The notes under the pieces: generated by a model
What the model was told of the DNA's origin: nothing
What the model saw: only the letters and a program-made list of their open reading frames with translations
Database searches by the model: none
Translations under genes and position numbers: made by a program
In this document: positions 1-64,000 of the stretch, in pieces
Position numbering within the stretch: the stretch's first letter is position 1
How the letters are laid out: every line of letters starts with the position of its first letter
Assembly: GCA_019359695.1 (NCBI GenBank)
Contig: JAHHGV010000036.1
Coordinates: 1 to 64,000, forward strand
Direction: 5' to 3'
Length of the DNA stretch: 64,000 nucleotides
Source: Brasilonema angustatum HA4187-MV1
Lineage (GTDB): Bacteria; Cyanobacteriota; Cyanobacteriia; Cyanobacteriales; Nostocaceae

Positions 1-60
1 TAGGTGGGTAGCTGTCTGCGACAATAGCTCGATGCCAGGATTTGATTTCAACTCATTACA

Positions 61-100
61 AAAGGCAGTTGCTAAATTTAGTAACTGCCTTTTGTTCGTT
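61..100 (+). terminator. Rho-independent terminator
   Basis: A 10-bp perfect stem (61-70 with 83-92) with a T-rich tail. It probably ends a gene lying left of the window. The rest of bases 1-268 shows no gene; a TTGACA hexamer at 165-170 lacks a convincing -10 partner. Confidence 0.75.
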
Positions 101-268
101 TTACTTTGACATCCAATATCCACAAAATTTCTCTAAATAATCGCTACATTATTTCTTTAGTGCGTTGACATCGTTCAATCAAGAAAAGATCTAAAGGGAA
201 AGTATCTCTAAAGTATTGAGGGTAGAAATGCGAACACTTTAGGTTGTAAAAATTAATATAATGCTCTT

Positions 269-2152
269 ATGATGAGCACCTCCAAACCTCGGAAAAAATC
301 TGACACAGGTTACCGTCGGCGTGAAAATGACTGGCGGTTATTTTTGCGTCTACTACCTTATGCCCGCCGTTGTGGGCGATTACTAGCGCTTGCTATGTTA
401 CTGTTGGTGCCAATAGCGGTTGCTAATGCTGTGCAACCACTGCTTATTGGACAAGTTATCTCCCTGATTCGCCAAGAACCAAGCACCTATGAGTTTCTCA
501 GAAATCGTCCGTTGTCACAAGGGCTAAATATCATCGAAGTCTTGTTGCTGATAACGGTAAGTGTACGACTGATGTTTACGGGTTTTCAGGGTTATTTGGT
601 ACAAAAGCTAGGTCAGCAAATCACTGCCGAAATCCGTCGAGACTTGTTTCATCATGTCACATCCTTGGCGGTGCGTTTTTTTGATAGAACACCTGTAGGA
701 AAATTAATCACCAGGCTCACCAGTGATGTGGAAGTATTAGGAGATGTCTTTTCCACTGGAGCTATAGGCATTGTGTCAGATTTGTTTTCTATGCTGGTGA
801 TTCTCAGCTTTATGTTTTCTATACAGTGGCAACTTGCTTTTTTGCTATTGATCGTTCTTGTACCAATAACAGGTATTATAGTCTACTTACAAAAGCAGTA
901 CCGCAAAGCAAACTATAAGGCAAGGGAAGAACTTTCTGGACTGAATTCTCAGTTACAAGAAAATATCATTGGGATCAACATCGTACAATTATTTCGGCGG
1001 GAAAAATTCAATGCAGAATTGTTTCGTCTTGAAAATCAACGTTACATCAACGATGTAGATCAGACTATCTTTTATGAGTCAGCAGTCTCCGCAACCCTTG
1101 AATGGATTGCCCTGATTGGTATTGCAGGTGTTTTGTGGGTGGGCGGTTATTTACTGCTGCAACAAAACTTGACTTTTGGAATATTATCTGCATTTATATT
1201 GTATGCTCAGCGCTTATTCGATCCACTACAACAGTTTGCGGAAAAATTCACTGTTATTCAAGCTGGTTTCACCGCAATAGAACGCGTGAGTGAAGTTTTG
1301 GATGAACCAATAGAAATACGCGATCGCGCTAATCCCAGATTCTCAATTTTGGATTCTCGCTTGGGTTACATAAACGAAATAACTGATAATCCGGAATTCC
1401 CAAGCGAAAATTTCCAACCTGAATTGGGAGAAATCCGGTTTGAACACGTCTGGTTTGCGTACAAAGATGATGATTATATTATCAAAGATTTGGACTTTAC
1501 CATTCATCCTGGTGAGAAAGTCGCGTTAGTAGGTCCCACAGGTGCGGGCAAAAGTTCTATTATCCGTCTTTTGTGTCGCCTTTACGAACCCAACCAAGGA
1601 CGCATTTTGGTAGATGGTATAGATATCCGAGAAATCCCTCAAGCAGAACTGCGCCGTTACATGGCGGTGATTTTGCAAGAAGGCTTTTTGTTCGCTGGTG
1701 ATGTCAAAAGCAACATTACCTTAGGAGATAGCTACAGTTTTGAGCAAATTCAACAAGCAGCAGAGAAAATTAACATTGCTGAGTTTATTGAACAACTGCC
1801 TCAAGGTTATGATACTCAACTTAGAGAACGAGGTACAAACCTTTCTAGCGGTCAAAAGCAACTCTTAGCATTTGCTCGTGCTAGTATTCGCAAACCAGAA
1901 ATTTTGGTACTGGATGAAGCAACAGCTAGTCTGGATGTAGGAACGGAAGCTTTGATCCAAGAAGCTTTAGACAAACTGTTAGTAAAACGTACTGCGATCA
2001 TTATTGCTCACCGCTTGTCCACCATTCGTGATGTGGATCGAATTTTCGTACTCAAGCGCGGAGAATTAATAGAACAGGGAAGTCATGAACAGTTGCTGGA
2101 ACAAGGAGGAATGTACGCCACTTTGCACAATTTGCAGATGTTAGGAACTTGA
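269..2152 (+). CDS. ABC exporter, fused permease and ATPase
   Basis: This is a half-size ABC exporter of 627 residues, expected to work as a homodimer in the inner membrane. The N-terminal part (about residues 30-340) is the six-helix transmembrane domain with hydrophobic stretches. The ATPase domain has Walker A GPTGAGKSS near residue 421, signature LSSGQ near 524, Walker B ILVLDEAT near 545 and the H-loop IIIAHRLST. Length fits the MsbA/MdlB-like exporter group. The substrate cannot be read from sequence. ATG codons at 269 and 272 are both possible starts, and neither has a clear ribosome binding site. It appears monocistronic. Confidence 0.93.
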   Translation: MMSTSKPRKKSDTGYRRRENDWRLFLRLLPYARRCGRLLALAMLLLVPIAVANAVQPLLIGQVISLIRQEPSTYEFLRNRPLSQGLNIIEVLLLITVSVRLMFTGFQGYLVQKLGQQITAEIRRDLFHHVTSLAVRFFDRTPVGKLITRLTSDVEVLGDVFSTGAIGIVSDLFSMLVILSFMFSIQWQLAFLLLIVLVPITGIIVYLQKQYRKANYKAREELSGLNSQLQENIIGINIVQLFRREKFNAELFRLENQRYINDVDQTIFYESAVSATLEWIALIGIAGVLWVGGYLLLQQNLTFGILSAFILYAQRLFDPLQQFAEKFTVIQAGFTAIERVSEVLDEPIEIRDRANPRFSILDSRLGYINEITDNPEFPSENFQPELGEIRFEHVWFAYKDDDYIIKDLDFTIHPGEKVALVGPTGAGKSSIIRLLCRLYEPNQGRILVDGIDIREIPQAELRRYMAVILQEGFLFAGDVKSNITLGDSYSFEQIQQAAEKINIAEFIEQLPQGYDTQLRERGTNLSSGQKQLLAFARASIRKPEILVLDEATASLDVGTEALIQEALDKLLVKRTAIIIAHRLSTIRDVDRIFVLKRGELIEQGSHEQLLEQGGMYATLHNLQMLGT

Positions 2153-2320
2153 CATTGCTGAAAGCTTTAATATAACGTTAACTTTTGGTCAGGTTACGGT
2201 TCACATTTTGGTCAATTAATGGGTAGAAGCACACTGAGAGCTTTTTCTTTTTAGGAAAGTTTCAACTTACTTTACTTTATTACGTAAAATTTTATATGCG
2301 TAATTAAGCAAGGCTGGATT

Positions 2321-2357
2321 GCGATACGCCTTTGGCGTCTGCCCTCTGGGCAATCGC
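2321..2357. repeat. short palindromic interspersed repeat
   Basis: A GC-rich block bounded by GCGAT and ATCGC that contains ACGCC-TTT-GGCGT. Related blocks recur between genes throughout the window. It lies between the converging ABC exporter and PEP-CTERM gene and could act as a weak bidirectional terminator. Confidence 0.5.
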
Positions 2358-2382
2358 TTGCCTTTAGTCTAAACTCTAGAAG

Positions 2383-3225
2383 TTAAGCTATTTCTCTGTA
2401 AACTTTTTGCGTTTGCAGCTTTTTTGAACGCTGTCTTTTGAATATGGCTCCAAATCCTAGTGCTGCAACTGAGCCTAAGATGGTGAGGGGTTCTGGAACA
2501 GGTTTAGTAACTACTAACGAAAGATTATCTGCGTAAGAGTCATTTACCCGCCCTGTGACATAAGCTGCGTTCAGCAGTACATTGATTTGACGTGTACCCA
2601 CAGGTACAGAGCCATTAGCTGACTGCAAAAATAAGCCTGTGGTGTTGTTTCTTTGCGTGGGTGTCGGCGCAAAAATACTAGCAGTACCCAGAGACTGCTT
2701 ACTTTGATCAAGAAAACTAATGTTTAGTGATGCCCTATCTCCATCTGTGCCATATCCACCTAACCAACCGCTTAAGTTAAATGTACCTTGACCTGCATCA
2801 ACAGTTGAAGCTAGATCGGATATATCGACTAATTGCGAAGCACTGGAAGAGGCTCGATCACCACCACCATAGAATAAATTTGCTCCGCGATCGCTTGGTC
2901 CTGGAACATTATTACCAGGAAGAGTAACGCTCACTACATTGCCTGAGGGGTTGGTAAAGTTAAAACCTGTTGCCCCGTACTTTAATACACTGAAACTACC
3001 TGTAGTAGTCCAGCCAGGGATAGTAGGTATATCAGCCCCAACAGCATTACCGATTGGATCTCCTTGCCCTTGTTCTGCATCGCCATTCACTATCAAGTTA
3101 GTGCCAAGGGTGGCTGCATGGATGGGATCCGAAAGCAAGAGACTAGATGCAAGTCCTAGTATCAAGGTTGTACCAATCTTGGCCATTGCTTGAGAAAAGA
3201 AGGGAAAGATAGTTAGCTTATTCAT
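2383..3225 (-). CDS. secreted PEP-CTERM protein
   Basis: A predicted exported protein of 280 residues. It opens with a basic, hydrophobic signal peptide ending near IHAA. An NLIVNGDAE motif typical of extracellular beta-sandwich proteins in cyanobacteria follows. It ends with VPEP, a hydrophobic helix and a basic tail (FKRQRSKK), the PEP-CTERM sorting signal recognised by an exosortase. I chose the ATG at 3225 because the signal peptide begins there and GAGAA lies about 11 bases upstream; the frame is open to 3306. Function is unknown; surface or matrix location is inferred from the sorting signal. Confidence 0.85.
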   Translation of the reverse strand: MNKLTIFPFFSQAMAKIGTTLILGLASSLLLSDPIHAATLGTNLIVNGDAEQGQGDPIGNAVGADIPTIPGWTTTGSFSVLKYGATGFNFTNPSGNVVSVTLPGNNVPGPSDRGANLFYGGGDRASSSASQLVDISDLASTVDAGQGTFNLSGWLGGYGTDGDRASLNISFLDQSKQSLGTASIFAPTPTQRNNTTGLFLQSANGSVPVGTRQINVLLNAAYVTGRVNDSYADNLSLVVTKPVPEPLTILGSVAALGFGAIFKRQRSKKLQTQKVYREIA

Positions 3226-3291
3226 TGTTTGTTTTCTCGTTGGGTAGACTAACAGCTTGTTTCCAAATAAAACAAAATTCATTGATTTTCT

Positions 3292-3675
3292 AACTGTGGC
3301 GATCATCGCCTACTTTAACTAATTGCTTTTTGGCAGATGCTTGTTTATTTTTCAGTGCAAAAGCTACATTCACAGCAAGTAAAATTCCACCAACTCCTTG
3401 AGATTTGGGAACAGACTTCGCACTACTAAATTCATACTTTGCCAGTATTTGTTGTCCAGAGGAGTGAAAGGATGTAATTAGCTAGTTGTGAACATAGCAG
3501 AACTCGCACCTTTGAGTAGTGTAAAACCATAGTCAGCTTGGACTTTTAAGCTATCTGGTAATTCCACTATCTGTAGATTTGGTGAAATTTGTTGAGCAGA
3601 TGAAGCACTGGTGTAATACACTAAATAAATGTCTGCTTTCTTAATATTTTGCAGAGGTAGACTATGCTGGTTCCC
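3292..3675 (-). pseudogene. remnant of a ModA-like substrate-binding protein
   Basis: On the minus strand one frame reads KKADIYLVYYTS and then ADYGFTLLKGAS before a stop. A second frame continues with HSSGQQILAKYEF. Together these match the C-terminal part of molybdate-type periplasmic binding proteins, broken by a frameshift and lacking the N-terminal lobe. It ends just before the PEP-CTERM start. It is a decayed gene and should not be counted as functional. The family assignment rests on recognition from memory. Confidence 0.55.
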
Positions 3676-3765
3676 GGACTATATATGCATAATTTTTGGT
3701 TAAATTTATAGTACCAACTAAATTGGCAATAATCAACTCAGTTACGTAATTAAACGCTGACTTTA

Positions 3766-3885
3766 TCAAAACTTTAACCAAGACCAACATCGCGAAATCT
3801 TGTTGAGGTCAGGAAAATAAGCAGGTAAGTACAGGAGTTGAGAGCCAGCATCCTGAATGAGTTGCCAGGGGGTGGCCCAAAGGAG
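3766..3885 (-). mobile_element. IS630-family transposase C-terminal fragment
   Basis: The minus strand encodes LLYLPAYFPDLN followed by CWSWLK and a stop. This is the end of the DDE domain of IS630-type transposases, which usually read LPPYSPDLNxIExCWSxLK. Only about 40 codons remain, with no terminal repeats visible, so this is a dead fragment next to the restriction-modification island. Confidence 0.7.
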
Positions 3886-3896
3886 CGATGGCGATC

Positions 3897-3993
3897 GCTT
3901 ATCTTCTGTTGCACCCACTTGACTTGCTTGTGTTAAAATTTGCTATTGCCAAATATGAGCTATCTTCTGAGGAACGCCTAAGAGCAAACGTTG
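3897..3993 (+). repeat. 97-bp direct repeat, left copy
   Basis: This block matches 14363-14459 in the same orientation at 93 of 97 positions. The right copy is coding sequence of the unrecognised gene at 13695-14852. The left copy is an isolated fragment with no gene around it. The pair brackets the complete type I restriction-modification operon. Confidence 0.9.
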
Positions 3994-4109
3994 GTAAGCA
4001 AGACTGGCTATTTAGGGCAATGTTCTGTGGTGTATCCATACAGCACGCATGGAGAACGCGGCTAGAGATATACTGACAAAACATTGAACAAGAGCAAAAA
4101 GCATCAATT

Positions 4110-5651
4110 ATGGGTAAACTTACCTTGCCACAATTAGAACGCCATCTGTTTTCTGCTGCTGATATTCTGCGGGGTAAGATGGATGCTTCTGAGTTTAAAG
4201 AGTACATCTTTGGGATGCTTTTCCTCAAGCGTGCTTCGGATGTATTTGAACAGCAGTATGAACAGATTTTACAGCAGAATTTGCAAAGGGGACGCTCTTT
4301 TGAAGAAGCGAAAATGAGAGCAGAAAACCCCATGAGTTACAGAGAAACTTTTTTTGTGTCAGAGAAGGCACGGTGGAATTATATTCGTGATGAACTCCAT
4401 AAAAATGTCGCTGATGGACTGAATAAAGCTTTAGCAGCACTGGAGGAAAACAATCAAGCGCTGGCGGGTGTGCTAGGACATATTGATTTTAACCGTCAGG
4501 TGGGAAAAAGTCGTATTCCTGATGCTAAACTGCGCGAACTGATTCAACACTTTAATAAGTATCGTCTGCGAAGTGAAGATTTTGTATTTCCTGATTTGTT
4601 AGGTGCTGCTTATGAGTATTTGATTAAGGAATTTGCTGATTCTGCTGGCAAAAAAGGAGGCGAATTTTATACGCCGCGTGAAGTGGTGCAGTTGATGGTG
4701 CGCCTGTTGAAACCAGAAGCAGGAATGTCTGTTTATGACCCCTGTTGTGGTTCTGGAGGAATGCTTATTCAGGCAAAGCAATATGTGGAAGAATGTGGTG
4801 ATAATGCCAATAATTTACATTTGTGTGGTCAGGATAATAACGGCGGCGTGTGGGCAATTTGTAAGATTAATATGCTGCTGCACGGAATTAGGGATGCAGA
4901 TATTCAAAATGAAGATACTTTACTTAATCCCTTACATCTCAACGATGGGGAACTGATGCGTTTTGAGCGGGTAATTAGCAACCCGCCTTTTTCTCAAAAC
5001 TATAGCCGTAAAGATATAAAATTTTCGGAACGGTTTACATATGGATTTTGTCCGGAAACAGGTAAAAAAGCTGATTTGATGTTTGCCCAGCATATGTTAT
5101 CTGTTCTCAAAAATAATGGGGTGATGGCGACAGTTATGCCACATGGAGTGCTGTTTCGTGGCGGCGAAGAAAAGAAAATTAGAGAAAGTTTTATTAAAAA
5201 TGACAATTTAGAAGCGGTGATTGGTTTGCCGCCCAATTTGTTTTATGGGACTGGTATCCCTGCTTGTATTTTGGTGATGCGTCCTAGTAAGGCAAAACCT
5301 GCTGAACGTCAGAAAAAGGTGTTGTTTATTAATGCTGATGCGGAGTATTATACTGGTCGTGCTCAGAATTATTTGCGACCGGAGCATATTGAAAAGATGA
5401 CTTGGGTGTTTGAAAATTTTGTGTCTTTGCCTGGTTATTCCGCAGTCGTGGATGAAGAAGAATTAGCAGCAAATGATTACAACTGCAATATTCGCCGCTA
5501 TGCTGATAATGCCCCACCACCAGAACCTCATGACGTGCGATCGCATTTATTTGGGGGAATTCCCAAAGCTGAGGTAGAAGCGAAGCGTCCACTTTTAGCG
5601 GCGCATGGGTTTAATTCAAATAGGATTTTAGTGCAAAGGAATGAATTATGA
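4110..5651 (+). CDS. hsdM: type I restriction-modification methyltransferase, N-terminal and catalytic part
   Basis: This is the adenine-N6 DNA methyltransferase of a type I system, which with HsdS modifies the target and with HsdR restricts unmodified DNA. An HsdM N-terminal helical domain is followed by SAM-binding motif I DPCCGSGG near residue 210 and catalytic NPPF near 291. The 513-residue protein stops at a point where long HsdM homologs carry on for about 350 more residues. That missing part is encoded separately at 6224-7300. Its stop overlaps the next start as ATGA. No clear ribosome binding site precedes the ATG at 4110. Confidence 0.92.
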
Positions 5652-6223
5652 CAGTAACTTTACAATTACCCCCTGTTCTCAAACTCAGTGATGAGCAATT
5701 TGAACAACTCGCCACCGCTAACCGAGATTTGCAACTCGAACTTACAGCCAAAGGAGAATTAATTATCATGCCACCCACTGGGGGAGAAACAGGAAGCCGT
5801 AACTTTAATTTATCAGGTCAACTTTGGTTATGGAACCGTCAAAATCGTTTAGGAAAAGCTTTTGATTCCTCTACAGGTTTTCGGTTACCTAACGGTGCAA
5901 CTCGTTCTCCTGATGCGTCTTGGGTGAAGATGGAACGATGGGATGCTTTGAGTGCGGCGCAAAAAAAGAAATTCTTGCCTTTATGTCCCGACTTTGCTGT
6001 AGAACTCGTTTCAGAAAGCGATGAGCTAAAAGATACTCAGGAAAAAATGCACGAGTACATTGCTAATGGGTTGCGTTTGGGTTGGTTGATTAATCCTAAA
6101 AATCAGCAAGTAGAAATTTATTACCCTAACCAAGAAGTGAAAATTTTACAATCTCCCGCGACTTTATCGGGTGAAGATGTTTTACCAGGATTTGTTTTAG
6201 ATTTGCAGCCGATTTTTGAATAA
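5648..6223 (+). CDS. Uma2-family (DUF820) putative endonuclease
   Basis: A 191-residue member of the Uma2 family, a PD-(D/E)XK nuclease fold very abundant in cyanobacteria. Visible markers are [17 protein letters not shown] and the conserved [13 protein letters not shown] segment. Its activity is not established for most members. The ATG overlaps the hsdM stop by four bases, and its TAA touches the ATG of the hsdM C-terminal fragment. It is therefore inserted exactly between two halves of what is one gene in relatives, and must be co-translated with them. Confidence 0.9.
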
Positions 6224-7300
6224 ATGACAGATTATTTAGATTTTATTCCCGCGATTACCGAAAGAGGACAGATAAAAACTTTTATCGAATTAGATGCAGG
6301 CATTCAGCACCAAGAAGGTAAGTTGATGAGTGTGTTTGCTGCTTGGTGGCAGATGCACTCACCTTCTTTGGGTGAGTTGCCGAAAACGAAAAAAGTGATG
6401 GAACTCCGTGCTGAATTTTTGAGTTCTTTTGTGGATAGTTTGGCACCTGTGGGTTTACTTGATCGTTTTAAGGTGGCGGGTGTGGTTGCGAGTTGGTGGG
6501 ATGAGGTGAAGTATGAATTGCGAACTTTATCTGAGTCAGATTTTAGCGGTTTAGTTGATAGTTGGGTGGATACAATTAAAGATGCCTTGGAACAAGATGA
6601 TGAAGAGAAGAAAAGTAAGCCTTTATTTGACCCCTTAAATCATAAATTAGTCGTGCGGTTGATGCTGGGTTATTTGACGGAAATTGCCACAGTTGAGGCG
6701 AGTATTGCCGAATTAGAACAGCAGAAAGAAGCCTTTGAACGCCCAGAAGAAGCGGAGGCGGAAGCTGGGGAAGAAGGTGAGGAAGAAGCAGAAGCGGTTA
6801 ATATTGTCAAGGAATTAGACACAAAGCTTAAGCATCTGAAAAATTTGGTTAAAGAGCCGAAGAAGGAACTCAAGATTTTAAAGAAGTCGCCTTTATTGAA
6901 TGCAGATAAATTTGCTGACTTTGAGGCGTTGATTAAGCAGACTGAAGTAGAAATTGCTGAGATTGAAGCACAACTAGAACCATTAAAGGAAATTACTAAG
7001 CAACTGAAGGAAGCTAAGGCAAAATTGAGGACGCTCAAAAAGGAATTGGTAAAGCGTTTGGATGTTGCGCGTGCGGTGTTGACAAATGAAGAATGTCGGG
7101 GTTTGGTGTTAGGAATTTTTAAGGATGGCTTAATTGTTGAATTAGAGAGATATGTCACCGCGCACCGTCAGCAGGTGATTGCAGCGGTAGAGAATTGGTG
7201 GGATAAGTATCGCGTGACGTTGCAGAATATTGAGACGGAACGCGATGCAGCGGCGAAGCGGTTGAGTGAGTTTTTACAGGGGTTGGGGTATATAAGTTGA
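6224..7300 (+). CDS. HsdM C-terminal extension, now a separate protein
   Basis: This 358-residue protein opens with YLDFIPAITERGQIK and contains LLDRFKVAGVVASWW. I recognise these segments from the C-terminal half of long (about 850 residue) HsdM proteins, where they directly follow the segment that ends the 513-residue ORF upstream. Residues about 160-260 are highly charged and predicted coiled coil (runs of E, then K), as expected for contact with HsdS or HsdR. Whether the two parts reassemble is inference. Its 3' end is duplicated at 7907-7936. Confidence 0.75.
   Translation: MTDYLDFIPAITERGQIKTFIELDAGIQHQEGKLMSVFAAWWQMHSPSLGELPKTKKVMELRAEFLSSFVDSLAPVGLLDRFKVAGVVASWWDEVKYELRTLSESDFSGLVDSWVDTIKDALEQDDEEKKSKPLFDPLNHKLVVRLMLGYLTEIATVEASIAELEQQKEAFERPEEAEAEAGEEGEEEAEAVNIVKELDTKLKHLKNLVKEPKKELKILKKSPLLNADKFADFEALIKQTEVEIAEIEAQLEPLKEITKQLKEAKAKLRTLKKELVKRLDVARAVLTNEECRGLVLGIFKDGLIVELERYVTAHRQQVIAAVENWWDKYRVTLQNIETERDAAAKRLSEFLQGLGYIS
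7262..7291 (+). repeat. 30-bp direct repeat, left copy (hsdM 3' end)
   Basis: It matches 7907-7936 at 28 of 30 positions, including 22 identical bases at its right end. This copy is in frame and encodes LSEFLQGLGY of the HsdM C-terminal protein. Confidence 0.95.
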
Positions 7301-7310
7301 GGTGTTAACA

Positions 7311-7910
7311 ATGGCTTATAGTGACTTTACATTAAGTAAATTTAAAAAGAATTTCAACATTCGTATTGATGAAGAAGTTGATTTATTCGCAAACGTAGAA
7401 CCTGTACAAGTCAGTGATAAGCTAATAACGAATTTAGAAGAAACAACTGAACTGGCTTTAGCAATTAATACCGAAAAAGCACGTTCCGAAATGATTATTA
7501 CACCAATATTATTAGAGGTGAGACGTCAGGCTAATTATCAGATTAGTTTATTTTCTGGAACAGATTTTAATGTTGATGCTGAGAAAGGACTGAATGGTTA
7601 TTGTGATTTTATCATCAGTCGTTCTAAAGAACAATTAACAATTAATGCACCTGTGGTGATTATTGTAGAAGCGAAAAATGAAAATATTAAAGGCGGATTA
7701 GGTCAATGTGCAGCGGCGATGTTGGCAGCACAATTGTTTAACCAAGAAGAAGGAAATGAAATTAAAACTATTTATGGTGCAGTGACAACGGGAGATATTT
7801 GGAAGTTTTTGAAGTTACAAGGTTCTGATGTGTTTATTGATTTGAATAATTATTATATTAAGGAGATAAATAAGATTTTGGGTGTTTTATCTCAGGGTGT
7901 TCAGATTTGA
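7311..7910 (+). CDS. PD-(D/E)XK nuclease-like protein, inserted in the restriction-modification operon
   Basis: A 199-residue protein of a family common in cyanobacteria. The segment CDFIISR and then VVIIVEAKNE looks like the D...ExK core of a PD-(D/E)XK nuclease fold. A GGLGQCAAAML helix follows. I chose the ATG at 7311, preceded by GAGG at proper distance, over a GTG at 7302. It lies between the HsdM C-terminal gene and hsdS and is framed by the 30-bp duplication, so it entered later than the rest. Nuclease activity is inferred from fold motifs only. Confidence 0.7.
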   Translation: MAYSDFTLSKFKKNFNIRIDEEVDLFANVEPVQVSDKLITNLEETTELALAINTEKARSEMIITPILLEVRRQANYQISLFSGTDFNVDAEKGLNGYCDFIISRSKEQLTINAPVVIIVEAKNENIKGGLGQCAAAMLAAQLFNQEEGNEIKTIYGAVTTGDIWKFLKLQGSDVFIDLNNYYIKEINKILGVLSQGVQI

Positions 7911-7936
7911 GGAAGTTTTTACAGGGGTTGGGGTAT
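7907..7936 (+). repeat. 30-bp direct repeat, right copy (relic of hsdM 3' end)
   Basis: In the old hsdM frame this copy reads LRKFLQGLGYA followed by TGA. That stop overlaps the hsdS start as ATGCGTGA, so this is likely the original hsdM-hsdS junction. Confidence 0.9.
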
Positions 7937-9263
7937 GCGTGAGGTTTTGGTTAAGGTTGAGGAGTTTAAGGATTCACCTGTTGGGAGGATTCCAGAGGAT
8001 TGGGATGTAAAAACTCTTGGTGAGTTAGGTACTTTTCAGAATGGACTCAACAAGGGTAAAAAAGATTTTGGCTTTGGTACTAAGTTCGTAAATATTTTAG
8101 ATGTATATACACCGCATATTAATATAGAGAAATTAGGTCGAATGAATGCTAACCAGTCAGAAATAGCTTCTTATCAACTAGAAATAGGAGACATTTTACT
8201 TGACCGTTCGTCAGTTAAGTTAGAGGGTGTTGGTTATCCAACTGTTTTTGAAGGTGCAGATGAACCAGTAATATTTTGCGGATTTATTATTCGCTTTAGA
8301 TTATCAACTTCTACTGTTAAGCCAAGATTTCTTTGTGAAATGATGCGGGACGAGTTTTTTCGTAACCGTGTCTTTCAAATTGCCACAAGAAGCGCTAATG
8401 TTAATGTTAATCAAGAACAGTTAACTAAGCTCTGGGTAACACTTCCATCTGTATTTAAGCAAGAAAAAATTATTGAAATTTTGGACACGGTGGATGATGC
8501 GATCGCCCACACCTCCTCCCTCATTACAAAACTTAAACAAATCAAAGCTGGGCTGCTGCACGACTTGCTCACACGCGGGTTAGATGAGAATGGACAGTTG
8601 AGGGATGCAGAGGCGCATCCTGAAGAGTTTAAAGATTCGGTGTTGGGACGAATTCCCAAGGAGTGGGAGATTAGGACTTGTGAATCCGTTTGTAGAGAAA
8701 TAGTTGTTGGAATTGTTATCAAACCATCACAGTATTACAAGCCCTCTGGAGTTCCTGTATTCCGTTCTGCAAATGTTCGTGAAGCAGGTTTAGATCCTTC
8801 AGACTTAGTATTTATGTCTGAGCAATCAAACCGAATACTTGCTAAAAGTATGATTCGTACAGGAGACGTGCTTACCGTTCGTACTGGCTACCCAGGAACA
8901 TCTTGTGTTGTTTCTCCTGACTTTGATGGTGCTAATTGCGTTGATATTATTATTTCTCGACCAAGTGCAGAAATTAATTCAGCATTTCTTGCAACGTGGA
9001 TTAATTCAGATTTTGGAAAAGGTCAAGTTCTTCGTGTGCAAGGTGGATTAGCTCAACAGCACTTTAATGTCGGAGAGCTTCAAAAGTTACTGATAGCCAA
9101 ACCTTCAATTGAAGAACAAAGGGCAATTCAAACAATACTCGACACCCACAACATCCGCATCCGCAAAGAAGAAGCCTACCTTAACAAGCTCAAACTCCAA
9201 AAACAAGGACTAATGCACGACTTATTAACTGGAAAAGTGCGAGTCAAGAATACCAAAAATTAG
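7935..9263 (+). CDS. hsdS: type I restriction-modification specificity subunit
   Basis: HsdS recognises the bipartite DNA target and bridges two HsdM. The 442-residue protein has the usual two target-recognition domains, each introduced by a similar phrase (GRIPEDWD near residue 16 and GRIPKEWE near 238). Each is followed by a helical conserved region, ending in AGLLHDLLTRG and QGLMHDLLTGK. The two halves differ in sequence, so the target should be asymmetric and bipartite. The ATG at 7935 sits inside the duplicated 30-bp block. The target sequence cannot be derived here. Confidence 0.95.
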   Translation: MREVLVKVEEFKDSPVGRIPEDWDVKTLGELGTFQNGLNKGKKDFGFGTKFVNILDVYTPHINIEKLGRMNANQSEIASYQLEIGDILLDRSSVKLEGVGYPTVFEGADEPVIFCGFIIRFRLSTSTVKPRFLCEMMRDEFFRNRVFQIATRSANVNVNQEQLTKLWVTLPSVFKQEKIIEILDTVDDAIAHTSSLITKLKQIKAGLLHDLLTRGLDENGQLRDAEAHPEEFKDSVLGRIPKEWEIRTCESVCREIVVGIVIKPSQYYKPSGVPVFRSANVREAGLDPSDLVFMSEQSNRILAKSMIRTGDVLTVRTGYPGTSCVVSPDFDGANCVDIIISRPSAEINSAFLATWINSDFGKGQVLRVQGGLAQQHFNVGELQKLLIAKPSIEEQRAIQTILDTHNIRIRKEEAYLNKLKLQKQGLMHDLLTGKVRVKNTKN

Positions 9264-9308
9264 ACTCATCTTCTTGGCTTGCCTTTGGCCTGATAATAAT
9301 GCGTCGCG

Positions 9309-9566
9309 TCATTTCTTTTGCTGGCGGAACCGTTGCATGAGTTGAGCGCGTTTTTGTTCCCACCACTCATCTGTCACTTCAATCGGTTCACCGCTTTCCA
9401 AACCCTCCAACAACATCGCCTCTAACTTCTGTTGATCTGCTTTCTTTTGGGCTTGGCGAAGGAGATCGCGGATGTACTCACTCGCAGTGCTATAGCCACC
9501 TTTTGCAACCTGCTCATCAATAAAAGCTCGCATTGAATCAGGTAAAGAGATGTTGAGTGTTGTCAT
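9309..9566 (-). CDS. ParD-family antitoxin, orphan
   Basis: An 85-residue ribbon-helix-helix antitoxin starting MTTLNISLPDSMRAFIDEQV, with the ParD signature GGYSTASEYIRDLLR. The start at 9566 is fixed by AGGAGG about 10 bases upstream, although the frame stays open further. ParD normally neutralises a ParE toxin encoded just downstream and represses its own promoter. No ParE follows, since hsdS lies convergently 45 bases away. The gene is antisense within the restriction-modification operon, between hsdS and hsdR. Its promoter region overlaps the hsdR leader, so it could influence hsdR expression. Confidence 0.85.
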   Translation of the reverse strand: MTTLNISLPDSMRAFIDEQVAKGGYSTASEYIRDLLRQAQKKADQQKLEAMLLEGLESGEPIEVTDEWWEQKRAQLMQRFRQQKK

Positions 9567-9705
9567 AGATGGTTTACCTCCTAGATTTAATATATATGTA
9601 TATTGGCAAGAATTAGTAATTTCTACCAATCTGGCGGCTTCCTCTTCAAGAAACAGTTGAGCCTGGTGCATGATAGATATATCGCTGCATGTAAAAACTG
9701 CCACC

Positions 9706-12700
9706 ATGCCACAATCAACCCCAGAATATATCCATGTAGAAAAGCCTACCATTGACCAACTTATTAGCATGGGTTGGCAGCATATCGAAGGCGATAAATT
9801 CAACTCCCAAATCACCGAACGCGAAAACTTCAAACAAGTTCTGCTCATCCAACGCTTGAAAACAGTCATCAAACGCATCAACCTAGATGACAATCGTAAT
9901 TCTTGGCTTGATGATATCCAAGTCAACGCAGTGGTGAGTCAACTTGAGCGTTTAGCAGCATCAAGACTGATGGAAGCAAATAAAGCTGCTACAGAATTAC
10001 TGCTTTTTGGCACTACTGTTTTAGGAAAAGACGGCAAACAGCACACAGTCCACTATATTGATTTTGAGCATCCTGAAAAGAACGACTTTCTGGCAATCAA
10101 TCAATATCGAGTAGATCCCCTTTGGATAACAGCAGATAAAGGTTTTATCGTTCCTGATGTTGTGCTGTTCGTCAACGGTATCCCGCTTGTCGTCGTTGAG
10201 TGCAAAAGTCCCAACTTAGATAATCCCATCACTGCAGCAATTAACGACTTGTTGCAATACTCGAACCAACGTAATAGCACTCAACCAGAAGGCGCAGAAA
10301 AACTATTTCATTACAACTTGTTAATGATAGCCGCTTCTAGAGGACGGGCGGTGGCGGGTGCAGTGGGTGCAAACCATGAGTATTATGTGGAGTGGAAGGA
10401 TACCATACCCCGCACTCAAGCCGAGATAGCCGCAGAGTTAGGCGTTTCTCAAGTCAATACCCGACAAATGCTGATCGCCGGAATGCTGAACCCTGCGAAT
10501 CTCCTCGATATCCTACGAAACTTTACCTTATATGAAACCAGTGGCGGACGCACAACTAAAATTGTCTCCCGTTACCAACAATATCGCGCAGTTTTGGAAG
10601 CAATTGCTCGACTGCAACACAATCAAACCCGTTCCCAACACAGTACAGATGATCAACGCGGTGGTATTATCTGGCATACTCAAGGTGCTGGCAAAAGCCT
10701 GACTATGATTTACCTAATTCGGAAAATCCGCACGATTCGCGAATTACGCCGCTTCAAGATAGTTGTCGTGACTGATCGCACCGATTTAGAAAAGCAACTT
10801 TCTGATACTGCTGTTCTCTCAGGCGAACCGTTGCAGATAGCGAAAAAAGTCAAAAAGCTAGAACAATTCCTGCAACAACCAGGTGCAGGCTTAGTTTTCG
10901 GAATGATTCAGAAATTCAAAGGTGGCGAAGATTCCGAACAAGAGGAACAGCCGGAAAAAATGCCAAAAAGCCTCAACCCTTCCGAAGATATCCTAGTACT
11001 CATCGACGAAGCGCACCGTTCTCACGCCAGCACTCTCCACACCAATTTACTCGAAGCTTTACCCAATTGTGTCCGCATTGGTTTTACTGGTACTCCCATC
11101 GTCACATCTGCCAAAAAAACCACCAAGCAAATATTTGGTTCCTTCATCGATCAGTACAACATCCGTCAGTCTCAAGAAGACGGTGTTACCTTACCCATCC
11201 TCTACGAAGGTTTAGAAGCCAGGGGTGCAGTCACCCAAGGGGACGATTTAGATAAACTTTTTGAAATCATCTTTGCAGACAAAACCCCAGAAGAACGGGC
11301 GCAGATAAAAACTAGATACGCTACCAAAACCCAAGTTGCAGAAGCACGCGAACTCATTAAAGCCAAAGCTAAAAATATGCTACGCCACTATGTTGAGCGT
11401 ATTCTACCCGGAAGCTTCAAGGCGCAAGTCGTCGCCCCTAGCCGTCGCGCTGCTGTTCGTTACTACGGTGCATTTGTCGAAGCACAGCAGGAACTCGTGC
11501 AACAACTAGAAACTCGCGCCCCCATTCTGCGAAGTCTCGACTCAGAAGTTTTAGAATCTGTGAATGAAGAAACGCGCTTTTTAGCCCAAGCACTTCCCTA
11601 TTTAGAAACCATCCGCCGTTTAGAATTTGGCGTTATCATCTCTGGAGATAAAAATGATGACTCCAGTTGGGAAGAGTGGACAAATAAAAGTAAGCAAGAA
11701 GCACGCATTGAACGCTTTAAAAAATCTCTAGTAAATTCTGACTCCACAAAACAGGATAGTCTCGCTTTCTTAATTGTCAAAAGTATGTTGCTGGTTGGTT
11801 TTAACGCTCCCAACGAACAAGTTTTATATTTAGACAGGGGGATGAAAGAATATGAATTGTTGCAGGCAATCGCCCGCGTGAACCGCATCTATAACGATAC
11901 CAAAAAATATGGCTTAGTCGTCGATTACTACGGTGTCAACCTTGCAGAAGCCTTAGCAATTTACGACGAAGTCGATACAGAATCAGCCTGGTTTGATATT
12001 GCGGACGAAATTCCCAAATTAGGCGATCGCCATCAGCGAGTTATCAATTTATTCACTGCAAACGGCTGCACAATAGATGACGTAGATGCTTGTGTAGACA
12101 TACTGCGAGATGAACGCCTGAGAGTAGAATTCAACGAATTTTTGAAAGACTTCATCGATACCCTTGATATTATTCTGCCACGACCAGAAGCCCGTCATCC
12201 CTATAATTTTGTTAAGGATGCTAAAAAACTCGGTTTTATAAAAAAATCTGTTGCAGACCTTTATCGAGATGAAAAACTTAATATAGTCACAGCCAAAGAA
12301 AAGGTTAGATCATTAATTGACCAATACATTGAAGCACAGGGGATTGACTTAAAAGTTCCACCAATTGATATTCTGTCTTTAAACTTCAAAACCCACGTCC
12401 AGCGCCATCGCTCAATGAAAGTGCAAGCTGCCGAAATGGAATTTGCTGCCCGCCATCACATCAGTATACATTACGATGAAGACCCAGCTTATTACAAAAA
12501 ATTAAGCGCTCAATTAACAGAGATTCTAGAATCTTTTGCCGATAATTGGCTAGAAAAAGTTAATGTCTTGTGGCAATATATCCAAGAAATACAAGCAGGT
12601 CGTTCTACAGATGAAACTGGACTCAACCCGAAAACTCAACTTCCATTTTTTTATATTTTAGCCGAACATTCCACCAAAGAATTAACTCAACTTGCCCAAG

Positions 12701-12900
12701 CGACAAAAGAAATTGTCGAACACATCCGCCAAGATATTCGTCGAGTGAATTGGGATAGTCTTGTCAGTCAAGAAGACTTGAGAAAGTGGATAGCAGGTTA
12801 CTTGGATGATCATGATGTCGTGAATTACGACCAATTAGAAATAGTAGCAGAGAAACTTGTGCAACTCGCTCGCCTAAATCGTGATAATTTAATTGCATGA
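9706..12900 (+). CDS. hsdR: type I restriction endonuclease subunit R
   Basis: HsdR is the DNA translocase and nuclease of the complex. Order of domains: a PD-(D/E)XK nuclease (DVVLFVNGIPLVVVECKSP, ExK near residue 163), then SF2 helicase motifs Walker A QGAGKS near 325, LIDEAH near 430 and GFTGTP, then motif VI-like AIARVNR, and a helical C-terminus. I prefer the ATG at 9706 (MPQSTPEY), which fits the usual HsdR N-terminus; the frame also has an ATG at 9670. No good ribosome binding site precedes either. It ends by overlapping the next gene as ATGA. Confidence 0.95.
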   Translation: MPQSTPEYIHVEKPTIDQLISMGWQHIEGDKFNSQITERENFKQVLLIQRLKTVIKRINLDDNRNSWLDDIQVNAVVSQLERLAASRLMEANKAATELLLFGTTVLGKDGKQHTVHYIDFEHPEKNDFLAINQYRVDPLWITADKGFIVPDVVLFVNGIPLVVVECKSPNLDNPITAAINDLLQYSNQRNSTQPEGAEKLFHYNLLMIAASRGRAVAGAVGANHEYYVEWKDTIPRTQAEIAAELGVSQVNTRQMLIAGMLNPANLLDILRNFTLYETSGGRTTKIVSRYQQYRAVLEAIARLQHNQTRSQHSTDDQRGGIIWHTQGAGKSLTMIYLIRKIRTIRELRRFKIVVVTDRTDLEKQLSDTAVLSGEPLQIAKKVKKLEQFLQQPGAGLVFGMIQKFKGGEDSEQEEQPEKMPKSLNPSEDILVLIDEAHRSHASTLHTNLLEALPNCVRIGFTGTPIVTSAKKTTKQIFGSFIDQYNIRQSQEDGVTLPILYEGLEARGAVTQGDDLDKLFEIIFADKTPEERAQIKTRYATKTQVAEARELIKAKAKNMLRHYVERILPGSFKAQVVAPSRRAAVRYYGAFVEAQQELVQQLETRAPILRSLDSEVLESVNEETRFLAQALPYLETIRRLEFGVIISGDKNDDSSWEEWTNKSKQEARIERFKKSLVNSDSTKQDSLAFLIVKSMLLVGFNAPNEQVLYLDRGMKEYELLQAIARVNRIYNDTKKYGLVVDYYGVNLAEALAIYDEVDTESAWFDIADEIPKLGDRHQRVINLFTANGCTIDDVDACVDILRDERLRVEFNEFLKDFIDTLDIILPRPEARHPYNFVKDAKKLGFIKKSVADLYRDEKLNIVTAKEKVRSLIDQYIEAQGIDLKVPPIDILSLNFKTHVQRHRSMKVQAAEMEFAARHHISIHYDEDPAYYKKLSAQLTEILESFADNWLEKVNVLWQYIQEIQAGRSTDETGLNPKTQLPFFYILAEHSTKELTQLAQATKEIVEHIRQDIRRVNWDSLVSQEDLRKWIAGYLDDHDVVNYDQLEIVAEKLVQLARLNRDNLIA

Positions 12901-13595
12901 CAACTATCACCTTTGGCGAACTGAATTTTGAATTACGCCACAGTTCTAAACGTCGTACCGTAGGGATTACCGTCGAACGTGACGGTCAATTAATCATAGC
13001 TTCATCTCCAGAAGTGTCAATAGAAACTCTGGAGAAAATAGTCAATGATAAACGCTACTGGATTTACAGCAAACTGTTAAAAAAAGAGTTTTTTAATCCA
13101 CCAGTAGGTGTAAAGGAATACGTTTGCGGTGAAGGATTTTACTACTTAGGACGCAGCTATCGCCTGAAATTAGTAGATAGCGTAAAAGGACAACCACCAC
13201 TCAAGTTTTACCAAAGCCGTTTTGAATTGCAGCGCGAAGAACAGCTACGGGGACGAGAATGTTTTATTCAGTGGTATGGCGATCGCCTGTCCTCAATTTT
13301 AAACACATATCTCGCTGTTTTTGTCAATAAAGTTGATGCTTCTTCCCGCTCAGTACAGGTACGCGAATTAGGCTACCGTTGGGGTTCCTGCGGACACAAG
13401 GGAGATTTATATTTCCACTGGCGAGTGGCGATGCTACCGCGTCCCATGATTGAGTATGTGGTGGTTCATGAGCTGGTGCATCTGATTGAACCAAATCATT
13501 CCAATCAGTTTTGGGATAGAGTGCAGCGTATTGTGCCGGATTATTTGGAAAGGAAGCGGTGGTTAGCTGAGAATGGGGCGAGTTATGACCTTTAG
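12897..13595 (+). CDS. YgjP/SprT-like zinc metallopeptidase (DUF45)
   Basis: A 232-residue protein with the zinc-binding motif HELVHLIEPNH near residue 190, preceded by RWGSC, the signature of the YgjP (M48-related) family. Such genes are frequent partners of type I restriction-modification operons. The four-base overlap with hsdR indicates translational coupling. The role is unknown; processing of the complex or of damaged protein-DNA adducts is only a guess. It is the last gene of the operon, followed by a short palindromic repeat near 13632. Confidence 0.88.
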   Translation: MTTITFGELNFELRHSSKRRTVGITVERDGQLIIASSPEVSIETLEKIVNDKRYWIYSKLLKKEFFNPPVGVKEYVCGEGFYYLGRSYRLKLVDSVKGQPPLKFYQSRFELQREEQLRGRECFIQWYGDRLSSILNTYLAVFVNKVDASSRSVQVRELGYRWGSCGHKGDLYFHWRVAMLPRPMIEYVVVHELVHLIEPNHSNQFWDRVQRIVPDYLERKRWLAENGASYDL

Positions 13596-13694
13596 GGATT
13601 TCAGGAGTGGTGCGATGGCACGGAGTGCAGACGCCAAAGGCGTATCGCTTTTCATATCACATCCAGCAATAGCCCCAACAAAAAAATCCGCGAC

Positions 13695-14852
13695 TCAAGA
13701 CGAACGAAAAAGAACTCTTCCTGGAAGCACCTCATCGTTAATCTTGGCATAAACCCGCAAACATGCAGACACCTCCCCCCGCACTCCACCAATATCTAAT
13801 TGCAAATCGTCCTTTGACCAATTAAAAACATCAGCATAGGTTCCCCATAATGGACGAATTTGCACATGATAGCCAGCATGACGAGTTTTCTCTACCATTG
13901 AGTCCAGAGTACGCCGTGCTTCTTGTTGCAATTTACCCCACCAAGAATAACGCTCAGCACATGGCAAATACACCAAAGAGTGTATTGCTTCATCTAAATC
14001 AAGTCTGGCACGCAAAGCGACAACTGGATCGACATTATCAGCAGTGGTTTGTACCCGACGAAAACGGTCTATCAGTGCTGTAATATATTTAGACTTTTCT
14101 CGTTCATCGTTTAAAGACCTCACACCGAATCTATCAACACTTTTGAGCGCATGGTGCAAAGATAAATCGAGTTCAATAAATTTCAGACAAATAGAAACCA
14201 CCCCAGCTAACAAATCAAGTTCACCATCGTGTCTTTTCACCATTAATCGTGGATCAAAATCAACTTGGTCTGATAAGTATAAGCCAGTCGCTTTTACCTT
14301 CCCTTTCAAACCAGGATAGATATATTCATTGCGGATGAAAGGTAGTGATAAGTGCGATGAGCGCTTATCTTCTGTTGCACCCACTTGACTTGCTTGTGTT
14401 AACATTTGCTCTTGCCAAATATGAGCTATCTTCTCAGGAACGCGTAAGAGCAAACGTTGCATCTCGTTCCACAAATCACTATCATGAGTGCTAAGAATTT
14501 GGTAATCCCCGATATAATTTGATATTTCTCGGTCAGATAGCAAAACTTCACTCAGTTGTCTTAATTTGAGTTCGTCTTTTAGTTCACTGGTGACTGGTTC
14601 TAACACATCTTCCCAACAAGAATTCTCCTGTGAGGACAAGACAGTTTCCTCACTCAAAGTCTCCTGTTGAAAAGCTTCTTGCAAAAGTATATCTAATTCC
14701 CTCAGCAATTCTTGACAAGCAGTGCTTCCTGGATCTGTAGTTGCGGTTTTTAAAGCTTCTTGTAATTGAGTCCGCAGTCCGTGCAAACTCAACCGCAATA
14801 CCCAAGCTAAATTTGAGTTGTCAACTTTCAATAACTTGCTGAGGTGCTGCAT
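13695..14852 (-). CDS. unrecognised protein, third gene of the dynamin/Hsp70 operon
   Basis: A 385-residue, apparently soluble protein with no domain I recognise. The N-terminal third is acidic and helical; later segments include YPGLKGKVKATGLYLSD and a region rich in Trp and Arg near the end. The ATG at 14852 has GGAGG nine bases upstream. It lies on the same strand as the Hsp70-like and dynamin-like genes and probably serves the same system. A 97-bp piece of this gene (14363-14459) is copied 10.5 kb away at 3897-3993. SrfA of the SrfABC loci is one possible counterpart, unproven. Confidence 0.8.
   Translation of the reverse strand: MQHLSKLLKVDNSNLAWVLRLSLHGLRTQLQEALKTATTDPGSTACQELLRELDILLQEAFQQETLSEETVLSSQENSCWEDVLEPVTSELKDELKLRQLSEVLLSDREISNYIGDYQILSTHDSDLWNEMQRLLLRVPEKIAHIWQEQMLTQASQVGATEDKRSSHLSLPFIRNEYIYPGLKGKVKATGLYLSDQVDFDPRLMVKRHDGELDLLAGVVSICLKFIELDLSLHHALKSVDRFGVRSLNDEREKSKYITALIDRFRRVQTTADNVDPVVALRARLDLDEAIHSLVYLPCAERYSWWGKLQQEARRTLDSMVEKTRHAGYHVQIRPLWGTYADVFNWSKDDLQLDIGGVRGEVSACLRVYAKINDEVLPGRVLFRSS
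14363..14459 (+). repeat. 97-bp direct repeat, right copy
   Basis: Coding sequence within the gene at 13695-14852. It is the likely source of the copy at 3897-3993, with four mismatches in 97 bases. Confidence 0.9.
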
Positions 14853-14965
14853 ATATCCTCCGTTTTGAGTTTTAAATTTCTCTCGTTCCCAAGTTCTCCA
14901 CAGTGAACAGTGAGTCCAGTGCTGCAGGAGGGTTTCCCTCCGTAGGCATCTGGCGAACCCGAAGG

Positions 14966-15030
14966 GTTAACAGTTAACAGTTAACAAAAGAGACGAAGCT
15001 AGGTACACTTTCTGTTCCCTGTTCCCTGTT
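14966..15030. repeat. heptanucleotide arrays GTTAACA and TGTTCCC
   Basis: Three GTTAACA units (14966-14986) and two and a half TGTTCCC units (15013-15030) lie in the 237-base gap between the Hsp70-like gene and its downstream partner. The intervening GACGAAGCTAGGTACACTTT block (14992-15011) recurs inverted near 49136-49155, so this is a dispersed repeat unit. Confidence 0.8.
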
Positions 15031-15089
15031 AAGCGTTCCCTACCTCTACGAGTCAATTCACCGAATCAAACTGGATTCCTATAACTGTT

Positions 15090-18000
15090 TCAATGTTCTC
15101 CAGAAAACGGATCACGTTCTGCCTTTACATCGTTAGGCTGTGGTTGGAGATTATCTCGAAAAACACATCCTTCTTGCTGAAGACATTCTGGATTTTTTGA
15201 TGTCAAATAAGGTACTTCAAATGCATGTACTTTCAGGATACCTTTTTGATTGAGAGAGACATAATATCGGCAAGGATATTCACTTTTGACTTCTGGTTCG
15301 GGTAATTCGCCAATCAGTTCCCATTTATTAGATTTGGGATTGTGAAATTGAAAGTAGAATGTATGTTTGCCACTCGTAGGAAAGGAAGGTAATTCAGTAA
15401 TTAACCCCATCATTTGTGGTTGTATAGCACCATCATCATATCGAAACACTCTCAAATTTCTGCTATAGTTTTTATCCGCTTCAAATACGACAGTATGAGC
15501 ATCTGTTTTGAGAGCATTTGCCGATTCAGCCACATTCACAGCAATATCACATACCACCAAATCTTCCTCAGAAATAACATCTGGTATTCCTATGACTTTT
15601 GCCGCATCAAGACAGGGAATATTCACAGGAATTAAATAGTGAGGATTTCCCCGACAAAGTAGTAAATCAATATCAAGCTTTTGATTAATTTCAAACTGGA
15701 CTTTGATAGAACTTTTAAAATCTTCCTCACTCATTTCCAGTTTCTTTCTCAAAGCATCGCCGTTATAACTACCCCAAAGTTGAGGTTTGATATTCTCAAA
15801 ATCCTGACGAATGATATTATTTGTTAACTGCATACCTTGCCAACTACTGCGGTATTTCGCCATTGCATCGTCAGCTTTTAGTTGATAAAGTTCTTGCCCA
15901 GCTTGAAAAATTGGATCTAAAGTTCCTCCAATCACTTCTCTTTTAAAAGAGCATGGCAGAAAATAAAAGAGATTTTTGACATCAATATAGAGTTGATTAG
16001 CTCCTCTACGTAGCAATTCTTTAGATTCTTTCGGCGCAAAACCCAATTGTCTTAGTTTTTCTGCAAAGCAAGCTCCAGCCGAGGTTGCAAGCTTTGTATA
16101 TTCGGGTTCAAAGGTGACTCGCTCTTCATTCCAAACAAAATAGTCAGACTTGCTAAAAACTCGATAAAGTTCACGTTCAACTAATTCAAGGTTGCAAGTT
16201 TTTCCAGACAGAATCAACCAGTCAACTTGCTCTTTGCTACTTTGAGAATTTCGGGAATGGTAAAGCTTGTTTTCTAAAGCATTTTCGAGCAATCCTTGAC
16301 CAATACCAACCGCTTCTCGAATCACAGGAGATACTGCTCTTTCAAATTGCTGTACTGTGAGTGTTACACTTAGGTTATCAACAACTTCAGTTGATAAATC
16401 AATATCGTTTTGTTGCAGCAGTTCAGAGATTTTTGATCCATCAAGAATGAAGATAGGTTCGGGTGCATCTTGTTGGCGCTTTTGACCTAGTGCTATTTTT
16501 GCATTTTCTGCTTGTTCCCAAAGAGTGTAGAAAGTTTGTGCGCGAGATGATGAATATTTCCAGCGAGTGGGAAGTACTTTTTCTGCTGCATTTAAAGCAT
16601 CCTTGTAAGCATCGCCTTCTCGAATTTCTTTGTCTACACAAGCCAATAGGCTACCAGGTAAGAATTTGCTGTTATTAAGAAAGCGATCGCTCAACTCTTC
16701 TGGCTGCACTTTCAACACATCTTTTGGTAAACGTTCTTCAGTTACGGCTGTGAGTAAACAGTCTGCGATCGCCGCCTTCAACAACAAAAACAACCGCAAA
16801 GTAATCAACTCGCCACCCAACTGCAAATGTCCGGAAGAACCTAATAATTTAGGAGTTAATTTATAATACCGTCCGCCGTCGCCTCGGTCTTCCCCAGGTT
16901 CAAAGGGATTAATTTCTTCCAGTGTCAAGCGAATAAGCGCTAAATCAGTGGTTCCGCCACCAATATCCAAAACGAGGACATTTTGCCACCATTTATCCCC
17001 ATTGTAACGGCAACGGGTTTTGAAAGATTCAATCCCCACATTCAAATCACCGCCAAACTCTCGCCATAAAAAGAAGATGGCGACCGAAATCGCTTCGTCA
17101 TAAGCCATCTGCACATCTTCGATATCCAGTTGTTTCACCAGCTTCTCAATTTCGCGGCGCACAAATGGTGAGGCGATCGTTGGGTAAGTCACCACTGCAC
17201 GGTAGAATTTACCCTCAGAACACTTACCTGGGTAACGTTGACGATAATTCTGTGTCAGCGAAATCAGCTCAGCATAAGCAGCTTGAAGCAGCTTGTTAAC
17301 CTCAATTGTATCTTCTTGGTCATCTAGTGTAATTTTAAAAGAACGTTCTTGACCAAAATAGCGCTTGGGTGAGTGGAGGAACCTCCCTTCAATTTCCTCC
17401 CCATTTCCAATCGTGTCTAATCTGTGCTGTCTAGATTGTTCACCTAAAACAACTTTCACCTTTGCGGAGTCATCTTTTGACAAAGAAGGTTCCAGATTAA
17501 CAACTTCTAACTCACTAGGAATTTCATTAAGACGACGGTCTTTGTCCAATTCTACTGGAATCAAACTTTGCCATTCCAGAGGTGGTACGCGGAAAACTTC
17601 GTGATAGATCTGATTCAACCGTTTACTGGCGGCGCGACGAAACCAACCAAGACGTTTACTCAAACAAATTTCTATCTGTCGGATAGCTTCCAATAACTCA
17701 GTACTGTCAACACCTCGAAAAAGTTGCTCCCCCAAATTCTGGTGAACAGAATCAGGAATTGAAACAAAATCTTTACTCAGTTCAGTTAAAAACTTTTGCC
17801 ATTCCTGTTCCCAAGCATGACGACTGATACCTGGGACATTATCCACAGGACGCTGATTTAACCATAGTGCCATACGTTCCCGTAGCCGCACCTCTTGCTC
17901 GCTAGGTAAACTATCTGGAGTGACAATGACTTTGGGATCGTAGAGCGTAACTGTAGAATTAGAAGTGCCGAAATCAATCGCAAACCAGCCTGGATAAGTA

Positions 18001-18506
18001 ATTTCTGGCTTTTTGCTTTCTTGAGATGATTCGGGTTTGTCAAAAGGTTCTGGTAGTGGCAATGGTAGCGTATCTCTCACTGACATTTGTATTACGGTAT
18101 CTTCAATACCTGCATAAGTCCATATATTGCACTCAGCCGTAGAGTTTTTGCTTGTAGATAAATTAGGATTACCTATTTCATCCGAATCAAAATACTCAAC
18201 AATGACTTGCAAAGTGCAGTTCACACCTGCTGGTAGTGGTTCATTCCACCTACACTCAGTTTGCTTTAATCGCTGTGGTGTCGAAAGTCTCAGGAATCTA
18301 CTAGCGCTAAAGTTAACACTTTTATAAGCAGATTGTATTTGTGCTGCTAACTTTTCTGGCGTTCCGCTGACAACAATATCAATTTTGGAGATATGAGGTA
18401 AATTAAAACTCTCAGTAGGTTTTATTTCAATAACTGGCAGAAGTAATAACTCATCATCTTTTGTACGCAGTTGGTAGCGGTTTAAAAGCTCAATTTTAAC
18501 ACCCAT
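15090..18506 (-). CDS. Hsp70/actin-fold ATPase, SrfB-like
   Basis: A large protein of 1138 residues with an Hsp70-type nucleotide-binding fold. Phosphate-1 loop AIDFGTSNSTVTL lies near residue 174 and phosphate-2 loop VLDIGGGTTDLALI near 507. This agrees with SrfB-type proteins more than with DnaK, and there is no DnaK substrate-binding domain. About 170 residues precede the ATPase core and a long helical part follows. I chose ATG 18506 with AGGA upstream over the TTG at 18530. Middle gene of a three-gene minus-strand operon with a dynamin-like GTPase. Confidence 0.8.
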   Translation of the reverse strand: MGVKIELLNRYQLRTKDDELLLLPVIEIKPTESFNLPHISKIDIVVSGTPEKLAAQIQSAYKSVNFSASRFLRLSTPQRLKQTECRWNEPLPAGVNCTLQVIVEYFDSDEIGNPNLSTSKNSTAECNIWTYAGIEDTVIQMSVRDTLPLPLPEPFDKPESSQESKKPEITYPGWFAIDFGTSNSTVTLYDPKVIVTPDSLPSEQEVRLRERMALWLNQRPVDNVPGISRHAWEQEWQKFLTELSKDFVSIPDSVHQNLGEQLFRGVDSTELLEAIRQIEICLSKRLGWFRRAASKRLNQIYHEVFRVPPLEWQSLIPVELDKDRRLNEIPSELEVVNLEPSLSKDDSAKVKVVLGEQSRQHRLDTIGNGEEIEGRFLHSPKRYFGQERSFKITLDDQEDTIEVNKLLQAAYAELISLTQNYRQRYPGKCSEGKFYRAVVTYPTIASPFVRREIEKLVKQLDIEDVQMAYDEAISVAIFFLWREFGGDLNVGIESFKTRCRYNGDKWWQNVLVLDIGGGTTDLALIRLTLEEINPFEPGEDRGDGGRYYKLTPKLLGSSGHLQLGGELITLRLFLLLKAAIADCLLTAVTEERLPKDVLKVQPEELSDRFLNNSKFLPGSLLACVDKEIREGDAYKDALNAAEKVLPTRWKYSSSRAQTFYTLWEQAENAKIALGQKRQQDAPEPIFILDGSKISELLQQNDIDLSTEVVDNLSVTLTVQQFERAVSPVIREAVGIGQGLLENALENKLYHSRNSQSSKEQVDWLILSGKTCNLELVERELYRVFSKSDYFVWNEERVTFEPEYTKLATSAGACFAEKLRQLGFAPKESKELLRRGANQLYIDVKNLFYFLPCSFKREVIGGTLDPIFQAGQELYQLKADDAMAKYRSSWQGMQLTNNIIRQDFENIKPQLWGSYNGDALRKKLEMSEEDFKSSIKVQFEINQKLDIDLLLCRGNPHYLIPVNIPCLDAAKVIGIPDVISEEDLVVCDIAVNVAESANALKTDAHTVVFEADKNYSRNLRVFRYDDGAIQPQMMGLITELPSFPTSGKHTFYFQFHNPKSNKWELIGELPEPEVKSEYPCRYYVSLNQKGILKVHAFEVPYLTSKNPECLQQEGCVFRDNLQPQPNDVKAERDPFSGEH

Positions 18507-18981
18507 CTCATGTATTTCCTGAAATTTCAATATAGTTAGTCGTTAGCAATTAAACCTCTAGCAATCTTGAAAGACATGTAATCATAAATATCCATTTTCA
18601 TATTTATTGCTAGAAGTTTATTCAATGATTACTCCCTTCCCGCCCAAAGAATACCTAATTTAACGTAGACGCGGAGCGGCTTCCCGCAGGGTACCGCAAA
18701 GACACGTTCGCGAAGCGTGCGCCTTAGCGCATAGGACACGTTAGCGTAGCGTGCGCCCTTGGCGCATAGGAAGAAGAAAATAAGATAGGTAATCTTACAC
18801 CGGTAAAGGAGTAGTACAGCTTCTTCCTCTTTTCTTTCTTTGCGCTCTTTGCGACGCCAGTCGCCTCAAGTCGGGGGATCCGCCCACGGCGCTGGCTCCT
18901 CTTTGCGGTTCGTTTTTGTCTTTATTGTTCACGACCTATTCGGAATTAGTGTAGTATTGCTGTTAACAACTAACCAATTAA
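18507..18981. repeat. repeat-rich intergenic gap in the dynamin/Hsp70 operon
   Basis: About 475 bases without a gene. It carries GC-rich interspersed repeats near 18665-18775 (GTTAGCGTAGCGTGCGCC type) and 18843-18905. No promoter could be assigned with confidence, so whether the two flanking genes share a transcript is open. Confidence 0.6.
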
Positions 18982-21552
18982 CTAATGACTCATCTCCTGT
19001 GGATAAGAAATTGTCGGAATTTGAGAAAGAGTTTCTAACCACGGTGGAATAGGAGTCGAGGTTTCCTCTTGTGCAGATGCTATGTGTCTGAGTAAAGGTT
19101 CATTTTTCGACTTTAAAAGTTCTTGCAGATTATCTACAATTTCTTTCAAAGCTCTCGAAAAAGAAGATTTCACCTGCTTAGTTAACTGACTCACATACTG
19201 CACAAGATGCAACCCTGCACTAGCAGTTATTTCATCTCGCAGTCGCAAAACGGCAATTTGGTGATTGAATGGTCTAGGGGGAACACGAAACTGTTTATCC
19301 GGACTCCAATCAAAGATTTGACCATTCTGATGCTTGTCGTCCTTGCGTGCTAAAGGGAATAAAATGTCAGCATTGATAGGAGTAGCACTACTAGCCAGTC
19401 CACTGTGTTGAATGATCAGATTTTGCCATTTCTTAGCAGGATCAACAGCACGCAAGAGATTTCTGAAAAAGCGGACTTGACTTTTCCCAAATTTTTGTTC
19501 AATTTGTTTTTCTTTTTCTGGTAGCAAAATTGAACTGAGTTTTTCGCGTTCTAGTTGTACATCAGTAGATAATTTATTGAATAAGTCCGTTACAGCTTCT
19601 GTCGTTTGCTCATGGGCAAAACCTTGCATCTCTTTAATAGTGTTGACAAATGCCGCATAAAAATCATCGCTTTTTGTCGGAATCGAATCATCAACTTCAT
19701 CCTCTCCAAAAATGCTTTCACTTTTGCTTAGAGATATTGTTCCATTTTGGGTTCTATCAAAAAGCAAAGTCCATTCGCTCCAATCAAAGAAGATTTTATT
19801 CGTTAATTCATTTTTAACAACTTCGCTCACCGCTATAGTATGACGGTTTTTTAGAATAGGCTGCTTCTCTAAATCTTCTTGAAATCGTCTGTAGGTTGTG
19901 ACAACATTTTCAATTGCTTCCCGCAGGGTGAAAAAAGTAGAACTTTCCTCAACTGGTATGTAAGCGGGGATTTCTTCAAGCAAATTGTTGAGATTATTCT
20001 GCTCTTTGCGCAAAGCCTCAGCAGCTCTTTGAGTGTCTTCTACAAGCTGCTTCATACCATGAAGGGCAACATGTTCTTTCAGTAATGAACGTAATCTTCC
20101 AATACCACCATCTTCAGCATAGTCACTCAATTGTTTGTGTAATATACTAGAAGAAGGTAGCATTTCACTTAATTTCTGCCATTTCTGCCGCAGTTCAGTT
20201 TCCTCTGGTTTGTTGGGTTTGTCCAGTTCACTTAAGAATTCTTTTGAGCAAACTTGTACAAGAGAAGAAAGTTCTGCGAGTTTCGTTAATCCATAAAGTT
20301 GCGACAACAAAACAATATTCTTTTTTTCTGTCGTCAAATTGTTTGCGCTGGCGATCGCCAATTTCAGAATACCGAGTTCATCAAGAACAGCTTCTTCTGA
20401 AAGCAGCATCTCATATAAAAGATCATCAATAATCCGTTCATCACTACTTGTAAGGGGTAGTTGATTAAAGCGCCCTACACCTACAATAATACGGTCTCTC
20501 AGGTCTTGTCCCTTATCCCGTTCTAGCATACTGCGGATTTTCGCTGCGGTTGCACCACCAGGATATCTACCGTTGAGCAGCAACAGAATAGTTTGTACAT
20601 CTGTGAGTTCTCGTAAAGATAAAAAAGCATCCCGCACACCAGAGTCAGCAGATCCCAAGCCTGGAAAATCTAAAAGAATAAATTCATTAGTCCCTTGTAA
20701 AGAAGACAAATCCCAAATTTCTTTTGATATTTCAACTGTGACATCTACACGACGAATCAGCGAGAAGCTATTTTGCAAATCTTGAGCTGACGGCTGTGCT
20801 AAATTCTCCCAGCGTTTGGGAGTAGAGGGCAAATGGTCAAAGCTAAGTTCTAAAATATTTATCGGCGCTTGTGCAAGCCTTAGTCCTTTGTGAGCAGTCG
20901 TGTTGTCAATTTGGTAACTTTTACCACAGATATCTTCTTTATAAGCGCTGTAGGTACGGACAAAAGCAACCAGTTCCTTAAGCAGAGAGCGTAGTTCCAA
21001 ACTTTGCAGCTTCCACGCTTGCTCGCACCATCTCAAAATACCATTAATGTCAACTTCTCGCGTGGGGTGTAAACTTTTTAAAGCATCAAGCTGTGCTGAA
21101 GGAAATTCTGTAGCTTTTGCTCGTTGCTGCGCTTCCTCTAACATAAAGCGCAGACACTCTTTTACTCCTTCATTAGAAAGATATTCAACTGTAAACTTGC
21201 CAAGTTTCGTTGTTTGAAAGTCGCTTTGTTGAACAAGGTGGATAGCAGTCACATTTCCTGTCGTGGGGGTTTCACTGACTGGTAAAGCATCTGCGTAGCC
21301 AATCAAACTGCCTAAAAGTAAAGTTTTTCCACTACTGAATTCCCCCATGATACCGATTTTGACTGGCGAGGATGCAAGTTGCACCGTTCTTTGAGCAGAC
21401 TGCTGAAGGCGCTGGATACTTTCATGAAGACTGCTAGGAACCCAACTTTCTTGAGGAGGTGGGTTTTGTGAAACCAACTCAAGGTTCTGGATTACAGATT
21501 CCCCATACTCTTTATAGCGGCGCAATTTCTCTACTGCTATATCGCTGTTCAT
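18982..21552 (-). CDS. dynamin-like GTPase, SrfC-like
   Basis: A large GTPase of 856 residues. The G1 loop GEFSSGKT lies near residue 70, and G3 DFPGLGS near 296. A GVGRFNQ segment stands where TKxD would be expected. Long helical regions follow (about 450-700), as in dynamin-family stalks. ATG 21552 has AGGA eight bases upstream and is better than the in-frame TTG at 21576. First gene of the operon with the Hsp70-like ATPase. Bacterial dynamins remodel membranes, and some protect against phage; which applies here is unknown. Pairing with an Hsp70-like partner recalls SrfB/SrfC. Confidence 0.82.
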   Translation of the reverse strand: MNSDIAVEKLRRYKEYGESVIQNLELVSQNPPPQESWVPSSLHESIQRLQQSAQRTVQLASSPVKIGIMGEFSSGKTLLLGSLIGYADALPVSETPTTGNVTAIHLVQQSDFQTTKLGKFTVEYLSNEGVKECLRFMLEEAQQRAKATEFPSAQLDALKSLHPTREVDINGILRWCEQAWKLQSLELRSLLKELVAFVRTYSAYKEDICGKSYQIDNTTAHKGLRLAQAPINILELSFDHLPSTPKRWENLAQPSAQDLQNSFSLIRRVDVTVEISKEIWDLSSLQGTNEFILLDFPGLGSADSGVRDAFLSLRELTDVQTILLLLNGRYPGGATAAKIRSMLERDKGQDLRDRIIVGVGRFNQLPLTSSDERIIDDLLYEMLLSEEAVLDELGILKLAIASANNLTTEKKNIVLLSQLYGLTKLAELSSLVQVCSKEFLSELDKPNKPEETELRQKWQKLSEMLPSSSILHKQLSDYAEDGGIGRLRSLLKEHVALHGMKQLVEDTQRAAEALRKEQNNLNNLLEEIPAYIPVEESSTFFTLREAIENVVTTYRRFQEDLEKQPILKNRHTIAVSEVVKNELTNKIFFDWSEWTLLFDRTQNGTISLSKSESIFGEDEVDDSIPTKSDDFYAAFVNTIKEMQGFAHEQTTEAVTDLFNKLSTDVQLEREKLSSILLPEKEKQIEQKFGKSQVRFFRNLLRAVDPAKKWQNLIIQHSGLASSATPINADILFPLARKDDKHQNGQIFDWSPDKQFRVPPRPFNHQIAVLRLRDEITASAGLHLVQYVSQLTKQVKSSFSRALKEIVDNLQELLKSKNEPLLRHIASAQEETSTPIPPWLETLSQIPTISYPQEMSH

Positions 21553-22645
21553 ATAATTTCCTGATTCAGAACTCAAATAATTTTTCTGTACTTCGGGAAC
21601 ATTAGCTCTAGCTGAATATCCGTAAATACTAGATTTACAGCATCAACCACAGCTGTATCTTATTTTTTACATCAAAATTTCCAGTTTACCAATCTCAGCA
21701 ATTTATTTCTTTATAATGACAGTACTAAAAAGTGATGATTATAATTTATCTTAAATGCGTAGAGTGGCGTTAACGAAGTGTCATGCACCAACGATTACAG
21801 CTAATTTGCAAAAATTAATTATGTAGTCAAACAAGATTCTTTGCTAAAATTTAAACAGAAGTAATATTTTTACACTTTCTCTTAAAAAAACAACAAGAAA
21901 CGACTGAAAAAGTTTTGTCATATTGTACTATTTTTTAGACTGGCAATTCATATTGTGTATCATAAAGAACATAATATTGAGACATTGATTTGCTTTTTAT
22001 CAGATTTTGAATACAACTATAGCAGTCGCCAAAGCCGTTAGGACAAGTCGGCTGTAGACGCCTTCAACAGCTTACATTGTGAATTGATTGTTGTCCTGAG
22101 CTTTCTGTCCGTTGCTATACTTGCTAGTATAACCACAGATATTTTATTCGCCAATTCTTCTAAAAAATTTACTTAAAAACATAGATAAATCCATTGAGGA
22201 GTTATAAAATTCTCTGATTGATCTTTCCTTTTCTATATCACGAACACTTTTTCAGAGCGGGAGAACCCTTGTACGAAAGTGTCCTCATCCCTCGCTCCTG
22301 TCAAGGATTAGTTTAGCTAATAAGACTACCTAGGAGTAGACAAGGTAGCGCTAACACACCCCACAAAAAAATCTCAGCTTGATCTTTGCTGCAACTGAGA
22401 TTTTTTGTTGTGTGAAAAGTGTTCCGAAAAATATTTGTAAAAATTTGATTTTATCGTTGCAGGTACATCTGGTCTCAATACGGTTCGGTTAGCTTGTTTA
22501 TCTCAACGGAGATCTCCCCAACCCACCCGCTTGTGCTTTGCTTGTTATTTGTACCCCCTGAACGGCCACCAGAAATTTTCCCTATTCCGTATAATGAATA
22601 GTTAAACGGACATGACCATTTATATCATGTCTGCTTGATTAGTTA
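21553..22645. other. AT-rich intergenic region, no gene seen
   Basis: About 1.1 kb of AT-rich DNA upstream of the dynamin-like gene. It should contain that operon's promoter, but none stands out. A GC-rich repeat lies at about 22020-22060 and a bidirectional terminator at 22362-22412. Confidence 0.6.
22362..22412 (-). terminator. bidirectional hairpin terminator
   Basis: The stem pairs 22362-22377 with 22395-22412 with A and T runs at both ends. It is placed to end transcription of the DUF3134-like gene on the minus strand. Confidence 0.75.
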
Positions 22646-22885
22646 TTATAGATACAATGCTTCCCCTTCTTCCTCTTTCTCTTGCTCATAAATTGATGGC
22701 TCCATAATGTCGTCCAGTTCTTCTGACAAGTCATCAGCATGGAGTTCATCAGACTCATACGATTTGAATCGACCTGTGCTTTCAATCCACTTGTAAAGAG
22801 ATTCACTTTCTTTTATAAGGAGAATCTGTGCTCGCTGGTTTCGGGGTTCTTCGTGGAGCGAAGGAAAATTGTAGTGCTTAACCAT
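22646..22885 (-). CDS. DUF3134-like small cyanobacterial protein
   Basis: A 79-residue protein with PSLHEEPRNQRAQILLIKES and KWIESTGRF, which match the pattern of the cyanobacterial DUF3134 family (LRQEPRY...WLESTGR). The C-terminal half is very acidic. GAGG about nine bases upstream supports the ATG at 22885. Function unknown. It is followed by a strong terminator and appears monocistronic. Confidence 0.7.
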   Translation of the reverse strand: MVKHYNFPSLHEEPRNQRAQILLIKESESLYKWIESTGRFKSYESDELHADDLSEELDDIMEPSIYEQEKEEEGEALYL

Positions 22886-23111
22886 CTTTGTTTACCTCAT
22901 GCACATATACGTGCGATAATCAATTTCTTGTGTACTACATTTAGATGCGTTTGCCCTGGGGTATAACCCTCTTCAACCGTCTCAACAACGCCTCACTCTG
23001 GCATCATTTTCAGTCCCTGGCATTCTTCAAAGCATATATGCGAGGAGGGCGAAAACCAGAGGATCAGTGCTAGCTAGATATCTTGGACTGAAGCTAAATA
23101 CCTAGCTATTG

Positions 23112-23440
23112 TTACGCCTGGCTAACAGCAAATCCAATCAGCGCTATCACAGCAAGGAACAGGATAGCTCCTATTCCTAAGAATAAATAACGTTGCTGCT
23201 GTTTTGTTGAGGGATACTCTGCCAAGGATCGGGCTCAATTGCGTAGTTATTGATGATTCGGTGATCATCTACGGTGTAGCCAGTTGCAAGAGGCAGATCA
23301 AGCAATTGACTGCCATTATGACGGATATTCGTTTGTACCTCAGCGGGTATGAGTTCACTACCATCACTCTTGTGATGCGCTACTACTTTCTTTTCTAAGG
23401 TGATCGTAGGTGAGCCTATATTTTGTTTTTTTTCTTTCAT
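23112..23440 (-). pseudogene. ssl1498-type light-harvesting-like gene, frameshifted
   Basis: The first frame (23440-23177, 87 codons) contains GYTVDDHRIINNYAIEP, the hallmark of small ssl1498-type light-harvesting-like proteins. It then runs out with a stop. The expected transmembrane helix is present in another frame (down to 23112): QQQRYLFLGIGAILFLAVIA and then an end at SQA. A single frameshift near 23205-23220, in a run of CAACAAAACAGCAGCAAC, separates the two. The protein also has an unusual N-terminal extension of about 50 residues. It may be a real mutation, a sequencing error or slippage. Confidence 0.7.
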
Positions 23441-23625
23441 CTTTAAATTATAACATTTTTTTAATAAAAATTGACTCCAGCAATTTTTATTTGATATTTT
23501 AAAGGGTTATATTTGTATGCAAAACTTTAAATCATCCGCGCAAGTCGTTCTAGGAGAAGCATTTCTAGACTTTTTGCTCCTAGTGGACAATGGTGCTATC
23601 CGGTGAACGCTGGACAAAACTAGAC

Positions 23626-25938
23626 TTATTGCCATTCCCTGTCCTCAAGTTCCTTAGTCGGCAATAATAAGGTTGCTTCAATTTCCTGCCTAATCGCAGC
23701 CGTCACCTCACAATTGCTATTCAGGCAATCGAGCAGTAGCTGATTGGCATCGTAGTAGCGTTGCAGCGCTTGCTGTTGCTGTTGGCTAAACTGCCAGTGG
23801 TGATCAATATTACGATAATTAATGATCGTCGTCTTTAACTGTTCAACCCAGGCTGAAGAGTGTGCCTGCCACCAGACCTGAAATTTTTCTTGGTTTTTAT
23901 TTGGATTCGGCAATTGCTCCCTAAGTTGTTGCAGGGATTTATGGAGTCCAGCATCCAGAACAATGCCTAGAATGTTGCCCAGAGCATCTCCACAGGCATG
24001 AGCATAGGCAAAATCTTGGCTTCGGTCGATCGCACACTCCAGCAGCAGGTTATCTAACACCACATCCAGAAACATCCCCTGGTCGAGGGTGCAGGCTAGG
24101 GCAAAGTGAGAAGCTATGTGAGGAGTCCGGGCAAAGGCAAGGTAAAATGCTCGACCCGTCGCAACCAAAGGTTGCGACGGGGTCGTATGAGCTTTTTGGC
24201 TTGCCCACGTCAAAAACTCTTGTAGGTAAGGGTCTTGGGCGACTAGTGCATCAATGTGTTGCTTCATCAACTGCACCAGCCCGTCTGCACTCCGGAGCAT
24301 GGCAGCTGTCAACAAGAAGATTTCGCGCCAGTGAGGATCAGTGATGTGACTGACCAATCCTCCCAAAGCTTGCTCTAATGCTTCTAGATTATGGCTGGCA
24401 ACTATTTTTCTTGCCGTGAAGTATTCCTGAAACGCTAGATAGGAGAAGGAGAAAATTCCCCGCGCCCGTTCTGTCAGTAGCCCATGTTGCGCCTCTATCG
24501 CCTTCAGCACCGCTTCACTTTCTAGTTGTAGTTCCTCAGGCTCCGTTGGAACATTGCTCAGATTCCCAATATACTCACCAATGTATTGCTCAATGACGCG
24601 TTGCTCAAAGAAGTACTGACCCCGCTCAAACGTTGCCGCCGCAATCTGACTCAATAACCTGAGCTTTTGTGGCAATAAAAACCCTCGGTAAACGTTATCC
24701 CGTTCAACGCCTTTAGCTTCATCCCATTTGCCCAAGAGAAGATCTAGCCCTTGCTTATAAAATTCAGTCCGCTTCGTTGGAAATTTTTCCTGACCATGAA
24801 ACACCCAGCAGGCAAGATGCAGAAACAGAGGTGTGATGACGAGTTGGCGAAATTGCCAGTTTTCGGGTAAGTCCAGCTTCTGAATAAACTGAACGGACTG
24901 TGCCTGCCCAGCCTGAGTGTTCGTCTTGGTAAACACCACAAACCATTTTCGAGCGAAGGCGATAATTTGTTCTTGGGTAAACGGGGCAATCTCAACATCG
25001 GTAAAGCCTCGGAGCGTGAGCTTTTGAGCCGCCGTTCGACAGGTCGCCACAAACCGATTTTTGTGATACTTGTCCGAAAATCTGCGAATTTCTTTTAAGA
25101 CAGCATTGCTCTGTTGATTAAGAACTTCATCTATCCCATCAAGCAACAGCAACACTCTGCCTGCACTAAGTAAGGTTTCAATCACTGACTCTTGTGAAAT
25201 TCCAGACGTGAGAAACTCTTGGCGGATGTAGTTCATGAAGCTGAACTCGCCGCTGACTCTAGACTCTTCAGCAAAATTCTTCAGTGTGATGAAGATAGGA
25301 ACCTGGTTTGCCGCAAATGCGCCTCGCTGACACTGAATGGCGAGATGTTGCAAAAAGGTAGTTTTGCCTACCCCCGGTTTGCCCAGCACCCTGAGCTTCG
25401 GGTACGTTTCGACTGCCCGCATACCCGGTATTTGTTTCTGCTCAACCTCACCTAAGCCAAAGCGGTCAAATTTTTCTGGACCAAGGTTTTGCAGATCAGA
25501 GATTTCTAACCACTGCTGGCTGGCGATTTCCTCCAAAATATTGACATCAATATATATGTCATCGATGCTAACGGGACGGCTGATATCTAACAACTGCAAG
25601 ATACCACACTGGTCTTGAATTTTGTCTTGGCGTTGCGATCGCACCTGTTGCACCAAGGCATCAATACCCAGTACAGGAATCTGGGTGAATTCTCCGGGTT
25701 CAGCGAACTCTGCAGGGGGATTGGCAGCAATCTCCCGCCAATTCAGTTCCAACACAGAACAAATTTCCAGAAAAACATGACGCTCAACCGGACGCCCCGT
25801 GAAAAATCGCCAAATCGGTTGTCGAGTCTTTAAGTTGACTTCCCACGCCAAATTTTCCTGAGTCCACCCCTTGTAGGCAAACGCTCTTTTAGCCTGTTGA
25901 ATCCCAGTGAGTGATGCTTGGAGCGATCGCCTAACCAT
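23626..25938 (-). CDS. NACHT-domain NTPase with N-terminal HTH-like domain
   Basis: A 770-residue STAND-type ATPase. Residues about 10-75 form a helical domain (GWTQENLAWEVNLKTRQPIW) typical of a cyanobacterial NACHT subfamily and resembling a helix-turn-helix. The NACHT core has Walker A GKPGVGKTTF near residue 192 and Walker B LLLLDGIDEV near 270. The C-terminal 300 residues are helical, without WD40 or TPR repeats. Bacterial NACHT proteins include antiphage sensors, but this subfamily is not proven to be one. A perfect hairpin lies inside the coding region at 24152-24185. No partner gene is close. Confidence 0.88.
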   Translation of the reverse strand: MVRRSLQASLTGIQQAKRAFAYKGWTQENLAWEVNLKTRQPIWRFFTGRPVERHVFLEICSVLELNWREIAANPPAEFAEPGEFTQIPVLGIDALVQQVRSQRQDKIQDQCGILQLLDISRPVSIDDIYIDVNILEEIASQQWLEISDLQNLGPEKFDRFGLGEVEQKQIPGMRAVETYPKLRVLGKPGVGKTTFLQHLAIQCQRGAFAANQVPIFITLKNFAEESRVSGEFSFMNYIRQEFLTSGISQESVIETLLSAGRVLLLLDGIDEVLNQQSNAVLKEIRRFSDKYHKNRFVATCRTAAQKLTLRGFTDVEIAPFTQEQIIAFARKWFVVFTKTNTQAGQAQSVQFIQKLDLPENWQFRQLVITPLFLHLACWVFHGQEKFPTKRTEFYKQGLDLLLGKWDEAKGVERDNVYRGFLLPQKLRLLSQIAAATFERGQYFFEQRVIEQYIGEYIGNLSNVPTEPEELQLESEAVLKAIEAQHGLLTERARGIFSFSYLAFQEYFTARKIVASHNLEALEQALGGLVSHITDPHWREIFLLTAAMLRSADGLVQLMKQHIDALVAQDPYLQEFLTWASQKAHTTPSQPLVATGRAFYLAFARTPHIASHFALACTLDQGMFLDVVLDNLLLECAIDRSQDFAYAHACGDALGNILGIVLDAGLHKSLQQLREQLPNPNKNQEKFQVWWQAHSSAWVEQLKTTIINYRNIDHHWQFSQQQQQALQRYYDANQLLLDCLNSNCEVTAAIRQEIEATLLLPTKELEDREWQ

Positions 25939-26470
25939 AGGACAAATACCTTGCTCCTAAAATCAATAACCTAATTTTTTATGAAATCTTATTGATTCTA
26001 TAGCCTTTTCTGTGGTAGTTAATCTCCTTGAAGTTAGAGTGATACGTTATACAAAGTTTCAGAACTTTACTCTAATTTTATCGAAATCAAACCAAGCGAA
26101 AAGTTATTCACACTGAAAATTCTAGGTGAACTTGTGGAATTAATCCCCTAAAGACCCTATGAATGTTGAGTTTTGGACTTCAACGTATTTTGGAACAACT
26201 CTGAATGACAAATGGTACCTTAGTACCATGACTTATTGTAAAGTTTTGTAAAAAAATCAAACAGAATTAACTTATTTTATACATCTCAAACCTTTGATAA
26301 AACCATTACTCAAGCACCCATCTGCCATGCTGTAGAAGTACAGATTAAGAACATCTCCATGAACACCGACATCTTCGCGGCGGTAGTCCCCCGATCTTCG
26401 GGTTCACCCACCGCTGCTGCCCTGTCAAAGGTTTGAGCTTCTTTGTTAGTTAACTAAGACTGATTGGACT
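25939..26470. promoter_or_regulatory. intergenic region with ATGGTAC palindrome
   Basis: No gene. It contains an inverted repeat ATGGTAC-CTTA-GTACCAT (26212-26229), a possible operator upstream of the NACHT gene. CTCAAACCTTTGA (26286-26298) and TCAAAGGTTTGAG (26426-26438) could pair to end the PRC-barrel transcript. Between them lies CCATGCTGTAG (26324-26334), also present in the two leader elements of the OCP region. Confidence 0.45.
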
Positions 26471-28129
26471 TCAGGTTGCGATCGCCCTTTGGGCGGGCAC
26501 TTCGTGCCATCGACCATTACCGTGGTACTCTAGGGCTGCCATTCCGTGTTCTGAAGCACGCAACTCCTTGTCAGAGATTTCTGGCTCCTTGACGTAGACG
26601 GAACTCAGCAAGATATTCAGAACACCGCTTTCTGTTGCCTGACGGACGGCGCGGTGTGTAATCAGTTCACCCACATTGAGAATCACGTTGTCCTCTGGGT
26701 TAAGGATGACACGGGTGACTGGACGACCGAGTGCTTGTTCAATTCGTTGCTTTTTGCTTGCTTGCGCCCTGCGTCCTTGTAGCTCTTGTGCCTTCTCTTG
26801 CAGGGTTTGCCAGAAGGTGTTGAGGTTTTGTTGGGCAACACGGGAGCGATCGCGCAGTTGAACTTTGGTTTCTAACCATGTGTTACTTGCGGTAGAATGG
26901 ATTGCGGTTGCCAGAGTCAGACCCACAGCGTTCAGCAACTCTGCCTCTTTACCGTAAGTCTGGGCACGATCAAGGACGGGTTCGGTCACAATCTGACCAG
27001 ATGCCGCAATAATCAAGCCATCATCAGCACGTACTGTTTGTAGGACTCTGCGCCCTCTTGCCTGCTTGCTCGCCGCGTGTGCTGCCACCTCATCAACCGA
27101 GCGACGTAGGTGATCAGCACTACTGTGAGTCGCGTTCTGAATTCGATTGCTAGTAGATTCCCTTGCTGCTTGAAGATGACGGCTGATATTTGCAGTCAGA
27201 CTACCACCTGTTGCGCGATAGAGTTCATCGAGGATGCCCATACGCTCAGCAGCTTCCGCATCAGCTAGCGTCACTTCCTGTCCCTGGAGTAGCAGTACGC
27301 TACTGTCTGGAGTCAGCACATCCCGCTCGACGCGCTTGCCAATCACGTATACCTTTTGCTCTGTAGAATCAACCAGATTGTTCGTCAGCGAAGCAGCCGC
27401 ATCTCGATTAAGGTATTGCAGCTTGCTGCTGGTGGCATCGGTTGCGGCTTGCAGTTGCTCACCTGCATTCTGGCTTGCTTGCTGTAGCCTACGGTTCACG
27501 TTCTCTACCGAGCTTTCTAGTTGCTCATTAACGGTTTGAGCGGTTGCTTGCAGTCTGCGGTTGGCAGTCTCCGCCGAGTCTTGCAATCTATCTCCAGTTG
27601 CTTGGACGGCTCCCCGGATGCCACCAACCTGTTCTTGCATCATCTGAGCAGTTTCGTGAGGCACAAAGGCGACATCGTCACCAATTTTCAGCGTTTCGGG
27701 AGCGGGAACGAAAGATCGCCCCGAGTAAGCATCGGCAAACACACCTCCGGAGACTTCGTATCCTTCTACCAGTCCGCTATGCTCGTCGAAAAACAAATCG
27801 ACCAGTCCGCCGAGGTCGAGTCCCGTAGTAGTCAGAATTCTTGTTCCTATAAGCACATTGTTGTGGTGCAGAATCTCTTTGATCACCGGGATATGATCTG
27901 CCCTAACAACAGATTGCTTCGAGTGAACGACGATTGCATCTAACCCAATAGCTTGCACCTGTTCCAGGGGAACCACTTTTGCATCCCGAAACAGTCCCTT
28001 TTCTTCAACCAGAAAACCCAAAAGTTGATTGCGTTTTTGATCAAAAATCAAATCTCGAATTCGCTCAATTTTCTTACCCGTGTCATAGGTGACTACCGCT
28101 TTCCCTATAACATCACTACCTTTACGCAT
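26471..28129 (-). CDS. PRC-barrel protein with long amphipathic helical region
   Basis: A 552-residue protein with a PRC-barrel at about residues 1-75 ([22 protein letters not shown]) and a second barrel at about 80-165. From about 180 to 260 there are repeated helical units of the form NRRLQxxxQxxxEQL, like LEA or apolipoprotein-type helices. Further barrel-like strands and helices follow. PRC-barrels bind RNA, photosynthetic proteins or other partners; the cellular role here is unknown. GAGG precedes the ATG at 28129. It shares an operon with the small membrane protein upstream, 21 bases away. A stress or envelope role is only a guess. Confidence 0.85.
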
Positions 28130-28150
28130 TTTATTGATTCCTCGCAGTTC

Positions 28151-28348
28151 TTATTGATTGATTTGTCCAGTGCCCTGTTCGTTGGTTGGCTGACCTTGAA
28201 GCTGAAAGTAGCGTCCCTCTCGACCAAAACCAGGAACGATGTCAATTACGCCAAGGTATTCGAGGAGTACCCCAACAATGGCGACAAGGATGATTAAACT
28301 GGTGATGTTTGCTCCAGTATTAGAACGTTGTCCTACAAGCCTAGGCAT
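28151..28348 (-). CDS. small single-helix membrane protein
   Basis: A 65-residue protein with one hydrophobic segment (SLIILVAIVGVLLEYLG) followed by a Gly/Gln-rich tail. It lies 21 bases upstream of the PRC-barrel gene and is probably translated from the same message. No family recognised. It could anchor the PRC-barrel protein at a membrane, which is inference from co-location. Confidence 0.65.
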   Translation of the reverse strand: MPRLVGQRSNTGANITSLIILVAIVGVLLEYLGVIDIVPGFGREGRYFQLQGQPTNEQGTGQINQ

Positions 28349-29088
28349 TTCTTTTATCTCTTATTTCTTGTTATTTTTTCTCACCAAACTTACTGGATAA
28401 ACCAGGTAAGGTTAGCTAAGTCAATCATGGTATCTGCAAGTCTCTCTGCATATGCCATTACTTCTTTTATTTTTAGAAATTAAATATTTTCACCAAATCA
28501 TATTTATCAAACTAATTTTAGTATTGATTGACATGCATAAAATTGTATCTATCTTTGTATGTATCTTTGAGAATCAATTTTGTTATTTTAAGTGAGCAAA
28601 CCATAAGTACTCTATCAAGCTAAAATTGGGGTGATGGACTGGCAAATTATTATCATGATTTGAATTTTTTTAGTACAACCTATACAACTTATACGCTATT
28701 CAAACGTAAGCATTCAGAATCTAGAATTGCTGAATTCACCAATTCAAGAGATTTAAGAAGTCAAACTGGATGATTGTCAAAAAATATCACTACTATCTAT
28801 TCCTTGTTTAATAACCATTCTGACTCCTTGGCGGAACGTCTGGTGGCTCCGCCAAGGAGTCCTGACGGATGATTCTTACATTCAAACACTTAGCCTGCGT
28901 AAGTAAACGCGAATAATAGCGAATACTATCTATGGGGTAGCAACCACTTATAGTTGCTACCCCATGAATGTCTGGATAGATTTCCAAGAGCGAGCTTTCC
29001 GTTCAATTTCTTTAGCAAAAGTGATACCATTGAAAAGGCTTTACTGGTCTTGTAGCCACTTTACTTATCACCATATTGGAGAGCAATA
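28349..29088. other. intergenic region with two strong hairpins
   Basis: No gene seen in about 740 bases. A 14-bp perfect stem pairs 28822-28835 with 28848-28861. A 13-bp perfect stem pairs 28932-28944 with 28953-28965. Neither has a T run. A block at 28591-28655 resembles 29981-30043, and 28682-28706 is identical to 30679-30703. Confidence 0.7.
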
Positions 29089-29187
29089 ATGTCCAAGGAA
29101 AAAAAGGGCAATAAAGAAGCCAAAAAACCAAAAAAAGATCCCCAGAAAAAAAAGGAGAAAAAAGACCCAAATAGACATGACGGTTAG
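29089..29187 (+). CDS. lysine-rich microprotein, 32 residues
   Basis: ATG at 29089 is preceded by GGAG at good spacing (TTGGAGAGCAATA). The 32-residue product starts MSKEKKGNKEAKKPKK and is almost entirely Lys, Glu, Pro and Asp. Small proteins of this style (MSKxxKxNKExKK) occur widely in bacteria as unannotated conserved genes with unknown function. Nothing on the opposite strand has comparable support. It may bind nucleic acid because of its charge, but this is inference. Confidence 0.7.
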   Translation: MSKEKKGNKEAKKPKKDPQKKKEKKDPNRHDG

Positions 29188-29345
29188 TGACCAAGGGTTT
29201 CTCAAATAGTTTGTCTCAGTATCATCATAAAATTCGTTGCTACATAAGCAAAAGCCGCCTGCGGTGGTTTGAAATGCTGGATTTTTCGTTAGTCCGCACA
29301 AGAAAAACTATCCTGCAGGAAGCACCCCTTCGGGCGTTTATGTTT

Positions 29346-29696
29346 TTATAGCCGCACCTGTGCTAAGGCGTGATGCAATATGTGTCCCGCAGCGATGCGT
29401 CTGCGTAGGAGAATCGCCCCTAAATTGGCAAACAGACAGATGCTTCCCATCCCCAATAAAATGTACGTGGGAGCCATGACCACTCCAATCATGAACCAAG
29501 TAAATACGTGAAATATCATCACTAGAGCAAAAATACTGGCAATTCCAGCTGTTTGCCAGACCTGAACAGCCGGACAGCGCAATAGTGTAAAAGCCATTGT
29601 CAGCGAGGTAGTAATCAGGTTGGCTGGAATTAAAAAGGCACAAATGCCAATGCAGTAAGTGCGTGAAAATTCAGCCAAGATGTTGAAGTCGAACAT
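29346..29696 (-). CDS. small polytopic membrane protein, unknown
   Basis: A 116-residue protein with about three hydrophobic helices (for example ASIFALVMIFHVFTWFMIGV and MAPTYILLGMGSICLF). The start ATG at 29696 has a strong GAGGAG just upstream. No family recognised. Its right neighbour is a long repeat-rich region and its left neighbour the microprotein on the other strand, so it appears to stand alone. Confidence 0.75.
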   Translation of the reverse strand: MFDFNILAEFSRTYCIGICAFLIPANLITTSLTMAFTLLRCPAVQVWQTAGIASIFALVMIFHVFTWFMIGVVMAPTYILLGMGSICLFANLGAILLRRRIAAGHILHHALAQVRL

Positions 29697-31008
29697 TAGT
29701 TCTCCTCGATTCAGTTGCCAAATCTTATACGGCTCTTTGCCCTATATTCTAAACATTAGTGGGACTTTGAAGAATTCGTAACCCCCAATAGGCTCAAACT
29801 TAGATATTAGGAATCATGTCTGATCGGAATAAACAACAACGCGATTGGCTATAATCTAAGCTGAATATAAGCTTCATAAAATTATCATACAAGCAAGACG
29901 ACCACCTGGCTTTTTGATATGAATATCTATTGAAATATTTCAAATGATGGAAAAAATAACGATTTTTTATTGTTAATTTTAGTGATCAAACCAGAAGTAC
30001 TCTATAAAGCATAATTTTGGGTGATACGCGAACAAATTATTATGTCTTTATCAATAAAATCAGGGGCTTTTAACCATATGACAGAGAACAGAGGACTTGC
30101 TTTGAAACAGAAATTATATTTCTCTGTTTCAGCATAGCTGCCACGCCAGGTGCAACAAGCGCGGCTCGCCGACGCCAGTCCTCTCAACGGGACGCGCTTG
30201 TGCTAACTCCTGCCCAGACGCTCTTGCAACAAGTCGCAAAGCTCGCCGGACGGAATCTTACGCCCGGCAACGCCAGACGCCTCAACGGGGGGAACCCCCG
30301 CACGGCGCTGGCTCGACTTTGCGGGAAACTCGCTTCCGAGCACTGGCTCACCGAACCCCCCTCCGGGGAAGACCTCCGATCTCGCTGCGCGCTCCGCCAG
30401 ATGCCTAGGTCGGGAGAACGCCAGATGCTAACTCCTGCCCAGACGCTTCGCGTTCGCGTAGCGTGCCCGAAGGGCTTACAAGCCGGTAAACCCGGACGCC
30501 AGACGCCTACGGAGGGTCTCCCTCCGTAGGCGACTGCGCTCTTCGCAGCGGAACCGGAGGTTCTCCCCGATAGCCGTAAGGCGTGGCGTAAGCCATAGGG
30601 CACTGTCCTCCCCAACGCACTGGCTCCTCTGCCCTCTCTCTTTCTTAGGTAATGATATCAACTTATTTATCACAATTCATACAACTTATACGCTATTCAA
30701 ACGCTTGCTGAAACATGATTTCTAACATCAGGATGTCATGCTAACTCTTGTGAACAAATTCTACACTTGCCTCCCCTTGCTAATCACTGCTTGCAGCCAA
30801 GGTGGTCTATCTCCAACACTCAGTCAATCCATGATCAGTAGGCATAGTTGTCCTCACTGTTCAGACGTTTTACTCCGTTACGTGCGTTTGGGAAAACTTA
30901 AAAGAGCGTTGTAGCTACTGCTATCAGGAAATGCCAGTTTAAAAAACCAGACCGGAAAAAAGGAATTCAGATTTTACATTTTTCTTAATTTTCATATTGT
31001 AGTTAAAC
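29697..31008. repeat. 1.3-kb region with a cluster of GC-rich interspersed repeats
   Basis: No gene is supported here. Bases about 30125-30640 are a dense mosaic of palindromic cyanobacterial repeats (GCTGGCTC, GACGCCAGTC, TTCGCGTAGCG and similar); long open frames in it are artefacts of high GC. The mosaic interrupts a sequence block otherwise similar to 28591-28706. Confidence 0.8.
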
Positions 31009-31134
31009 AAATAACCCCAGAAATGAAACAGCACCCTGTCATGCTGTAGGAAAATCAATAAGAAATTAGTCACCACTAACCCGGTTAACTCCTCTCTAGG
31101 GTTACCAGATTTTTAGCACTATTGCACGTGAAAT
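31009..31134 (+). ncRNA. structured leader element, copy A
   Basis: About 126 nt, clearly homologous to 34637-34761. Shared features in order: AAATAACCCC, AAACAG, TGTCATGCTGTAGG, CACC, GTTAA, CTCT, GGGTTA, a T run, GCACT and GTGAAAT. TAACCC pairs with GGGTTA, closing about 75 nt and followed by TTTTT. It ends 16 bases before the receiver gene, so it may be an attenuator or riboswitch-like leader, or a small RNA with its own terminator. Confidence 0.55.
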
Positions 31135-31150
31135 CACGATTGGGGTAGGT

Positions 31151-31666
31151 ATGTATCCAAATAATAGATTTCCTACTAATCTTCAATCCCTCCAAGGGCT
31201 GCGAGTACTCGTTGTAGACAATAATGCCGATTTCTGCCATTTGATCACAGTGCTGCTGCAACCCTATGGTGTCCAGGTGCAAACGGCATCTTTAGCCCAG
31301 CAAGCTTTGAAAATATTTGTGCAATGGCAACCTGATGTCCTCGTGAGTGGCATTGCTTTGCCAAACGAGGATGGCTATGCCCTGATTCAACAAGTCAGAA
31401 CCAAAGCGGGAGAGCGAGGGGAAGTGGTGCTAGCCATTGCTGTGACAGGCTATGTCAATGAAAAGATGCTTCAACGTGCTCTGTGTGCTGGGTTTGACCT
31501 GTGGTTGATCAAACCCTTGGATTTTGATGAGTTCCTTGTTGTGCTTGCCTGTTTAGCGATTTGCCAACAGTCCTCATATGCGATCGCTCAACGGATTTTA
31601 GGTCATGTCCCTAGACATGGTGAGCTAAGTCTCGAAAAGCAGTTAGAACTGGGATTTCCAAGTTAG
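31151..31666 (+). CDS. receiver-domain protein lacking the phospho-acceptor Asp
   Basis: A 171-residue single receiver domain. Strand 1 and the acidic pocket appear as LRVLVVDNN (near residue 20). The usual phospho-acceptor segment reads VLVSGIALPNEDGY, with Gly where Asp is expected. The conserved Thr (AVTGY) and Lys (LIKPL) remain. GGC for Gly is one base away from GAC for Asp. It therefore probably cannot be phosphorylated in the normal way. There is no output domain. It lies 62 bases upstream of the OCP gene and 16 bases after leader element A, and likely shares their transcript. Confidence 0.85.
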   Translation: MYPNNRFPTNLQSLQGLRVLVVDNNADFCHLITVLLQPYGVQVQTASLAQQALKIFVQWQPDVLVSGIALPNEDGYALIQQVRTKAGERGEVVLAIAVTGYVNEKMLQRALCAGFDLWLIKPLDFDEFLVVLACLAICQQSSYAIAQRILGHVPRHGELSLEKQLELGFPS

Positions 31667-31728
31667 CATCACCATTTTTGAAAAACTTTCAACAAATCAA
31701 TGTCATTTCATTCTGGAGATTTTGAAAA

Positions 31729-32688
31729 ATGTCATTTACTATCGAGTCTGCACGCTCCATTTTTCCTGACACTCAAGTTGCTAATGCGGTTCCAGCTACG
31801 GTTGAATCATTCAATCAACTCAGTGCTGAGGATCAGTTGGCTTTACTTTGGTTTGCCTATACCGAGATGGGAGTTACAATCACTTCCGCTGCTATGCAGG
31901 TAGTCAACATAGTCTTTGCAGAAAAAACCCTGACTCAAATCAAGCAGATGCCTGCTGGGGAGCAAACGCAAGTTATGTGCGATCTCGTTAACCATACTGA
32001 CACTCCCATCTGCCGTACCTATTCGTCTTTCGGCACGAATGTCAAGTTGGGCTTCTGGTATCAGTTAAGCGAGTGGATGAAAGAAGGAATCGTTGCTCCC
32101 ATTCCAGAAGGTTATAAACTTTCTACGCAGGGATCAGATGTCCTCCAAGCCATCCGTCAACTTGAAGGAGGTCAGCAACTCGCCGTATTACAGGATATTG
32201 TCATCAACATGGGGTATGCCCCAAGTGTTGGCACTCAAAAAGTCAAAGAACCTGTGGTTCCACCTAAAGATATCGCACCCCGAGCTAAAGTCAGCATTGA
32301 GGGCATCGACAACTTGACAGTCCTGAGCTACATGGAGAATATGAACGCTTTTGACTTCCAGGGGGCTGTGGCTTTATTTGCTGAAGACGGTGCCCTGCAA
32401 CCCCCTTTCCAAAAACCGATTGTGGATCATGAGTCCATTCTTGTGTACATGCGTGAAGAATGCTACGGACTCAAGCTGATTCCTGAAAGGGGAGTGTCTG
32501 AGCCAGGGGAAAAAGAGTTCACCCAGATTAAAGTGACGGGTAAAGTGCAAACTCCCTGGTTTGGTGACAGTGTTGGCATAAATCTAGCATGGCGGTTCTT
32601 GCTCAATCCGCAAGGCAAGATTTTCTTTGTGGCAATTGACTTGCTGGCATCTCCCCAAGAACTACTGAACCTGGGCTTTGTTCAGTAG
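31729..32688 (+). CDS. orange carotenoid protein paralog
   Basis: A full-length 319-residue OCP that binds a keto-carotenoid and quenches phycobilisome energy under strong blue light. The N-terminal helical domain and the NTF2-like C-terminal domain (from about residue 190) align without gaps to the Synechocystis protein as I remember it. Carotenoid ligands Tyr44, Trp110, Tyr201 and Trp288 and inter-domain Glu244 are kept. Position 155 is Gln instead of Arg, and 101 is Phe rather than Trp. Arg155 is known to pair with Glu244 and to be needed for phycobilisome binding, so this paralog may behave differently. No frp gene is nearby. Confidence 0.95.
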   Translation: MSFTIESARSIFPDTQVANAVPATVESFNQLSAEDQLALLWFAYTEMGVTITSAAMQVVNIVFAEKTLTQIKQMPAGEQTQVMCDLVNHTDTPICRTYSSFGTNVKLGFWYQLSEWMKEGIVAPIPEGYKLSTQGSDVLQAIRQLEGGQQLAVLQDIVINMGYAPSVGTQKVKEPVVPPKDIAPRAKVSIEGIDNLTVLSYMENMNAFDFQGAVALFAEDGALQPPFQKPIVDHESILVYMREECYGLKLIPERGVSEPGEKEFTQIKVTGKVQTPWFGDSVGINLAWRFLLNPQGKIFFVAIDLLASPQELLNLGFVQ

Positions 32689-32721
32689 AAGAGCTTGAGA
32701 GGGATGAGTTATGAATTTTGT

Positions 32722-32755
32722 GTTTTAAGCCAGAGCGATCGCTCTGGCTTAAAAC
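32722..32755. terminator. 34-bp perfect palindrome after the OCP gene
   Basis: Bases 32722-32755 are a perfect palindrome with GCGATCGC (HIP1) at the centre and A/T runs at the ends. As RNA it folds into a long hairpin with a T-rich 3' side, so it may terminate transcription in both directions. Confidence 0.65.
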
Positions 32756-32987
32756 ATGCTCTAAAGCATAAAAATGGTGGTTTCCTTGCGCTCTGGCAAA
32801 GCCTACACATTAAACCCACCATACAAGATCGGGCGTATAGCCTCCGGCATGGCTGAGTGCAAAGCACACGCTGCTTTGTATGTCTAGCGGCACGGTTTGC
32901 GCTTACGCCCTTGGCGCAGTCTCTCAAGAATGAGCATCGCTCTACGCCCAGAATCACGATCAAAATTATTGAAAATTGGAGAGTTTA

Positions 32988-33212
32988 ATGCGTGCAAACA
33001 TTATACCAGCACCAAGATTTCAAAAAAATCAAACAGTAGAATTTGTTGGTGGCATAGGAAAGATTAAAGATTACTACTCCGAATCCGATAGCTGGATTTA
33101 TCTTGTAGAGATGCCGATGGATCCAGAACCAGACTTTGGCAGAATTGGTTACGAGACTATGATTCTGCTACCAGAACCAGACATAATTTCACTTGCTGTA
33201 CGTTACAGATAG
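32988..33212 (+). CDS. small beta-rich protein, unknown
   Basis: A 74-residue protein (MRANIIPAPRFQKNQTVEFV...). The pattern TVEFVGGIGKIKDYY, a turn and then WIYLVEMPM suggests a small SH3-like barrel. The ATG at 32988 has GGAG seven bases upstream, better than the in-frame TTG at 32976. I recall similar short proteins in other cyanobacteria but no known function. It sits inside the light-stress cassette and reads in the same direction. Confidence 0.7.
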   Translation: MRANIIPAPRFQKNQTVEFVGGIGKIKDYYSESDSWIYLVEMPMDPEPDFGRIGYETMILLPEPDIISLAVRYR

Positions 33213-33250
33213 CAAATACGGCATTGCTAAATCCTTGTCTGAATCCAAAT

Positions 33251-33274
33251 GTAGAGACGTAGCTACGTCTCTAC
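33251..33274. repeat. 24-bp perfect palindrome
   Basis: GTAGAGACGTAG followed by its exact reverse complement, then an interrupted T run. This GTAGAGACGT-type palindrome is a familiar cyanobacterial intergenic repeat and may terminate the gene at 32988-33212. Confidence 0.6.
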
Positions 33275-33411
33275 AAGGGTTTTGAAAAAAATAAAATTAT
33301 TTTCATACATTCAATCAGCAACGCCGCAAATATTTTATACAGGGCAGTTCATAAATTCACATATCATTATTGATTTTATTTTGCAATAAACATTGCAATT
33401 TTGTAATAAAA

Positions 33412-33570
33412 ATGTTAAATTTAATTTATAGAACATCACAAATCCAAAAAGCAGAACTTATAAAAAGCGGTTTAGTGATTGAAGAATTCGGTAGGCTGAA
33501 CAACTACGCTATCGAATCCAAAAAGTACGTGATGGATGAGCCTCGGTTTAGCTTTACTCAGTATCTGTGA
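33412..33570 (+). pseudogene. truncated Hli-like N-terminus
   Basis: From ATG 33412 the frame ends with GRLNNYAIESKKYV and EPRFSFTQYL, followed by a stop. RLNNYAIEP-type and PRFGFTxYAE-type segments are found just before the chlorophyll-binding helix (NGRLAMIGF) of Hli proteins. The helix is absent in all frames downstream. It looks like a truncated Hli gene, although a functional 52-residue peptide cannot be excluded. Confidence 0.45.
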
Positions 33571-33705
33571 AAAACGGGCACAGACGTTTCCCTCCTGGCT
33601 CAGGCTCATGCCTGACAAAGCGTAATTGGTCTGTTGACTGGCTTGTAGGAAATTGAACTTCACTATATACCCTAAACACTTTTGCAAAATATAAGGATAA
33701 AACCA

Positions 33706-33981
33706 ATGAGAACTAATGTTGCCTTAACTAATCCCTCTGTGTTCAGTCCCACTGATGTTAACTTAACTAGTCCCTCTGTGTTCAGTCCCGTTGTCTTCAA
33801 ACCCGGTTTCAATCACTTTGAGAACATCAACGCAACTCAAGCCTGGTCACTGCTTTTCACTGGAGGCAAAGAAGATAAGGCATTTGGACTTAGCCCCACA
33901 GTAGGTCGTTTTTACAACCTCAGCTTGATCGCGATCGCTATTGCAGGTATCCTCTGGACTTTCTTGTTTCGACCTTTCTAA
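33706..33981 (+). CDS. small C-terminally anchored membrane protein, unknown
   Basis: A 91-residue protein. The N-terminus has a near-duplicate NPSVFSPTDVNL / SPSVFSPVVF. The middle reads GFNHFENINATQAWSLLF. One transmembrane helix lies at the end (YNLSLIAIAIAGILWTFLF). The ATG at 33706 has AGGA upstream and is preferred over the TTG at 33682. The family is not recognised. Position between truncated Hli and NblA suggests a thylakoid location, by inference. Confidence 0.7.
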   Translation: MRTNVALTNPSVFSPTDVNLTSPSVFSPVVFKPGFNHFENINATQAWSLLFTGGKEDKAFGLSPTVGRFYNLSLIAIAIAGILWTFLFRPF

Positions 33982-34052
33982 TCAAGGGTGGACACGAGAA
34001 GCAGAGCCATGAAGTGATAGTTTTCACCCTAATTGAGTTACAGGAGCCAACT

Positions 34053-34250
34053 ATGGATCAGGGTATCGAACTAACTTTAGAGCAAGAATTTAGCATCCGT
34101 TGCTTTACTGATCAAGTGCAGCAAATGTCTCGCGAGCAAGCTCAAGAATGCTTGATCTTGCACTATAAGCAAATGATGATTCGGGAAACGATGTATCAGG
34201 AGATTCTGAAAAAAGAGTGGAAATTAGATGAAGATTTCACCTCTGTGTAA
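34053..34250 (+). CDS. nblA: NblA-family phycobilisome degradation protein
   Basis: A 65-residue NblA-type protein. NblA binds phycobiliproteins and delivers them to the Clp protease during nutrient or light stress. Visible signatures are LTLEQEFSIRCFTDQVQQMS, then REQAQECLILHYKQMM and IRETMYQEILKKEW. The ATG at 34053 is preceded by CAGGAG. It lies 72 bases after the membrane protein stop and 70 before the Hli gene, all in one direction. The internal Cys residues are unusual but not in the core. Several nblA copies per genome are common in this group. Confidence 0.93.
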   Translation: MDQGIELTLEQEFSIRCFTDQVQQMSREQAQECLILHYKQMMIRETMYQEILKKEWKLDEDFTSV

Positions 34251-34320
34251 AATCGGCAAGCAATCCTGACTTTGCACAACTGAGTCATTCGTTACAGTCA
34301 CAAAACTTGGAGTATTAACT

Positions 34321-34500
34321 ATGTCAGCTAAAACAAACATCACCTCCTCAGTGAACGATAAGCGTAATGCTTGGGTTTGGGGATTCACACCTCAGTCTGA
34401 ACTCTGGAACGGTCGTTTAGCGATGATTGGCTTCATATCCACCGTCCTGATTGAAATGTTTTCTGGTCAAGGCTTACTTCACTTTTGGAGTATTCTGTAG
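34321..34500 (+). CDS. high-light-inducible one-helix protein
   Basis: A 59-residue Hli (SCP-type) protein. The chlorophyll-binding helix has the ELWNGRLAMIGF motif, with Glu, Asn and Arg as pigment and helix-pair ligands, and then STVLIEMFSGQGLLHFW. Such proteins dimerise and protect photosystem II assembly and chlorophyll metabolism. The ATG at 34321 follows TTGGAG by about nine bases. Directly after the stop another frame reads SAFAAQPMYAAEEATG, which may be a remnant of something else. It belongs to the light-stress cassette. Confidence 0.93.
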   Translation: MSAKTNITSSVNDKRNAWVWGFTPQSELWNGRLAMIGFISTVLIEMFSGQGLLHFWSIL

Positions 34501-34636
34501 GTCAGCATTTGCTGCTCAACCAATGTACGCTGCTGAAGAAGCAACAGGTTAATCTGAACTTCGTTTTGAGCTTCACAGAAAAAGTCAAACCTTTGAGTTT
34601 GAGATGCTTGTCTTAACTTTTATACCGTACTTAATC

Positions 34637-34761
34637 AAATAACCCCATAAATAAAACAGTGGCTTGTCATGCTGTAGGGGAGGAAATACTAAATCATCAC
34701 CCTATGCTTTGTTAATTTCTCTATGGGGTTATCGTTTTTTCGCACTCGTTACATGTGAAAT
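34637..34761 (+). ncRNA. structured leader element, copy B
   Basis: Homolog of 31009-31134. Here the closing stem is perfect: ATAACCCCATA (34639-34649) with TATGGGGTTAT (34722-34732), followed by CGTTTTTT. One stem pair differs between copies as G-C versus T-A, which preserves pairing. It sits upstream of the ftsH remnant and apcA paralog. Confidence 0.55.
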
Positions 34762-34858
34762 TTCTCATCCAAACCTGAGATGTGCTGCTGTCTTCAACAC
34801 CCACAAATAAAACATCTCAAATTATAAGGATTGGTGATACTCATGCCGATTCAAGAGC

Positions 34859-35254
34859 GTGCGACGGATCACCGCAGAGCGGATGGTGACAAGCTCTCGT
34901 CTGAGCAAAACCTTAGATCCGCAGGCATACCAAGAGGGACAACAACCAATGTTCCTAGCTAATGGTGCGCCCAATCCCCGCCGGATGCTGAGTGAGGAAA
35001 CAGCACAGGCGATCAACCGCGAGGTGAAGGAAATTGTGGAAACGGCTCATCAGCAAGCTTTGGATACGCTCAAGCTCAACTGAGACTTACTGGAGGCGAT
35101 AAGCCCAAGGCGATACGCTACGCGTATCGCCACTCAACTCTTAGAGACAGAAGTTATCGAGGGTGAGAAACTGCACAGTTTGCTAAGGCAGGTTCAAGCT
35201 GTAAATAATTTAACCGTTTTAGATAGACCTAATTTAATTTCAGGAGTTCGTTAA
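34859..35254 (+). pseudogene. FtsH protease C-terminal remnant
   Basis: The first 75 codons match the end of FtsH: RRITAERMVTSS, QEGQQPMFLANG, NPRRMLSEETAQAI and VKEIVETAHQQALDTL. A TGA at 35081-35083 stands where relatives have Arg, and the same frame goes on with DLLEAIS, a short palindromic repeat insertion, and LLETEVIEGEKLHSLL. It closes with a TAA overlapping the apcA start by one base. The ATPase and zinc sites are absent, so it has no protease activity. Confidence 0.75.
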
Positions 35255-35739
35255 TGAGTATTATCACGAAGATGATTGTGAATGCAGATGCCGAGGTTCG
35301 CTATCTCAGCCCTGGAGAACTGGACCAGATCAAGCTCTTTATTAGCAGTAGTGAGCGCCGTCTACGCCTTGTGCAAGCTTTAACTCTCTCGCGCGATCGC
35401 ATTATTAAGGAAGCTGGAAATCAACTGTTCCAAAGGCGTCCAAGCCTTGTTTCTCCAGGTGGAAATGCCTACGGCAACAAGATGACTGCCACCTGCCTGC
35501 GGGATATGGATTACTACCTGCGCTTGATCACTTACAGTGTTGCGGCTGGAGATACTACGCCAATTCAAGAGATCGGGATCGTTGGTGTTCGCCAAATGTA
35601 CAGATCCCTCGGCACCCCAATTGACGCCGTTGCCGAAAGTGTCCGTGCTATGAAGAACATCGCTACCTCGATGTTGTCTGGAGAAGATGCGGGCGTTGTT
35701 GGCACTTACTTCGACTACCTAATTAGTGCTATCGAGTAG
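35254..35739 (+). CDS. allophycocyanin alpha paralog (ApcA2-like)
   Basis: A 161-residue phycobiliprotein alpha subunit. It is closest to ApcA by memory ([28 protein letters not shown]) with the phycocyanobilin Cys in [14 protein letters not shown]. It differs from canonical ApcA at many core positions (for example [27 protein letters not shown]). No apcB partner or linker is adjacent, so it must pair with a subunit encoded elsewhere. AGGAG lies about nine bases upstream of the start. It may serve a special core trimer under stress, by inference from its neighbours. Confidence 0.9.
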
Positions 35740-36540
35740 GCAACAGGAATCACCGATTCGGGCGATCGCCGTGTGCGATCTCCGCCTCCGCCATTCTCTG
35801 AACAGGTGGTCGAGAAGACAAGGAACTAGTACAAGGACTCAGAAGTCAGGACTCAGAAGTCAGGACTCAGAAGTCAGGAGAAAAAGTACATATATAAACT
35901 AGGTTTTACCCTGTTTATAACTGTCTGGTTATTTCTGTCGCGCTGTACTAGGTTCTAGCCCTCAAATAGGTCTGTTCTTAACCAGTATTTTGTTAGTGCT
36001 TGCTACGTCAGGATTTACTGGAACGCTGATTTTCCAGACTTTCTTCTCTGCTTGAGCGCCTGATAGCTAATTTATAGCATCTTTTCTCCCGAACTACCAA
36101 CTTGGTGGCTCGGGTTTTTAGTTCACCTTCACAAGCCCAAAACACATTTCATGTTTTATTCACAATTCTTTAAAATCTGATTGTTCTTACGTAATATTGC
36201 TGATCTATCATTAGAAGAACATATGTCTACCACAATTAGCTAGCCGAAGTATTGCTGTTTAATGGTAAGTAGTCAGCCGAAATATTGCTGTTTAACTGTA
36301 AAAACCGAAAGCTACTCCCGAACCGCCAGAAGAATACCTAATTTAACGATTAGCAACAAGACGAGGACAGTCGCGTGGGCGGGTTTCCCGACTTGAGCGA
36401 ACTGTCCGTCGCCAAGGACGCCAAAACAATCAAAAAGAAGATAGGTAATCTTGCACGCCTGATGGGAGTAAGATTAAAAAAAACACTGGGTGCAACTTCC
36501 AAGAGAAAATAAGTAACTTTTCATTAAGGGAAATTGCCTA
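35740..36540. other. intergenic region with repeats and a terminator
   Basis: About 800 bases without a confident gene. A 14-base unit (GGACTCAGAAGTCA) is repeated three times at 35835-35876. A frame around 35960-36055 reads GLFLTSILLVLATSGF, a hydrophobic peptide without a start codon, possibly a remnant. GC-rich interspersed repeats lie at 36320-36440. Confidence 0.6.
36088..36119 (+). terminator. Rho-independent terminator
   Basis: CCCGA (36088-36092) pairs with TCGGG (36110-36114), with an inner ACCAA/TTGGT pairing, followed by TTTTT. It would end transcription of apcA or of a small unseen gene. Confidence 0.75.
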
Positions 36541-37983
36541 ATGCAACCAGTACCTCCAAGCTATACAAATATTGCTCAAAGGTTAGCAGCATTAAGCCAG
36601 CAACGAGCTAGTGGAGAACTGATTTTTTCATCAGGGGCTAACCAGTGGCATCTGTATTTCTTCTTGGGACGTTTGCTATACGCTACGGAGGGAGTTCATC
36701 GTGTTCGGCGTTGGCATAGAGCACTAAAGCAAAATTGCCCTGAGTTGAAATTTGATGCTCTTGATTTGAAAGAGAATGAACTGTGGGAATATCACTTACT
36801 GAACAAGAGTATTAATAAAAACCAGATAAGTCTGACGAGTGCAAAAGGTATTATTGAAAAAATTGTTGAAGAGGTTCTATTTAGCTTGGTAGGTCATTCG
36901 GATTTGCAAAGCTTTTGGTTACCCAAAAAACTGTATCCTATTGCCCTGATAGAAGTAAATCAATCGTTATACACAGCCCTTGATCTGTGCAAGCAATGGC
37001 GAAACATGGGTTTAGGAACACTTTGCCCTGACATGGCACCGATTTTTAAACAACCTACTTCTGAGCAAAATTTACAAATTTCTAAAACTCTCTTCCGTCT
37101 CAGGCAGCTCATTGATGGTGAAAACACCATTTGGGATATCGCCTTACACACCAGACAAAGTGTGACGACTGCGGCAACCATTGTACAGGATTTGGCGCAT
37201 CAGGGTGTTATAGAACTCTTAACTATCCCAGACTTAAGAGTTCCAGTCGGGTCAACGATATCAGCGCCCTCCAGGGAAAAACAAACCCAAGCTTCGGCTG
37301 TTTTAGTTGGGAACAAAACACACACTCCGCCGTCTCAAAGCTTACCCAACCCCTCAACAAAAACTGACTCCCACCAAACTCCAAAGTTAATGGGACTGAG
37401 TAAGGATAACACTCGCCCTCAGTCAATCTTTGACTCTGCAAAAATAGACTTGATTCAACCTAAAGAAATTACCTCCTTGCAAACTCCAGAGTTAATGGAA
37501 CCGAGTAAGGAGAACACTCGCCCTCAGTCAACCTTTGACTCTGCAAAAACAGAATTGATTCAACCTAAAGAGATTGCCTCAATAGTCGCCTACATAGATG
37601 ACAGCCAAAGCGATAATCTCATAATGGGCGAGATTCTAAAGCTAGCTGGCTATAGGTATGTCAATATTCAAGATCCAGTCACAGCACTGCCAATCTTGCT
37701 AGAGTACAAACCAAATCTCATTTTCTTAGACTTAATTATGCCGATCGCCAACGGGTATGAAATCTGTACTCAAATTCGTCGCATATCAGCTTTCAAAAAC
37801 ACACCTGTAGTTATTGTAACTAGCAGTGATGGTATAATTGACAGAGTCAGATCAAAGATAGTAGGCTCCTCTGGCTTTTTAGCAAAGCCAATTACCAAAG
37901 AAAAGGTATTAAAAGTCTTACAGAAGCATCTACCAACTCCTGTGCCTGTGCAATCAACTCATCTACAAACAGTTCAAGTTTAG
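36541..37983 (+). CDS. PatA/PixG-type response regulator (PATAN plus receiver)
   Basis: A 480-residue protein opening with a PATAN/DUF4388 domain (RASGELIFSS, WHLYFFLGRLLYA) and closing with a receiver domain, phospho-acceptor Asp in LIFLDLIMP and Lys in LAKPI. The linker carries a near-duplicate of about 35 residues (RPQSIFDSAKIDLIQPKEI and RPQSTFDSAKTELIQPKEI). PatA-type proteins are output regulators of cyanobacterial phototaxis or pili (PixG) or of heterocyst pattern (PatA). Position at the head of a che-like operon favours the PixG role. Confidence 0.88.
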   Translation: MQPVPPSYTNIAQRLAALSQQRASGELIFSSGANQWHLYFFLGRLLYATEGVHRVRRWHRALKQNCPELKFDALDLKENELWEYHLLNKSINKNQISLTSAKGIIEKIVEEVLFSLVGHSDLQSFWLPKKLYPIALIEVNQSLYTALDLCKQWRNMGLGTLCPDMAPIFKQPTSEQNLQISKTLFRLRQLIDGENTIWDIALHTRQSVTTAATIVQDLAHQGVIELLTIPDLRVPVGSTISAPSREKQTQASAVLVGNKTHTPPSQSLPNPSTKTDSHQTPKLMGLSKDNTRPQSIFDSAKIDLIQPKEITSLQTPELMEPSKENTRPQSTFDSAKTELIQPKEIASIVAYIDDSQSDNLIMGEILKLAGYRYVNIQDPVTALPILLEYKPNLIFLDLIMPIANGYEICTQIRRISAFKNTPVVIVTSSDGIIDRVRSKIVGSSGFLAKPITKEKVLKVLQKHLPTPVPVQSTHLQTVQV

Positions 37984-38019
37984 TTTGTTGAGTTGATTTA
38001 TGTCCAATAAAGTTCACGA

Positions 38020-38082
38020 GTCATTAGTCACTAGTCATTAATCACTGGTAATTAGTCATTAATCACTAGTCATCAGTCATTA
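38020..38082. repeat. heptanucleotide array GTCATTA, nine units
   Basis: Nine consecutive degenerate heptamers (GTCATTA, GTCACTA, ATCACTA and variants) between the PixG-like and PixH-like genes, followed by GC-rich interspersed repeats to about 38215. Confidence 0.9.
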
Positions 38083-38321
38083 GTGGACCAGCGCTATGCA
38101 GTCCTTGTTTTCCACGCGCCCCCGCGACTGGCGCTGATCGCAAAGCGCACGCTACGCATGAACATTTACGACGTTCCGCAGGCATACCCGATAGCCTTCT
38201 GACGTGGCCTTCCCACTAGGATCATTAGTTATTAATAGACAAGATTGCAAAAGTAAGATTTTACAAGGTTCTCTTAAAAGTTAAGAATTCCCTATTCCCA
38301 AGTATACAGGAATGTTTTTTT

Positions 38322-38714
38322 ATGACCACAGTCCTTTTAGTTGAAGATAGCTTGACAGAAACTCAAGTGTTAACTTGTTATCTCAAGCAAGCAGGCTTAA
38401 CAGTCGTCACTGCTATCAGCAGTGAAGAAGCACAGCTAAAATTGCAATTCCAGACGCCTGATTTGGTGATTATTGATGTCATTTTGCCGGGGCAAAGTGG
38501 GTTTGAATTATGCCGTGAACTGAAGACCAATGCCAATACACAAGGAATTCCAGTCGTGATGTGTTCAACCAAAGGAACTGAAGCTGATAAACTTTGGGGT
38601 ACGATGTTGGGAGCTGATGCTTATATACCTAAACCAGTAAACCAGCAACACCTGGTTCAAACAATTCAGCAATTAACTTCACAACTTCAATCTTGGCGTA
38701 GACAAATCATTTAG
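38322..38714 (+). CDS. CheY/PixH-type response regulator
   Basis: A 130-residue single receiver. The acidic pair is in LLVEDS, the phospho-acceptor Asp in LVIIDVILPG, and the Lys in IPKPVN. No output domain. It should be phosphorylated by the hybrid CheA encoded downstream and regulate type IV pili, as PixH does in Synechocystis. The 338-base gap upstream is filled with heptamer and GC-rich repeats. Confidence 0.9.
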   Translation: MTTVLLVEDSLTETQVLTCYLKQAGLTVVTAISSEEAQLKLQFQTPDLVIIDVILPGQSGFELCRELKTNANTQGIPVVMCSTKGTEADKLWGTMLGADAYIPKPVNQQHLVQTIQQLTSQLQSWRRQII

Positions 38715-38784
38715 TTATTCGCAATTTGGGATTCAAAATTAATCAAATAGCAATTTTTAACAACAATTTAGAACTAAAAAAATT

Positions 38785-39318
38785 ATGCAGACAGAATCTA
38801 AATCTGTACTCGCAGTGACTAGTTTTGAGCCACTGGAACTAAATCCACTGCTCCCAGAAATTAACCTTTCTAAATTGCTTCGCTTTCCCCTTGGACTTCA
38901 GGATAGTGGACTATTACCTCTAGAACAAATTGCCGAAATATCGCGGGTTAATTTAGCATCCATTCTACCTATTCCTGAAATGCCAAGTTGTATTTTGGGA
39001 ATTTATCACTGGCGAGGAGAAATGCTGTGGCTTTTAGACTTAAACCATCTTATTGGATATCCTCTGCTGACGAGAGGGATAACTCCTGTGGCAATAGTCG
39101 TTAAGGTCAACGAACAAGCTATAGGTCTAGTAGTACCACAAGTTGATGATATTGAATCATACGACTTGCAACAACTGCAAAAAGCAGCAGTAGGCTTATT
39201 TCCTCCTAAACTCCTACCTTTTGTTCTAGGAGCTTTGCCAAATGGCAATATTGTGTTAGATGTCACAGCAATTACTCAGTATCCCCTGTGGCAAATACAC
39301 CGAACAACAGTTTCTTAA
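38785..39318 (+). CDS. CheW/PixI-type adaptor
   Basis: A 177-residue CheW-domain protein that couples the chemoreceptor to CheA. The core reads [20 protein letters not shown] and later [13 protein letters not shown], typical for the two beta-barrels. It lies 70 bases after the CheY gene and 38 before the receptor start. All genes of this set run in one direction. Confidence 0.9.
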
Positions 39319-39356
39319 CAATCAAGAGTCAAACGATAATCTTCAAGGATGTAAAC

Positions 39357-42300
39357 ATGGTTTTACAGGATTTTGAGCAAACCAAGCAGATATTTGATTC
39401 CCAGTCCCAAAATGGTGATGTAAAAACAGCAGAGTTCATCGGTTATTCCGAGTTACATCAAGCTTCTGAATTAGTGAATGCTATTAAAGCAGATCTTCTA
39501 GGAGATTCACTAAAACCTGAAGCTCAGCAAAAAGTTCTTCTGCTGGAAAAGTGCGTTCAACAGTTGCAAACAGAATATCAAACTCATCTAGCTGTGGCTT
39601 GTGAGGAACATACGAAGCAGACTCGGCAAAAATTATTCACCATTTTCGCTCAGATGCGCCAAGCAGAAAATGTTGACACCTTGTTGAGAACCACAGTCAT
39701 TGAAATTCGTAAGCTTTTACAGGTAGATCGGGCGCTCATTTATCGTTTTCAGTCTGAAAGGCATGGCATCGTAGCAGCAGAATCGATGGTAGCAGGGTAT
39801 ACTCCAAGCATAGGGGAATCTCTGAGTGCGATCGCCTTTGGCAGTGAAAATCAACACAGCTACCAACAACAGCAAGTCGTTATCCAAGACGATGTTTACG
39901 AAAACGTCAAGAGTGCTTATCAACTCCAACTACTCAAACATTACCAAGTCCAAGGCAGTCTGAGTTTGCCCATTGTCATAGATGAACAAGTCTGGGGCTT
40001 GCTTGTAATGCAGCAATGTTCAGCTTCTCGTCAATGGCAAGAAGCTGAAGTTAGCCTGCTTTACCAAATTGTCACTGAACTAAGGCTAAATTTACAAACA
40101 GTAGAACTTCTTAGCCAACAAAAAGAGGAGGCTAAGCAAGAAAAGGTTTTAGCTCAAATCTTGGAACAAATACCACTATCTTCTGATACAAGCGTTACCC
40201 TTGGGAACATCACTCAAGAACTACGACAGTTTCTCAAGGCTGACCGAGTCGTTGTTTATCGCTTATACCCTGATTGGAGTGGCGCATTTATTGCTGAATC
40301 TGTCGGCTCGGGCTGGGCTGCTTTGATGCAAGAGCAAGAGAAAGACGTCAGTTTTAAATCAAAAGATACATTGGATTATGACCGCTGCACGGTGAAGATG
40401 TTTGGCAATGTTGGTAGGTTTGACAGTGACACCTACCTGAAGGATACACAAGGAAGAGATTTTGTCAAGGGTAAGACAATTAATCGTGTGGACGACATCT
40501 ATGCTGCTGGTTTTTCTGACTGCTACATCAAAACTCTAGAGAAATACCAGAGTAAAGCCTACATCATTGCCCCAATTTTTGAAGGGGAACAACTTTGGGG
40601 TTTACTAGGTGTCTATCAGAACTCTGGACCTCGACGCTGGCAAGATTCTGAGGTTGCTTTGTTGTCACTAGTCAGTAGTCGTCTCAGCATTATTCTCAAG
40701 CAGATTAAGGCAGCAGCTCAACTAAAAGTGAAATCAGAGCAACTGGCGGCTGAGCGAGAGCGAATCGTGGCGAATGCGATCGATAGAATTCGTCAATATT
40801 CTGACATTAACACCATTTTCAAGACGACAACTTATGAAGTCCGAAATCTCTTAAAAGCAGAGCGTGTCGTTATTTATCGCTTCAATTTAGATTGGAGCGG
40901 TGAGTTTGTTGCTGAGTCGGTATCCAGTGAATGGAAATCTGTAATGCAGGAGCAATTTGACAACCCCACCCTGCCACAAAACGTTAGCGAGTGCAGTGCC
41001 AAAATTCTTGGTGGAGGAAAAGCCAGTATTACAGACACCTATCTCCAACAAACTCAAGGGGGACGATTTTCCACGAGAACAAACTTTCGGGTTGTTAGCG
41101 ATATTTACCAAGCAGGATTTTTACCTTGTTACATTGACACTTTGGAGCGGTTGCAAACAAGAGCTTACGTCATTACTCCGATTGTTAAAGGAGACAGGCT
41201 TTGGGGTTTATTAGCGGCATATCAAAACTCTGGTCCGCGTGATTGGCAAGAGCATGAAATTAAGGCGATGACCCAACTTAGCAATCAACTAGGGATAGCC
41301 ATACAGCAGGCAGAGTACCTCAAACAACTACAGGAACAAGCCACTCACATAGCCAGAACCGCAGAGCGAGAACGAGGCGCAGCCAAGGTTATTGAAAAGA
41401 TACGTCAAACATCGGATATAGACACCATTTTTAAAACAGCAACACAGGAAATTAGGAAACTTCTGGGTGTAGAGCGATTGGCTATCTATAAATTTCGCCC
41501 AGATTATTTTGGTGATTTTGTTGTTGAGTCTGAGTCCGGCGGATGGCCTAAATTGGTCGGTAGCGGTTGGGAAGATAGCTATGTGCAAGAACATCAGGGT
41601 GGTAGATTACGTGACAATGAACCTTATTTTGCGGATGATATCTACAACGCCAATCTATCCGATTGCCATATAGAAACCTTAGAGGGATTTGGGGTTAAAT
41701 CGTTCTTAGTGGTTGCTATCTTCCAAGGACAAAAACTTTGGGGCTTGTTGTCAGCGTTTCAACACAGTGGACCAAGGCACTGGGAAGAAGCTGAAATTAA
41801 GGTACTGATGCAGATTGCCTCGCAAGTGGGAGTCGCTTTACAACAGGCAGAGTATATTAAAGAACTGCGTGTGCAATCACAGAAGTTAGCCAAGTCAGTT
41901 GAACAGGAAACACTTTACAGCAAACTGGTGTATAGACTCGGCTTAGCTCTGATTCAAGAGAATTTTTCACTTGACAACCTGCTCAAGATGGCTGTCTCGG
42001 AATTACGGAGACTGCTTAAAGCTGACCGAATCGCTATCTTCCGCTTTGATCCTGACTGGAATGGTGAATTTGTCGTTGAGGATGTTGGCAGCGATTGGGT
42101 TAAAGTTGTGGGAACTGACCTAGCTCGAGCTGACGATACTTGTCTTCAAGAAACAAAAGGTGGTCGGTTTCGCCGTAGAGAAACTCTCAGCATTGATAAT
42201 CTCAGAGCTTCTGGATGCGATGAATGCTACATTGAACTCATAGAAAGGTGGGGAACAAAGGCTTCTATAGTTGCTCCTGTCTTCAAGGGCGACCAACTTT

Positions 42301-43475
42301 GGGGATTATTGGGAGCTTATCAGAATGATGCACCACGTCATTGGGAGCAAATAGATCTCAACTTGGTAGCTCAGGTAGGGGTGCAAGTTGGTCTTGCTTT
42401 ACAACAAGCAGAATACTTGGAGCAACTAAAAACTCAAGCACAGCAATTGGCTCAAGCAAGCGAAAGGGAAAGAGCAGCTAAAGAGCAACTTCAACGAGAA
42501 GTTATGCAGTTGCTGTCAGCAGTGCAACCAGCATTACAAGGAAACCTCACTATTCGCCTACCTGTGACCGAAGGTGAAGTAGGTACGATCGCCGACGTTT
42601 ATAATGTCACCCTGCAAAGCCTGCGAAAAATCGTCATGCAGGTGCAAACAGCATCGAGACAACTCGCCCAAACCTCCCAAGCAAACGAATCTTCTATCGT
42701 TGGTTTAGCCACCCAAGCGCAGCAGCAGTTTCAATTCTTAACTCATGCTTTGGAGCAAATCCAAACGATGGTCAATTCCACAAAAGCCGTAACAACGAAC
42801 GCCCAACAGGTGGAAGAAGCAGTGCAGGTGGCAAACCAGACCATCCAGCAAGGGGATGCAGCTATGAACCGCACTGTGGATGGAATTCTTGACATTCGGG
42901 AAACAGTGGCAGAAACCAGTAAGCGCCTCAAGCGCTTCTCGGAATCTTCTCAAAAGGTTTCCAAAGTCGTGAATTTGATTAGTAACTTTACAACTCAGAC
43001 TCAACTGCTTGCCTTAAATGCAGCAATTGAAGCAACCAGAGCCGGACAGTATGGACGTGGTTTTGCAGTTGTCGCCGATGAAGTGCGTTCTTTAGCGCGT
43101 CAGTCTGCTGAAGCAGCAACTGAAATAGAGCAGCTGGTTCAAGAAATCCAAAAGGGCACAGCAGAAGTTTCTGTAGCTATGGAAAATGCGATTCAGCAAG
43201 TTGCAACAGGAACAACGCAGGTACACGAAGCTCGCCAAAATCTAAACGCCATTGTTGCAGCCACGACTCAAATCAGCCAACTTGTGGAAGGTATTACGCA
43301 AACAACACAAGTACAAAGTCAAAGCATCCAATCAGTCACACAAACCATGACAGAAGTGGCAGATATTGCCAACAATACAAAGGAGGATTCGATGGAAATT
43401 TCCACATCCTTTAAGGAAATCCTAGCAATGGCTCAAAATCTCCAAACTAGTGCTGACCAGTTCAAGGTCAATTGA
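39357..43475 (+). CDS. PixJ/PtxD-type photoreceptor MCP with five GAF domains
   Basis: A 1372-residue receptor. Five GAF domains lie at about residues 100-250, 281-450, 484-650, 688-830 and 871-1018. GAF2, 3, 4 and 5 hold the cyanobacteriochrome bilin Cys (389, 591, 770, 957) in CY or CH context; GAF1 has none. GAF2 and GAF3 carry a further Cys in an insertion (344, 546), suggesting dual-Cys violet/blue-sensing types, while GAF4 with CH may be red/green. A HAMP-like segment and an MCP hairpin ([20 protein letters not shown]) follow. No transmembrane helix is visible. ATG 39357 has AAGGA upstream; an in-frame GTG at 39288 is less likely. Confidence 0.92.
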
Positions 43476-43544
43476 TGAATAAATATTAGTCATTTGTTGC
43501 TTTTTCAAAAGAATACAGTGGTCAGAACTCAAAATCAAATAACA

Positions 43545-43568
43545 GGGAACTGGGAACTGGGAACTGGG
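43545..43568. repeat. heptanucleotide array GGGAACT
   Basis: Three full units and a partial one, in the gap between the MCP and CheA genes. Confidence 0.9.
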
Positions 43569-43660
43569 TTGAAAATCTAGTGATGTCCGTATTTTCTCAT
43601 TAGTTCATGTCCTAATCTACCTAGCAACGCCTATATTTATTCTTTTGTTTAAGTACTTAT

Positions 43661-43702
43661 GACTAATCACTAATAACTAACGACTAACGACTAATGACTA
43701 AC
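43661..43702. repeat. heptanucleotide array GACTAAC overlapping the cheA start
   Basis: Six degenerate units (GACTAAT, CACTAAT, AACTAAC, GACTAAC, GACTAAT, GACTAAC). The ATG of the CheA gene at 43694 is formed inside the array, and its first codons MTND are encoded by it. Confidence 0.9.
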
Positions 43703-46700
43703 GACCCAACCATTCAAGAGCAAAGCCACCGCTACTTTCTCCAAGAAGCACCAGAACTGCTGCAAGTTATAGAACAAGAATTGTTCAGTCTAAGAGAAGA
43801 CTTCAGTGTCAATAAAGTTTATACGCTGATGCGTGCTACTCATACCCTCAAAGGAGCAGCAGCCAGCATCTGTTTGGAAGCGATTACAACCGTGGCTCAC
43901 ACGTTGGAAGATATTTTTAGAGCAATTTGCAAACCTGACTTATCGATTGATCAAGAAGTTGAAGCTTTACTCTTCGAGAGTTATGAGTGTTTGCGCTTAC
44001 TCCTAACCGCTGAACTGACAGGAGGATGGGTGAATGATGTTGATATTCTCGACCGAATCGCCAGTATTTTTGCCCAACTGCAAGAAAAGTTAGGAGACTG
44101 TTTTGGTGAGGAAGGTTATCTTCCCGATTCACAAGAATTGGGCTTTGATTTAACGCAGTCCATCTTTGAAGTTGGAGTCACTCAACGCTTAGATCTGCTA
44201 GCGACAGCTATAAGCAGTGGTCACTCCGAACAAGTTGCTACTACGCTGAGGGTACAAGCAGAAGTTTTCTTTGGTTTAGCGGAGTCGCTAAATTTACCAG
44301 GGTTTGGAGCTATAGCTCAAACGGCGCTGACTGCTTTGGACAACTATCCCGAGCAAGCAATGGTTGTTGGCTACATTGCTTTGGCAAACTTCCAAGAAGC
44401 ACGAAAAGCCGTGCTAAACGGTGACAGAAGTCAAGGCGGTCAAGTATCCTTAGCGTTAGAAAAACTGGGGGAACGACTCCAGGATTTACCTCAAGCGTCC
44501 CGAAATGAACCAGTCCATGCTCAAGAAGAGGTGAGGCAGTCCAACAGAGAGGATCTCCCCCAGGAGCAACTGCCGTTCATGCAGCGTCTGTACAGGAGAG
44601 GCCCCGAAGGAGTAACTCAAACGACACCTGAGACGCAACCAGATAGTGAGGAATCAGCCAATGATTATCAAACCACTCATCAACCCGACTCTTTTCCTTC
44701 ATGTCCTGTGGAGTTTGAAGCCAAGCCTCACCAGGAGGTGACGATAACGGAGGAACAAGCCTCCGCTTGGACTTCTCCCCACCTTTTGATCTCCTCACCT
44801 ACCGAAGCTCCCATCTCCTCCTCAACTCGTACTGTGCGGGTTCATGTTGGGGAGTTAGAACAACTGAATTACCTCATCGGAGAATTGCTAACAAACCAAA
44901 ATCGCCAATTTCTCCAAAAGGAACAACTGTCGGCTGCTGTTCGAGTACTTCTTTTAAAACTACAACAACATCAGCAGTTGCTTCATCAGTTACAAGATTT
45001 GTCGCAACGCCAGTTCAGTGTTCCAGAACAAAAGTGGTTATTTCGGAATGGGCAAGACAAAGGATATTTCGATTCTCTGGAACTGACGACTAGTTACAGC
45101 GAGTTTCATAATCTTGTTCAATCACTTCTAGAAGACATGGTGCAATTGGGAGAAACAACCGATGCTATTGAAATGTTTAATCGTCAGTCCCACGAGACTT
45201 TGGAAAAACAACGTCGGTTATTAACTCATACCCATGATTCTCTCATGGAAGCCCGGATGTTGCCCTTGGGACACTTGTTTGAACGCTTTCCCAGTATCTT
45301 GCGTCAGCTAGAAGTTATACACAAAAAGCAGGTAACACTGAGTTTATCTGGAAGTGACACCTTAGTTGACAAAGCAGTGGTTGACAAACTGTATGACCCT
45401 CTGTTGCATCTGGTTCGCAATGCTTTTGACCACGGAATTGAATTGAACTCAATCCGACAAAAACGGGGCAAGTCAGAGAAAGGTCAGATTGAAATCTCTG
45501 CTTACCATCAGGGTAAGTACTTAGTGATTGAAGTTAGGGATGATGGTCAAGGATTAGATTTTGAAAAGATTCGCGCCAAGGCGGTAGAACGTCAACTTGT
45601 CTCGCCAGAACAAGCTAGCAGTCTAAATGAAGCTCAGCTAACAGAGTTCATTTTTCAACCGGGCTTTTCTACAGCTTCTGGTATCAATGACCTCTCTGGA
45701 CGAGGAATTGGTCTGGATGTTGTTCGTATTCATTTGCAAGCAATTAGAGGTTCAGTTGAAATTTATTCTCAACACACCCAAGGTACAATGTTCAGACTGC
45801 AAATTCCTCTGAGCTTAACGCTGGCCAACTTACTGCTTTGTCAAGCTGGCGACCAAATCTACGCTTTGTTTACTAATTCTATCGAGGAAGTTCTTATTCC
45901 TAGAGCAGACCAGATTCGCTCCTGGGAAGAAGGCAAAGTCCTGCGGTGGGGTCAGGGTGCTTCTATGAAACTAATTCCTTGTTACCAACTCACTAAAGTC
46001 CTGAATTATTTCTCATCTGTCAGTCAACCTGAAGTGTTTAATACCAAGCCAAATGGTGTTTCTCAGAAGCTTGAGTTGCCAATTATTCTGATTCGTTCTC
46101 AAGATAAACTTTTCGGTTTGCAAGTAGATCAGCTCATCGGTGATCAGGAATTGGTTATCCGTCCATTAGGAGCAATGATTGTCCCTCCCCGCTACATCTA
46201 CGGGAGTAGTATTCTACCTGATGGTCGGCTAACGCTAGTACTTGATGGGTTAGCATTGATGGAATGTTTGTCGCAACGGCAAAAACAAGATAATAGTCAT
46301 TGGGCTAGGAACAGCGCTTTTAGGGGCGAGGTTGTTGCCGCCGCCAAGGGCGATCGCGCCTTCGTGAGTTCAACGCCCCTGATGTTCACCTCCAGGATAG
46401 AACAGCCGCGATTACTATCCCAAGCTAGTACTGCCCTGCCAGAAGCACCAACTCTAAGTCACCACAAACCAAGACCAAAAAAAACTATTCTCGTAGTGGA
46501 CGATTCCATTACCGTCCGCCAAACTGTAGCTTTGACCCTAGAAAAAGCAGACTATCAAGTACTTCAGGCAAAAGACGGTTACGAAGCAATTGAACGACTC
46601 CAAGTTCACACAGATATTCATCTAGTATTGTGTGATATCGAGATGCCACGAATGAATGGGTTTGAGTTTCTCAAAGACCGTCAGCAAGACCCAAATTTGG

Positions 46701-46873
46701 CAAATATTCCTGTTGTGATGCTAACTTCCAGAAGTAGTGAGAAGCACCGCCAACTTGCTTTCAAGTTGGGAGCTAATGCTTATATTATCAAACCTTATCT
46801 GGAGCATATACTGTTGAGCACACTGACAGATGTCCTTGAGAAAAATACTGGAGTTCTTGCTAGGAGAGATTAA
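43694..46873 (+). CDS. hybrid CheA/PixL-type histidine kinase with receiver
   Basis: A 1059-residue kinase. An Hpt domain has its phosphorylated His in ATHTLKGAAAS near residue 51. A second Hpt-like domain without an obvious His follows. After a linker come the dimerisation helices, the ATPase (N-box HLVRNAFDHGIE near 573, RGIGLDVV), a CheW-like domain, and a receiver with Asp in LVLCDIEMP near 980. The linker region around residues 280-310 is encoded by repeat-like DNA. The start lies in a heptamer array and lacks a ribosome binding site. The stop overlaps the next start (TAATG). Confidence 0.93.
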   Translation: MTNDPTIQEQSHRYFLQEAPELLQVIEQELFSLREDFSVNKVYTLMRATHTLKGAAASICLEAITTVAHTLEDIFRAICKPDLSIDQEVEALLFESYECLRLLLTAELTGGWVNDVDILDRIASIFAQLQEKLGDCFGEEGYLPDSQELGFDLTQSIFEVGVTQRLDLLATAISSGHSEQVATTLRVQAEVFFGLAESLNLPGFGAIAQTALTALDNYPEQAMVVGYIALANFQEARKAVLNGDRSQGGQVSLALEKLGERLQDLPQASRNEPVHAQEEVRQSNREDLPQEQLPFMQRLYRRGPEGVTQTTPETQPDSEESANDYQTTHQPDSFPSCPVEFEAKPHQEVTITEEQASAWTSPHLLISSPTEAPISSSTRTVRVHVGELEQLNYLIGELLTNQNRQFLQKEQLSAAVRVLLLKLQQHQQLLHQLQDLSQRQFSVPEQKWLFRNGQDKGYFDSLELTTSYSEFHNLVQSLLEDMVQLGETTDAIEMFNRQSHETLEKQRRLLTHTHDSLMEARMLPLGHLFERFPSILRQLEVIHKKQVTLSLSGSDTLVDKAVVDKLYDPLLHLVRNAFDHGIELNSIRQKRGKSEKGQIEISAYHQGKYLVIEVRDDGQGLDFEKIRAKAVERQLVSPEQASSLNEAQLTEFIFQPGFSTASGINDLSGRGIGLDVVRIHLQAIRGSVEIYSQHTQGTMFRLQIPLSLTLANLLLCQAGDQIYALFTNSIEEVLIPRADQIRSWEEGKVLRWGQGASMKLIPCYQLTKVLNYFSSVSQPEVFNTKPNGVSQKLELPIILIRSQDKLFGLQVDQLIGDQELVIRPLGAMIVPPRYIYGSSILPDGRLTLVLDGLALMECLSQRQKQDNSHWARNSAFRGEVVAAAKGDRAFVSSTPLMFTSRIEQPRLLSQASTALPEAPTLSHHKPRPKKTILVVDDSITVRQTVALTLEKADYQVLQAKDGYEAIERLQVHTDIHLVLCDIEMPRMNGFEFLKDRQQDPNLANIPVVMLTSRSSEKHRQLAFKLGANAYIIKPYLEHILLSTLTDVLEKNTGVLARRD

Positions 46874-47328
46874 TGTACAACGAGTCACAGTTAGACAAGT
46901 TTCTTGTTTTTAACATTGCAGATTATCTCTTTGCGCTCCCGATGAGTGATGTGCTCAAGGTAGTGAATTTATCATCTGCAAATAGCAAAAGCATGCCAAC
47001 AATGGGGCTAGTCCAGATCGGTAAGTACATGATTAAGATTTTGGATCTACATCAATACTTAGGCGAAGATAATTTCCTTTACTCATCTGAACACCCATCT
47101 TTTTTGGTGGTAGCACACAATTCACAACGGGAACTCTACGGAATTTTGGTAGATAAACCACCCGATATAGTGGAATTATCAAAAGAAACGATTCGCTTTT
47201 TACCTAGGTCTAGCAATTATCGTAAACCTATTATTGAAATGGTCAGTCATGTCGCTGTTTTATCCGAGGAAGAGGTTGTAAAAACAATCTTTCTGCTCGA
47301 TTTGAAGCGTATCGCAGAACCTGTTTAA
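46873..47328 (+). CDS. second CheW-like protein
   Basis: A 151-residue CheW-domain protein (FNIADYLFALPMSDVLKVVN, then GILVDKPPDIVEL) translated in overlap with CheA. It could be a second adaptor or a competitor of the PixI-like protein. A strong terminator follows at 47383, so it is the last gene of the phototaxis operon. Confidence 0.88.
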   Translation: MYNESQLDKFLVFNIADYLFALPMSDVLKVVNLSSANSKSMPTMGLVQIGKYMIKILDLHQYLGEDNFLYSSEHPSFLVVAHNSQRELYGILVDKPPDIVELSKETIRFLPRSSNYRKPIIEMVSHVAVLSEEEVVKTIFLLDLKRIAEPV

Positions 47329-47382
47329 CTAATACACAGGTACTAAAGTATGAAAAAAATCCCACTATTCTAGTCGAAAGAC

Positions 47383-47405
47383 AAAGGTGGGATGACCCAC
47401 CTTTT
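47383..47405. terminator. bidirectional terminator
   Basis: AAAGGTGGG (47383-47391) pairs with CCCACCTTT (47396-47404), with A and T runs on both sides. It serves the converging CheW-like and peptidoglycan-binding genes. Confidence 0.8.
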
Positions 47406-47419
47406 GTAAACACTAATTA

Positions 47420-47662
47420 TTATCTATTAGCTAAAGCCTCCCAAGTTTGATAACCCACAACTCCTGGAGGATCATTAACAAAGTCACGAGAATTTTGAAA
47501 GTCTTTGACAGCATTTTCTGTATTTGAACCAAAAATGCCGTCAACACCAATAGAGTATCCATGAAAGTTGTCTAAAAGCAGTTGTAAAATCTTGACAGCT
47601 TCACCTTGACTATTTTTGCTTAATTTGGGCATGTTCACAGTACCTAGAGCTTGTCCTGACAT
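47420..47662 (-). CDS. peptidoglycan-binding domain protein
   Basis: An 80-residue protein that is essentially one PG_binding_1 domain (EAVKILQLLLD, VDGIFGSNTENAVKDFQ). The ATG at 47662 has GGAG about ten bases upstream and is preferred to upstream in-frame codons. No signal peptide is visible, which is odd for a wall-binding protein; export could be leaderless, or the domain may act in the cytoplasm. Confidence 0.85.
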   Translation of the reverse strand: MSGQALGTVNMPKLSKNSQGEAVKILQLLLDNFHGYSIGVDGIFGSNTENAVKDFQNSRDFVNDPPGVVGYQTWEALANR

Positions 47663-47908
47663 AAGTTTTAACTCCGTGAAAAAAAAGGTCATTCCGTGCA
47701 AATGCTCTTTCTAGTTTTAATAGGTGTTAGTAAAATTTACTTATGCACTGTAATGAAAATTTAGATATTTCTACTAGGAACTGGATGACTTAAAATTCAA
47801 CACGACTGAATGTCACAGTAATTTCAGGCGGAAGCCCACGAGTCTGTGGAAAACGGTTAGCCAGATAGTCAACAAGGACAAAAAGCAAACCCGAACTTCC
47901 GCCAAAAT

Positions 47909-47929
47909 CCCACCCCTTCAAGGGGTGGG
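47909..47929. repeat. CCCACCCCTT hairpin
   Basis: A 10-bp perfect stem with a one-base loop right after the SirB1-type gene. It could terminate that gene. The sequence also resembles subterminal hairpins of IS200/IS605 elements, so it may be an element remnant. Confidence 0.55.
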
Positions 47930-47935
47930 TATGGC

Positions 47936-48760
47936 TTAAGACATCCTTTTAAGCAAACTTAGTATCTGTCGAATTGTAACAGCATCTTGGGCTTGGGGAG
48001 CTTTTATCAGATAAGTTTCCAAGTCGTTAGCAGCTTGAGCAAATAGACGGAGTTCATAACACAAAAGACCGCGATCGCGCAATTCTAATGCTGCACCAGG
48101 AAAAAGTAGTAAAATCCGTTCAACGGCTGCTAAAGCTTTTTCCAACTCCTGCTGATTCAGGTAAATATATTTCAAATTCGCCAATATCCGTGCTAAAAAC
48201 TGCTTCTTACTCACTGTTGCCAAAAATTCTGGTTGCAGCGGCACGGGTTGTTGATAAACTTGATTCAGGCGTTCTTGACAATCTTGTGGAAACATGACTT
48301 CCCCAAAATTGAACGCATCAATGAAAATCTCCGTATCTGGAATATCAGGACGAATCAGAAAATGTCCTGGCATTCCTACTCCTACTGTAGGAAAGTCTAT
48401 TCTTCGGGAAACCTCCATATAAACAAGTGCTAAGGTAATAGGAATTCCCAACCGACGATCAATGACATTATTTAAAAAGCTGTTGCGAGGGTCATAGTAA
48501 TCTTTTTGATTTCCAGCAAATCCCAGATCATCATAGAGATACTGATTGATACTTTGAATAACTCGCAGGGGATATCTCTGGGATGGTAGGCGTTCTTCTA
48601 GCTCCACAGCCATTGTATCAAAGGCGTTAAGATATTCCTCTGGATCGATGTTGGGATATTCTTCCTGTGCAATATATAAAGCTGCCTTTGCTAAGTCAAT
48701 ATGCTCATCAGGCTGCTGGATTTGTTGCTCAAAATATTGCCGCGCTGACGAGAAGTTCAT
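47936..48760 (-). CDS. SirB1/transglutaminase-like family protein with TPR
   Basis: A 274-residue protein of the SirB1 family. The transglutaminase-like core is at about residues 60-160 (YYDPRNSFLNNVIDRRLGIP, ALVYMEV, GMPGHFL) and TPR-like helices at 190-270. The family is widespread in cyanobacteria but its reaction is not established. The ATG at 48760 is the natural start of the family (MNFSSARQYFEQQ). It stands alone on the minus strand. Confidence 0.88.
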   Translation of the reverse strand: MNFSSARQYFEQQIQQPDEHIDLAKAALYIAQEEYPNIDPEEYLNAFDTMAVELEERLPSQRYPLRVIQSINQYLYDDLGFAGNQKDYYDPRNSFLNNVIDRRLGIPITLALVYMEVSRRIDFPTVGVGMPGHFLIRPDIPDTEIFIDAFNFGEVMFPQDCQERLNQVYQQPVPLQPEFLATVSKKQFLARILANLKYIYLNQQELEKALAAVERILLLFPGAALELRDRGLLCYELRLFAQAANDLETYLIKAPQAQDAVTIRQILSLLKRMS

Positions 48761-49370
48761 AAGCAGATGTTCTTGAATATAGGTTCAAAAAAAACACGAA
48801 AACGCGTATAAAGCTTTTTTCTAGTTCTATATTAAACTTGCTATTGCGATTTAAAAAATGGAAATTCAAAATTCAGCCGACAGTCAAGTCAAAAGTGGAA
48901 CTGACAGTAGCTCTAGCACATTACCGCTAGATTTTCCTCTATCTTTTTCATCACTTTTTACAGAAAAGTTAAATTCTTCAGATCTTAATCTGGTTTGAAT
49001 ACTATCTAAAAAGTATAAAGAAGTTGCTTGTTTGTGGTAGCTCATGTTAATGATATAGAAATCCGGTTTGATTTAGTGAATCACAAAGTAGAGACGCTTA
49101 ACAGGGAACAGGCAACAGAGAAGAAGCAATAAAAGTGTACCTAGCTTCGTCAAAAATAAAATACGAGTCCTATACAGAGCTTAATGTACGTAACCAATTA
49201 TGTTGGGTGATCTGCTATCGGTTATAAGTAAAAACAATCGTTCACAAAATTAAACTTTTAATACGGTTAATTTGATCAAAATAAAACATAGATGTACATA
49301 AATAAACTAATGTATCTATGTTCATCTGTGGTTATAAAATACCCAACAGCCTTCTTAAAGGAGCCAGAAC
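48761..49370. other. intergenic region with a dispersed repeat
   Basis: No gene in about 610 bases. The block 49098-49156 is an inverted relative of 14991-15036 (AGTGTACCTAGCTTCGTC and neighbouring GGGAACAGG units). The promoter of the oxidoreductase operon should lie in the right part, but no box is convincing. Confidence 0.6.
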
Positions 49371-49964
49371 ATGGAGAACACGAACACAACTACGTCAAAA
49401 CGCGTCTCAATACTCGACCAAATACCACAGTCAAATGCGCCCTCTCCCTCTTCTGTAGCTTATACTAATACCATCCCAGTAACATTACATATCAACGGTA
49501 CAGAATACAATTTGCAGATTGACCCACGTGTCACTCTACTGGATGTCCTACGAGAATATATTGGGCTAACAGGTACGAAAAAGGGCTGTGACCACGGGCA
49601 GTGCGGTGCATGTACTGTACTTATTGACGGATATCGTATCAATTCATGTCTGACGCTTGCTGTCTCATATGACGGTGAGCAAATCACGACTATCGAGGGT
49701 TTAGCCGAGGGTGAAGATTTGCACCCAGTACAAGAAGCATTTCTCCACCACGATGCTTTTCAGTGCGGTTACTGCACTCCAGGGCAGATTATGTCTGCTG
49801 TGGGACTGCTCTTAGAAGGACACGCGAAAACTGACACTGACATTCGCGAACAAATGAGCGGCAATATTTGCCGATGTGGCGCTTATGCAAATATTTTTGC
49901 AGCCGTTCGTGAATTGTGCGATGGCGAGGACAATTCTAAGGCAAACGCCTCAGCAAATCAGTGA
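49371..49964 (+). CDS. paoA: aldehyde oxidoreductase 2Fe-2S subunit (PaoA-type)
   Basis: A 197-residue iron-sulfur subunit of a xanthine-oxidase-family enzyme. The plant-type 2Fe-2S cluster is in CDHGQCGACTV and a downstream Cys, and the second cluster in CGYCTPG and CRCG. It passes electrons from the molybdenum site to FAD. The 35-residue N-terminal extension lacks the twin-Arg signal of E. coli PaoA, so the complex may stay in the cytoplasm. AAGGAG lies about eleven bases before the ATG. Confidence 0.9.
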   Translation: MENTNTTTSKRVSILDQIPQSNAPSPSSVAYTNTIPVTLHINGTEYNLQIDPRVTLLDVLREYIGLTGTKKGCDHGQCGACTVLIDGYRINSCLTLAVSYDGEQITTIEGLAEGEDLHPVQEAFLHHDAFQCGYCTPGQIMSAVGLLLEGHAKTDTDIREQMSGNICRCGAYANIFAAVRELCDGEDNSKANASANQ

Positions 49965-50040
49965 ACAGTGAACAGTGAACAGTAAACAGTGAACAGTGAA
50001 AACTAGTAGCTGATAACTGATAACTGGTAACTGATAACTG
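49961..50040. repeat. heptanucleotide arrays GTGAACA and CTGATAA
   Basis: Six GTGAACA-type units begin at the stop codon of the 2Fe-2S gene and are followed by four CTGATAA-type units (50010-50037). They fill most of the 105-base gap inside the oxidoreductase operon. Confidence 0.92.
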
Positions 50041-50069
50041 TTTGAGGCAAAACAACGGAGGCAAAACGG

Positions 50070-51068
50070 ATGAATCCATTTACTTATGTACGCGCCGCTA
50101 ACTCGGACGACGCGATCGCAACACTTACTCGCGAGCCACAAGCAATGTTCATTGCAGGTGGTACTAACATACTTGATTTGATGAAGGAAGGTGTGCATAC
50201 ACCAAGTCAACTTGTAGATATTCGCAAATTACCATCTACAGAAATTCTCACTAAAGATAACGGTGGTATCAGAATTGGAGCGACATTGCGCAACAGCGAT
50301 GTTGCATACAATTCGTTAGTTCAGGAGCGCTATCCTGTGCTGTCAGAAGCCATTCTTGCGGGAGCCAGCGCCCAACTACGGAACATGGCAACAGTTGGCG
50401 GGAATTTAATGCAGCGAACACGCTGCTCTTACTTTCATGACACAGCCTTTCGGTGCAACAAACGTCAGCCGGGTTCAGGCTGCGCCGCATTAGAAGGTTT
50501 CAACCGGATGCATGCAGTCTTAGGCACCAGCGAACAGTGTATCGCCGCACATCCCAGTGATATGTGTGTTGCGCTAGTTGCGCTGGATGCAGTTGTGCAA
50601 ACACAAGGACCAAGAGGCGAGCGGAGTATTCCCATCACCGACTTTCACCTGTTACCTGATCAGACACCGCATTTAGAAACGGTACTCGAACACGGTGAGA
50701 TAATTACAGCAGTTGATTTGCCAGAAATGCCATTTGCTTGGCGATCGCATTACCTAAAAATACGAGACAGAGCGTCTTACGCCTTTGCGCTCGTATCTGC
50801 AGCCGTAGTCCTCGAAATAGATGAGGAAGTGATTCGCAATGCGCGTATTGCTCTTGGTGGTGTCGGAACAAAGCCGTGGCGTTCATTAGAAGCAGAGCAA
50901 GTGTTAGTTGGTGCACCAGCTACACAAGAGACTTTCACAGCAGCTGCTGATGCAGCGATGCGTGAAGCTAGACCATATCGACACAATCAATTCAAAATTG
51001 AGTTAGCAAAACGAACTTTGGAAGAAGCACTCAAGACCGTAGCAGCAATCTCAGGAGGTCAAGCATGA
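50070..51068 (+). CDS. paoB: aldehyde oxidoreductase FAD subunit (PaoB-type)
   Basis: A 332-residue FAD-binding subunit. FAD contacts are in FIAGGTNILDLM near residue 30 and TVGGNLMQRTRC near 110. Four Cys residues (RC, RCNK, GSGC) around residues 118-140 match the extra 4Fe-4S cluster known from PaoB and 4-hydroxybenzoyl-CoA reductase-like enzymes. The stop overlaps the start of the large subunit as ATGA. Confidence 0.9.
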   Translation: MNPFTYVRAANSDDAIATLTREPQAMFIAGGTNILDLMKEGVHTPSQLVDIRKLPSTEILTKDNGGIRIGATLRNSDVAYNSLVQERYPVLSEAILAGASAQLRNMATVGGNLMQRTRCSYFHDTAFRCNKRQPGSGCAALEGFNRMHAVLGTSEQCIAAHPSDMCVALVALDAVVQTQGPRGERSIPITDFHLLPDQTPHLETVLEHGEIITAVDLPEMPFAWRSHYLKIRDRASYAFALVSAAVVLEIDEEVIRNARIALGGVGTKPWRSLEAEQVLVGAPATQETFTAAADAAMREARPYRHNQFKIELAKRTLEEALKTVAAISGGQA

Positions 51069-53374
51069 GTACAGGTATCATTTCCCCCCCAAAACAAAGA
51101 GAGCCGATTGTCGGTAAACCAATTGACCGTGTTGATGGACGACTCAAAGTTATGGGTGCGGCTCGCTATGCAGCCGAGATTCCGCAAGATAACATCGCTC
51201 ATGCTGTTCTCATCCAGAGTACTATTGCCAAAGGTCGGATAATAGACATTGATACTTCTGAGGCAGAGAAAGCACCAGGTGTGCTTGCGGTGATCACCCA
51301 CCTCAACGCGCCAAAACTCTACTCAGGAAAAGATCCAAGTATCGGCGGCACCTCAGGTGAGAATTTAGTCCCACTGCAATCAAACGAAGTGTTTTATGAT
51401 GGGCAACATATCGGTCTAGTTGTCGCCGAAACGTTAGAACAGGCTAAATACGCCGCATCGCTCGTCCGTATCACTTATGAGGAACAAAAGCCAAGCATTG
51501 AAATAGAATCAGAATCACCGAAGGCATATCAACCAAAACAGTTCTTTGGTTCAGAACTGCAAGTACAACGGGGCGATGTTGCCAAAGCCTTTGCCGCAGC
51601 CGAGGTAAAGATTGAACAGACTTATACAACGCCAATTGAACACCACAACCCAATGGAGTCATCGGCTTCCATTGCCGTGTGGAATGATGAGCAACTGACA
51701 GTCTACGATGCGACGCAGGGGGTGATTGGTACGCGCAATTTTGTCGCCTACGCGCTTGGCATACCAGCAGAAAATGTTCGTATCATCTCGCACTATGTGG
51801 GTGGTGGATTTGGTTGCAAAGGTTTTACATGGTGGCACACTATCTTGGCAGCAGTCGCCGCGCGTGTAGTAGGTCGTCCAGTCAAACTTATGGTCACGCG
51901 TCAGCAGATGTTTACTTCTTGCGGTCATCGTCCACCTACGATTCAACAGCTTACACTAGGGGCGACAAAAGACGCCAAGCTCACTGCCATTAGACACGTG
52001 ACAACATTGCAAACTTCCGAAGTTGATGAATTTATTGAGCCGTGCGGGTTGACAACGCGGATGCTTTATGCATGTCAAAATTTAGAAGTAGCGCATCATT
52101 TAGTTCGAGTCAACACTGGCACCCCAACATTCATGCGGGCACCTGGAGAAGCATCAGGCATGTTCGCGTTAGAATCGGCGCTAGATGAGTTAGCCTATGA
52201 GTTAGAAATCGATCCTGTAGAACTCCGCATTATTAACCATGCCGATGTGCATCCGCACACAGGTAAGCCGTGGTCAAGCAAATATCTCAAGGAATGTTAC
52301 CAACTGGGTGCAGAAAGATTTGGCTGGTCACACCGTAACCCCACACCACTTTCTATGCGCGACTCTGACTATCTTATTGGTTGGGGAATGGCGACTGCAA
52401 CCTATCCGGGGCTGCGTTCTCCAGCGTCAGCAAAAGCGCAACTTTTCGCCGATGGACGCGTTATCGTATCGAGTGCAACACATGATCTTGGTACAGGTAC
52501 TTACACTGTCATGACGCAAATCGCCGCTGATGTGCTTGGGCTACCTGTCGAACGAATTGAATTTAAGCTGGGTGAATCATCCATGCCCAAAGCACCTCTG
52601 GCTGGTGGTTCGCAATCAGCCGCAAGCGTTTCACCCGCTGTGCAAGGAGCAGCACAAGAATTACGTAGTCGGGTGATTCGCCTTGCGATTGATGACGAGT
52701 CGTCACCCCTGTATGGAGTCGCCCAAGAGGCAATTTCAACCGAGAACGGACGTGTTTTCCTCAACAACGAGCCATCAAGAGGTGAAACTTACGCAGAACT
52801 TTTGCAGCGTAATAATTTGCCCATAGTAGAAGTTGAAGCGATCGCAAACACTGCTGCCTCGGAGTCACAACAAGGAACAGACAACAAAGTCGTGAGAATC
52901 TGCGTTGGTAAAGATGAAAACTCCGACATGCAACAGTATGCATTTCAATCTTTTGGTGCACACTTCGCTGAGGTGCGCGTTCATCCACGTTTGGGACAGG
53001 TACGTGTAACGCGCTTCGTGAGCGCTATTGATGTTGGACGCATCCTCAACCACAAGACCGCACGCAGCCAAATTCTAGGCGGTATCACTTTTGGGTTAGG
53101 CATGGCATTAATGGAAGAGACAGTACTCGACCAACAAAGCGGTCGTTTCGTTGTGCGTAACTTGGCAGATTACCACGTTCCTGTGCAAGCAGATGTCTCT
53201 GACATTGACGTGCTATTCATTGATAAACCCGACCCACACATTAGTAAGATGGGCGTGCGCGGTGTTGGCGAAATCGGGATTACTGGTGTTGCAGCAGCAG
53301 TTGCTAATGCTATCTATCATGCAACAGGAAAGCGCATTCGCGAGTTGCCAATAACTCCTGACAAGCTGCTGTAA
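51065..53374 (+). CDS. paoC: aldehyde oxidoreductase molybdenum subunit (PaoC-type)
   Basis: A 769-residue molybdopterin-cofactor subunit that oxidises aldehydes or related substrates. Typical segments are YVGGGFGCKGF, MRAPGEASGMFALE, GGSQSAASVSPAVQ and the catalytic Glu in GVRGVGEIGITG near residue 730. Length and gene order match E. coli PaoABC (YagTSR). No PaoD/XdhC-like maturation chaperone follows in this window. The physiological substrate is unknown; detoxification of aromatic aldehydes is the family's usual role. Confidence 0.9.
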   Translation: MSTGIISPPKQREPIVGKPIDRVDGRLKVMGAARYAAEIPQDNIAHAVLIQSTIAKGRIIDIDTSEAEKAPGVLAVITHLNAPKLYSGKDPSIGGTSGENLVPLQSNEVFYDGQHIGLVVAETLEQAKYAASLVRITYEEQKPSIEIESESPKAYQPKQFFGSELQVQRGDVAKAFAAAEVKIEQTYTTPIEHHNPMESSASIAVWNDEQLTVYDATQGVIGTRNFVAYALGIPAENVRIISHYVGGGFGCKGFTWWHTILAAVAARVVGRPVKLMVTRQQMFTSCGHRPPTIQQLTLGATKDAKLTAIRHVTTLQTSEVDEFIEPCGLTTRMLYACQNLEVAHHLVRVNTGTPTFMRAPGEASGMFALESALDELAYELEIDPVELRIINHADVHPHTGKPWSSKYLKECYQLGAERFGWSHRNPTPLSMRDSDYLIGWGMATATYPGLRSPASAKAQLFADGRVIVSSATHDLGTGTYTVMTQIAADVLGLPVERIEFKLGESSMPKAPLAGGSQSAASVSPAVQGAAQELRSRVIRLAIDDESSPLYGVAQEAISTENGRVFLNNEPSRGETYAELLQRNNLPIVEVEAIANTAASESQQGTDNKVVRICVGKDENSDMQQYAFQSFGAHFAEVRVHPRLGQVRVTRFVSAIDVGRILNHKTARSQILGGITFGLGMALMEETVLDQQSGRFVVRNLADYHVPVQADVSDIDVLFIDKPDPHISKMGVRGVGEIGITGVAAAVANAIYHATGKRIRELPITPDKLL

Positions 53375-53587
53375 AGGCAATACGGTAGTCCCTGCCCCAT
53401 ATTGAGATTAGAAAAATCACCTAAACAAAATCTCTAGCTCTTACCAGAAAATTAACAGGAGCGTGAAAGCCCCTATCTTTCAAGAAGGGGATGAAACGCG
53501 ACACGGCACTTTTTAAAGTGCCGGAATCTTTTCCGAAATTGATATTAAGAACATTGTAGAATAATGAGATACAAGGAGGTGATTCAA

Positions 53588-54901
53588 TTGCCAAAAGATT
53601 ATGGTTGTCAGCAAGTATTATTAAATCGTTCGTTGCTCGTTCATCCACTTCTTGAATATCTTTGTACTCAATCGGCGAAGTTAACTAATTGTGGAATATA
53701 TTACGGTCGTCAAGTCTGGTTTAAGCAACGCAAGTATTTAGGCAAGTATGACTTAGAGAAGGAATACAAAACTAATCGTCATTACCAGTCTTTGCACTCA
53801 CAATGCGCTCAGCAAGTTTTGCGAACCGTTGCCGAAAGCTTTAAATCTTTCTACGAGTTGGAGAAGAAAGCGCGTAAGGGAGAACTTGACCAACGTCCGA
53901 AGCTTCCCAGTTATCGAAAAAATGGGTTAGCATCCTGTACCTACCCAAAACAAGCTTTAAAGTTGGTAGGAAGCGAAATACGAATTCCTCTAGGACAGAC
54001 CGTTAAAGCGTGGTTTGGCATAAATTATTTCACTATCCCTGCTCCGTCTAATCTTAATTTTGTGTCAATCAAAGAGTTGCGCATTATTCCACGTAACCGC
54101 GAATTCTATGCTGAGTTTGTGTATGAGCAACAACCAGATTCGCGACCACGATTGAATGAGAAATGGGCTTTGGGGATAGATCCAGGAGTGACGAACTGGC
54201 TAACGTGCGTTGATAGTTCATCTGATGGAAATAGTTTCATCGTTGACGGTCGTCACGTCAAGTCAATTAATCAGTGGTACAACAAACAAGTTGCTCGTTT
54301 GAAAGAAGGAAAACCACAAGGATTTTGGTCAAATAAACTTTCCGCAATCACCGAAAAACGTAATCGACAAATGCGCGATGCAATAAACAAGGCCACAAGA
54401 ATAGTCATTGATTATTGTTTGCAGATGAAGTTAGGAAATGTTGTGTTTGGCTGGAATCAGGGTCAACGCCAAGAATCAAATATGGGGCGAAAAAACAATC
54501 AAACTTTTGTCCAAATTCCGACATACAGACTTAAGGAGCGAATTAGGCAGCTATGCGAAAGACATGGTATCAACTTTGTTGAGACAGAAGAATCATACAC
54601 ATCCAAAGCATCGTTCTTAAATTTTGACTTTCTACCGACCTTTGGTGAAAAACCCGAAACGTGGAAGCCGAGTGGACGACGTACAAAACGCGGATTGTAC
54701 AAATCAATGTGGTACGGAACAATCAACGCAGATTGTAATGGAGCAGCTAACATACTACGAAAAGTAGCCGCAACACTGAGTTTAGAACTTGGTCGAGTGG
54801 GTAGGGGCGCTTTGACACGTCCCACTCGGATTAAAATCTGGGTGACAGCTAAACTAAAACGAAGTGGCATGGATTCATCCTGCCACGTAGTATCCATTTA
54901 G
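53588..54901 (+). CDS. tnpB: TnpB-like RNA-guided nuclease family protein, zinc-ribbon-less subtype
   Basis: About 437 residues with N-terminal NCGIYY and a RuvC-like core. RuvC-I Asp is in GIDPGVTNW (codon 54179) and RuvC-III Asp in NADCNGAANIL (codon 54731). Where RuvC-II Glu is expected the sequence reads VVFGWNQG, with Gly (codon 54449). A conserved-looking ETEESYTSKASF follows. The CxxC zinc ribbon normal between RuvC-II and III is absent. AAGGAGG favours the TTG start at 53588 over the ATG at 53564. Whether it cuts DNA is uncertain. Confidence 0.85.
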   Translation: MPKDYGCQQVLLNRSLLVHPLLEYLCTQSAKLTNCGIYYGRQVWFKQRKYLGKYDLEKEYKTNRHYQSLHSQCAQQVLRTVAESFKSFYELEKKARKGELDQRPKLPSYRKNGLASCTYPKQALKLVGSEIRIPLGQTVKAWFGINYFTIPAPSNLNFVSIKELRIIPRNREFYAEFVYEQQPDSRPRLNEKWALGIDPGVTNWLTCVDSSSDGNSFIVDGRHVKSINQWYNKQVARLKEGKPQGFWSNKLSAITEKRNRQMRDAINKATRIVIDYCLQMKLGNVVFGWNQGQRQESNMGRKNNQTFVQIPTYRLKERIRQLCERHGINFVETEESYTSKASFLNFDFLPTFGEKPETWKPSGRRTKRGLYKSMWYGTINADCNGAANILRKVAATLSLELGRVGRGALTRPTRIKIWVTAKLKRSGMDSSCHVVSI

Positions 54902-56643
<1,742 letters not shown>

Positions 56644-56720
56644 TATTCAGTGAACAGTCATCAGTAAACAGTTATCAAAATAAGTACGATAACTGTTTAT
56701 TGATACTTGATGACCAGTAA

Positions 56721-56760
56721 CCCTATGGCTAACGCCACGCCTTACGGTGAGTCCAGCGCT
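56721..56760 (+). repeat. 40-bp interspersed repeat
   Basis: This block is identical to 59918-59957, with a related inverted version near 30570-30600. It lies between atpD and atpC. Confidence 0.9.
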
Positions 56761-56766
56761 GGCTCA

Positions 56767-56797
56767 CTGATAACTGATAACTGATAACTGATAACTG
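56767..56797. repeat. heptanucleotide array CTGATAA
   Basis: Four full units and a partial one, ending four bases before the atpC start codon, so the array occupies the ribosome binding region. Confidence 0.92.
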
Positions 56798-56801
56798 AAA
56801 T

Positions 56802-57215
56802 ATGACATTGACTGTTCGTGTAATTTCCCCAGATAAAACTGTGTGGGATGCCCCAGCTGAAGAAGTCATTTTGCCCAGCACTACTGGTCAACTTGGTATC
56901 CTCAGCGGACACGCACCGCTGTTAACAGCCTTAGATACAGGCGTTATGCGAGTACGTGCCAATAAAAATCAGCCTTGGACGGCGATCGCCCTGTTAGGTG
57001 GCTTTGCCGAAGTTGAAAAAGATGAAGTCACAATTCTGGTAAACAGTGCTGAGCGGGGTGACGCAATTAACATTGAGGAAGCCCGTGCTGCTTTCAATGA
57101 AGCAGAAACCCGTTTGAATCAAGTACAAGCAGGAGAGCGCCAAAGCCAAATCCAAGCAAACCAAGCATACAAACGTGCCCGTGCTCGTTTTCAAGCTGCA
57201 GGTGGTACAGTCTAG
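56802..57215 (+). CDS. atpC: ATP synthase F1 epsilon subunit
   Basis: A 137-residue epsilon subunit (atpE in plant-style naming). It has an N-terminal beta-sandwich ([39 protein letters not shown]) and a helical hairpin at the C-terminus. It couples rotation and inhibits the enzyme. The gap to atpD holds a 40-bp repeat and a heptamer array directly before the ATG, and there is no ribosome binding site, which is unusual for so basic a gene. Confidence 0.98.
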
Positions 57216-57491
57216 CTGCTTGTAGGTAGGGTTGACCTATCTACAAATTGTTCTCTGACAGAAGTTTGCATTAAGTCTGAAGAAACATGAGGTTATAAGA
57301 GGCTTAGCTTGCTTTTACCATACTTTAGGCGTGGCTGCAGACTCCTGTCTGAGGGCAAATACTACCAAGGAAGTGCATTATTTGCTTTTGCCAGTTCTGT
57401 AGCGCGTTCAAGGGACGCCTTATCAGCGACTCCTAAAGGAAAGCTCCGCTAAAGTCAAAGCAGTAAGCAATCCGGGAAGTCTCAATAGCTT
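57216..57491. other. gap between atpC and recF
   Basis: 276 bases with no gene and no clear terminator. A short GC-rich stretch at about 57330-57420 resembles interspersed repeats. Confidence 0.5.
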
Positions 57492-58685
57492 ATGTACCTG
57501 AAAACTCTTCATCTGGGACAATTTCGCAACTATAAACAGCAGCAAGTTGAGTTTAGTGCTCCCAAAACAATTTTGGTAGGCAACAATGCTCAGGGTAAGT
57601 CCAATTTGCTGGAAGCGGTGGAATTGCTGGCGACATTGCGATCGCACAGAATGGCACGCGATCGCGATTTAATTCAAGATGGAGAAACCATAGCCATGCT
57701 TGTTGCCACTTTAGAGCGACAAACTGGCATCAGTGACCTTGCTCTCACCTTCCGTCGAAATGGTCGTCGTAGCGTTGCTTTAAATGGTGAGACGCTGCGG
57801 CGTCAAATGGATTTTCTTGGTGTTCTGAATGCGGTACAGTTCTCTAGTTTGGATTTAGATCTTATTCGCGGCGGTCCTGAAGGTCGCCGCAATTGGTTGG
57901 ATACTCTGTTAATCCAACTCGAACCTGTCTATGCTCATATTCTACAGCAATATAACCAGGTTTTGCGACAGCGTAATGCCTTCTTGAAAAGCACTTTGCA
58001 ACACCAGTCGCCATCGTTACGGGAAGGGGCTGGGCGTCCACAAGAAAAATCACTGCATCAGGTAAGCTCAAAAGCCCAAACTCCAGAGCATTCTGAGTTA
58101 GATATTTGGAATGCACAGTTGGCTACTACAGGAACACGGGTGATTCGACGACGCGATCGCGCCATACAGCGACTAGCCCCTATTGCTAGCGCTTGGCACG
58201 CTAGTATCAGTGGTGGTACAGAAATTCTAGAACTTAAGTACTCACCCAATGTCTCATTAGACCAGAACAATCCAGAACAAATACAGCAAGCTTTTTTAGA
58301 AAAAATAGAGCAGCGTGCTGTTGCAGAACTGCATCAAGGCACAACCGTTGTTGGTCCTCATCGTGACGAAATAGAATTGACAATTAATCAAACACCATGC
58401 CGTCAATACGGTTCTCAAGGTCAACAACGAACTTTGGTACTAGCCTTAAAACTAGCAGAATTACAACTTATAGAACAAGTGGTTGGGGAACCACCTCTGC
58501 TACTACTTGATGATGTCTTAGCAGAACTTGATCCATCTCGACAGAATCAGCTACTCGATGCTATTCAAGATCGTTTTCAAACCCTGATCACCACAACTCA
58601 TTTGGGTTCTTTTGATTCGCAGTGGCTAAAGTCCTCGCAAATTCTTTCTGTGGATTCTGGTAAGATATCGCAAGCAAATAGGTAA
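57492..58685 (+). CDS. recF: DNA replication and repair protein RecF
   Basis: A 397-residue SMC-like ATPase that loads RecA at single-strand gaps with RecO and RecR. Walker [10 protein letters not shown] lies near residue 32, the signature GSQGQQRTL near 305, and Walker [13 protein letters not shown] near 335. A low-complexity insert (about residues 170-195, [16 protein letters not shown]) is of the type produced by repeat insertion in these genomes. ATG at 57492 is the usual start ([14 protein letters not shown]). Confidence 0.97.
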
Positions 58686-58699
58686 GTCTGCCCGTCATT

Positions 58700-59051
58700 A
58701 GTCAACCGTCTCCCAATTCGCCTGTTGCCCTTCGGGGAGAACCTATGCCCTGCGGGCACGCTGCGAAGAGCGGTTCCGCTAGCCCCTAAAAGGGGCGCTG
58801 CGCAAACGCTTTAGACCTCTGGGCGTGCGCTTTGCGCTAACGCCAGTCCCCCAATCTCCTGCAAAGACGCTACGCGCTCCGTGACGGAGACCGCCCTATG
58901 CCCTGCGGGCACGCTTCGCTAACGGGTTCGCCACTTTGCCAATCTCCTGCACCAGACGCTAGCCCCTAAGGGGGCCGGAGCTAACGCGCTCCGTGACGGG
59001 AACCGCCAAGACGGCAAGTGGACTCACCAAGACGGGGGCTGGTCTCACCTA
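58700..59051. repeat. cluster of GC-rich interspersed repeats
   Basis: A mosaic of palindromic units (GCCCTGCGGGC, TTCGCTAACG, GACGCTAGCCCCTAAGGGG). Its last 59 bases (58993-59051) are identical to 63764-63822. No gene. Confidence 0.9.
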
Positions 59052-59076
59052 TTCCCTGTTCCTTTTTTTTATCATC

Positions 59077-59607
59077 TCAGCGTTCAAATCGCTTAAAAAC
59101 ATTTAAAACTAATAAAGACAACAAAGCCGCAATTAATCCCAACTGCCACAAACCACATCCAGCAGCAATTCCCAAAGCAGCGCAAACCCAAATAGCTGCT
59201 GCTGAGGTGAGTCCCTTAATTTCAGTTCGCCCTGATTCTTGGGAAGATGGACGTACAATTTCTCCTGCACCAAGGAATCCTACACCAGCAGCAATACCCT
59301 GAATGACTCGCGAAACAGCATCCCCATTTGGTTTATCTGCACTTATTACCAAAGATACGAGAGTGAACAGGGCTGCACCAAAACTCACCAGCATATGAGT
59401 TCGCAAACCACCTGGTTTGTGTCTAATTTGCCGTTCTATACCAATTATCCCCCCAACGAGTAAAGCAAGGCACAACCTAAAGGTGATGTGTAACCAATCA
59501 TTAGCCGGAAGATAGTAGATACTAGGCAATGGAAAATCCTTGTCAATTCTTGATGGAGATGAATATACAATTACTCGTGTACTTAATGGTAATATTTTAA
59601 TAGGCAC
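59077..59607 (-). CDS. MgtC/SapB family membrane protein
   Basis: A 176-residue MgtC-family inner-membrane protein with four hydrophobic helices. The family signature is clear in LLVGGIIGIERQ, KPGGLRTHMLVS and GVGFLGAGEI. Members affect Mg2+ homeostasis and F1Fo-ATPase or virulence in other bacteria; the cyanobacterial role is not known. The start is uncertain: the frame opens with GTG at 59607, giving a longer N-terminus than usual, and no ATG lies before the first helix. Confidence 0.88.
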   Translation of the reverse strand: MPIKILPLSTRVIVYSSPSRIDKDFPLPSIYYLPANDWLHITFRLCLALLVGGIIGIERQIRHKPGGLRTHMLVSFGAALFTLVSLVISADKPNGDAVSRVIQGIAAGVGFLGAGEIVRPSSQESGRTEIKGLTSAAAIWVCAALGIAAGCGLWQLGLIAALLSLLVLNVFKRFER

Positions 59608-60203
59608 ATATCGTAAAACGTAAAATACAAAAAAAGTTCAAAAATTTTTTTCGCTTGCGTTTTCTAGCTTGTTACGAGAGATATTGGTTTTCTCAGGTAA
59701 ACTGACTTATTTAAACTTTAAGCGCCATAACTACAAGCTAAGTCAGCGTCATAAACATAGATGATGGACAAATGGTGTAACTTAGTTTTGGTAGTTTTTC
59801 AGTTGATGAGATCTGACTATAAGACTCCTCCAAAAGTTTTTGCTCAGCTAAGTACAACTCAAAGAGCCTTCTTGAAAGTTAAGCGTTAAGCGTTTTCTTC
59901 CTACGCAAGTCATTTCACCCTATGGCTAACGCCACGCCTTACGGTGAGTCCAGCGCTCCGGGAGGGGAGCCAGTGCGGTCTTGGGGTCTCCCCAAGTAGA
60001 GCACCTGGCGTTCTCCCTCGTGCCGGCTCTGGCGTATGCGCAAAGCGCACGCCAGATGCCTAGGTCGGGAAACCCTCCTGTAGCACTGGTCTCACCAAAT
60101 AAAACCGGATTTCTATATTTACCATTCGTGAAGCCGTCGCTACTTATATGATTACAGTAATTCCGTTACCGTAGCAATTGACAACAGATAACAAAGTAAT
60201 TGA
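59608..60203. repeat. intergenic region with interspersed repeats
   Basis: About 600 bases without a gene. The stretch 59918-60085 is repeat mosaic, including the 40-bp block shared with 56721-56760. The promoter of the PEP-synthase-like gene must lie between here and 60204. Confidence 0.8.
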
Positions 60204-63002
60204 GTGGACAAACTCTACTGGCTTGATCAAATTAAACTACAAGACCGCGCCAAAGTTGGTGACAAAGCATTTTATTTAAGCAGAATAATGCAGCGCGGTT
60301 ATCCTGTAGTGCCTGGTTTTGTCGTTTCAGCAGATGTTTTACGAGAATTTCTAGAAACTCTCAATAGTTCGGAGGCGTTAGTCGCTGACTTACCTTATTC
60401 TTCACTACACTTAGATGTCAAAAACTGGCGTCAACTTCAGCAGGTTGCTAGACGCTTGCGCCAAGAGATGAGTGTTGCTCATTTGCCACGACACCTACTG
60501 AGTGAAATTGTTAATGCAGCTAAAGAATTAAAATCTGCATATCTGATTTTGCGACCAACTTTTGTACTGCCTACTCTAAAGCATGGGGTGACTAACACAT
60601 CTGGATTGCTAGAATCTCAGGTGTGTGAATGTGATGAACAAGCAATTGCTCTGGCATTGAAGCGCACCTGGAGCCAGATGTTTCGTGCTAAAAGTTTATT
60701 GTACTGGCAATGGGCAGGAATAGACCTGCAACAAATTAATTTGGGAGTTTTGGTACAACCTTTTAGGAATGCGATCGCCAGCGGCTCACTCAATGCCAAC
60801 TCCTCTGAATGGGAAATTTTAGCGACATCGGGATTAGGAGTGGCAATGACTCAAGGTGAAGTCTTGCCAGATGTTTACTACATCCATCCGGAAACTAGTA
60901 CTGTCAAAGAACGGCAACTAGGCAATAAGATGGTAGCTTACCGTCTTAATGATAAAACGCCTGTAGCTGCTTTGCAAACCGTGCCTGCTCCAGATGCGCT
61001 TACCTCAAATAACTCAAGTCTTGTTCCTTACCTGTTGGAAGAAGACCAACAAAAACAGTATGCTTTGCCAGAAGAATATCTGCAACAACTCATTCAATTA
61101 GCAAGTCAAATTGTCAAAGAAACTGGCGTCAATTTTACCTTTGAGTGGACTATCTCTTGTGAGGCAACGAGTACGCTTTACCTAACGCAAATGAGTACAC
61201 CCCTGCCAATTTACAATTTCCACTCCATCAAAGGATTAGGAGCATCAGCGGGACGTGTGACAGCAACTGCTCATATTGTTGTGAATGTACAACAAAAACC
61301 GGAACAATTACCCAAGGGAGTCATTTTAGTTACACCAACAATAGCACCTGATTGGTTACCGCTACTGCAACAAACTGTAGGTATTGTTACTGAGCAAGGA
61401 GGTATGACGAGTCACGCTGCTATTCTTGCTAGAGAATTGGGAATACCAGCAGTTGTGAGCGTAGCAGATGCCACAGCAATTATTCAAACAGGCGAGAAAT
61501 TACTGATTGATGGCGACAAGGGAGAAGTTTATCGTCTTACAAGAGAAGCTAGAGAAATAGGACAAGGGGAAAAGGACACGGGGACAAGGGGAACTCAGGG
61601 TTCTCACAAAGGAGCCAGCCGCGTGGTGAGGCAGTCTGAGAGAGGGGGTTTCCAACGCCAGAACAAGCGTGTTAGCGTAGCGTCTCCGTCAGGAGAGGAA
61701 AACCCTCCTATGCCCTACGAGCAGGCTAGTAGCTCCGATAGCGGAAGCGTGCCGTTAGGCATAGGGAAGGCTACGCAAACGCAAACGTCAGAGGAACCTA
61801 CCTTAGGATTTCCCGACTTGAGCAGATTGGCGTTGGGAATTAAGGGCGAAGGGGAACTTGAGGTTTCTACGGAATCAGAATTAGGGGCGAAGGAGACCAG
61901 GGAAGGACACTTCGAGCCCAGAGTTTCTCCCGTTGAGGAAAGTGTCCATCGACAAGGGGAAGATGATACGGGGACAAGGGAACTAGGAGAGGACACCAAA
62001 GGATTCGGCTGGCTTCCGTTGAGGAGAGTGTCCGTAGACAAGGGGACATATTTATTCTCCGCGTCTTCCATCTGGCCATCACATCTGAGTCTGCCGATGA
62101 TAACTACAAAACTGTTGGTTAACTTGAGCCAGCCTAGTTTGATAGAACAAGCGCAAAGTTTACCTGTGGATGGTGTGGGATTATTGCGCTCAGAACTGAT
62201 GGCTCTGAATATACTCGAAGGGAAACACCCGAGTGCTTGGCTGTTGGAGGGACACCGAACCAAATTGTTAGAACGTTGGTACGAGCAGATGATCCACTTC
62301 GCCCAAGCTTTTGCACCAAGACCAGTTTTTTATCGGTCTTTGGATTGGCGTTCCCATGAACTACCATCTTTGAATGATAATGTAGAATCTTCCACGCAAT
62401 CGATGCTAGGGGAACGTGGCACCTTCAGCTATTTGAAAAATCCCGCAGTTTTTGAGTTAGAACTGGCTGCTTTAGCAGGTGTACAAAACGCAGGCTACAG
62501 CAATATCCATTTACTGTTACCTTTTGTTCGTACAGTGGAAGAGTTTTCCTTTTGCCGTCAAAAAGTCGAGCAAGCAAGGTTAACTCAAGTACCACAGTTT
62601 CAATTGTGGATTATGGCAGAAGTGCCAAGCGTGCTGTTTTTACTGCCAGAATACGTCAAAGCAGGTGTACAAGGAATTTCAATTGGTACCAATGATCTGA
62701 CTCAACTGCTCTTGGGAGTGGATAGAGAGCAAGGACAACTCGCAAAAGTCTTTGATGAACGTCATCCAGTTGTAATGAGTGCTGTTGCTCAACTTATTCA
62801 AATGGCAAACAGTGCAGGAATTCCTTGTTCTATTTGCGGTCAAGCACCAGCGCTGTATCCTGAAATTATTGATCAACTGGTACAATGGGGCATCACTTCT
62901 ATTTCTGTTGAACCGGAAGCTGTTGAGCGGACATATTTGGCGATCGCCCGTGCTGAACAAACAATCATTTTAGAAGCAGCGCGGCGTCAACTAAATCAGT
63001 AG
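60204..63002 (+). CDS. PEP-synthase-like phosphotransferase with repeat-derived insert
   Basis: A 932-residue protein of the PEP synthase/PPDK family. It has an N-terminal nucleotide-binding domain (VGDKAFYLSRIMQRGYPVVP), a swivelling domain with catalytic His in GGMTSHAAILARELGIPAVV near residue 405, and a C-terminal PEP/pyruvate barrel with GTNDLTQLLLGVDR and active-site Cys in CSICGQAP. Between the last two domains, residues about 450-620 are low complexity and encoded by repeat-like DNA. The N-terminal domain is divergent, so true PEP synthase activity is not assured. The start is GTG at 60204 without a clear ribosome binding site. Confidence 0.88.
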   Translation: MDKLYWLDQIKLQDRAKVGDKAFYLSRIMQRGYPVVPGFVVSADVLREFLETLNSSEALVADLPYSSLHLDVKNWRQLQQVARRLRQEMSVAHLPRHLLSEIVNAAKELKSAYLILRPTFVLPTLKHGVTNTSGLLESQVCECDEQAIALALKRTWSQMFRAKSLLYWQWAGIDLQQINLGVLVQPFRNAIASGSLNANSSEWEILATSGLGVAMTQGEVLPDVYYIHPETSTVKERQLGNKMVAYRLNDKTPVAALQTVPAPDALTSNNSSLVPYLLEEDQQKQYALPEEYLQQLIQLASQIVKETGVNFTFEWTISCEATSTLYLTQMSTPLPIYNFHSIKGLGASAGRVTATAHIVVNVQQKPEQLPKGVILVTPTIAPDWLPLLQQTVGIVTEQGGMTSHAAILARELGIPAVVSVADATAIIQTGEKLLIDGDKGEVYRLTREAREIGQGEKDTGTRGTQGSHKGASRVVRQSERGGFQRQNKRVSVASPSGEENPPMPYEQASSSDSGSVPLGIGKATQTQTSEEPTLGFPDLSRLALGIKGEGELEVSTESELGAKETREGHFEPRVSPVEESVHRQGEDDTGTRELGEDTKGFGWLPLRRVSVDKGTYLFSASSIWPSHLSLPMITTKLLVNLSQPSLIEQAQSLPVDGVGLLRSELMALNILEGKHPSAWLLEGHRTKLLERWYEQMIHFAQAFAPRPVFYRSLDWRSHELPSLNDNVESSTQSMLGERGTFSYLKNPAVFELELAALAGVQNAGYSNIHLLLPFVRTVEEFSFCRQKVEQARLTQVPQFQLWIMAEVPSVLFLLPEYVKAGVQGISIGTNDLTQLLLGVDREQGQLAKVFDERHPVVMSAVAQLIQMANSAGIPCSICGQAPALYPEIIDQLVQWGITSISVEPEAVERTYLAIARAEQTIILEAARRQLNQ
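61560..62075 (+). repeat. in-frame repeat-derived insert in the PEP-synthase-like gene
   Basis: About 515 bases made of units seen elsewhere between genes (GTTAGCGTAGCGTCTCC, CCTATGCCCTACGAGC, AAGCGTGCCGTTAGGC). It has an internal duplication around AGTGTCCATCGACAAGGGG and AGTGTCCGTAGACAAGGGG (61940 and 62026). It stays open in frame throughout and splits two conserved domains. Confidence 0.75.
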
Positions 63003-63073
63003 TAGTCTAGATTAGATCTGTCTTGAGTGTGTAGCATTCAAGTATTGCTGATGTTACAATAAACAAAAAAAAA

Positions 63074-63106
63074 CCCCTTGCGCTACTTTATAAGGTATTG
63101 CAAGGG
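63074..63106 (-). terminator. Rho-independent terminator for a minus-strand transcript
   Basis: CCCTTGC (63075-63081) pairs with GCAAGGG (63100-63106). Nine A bases at the left side become the T run on the minus strand. It points to a gene or gene remnant to the right on the minus strand. Confidence 0.7.
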
Positions 63107-63214
63107 ATGAAAAATCAACTGGGAAAAACTGAATATTGAATACTATATGTTGCTTTTTCAGCTACAAGCTGAAAATCGTTACTTAATACTTAAGTTGCGT
63201 TTTGTTGTAGTAGT

Positions 63215-63345
63215 TTAGGCACATTGCTTTGCTCCACCCTCATACCGTTTCACTTTAAGGTTGATACAATTAGACCGCTCTTGAACACCCGGAGCACCCG
63301 GAGCAGGGGAGAAAAGATTTGTATCAGCAATTTCGTGAAATGGTA
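63215..63345 (-). pseudogene. C-terminal end of an unidentified minus-strand gene
   Basis: The last ~43 codons before the stop at 63215 read in part HEIADTNLFSPAPGAP and CINLKVKRYEGG, with non-repeat base composition, and are followed by a minus-strand terminator. To the right the frame dissolves into interspersed repeat at about 63350. I do not recognise the family; it may be a gene cut off by repeat insertion. Confidence 0.35.
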
Positions 63346-63349
63346 TTAG

Positions 63350-63845
63350 GGTATGCCTGCGGCGAATCGGGCGCAAACGCGTTGGTGCAAGCCTCTGCAG
63401 GACTGGCGTTCGTCGCGGAAAACTCTCCTGGAGCTTACGCAAGGGTTCGTTTCGTATGCCCAGAGAGCACGCTGCTTTGAACCCAAGTGACTTGTGCTAC
63501 CTGGGTATTGCAACTTGGTATGAACCGCTGCTGTTTCAAACACTCGTTAAGTGTCACGGGCAGCGATTGCAACCCGTTACGAAAGAAAGAAACACTCTTT
63601 CCCCTTCGGGTTCGCCAGTCCCCCAATCTCCTGCACCAGACGCTTCGCTAACGTGACGGAGACCGCCCTTCGGGGAGAACCTCCGGTTCCGCTAGCCCCT
63701 AAGGGGGCGCTGCGCAAACGCTAACGCCACTTTGCCAATCTCCTGCACCAGACGCTTCGCTAACGTGACGGGAACCGCCAAGACGGCAAGTGGACTCACC
63801 AAGACGGGGGCTGGTCTCACCTGCTAAGCGTTAAGCGTTAAGCGT
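63350..63845. repeat. repeat mosaic with 59-bp shared block and TAAGCGT heptamers
   Basis: GC-rich interspersed repeats. Bases 63764-63822 are identical to 58993-59051. Three TAAGCGT heptamers lie at 63825-63845. No gene supported. Confidence 0.85.
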
Positions 63846-63908
63846 GTTTCTTAAGAGTACACAAAAGATATGCAAACGTATCGCGCTTGCTTTTGGGCAA
63901 GTTCCGTC

Positions 63909-64000
63909 AAACAACGCAATTTGCTTGCGTCTTTGGGATTGCCTCCCTTTAGTGGCTGCGGAGAAACAACGCAATTTGCTTGCGTCTTTGGGATTGCCTC
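63909..64000 (+). repeat. 37-bp direct repeat, two copies with 55-base period
   Basis: Bases 63909-63945 and 63964-64000 are identical 37-mers separated by 18 bases. The window ends exactly at the second copy, so more may follow. The spacing is not long enough to call a CRISPR array from two copies. Confidence 0.9.

Follow-up and report, generated by a model that had tools for sequence, protein, structure and literature searches.

Repeated occupation by Uma2-family genes of the seam in a long-split hsdM of cyanobacterial type I restriction-modification operons

The window, a 64,000-nucleotide stretch of Brasilonema angustatum HA4187-MV1 (contig JAHHGV010000036.1), carried genes for HsdM, HsdS and HsdR together on its forward strand, with the methyltransferase subunit encoded in two parts. 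The N-terminal half of hsdM (4110–5651, 513 aa) had HsdM_N and N6_Mtase domains (PF12161, PF02384) and contained the strings DPCCGSGGM and NPPF, which we take to be the SAM and NPPF motifs of HsdM. A Shine-Dalgarno-like AAAGGA at the end of hsdM (5635–5640) preceded a gene for a Uma2-family PD-(D/E)XK nuclease-like protein of 191 aa (5648–6223; PF05685), which was followed by the C-terminal half of hsdM, termed HsdM-C (6224–7300, 358 aa). Downstream lay a second cargo gene at the seam between HsdM-C and hsdS (7302–7910), hsdS itself (7935–9263, 442 aa; PF01420), hsdR (9670–12900; PF04313, PF18766, PF22679), and a YgjP-like/SprT-family metallopeptidase gene (12897–13595; PF01863) that occupied the same position in relatives. 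HsdR was 1076 aa long by its first start, and the match of many relatives began at residue 13 of this form. All genes of the operon were open and equal in length to those of relatives. By its gene content the locus is a type I restriction-modification operon, for which ATP-dependent restriction and bipartite m6A methylation are predicted.

The second cargo gene matched the PD_DExK model PDLC01472 (E 1.3e-54) and was without a significant Pfam match; it was 97% identical in the Brasilonema bromeliae locus L085 and 91% identical in L037/L089, with no match in L087. In L031 and L032, HsdM-C and hsdS overlapped by 8 nt. The gap between hsdS and hsdR held a ParD-like antitoxin gene (PF03693) on the reverse strand of the window (9312–9563), DarT and macro-domain genes in L036 (5976–7729), and a 366-bp DarT-family gene with a reverse-transcriptase gene in L031 (11438–13452), on a plasmid of Nostoc C052. 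ORFs resembling the DarT and macro-domain genes of L036 were seen by eye in L042 and L044, and a macro-domain-like ORF in L039.

Residues 3–512 of HsdM covered positions 2–531 of the PADLOC model PDLC03031 (length 834) and residues 3–357 of the 358-aa protein covered positions 532–834, so that the two halves fit end to end. The claim of the sequence-only reading that the missing part of HsdM is encoded after Uma2 was therefore borne out, with correct ORF coordinates and a single HsdM profile spanned; both halves were homologous to and collinear with long fused HsdM, as in split HsdM of the M.Ssp6803V kind. The junctions were also as it had described them, the ATG of Uma2 overlapping the TGA of hsdM and its TAA abutting the next ATG, and the gene was fitted into the seam with neither reading frame broken. 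The repeat ATGACAG, reported from both junctions (5648 and 6224), is real, GAAT preceding it by one and two bases respectively, and is weak evidence for a target duplication because six copies occurred on the forward strand of the window and the repeat was not kept at most filled seams. Only L035 and L088 among the other filled seams had a like 7-base repeat (ATGACTG at both places), and starts elsewhere read ATGACTG/ATGAATG (L037), ATGAACA/ATGGATT (L039) and ATGATGA/ATGGATT (L038). Target-site duplication was thus not supported, and ATGACAG appears to reflect the context of a start codon, not a duplicated target that is conserved.

Fused HsdM proteins read VERN-QDYFDF or similar, whereas split ones read VERN-stop and VDYLDF. 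With this one shared join point, the split has the appearance of a stop followed by a restart within a single linker. HsdM-C was predicted to be all-helical (AlphaFold2 model, mean pLDDT 82). A Foldseek search with it gave no match at E ≤ 0.001, those listed being generic helical or coiled-coil proteins, and a profile search of solved structures yielded 15 weak matches (best E 2e-4), mostly helical or coiled-coil. The model of the fused HsdM of L112 had a mean pLDDT of 66, too weak for the methyltransferase part; its split region (about residue 512) formed a loop between two short strands in a block of pLDDT 82–84, which is weakly consistent with a linker.

The closest known counterpart was M.Ssp6803V (Slr6095/Slr6096/Slr6097) on plasmid pSYSX of Synechocystis 6803, which likewise has HsdM in two genes, HsdS, and later HsdR with a SprT-like gene, its HsdM halves being 76% and 51% identical to those of the window. 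Unlike the window it has no gene between the halves, only a 13-nt gap, and its gap between S and R holds other cargo (Fic, HigB, a regulator). Mutants of slr6095 and slr6096 are reported to have lost GGm6AN7TTGG/CCAm6AN7TCC methylation, with polar effects considered possible by the authors, and in mutants of slr6095, slr6096 or slr6097 none of 1261 GGAN7TTGG sites was methylated, versus 1255 in the wild type (PMC7296061). All three proteins are listed in a proteome study (PMC6560206).

When 388 genomes of the order were searched with HsdM-C, 30 had matches at 1e-5, the window genome included. A scan of a contig collection found 148 loci, of which the best 80 were analyzed, and 18 plasmid records matched, four of which were examined (H1, H2, H5, and H7). 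HsdM was fused in 61 of these best 80 loci and not fused in 19. Seventeen of the latter were cyanobacterial, and for the other two (L122 and L157, the second at a contig end) no M half was found. Fused homologues also occurred in cyanobacteria (L112, L051). The operon tree comprised 28 distinct cyanobacterial loci in which HsdM-C is a gene of its own, together with 10 fused proteins; likely same-contig duplicates (L041, L089, L094, L096, L104), the matches L021, L022 and L024–L030, the odd locus L054 and additional fused loci were set aside. In this tree the split rows formed one branch apart from the fused rows, with support 96/90.

The seam took several states among the 28 loci. Nine were empty, with a 1-nt overlap of the two genes (TAGTG in seven, TAATG in two), nine held Uma2, one held a Uma2 remnant (L092), eight held other sequence (in L043, for instance, a PIN-domain gene), and Synechocystis had its short gap; since the rows are related, nine filled and nine empty seams do not amount to 18 independent observations. 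The order hsdM-Uma2-HsdM-C, for which a search had been proposed, was thus present in other genomes. In L092 the remnant (9883–10000, 118 bp) had a Uma2-like start and end, and is probably a lost Uma2. The nearest relative found was L085. Its seam was empty, and its DNA was about 95% identical to that of the window along hsdM, HsdM-C and the gene that follows. The hsdM of this locus is itself broken at about 8384–8555 by some 170 bp that appeared repeat-rich by eye. Two-gene loci without Uma2 comprised the nearest relatives found (L085, L086, L087), Nostoc C052, Oscillatoria PCC 7112, and others. By this comparison the split is older than the entry of Uma2, and Uma2 did not split hsdM.

Changes in Uma2 state on the operon tree numbered six, or five when only Uma2 and empty rows were counted. 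A Uma2 tree comprised 10 proteins from the slot and 32 from elsewhere, most of these last being best matches and hence no random sample; slot copies were scattered in it, and a single slot clade was rejected (p-AU 1.6e-68). Among groups named after the tree had been seen, the window copy with five Nostoc-group slot copies was rejected as a clade (p 2e-6), as was sisterhood of the tandem copies of L039 (p 0.008), while p was 0.035 for the window copy with L039a and 1e-4 for L038, L039a, L039b and L046 together. Many forks lacked resolution, the placement of the window copy among them, and polyphyly of the slot copies would by itself fit repeated exit as well as repeated entry. Two kinds of HsdM-C start, ATGAnnGATTAy and ATGGATTAT, accompanied Uma2. 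Tandem Uma2 pairs recurred, within the seam in L039 (2327–3495) and also in G020, G130, G143, G113, G183, and G174.

The window hsdM differed from that of L085 at 73 of 1439 columns, 19 of them in the last 100 bp and 54 in the other 1339, placing a divergent tract at 5534–5633. In a suffix scan, none of 2000 permutations was as extreme, the tract boundary itself having been found by scanning. No suffix signal arose in the control pair L085–L087, both empty; that between the window and L087 was weak, 28 of 500 permutations being as extreme. The end of the window hsdM thus has a foreign-looking history, as if Uma2 came by recombination. No donor of the tract was found, the closest Uma2 DNA among those compared being 82% identical (L039), and 50,697 phage records searched with tblastn had no matches at 1e-5, giving no sign of a phage origin.

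Relics of the operon were sought beside 99 Uma2 copies located outside the seam, mostly closest matches, by scanning the 120 bp before each with a profile built from the final 48 nt of hsdM in 13 loci without Uma2. The upstream sequence exceeded 99% of shuffles in 18 copies, where about one was expected, and every shuffle in 13, whereas controls gave none on the reverse strand and one downstream. Sixteen of the 18 matches sat 4–5 nt before the Uma2 ATG, and the other two (L210 and L245) were placed elsewhere and may be chance. We sort the 16 into eight or nine groups, a grouping of our own with flank comparison limited to nine loci. Downstream, seven of the 99 copies matched a profile of the HsdM-C start, against two and one in the controls. 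L255, L256, L258 and L259 carried about 100 bp of hsdM, Uma2, and about 50–70 bp of HsdM-C in four genomes of one genus; their flanks were also common, so that they represent one site and not separate landings, and the common ends give no evidence for fixed ends of a mobile unit. Part of these flanks was present in L257, which may be the same site. Scattered pieces of the operon surrounded an intact Uma2 in L257, L260 and L267. Such relics do not prove that Uma2 outlasts the operon, because all were found through Uma2 and the sample is biased.

The same relics would fit a history in which Uma2 entered once, in ancient times, and was then repeatedly and cleanly lost, while operons decayed leaving Uma2 behind or spread by horizontal transfer, with no repeated entries. 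The hsdM-end-like sequences outside the seam, the operon pieces around intact Uma2 genes and the L092 remnant all agree with such a history, and polyphyly of slot copies is also expected if outside copies descend from slot copies. However, repeated random deletion would hardly restore the TAGTG and TAATG junctions of the empty loci, the window copy with its recombination tract sits among three empty relatives, the two copies of L039 were rejected as sisters, and Uma2 is accompanied by more than one kind of HsdM-C start. We regard a single entry as unlikely, though with a real share of the probability.

Where the seam was empty, the sequence before HsdM-C formed a duplex with the 16S tail of mean energy −7.5 kcal/mol (−5.6 to −8.8; 9 of 9 loci). 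In the nine filled loci the corresponding value was −6.0 kcal/mol before Uma2 (−5.5 to −8.2) and −0.7 kcal/mol before HsdM-C (1.3 to −3.0), the window giving −5.9 and −0.9; 15% of random 17-mers of the operon (n = 300) reached −5.5 kcal/mol. Cyanobacteria rely little on Shine-Dalgarno-like sites. In seven of the nine filled loci, the window included, Uma2 began a few bases from the hsdM stop, and the site before it is therefore the hsdM-end site that serves HsdM-C in empty loci; in L035 and L090, Uma2 lay 110 and 96 bp past the stop and its site is thus another one. HsdM-C was also without a site behind the L092 remnant and in all seven other-cargo loci tested (two of which, L043 and L101, have uncertain starts), so that loss of the site is not peculiar to Uma2 and follows displacement. 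The final Uma2 stop abutted the HsdM-C start directly in all nine filled loci, and the particular contribution of Uma2 would be this abutting stop, which would allow reinitiation at HsdM-C. In EcoKI, hsdM and hsdS are reported to share a 1-nt overlap with translational coupling (PMC3510504); unlike in the window, this overlap lies between M and S rather than within M, and as described it is without cargo.

The lack of a ribosome-binding-like site of its own before HsdM-C would also suit an insertion that cripples the operon, with HsdM-C hardly made, methylation lost and the locus decaying. M, Uma2 and HsdM-C were all full length in only four of the nine filled loci (the window, L035, L037, and L039), so that filled operons may often be decaying: only the end of hsdM was left in L038, hsdM was broken in L046 and L088, the end of HsdM-C was altered in L093, and L090 ran into a contig end. 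Yet empty loci decay as well (hsdM of L085 and L086), and in the window the genes are open and of relative-like length, with dN/dS against L085 of 0.11 for hsdM (476 codons) and 0.22 for HsdM-C, values that average over the time before insertion too. A crippled operon is accordingly held improbable here.

The window Uma2 scored 168.9 bits against PF05685 (cut-off 27), placing it in the family, and matched structure 1wdj (E 8.8e-36). Its putative active site consists of residues E31, D89, E119 and K133, each conserved in at least 41 of 42 rows. For eight pairs of slot copies, four of them within the Nostoc group and some with synonymous distances near saturation, dN/dS was 0.10–0.26, suggesting that slot copies evolve under constraint. 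The family was abundant, with 55 matches, some of them fragments, in the 8.5-Mb window genome and a match at E 1e-50 or better in 369 of 388 genomes of the order. No established function for Uma2 genes was found in a limited literature search; Makarova et al. treated the family as a likely solo toxin occurring in cassettes of paralogues (PMC2701414). Another Uma2-family gene, sll1222 (DUF820/Uma2), is likewise reported within a conserved cyanobacterial operon, but that of the hydrogenase (hox), and as far as this description goes neither site takeover nor recurrence at an exact seam is part of it (PMC4963859).

A working part or guardian of the restriction system, as PrrC is in EcoprrI, is a role that the recurrent linkage at one place and the conserved putative active site might suggest. 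The gene prrC lies between hsdS and hsdR, a different place from the seam between the HsdM halves. PrrC of the type Ic EcoprrI locus gives a precedent for a nuclease gene embedded in an hsd locus (PMC3506569, PMC12707154); it is an anticodon nuclease with an NTPase domain, whereas Uma2 belongs to the PD-(D/E)XK superfamily, and no PrrC homology was found in the window Uma2, PF05685 being its sole Pfam match at E 1 or better. A third of the split loci (9/28) are empty, and only one of the 55 Uma2 matches of the window genome lies at this seam, which makes a guardian role quite improbable. An insertion of Uma2 that split a previously intact long hsdM, as the sequence-only reading proposed from halves that fit a single profile end to end, was not borne out and is scarcely credible, because empty two-gene seams occur in the nearest relatives found and on deeper branches, and the split rows form one branch.

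We therefore consider likely an account in which the split is old, the seam is a cargo slot, Uma2 entered by recombination, HsdM-C is translationally coupled, and Uma2 has a role of its own. The M subunit of the window operon would be made as two polypeptides, of the M.Ssp6803V kind. Comparison supports an origin of the split in an ancestral cyanobacterium, through a stop and a new start within the linker that joins the methyltransferase part to the helical C-terminal part, the exact mutation being inferred; it also supports the view that the seam afterwards became a place of gain and loss of cargo genes. In the window lineage, the statistical evidence points to Uma2 having come into an empty seam with about 100 bp of a donor hsdM end, most simply by homologous recombination. 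Placed between the hsdM-end site and the HsdM-C start codon, Uma2 can use the ribosome-binding-like site, and by analogy with EcoKI, translation of HsdM-C is probably coupled to the Uma2 stop that abuts its start. Judging from Synechocystis, M, HsdM-C and S should still assemble into a methyltransferase. Uma2 is probably a separate nuclease or solo toxin, whose upkeep may come from its tie to HsdM-C expression; this is the weakest step.

More tentatively, and with doubts slightly larger than those about a single entry, Uma2 might be a single-gene rider that establishes itself at operon seams and takes over the ribosome-binding site of the next gene, such that its loss would lower the output of the neighbour, and copies that outlive an operon might re-enter empty seams through short arms of hsdM end and HsdM-C start, the window copy being one such. 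In length the window tract, about 100 bp, is close to the hsdM arms of L255, L256, L258 and L259.

In a limited search of open-licence literature (titles and abstract starts), no paper on Uma2 in an hsdM seam was found; the split itself is known already from Synechocystis 6803, and the recurrent cargo slot was not found in print. The noteworthy part is thus the repeated occupation of the seam by Uma2 together with the scars elsewhere, rather than the old split. The traffic of Uma2 is readable here, from empty and filled states at about 95% flanking identity and from scars at copies elsewhere. The seam of a split enzyme can serve as a landing place for cargo genes, and site takeover is a simple mechanism by which a small gene could become hard to lose.
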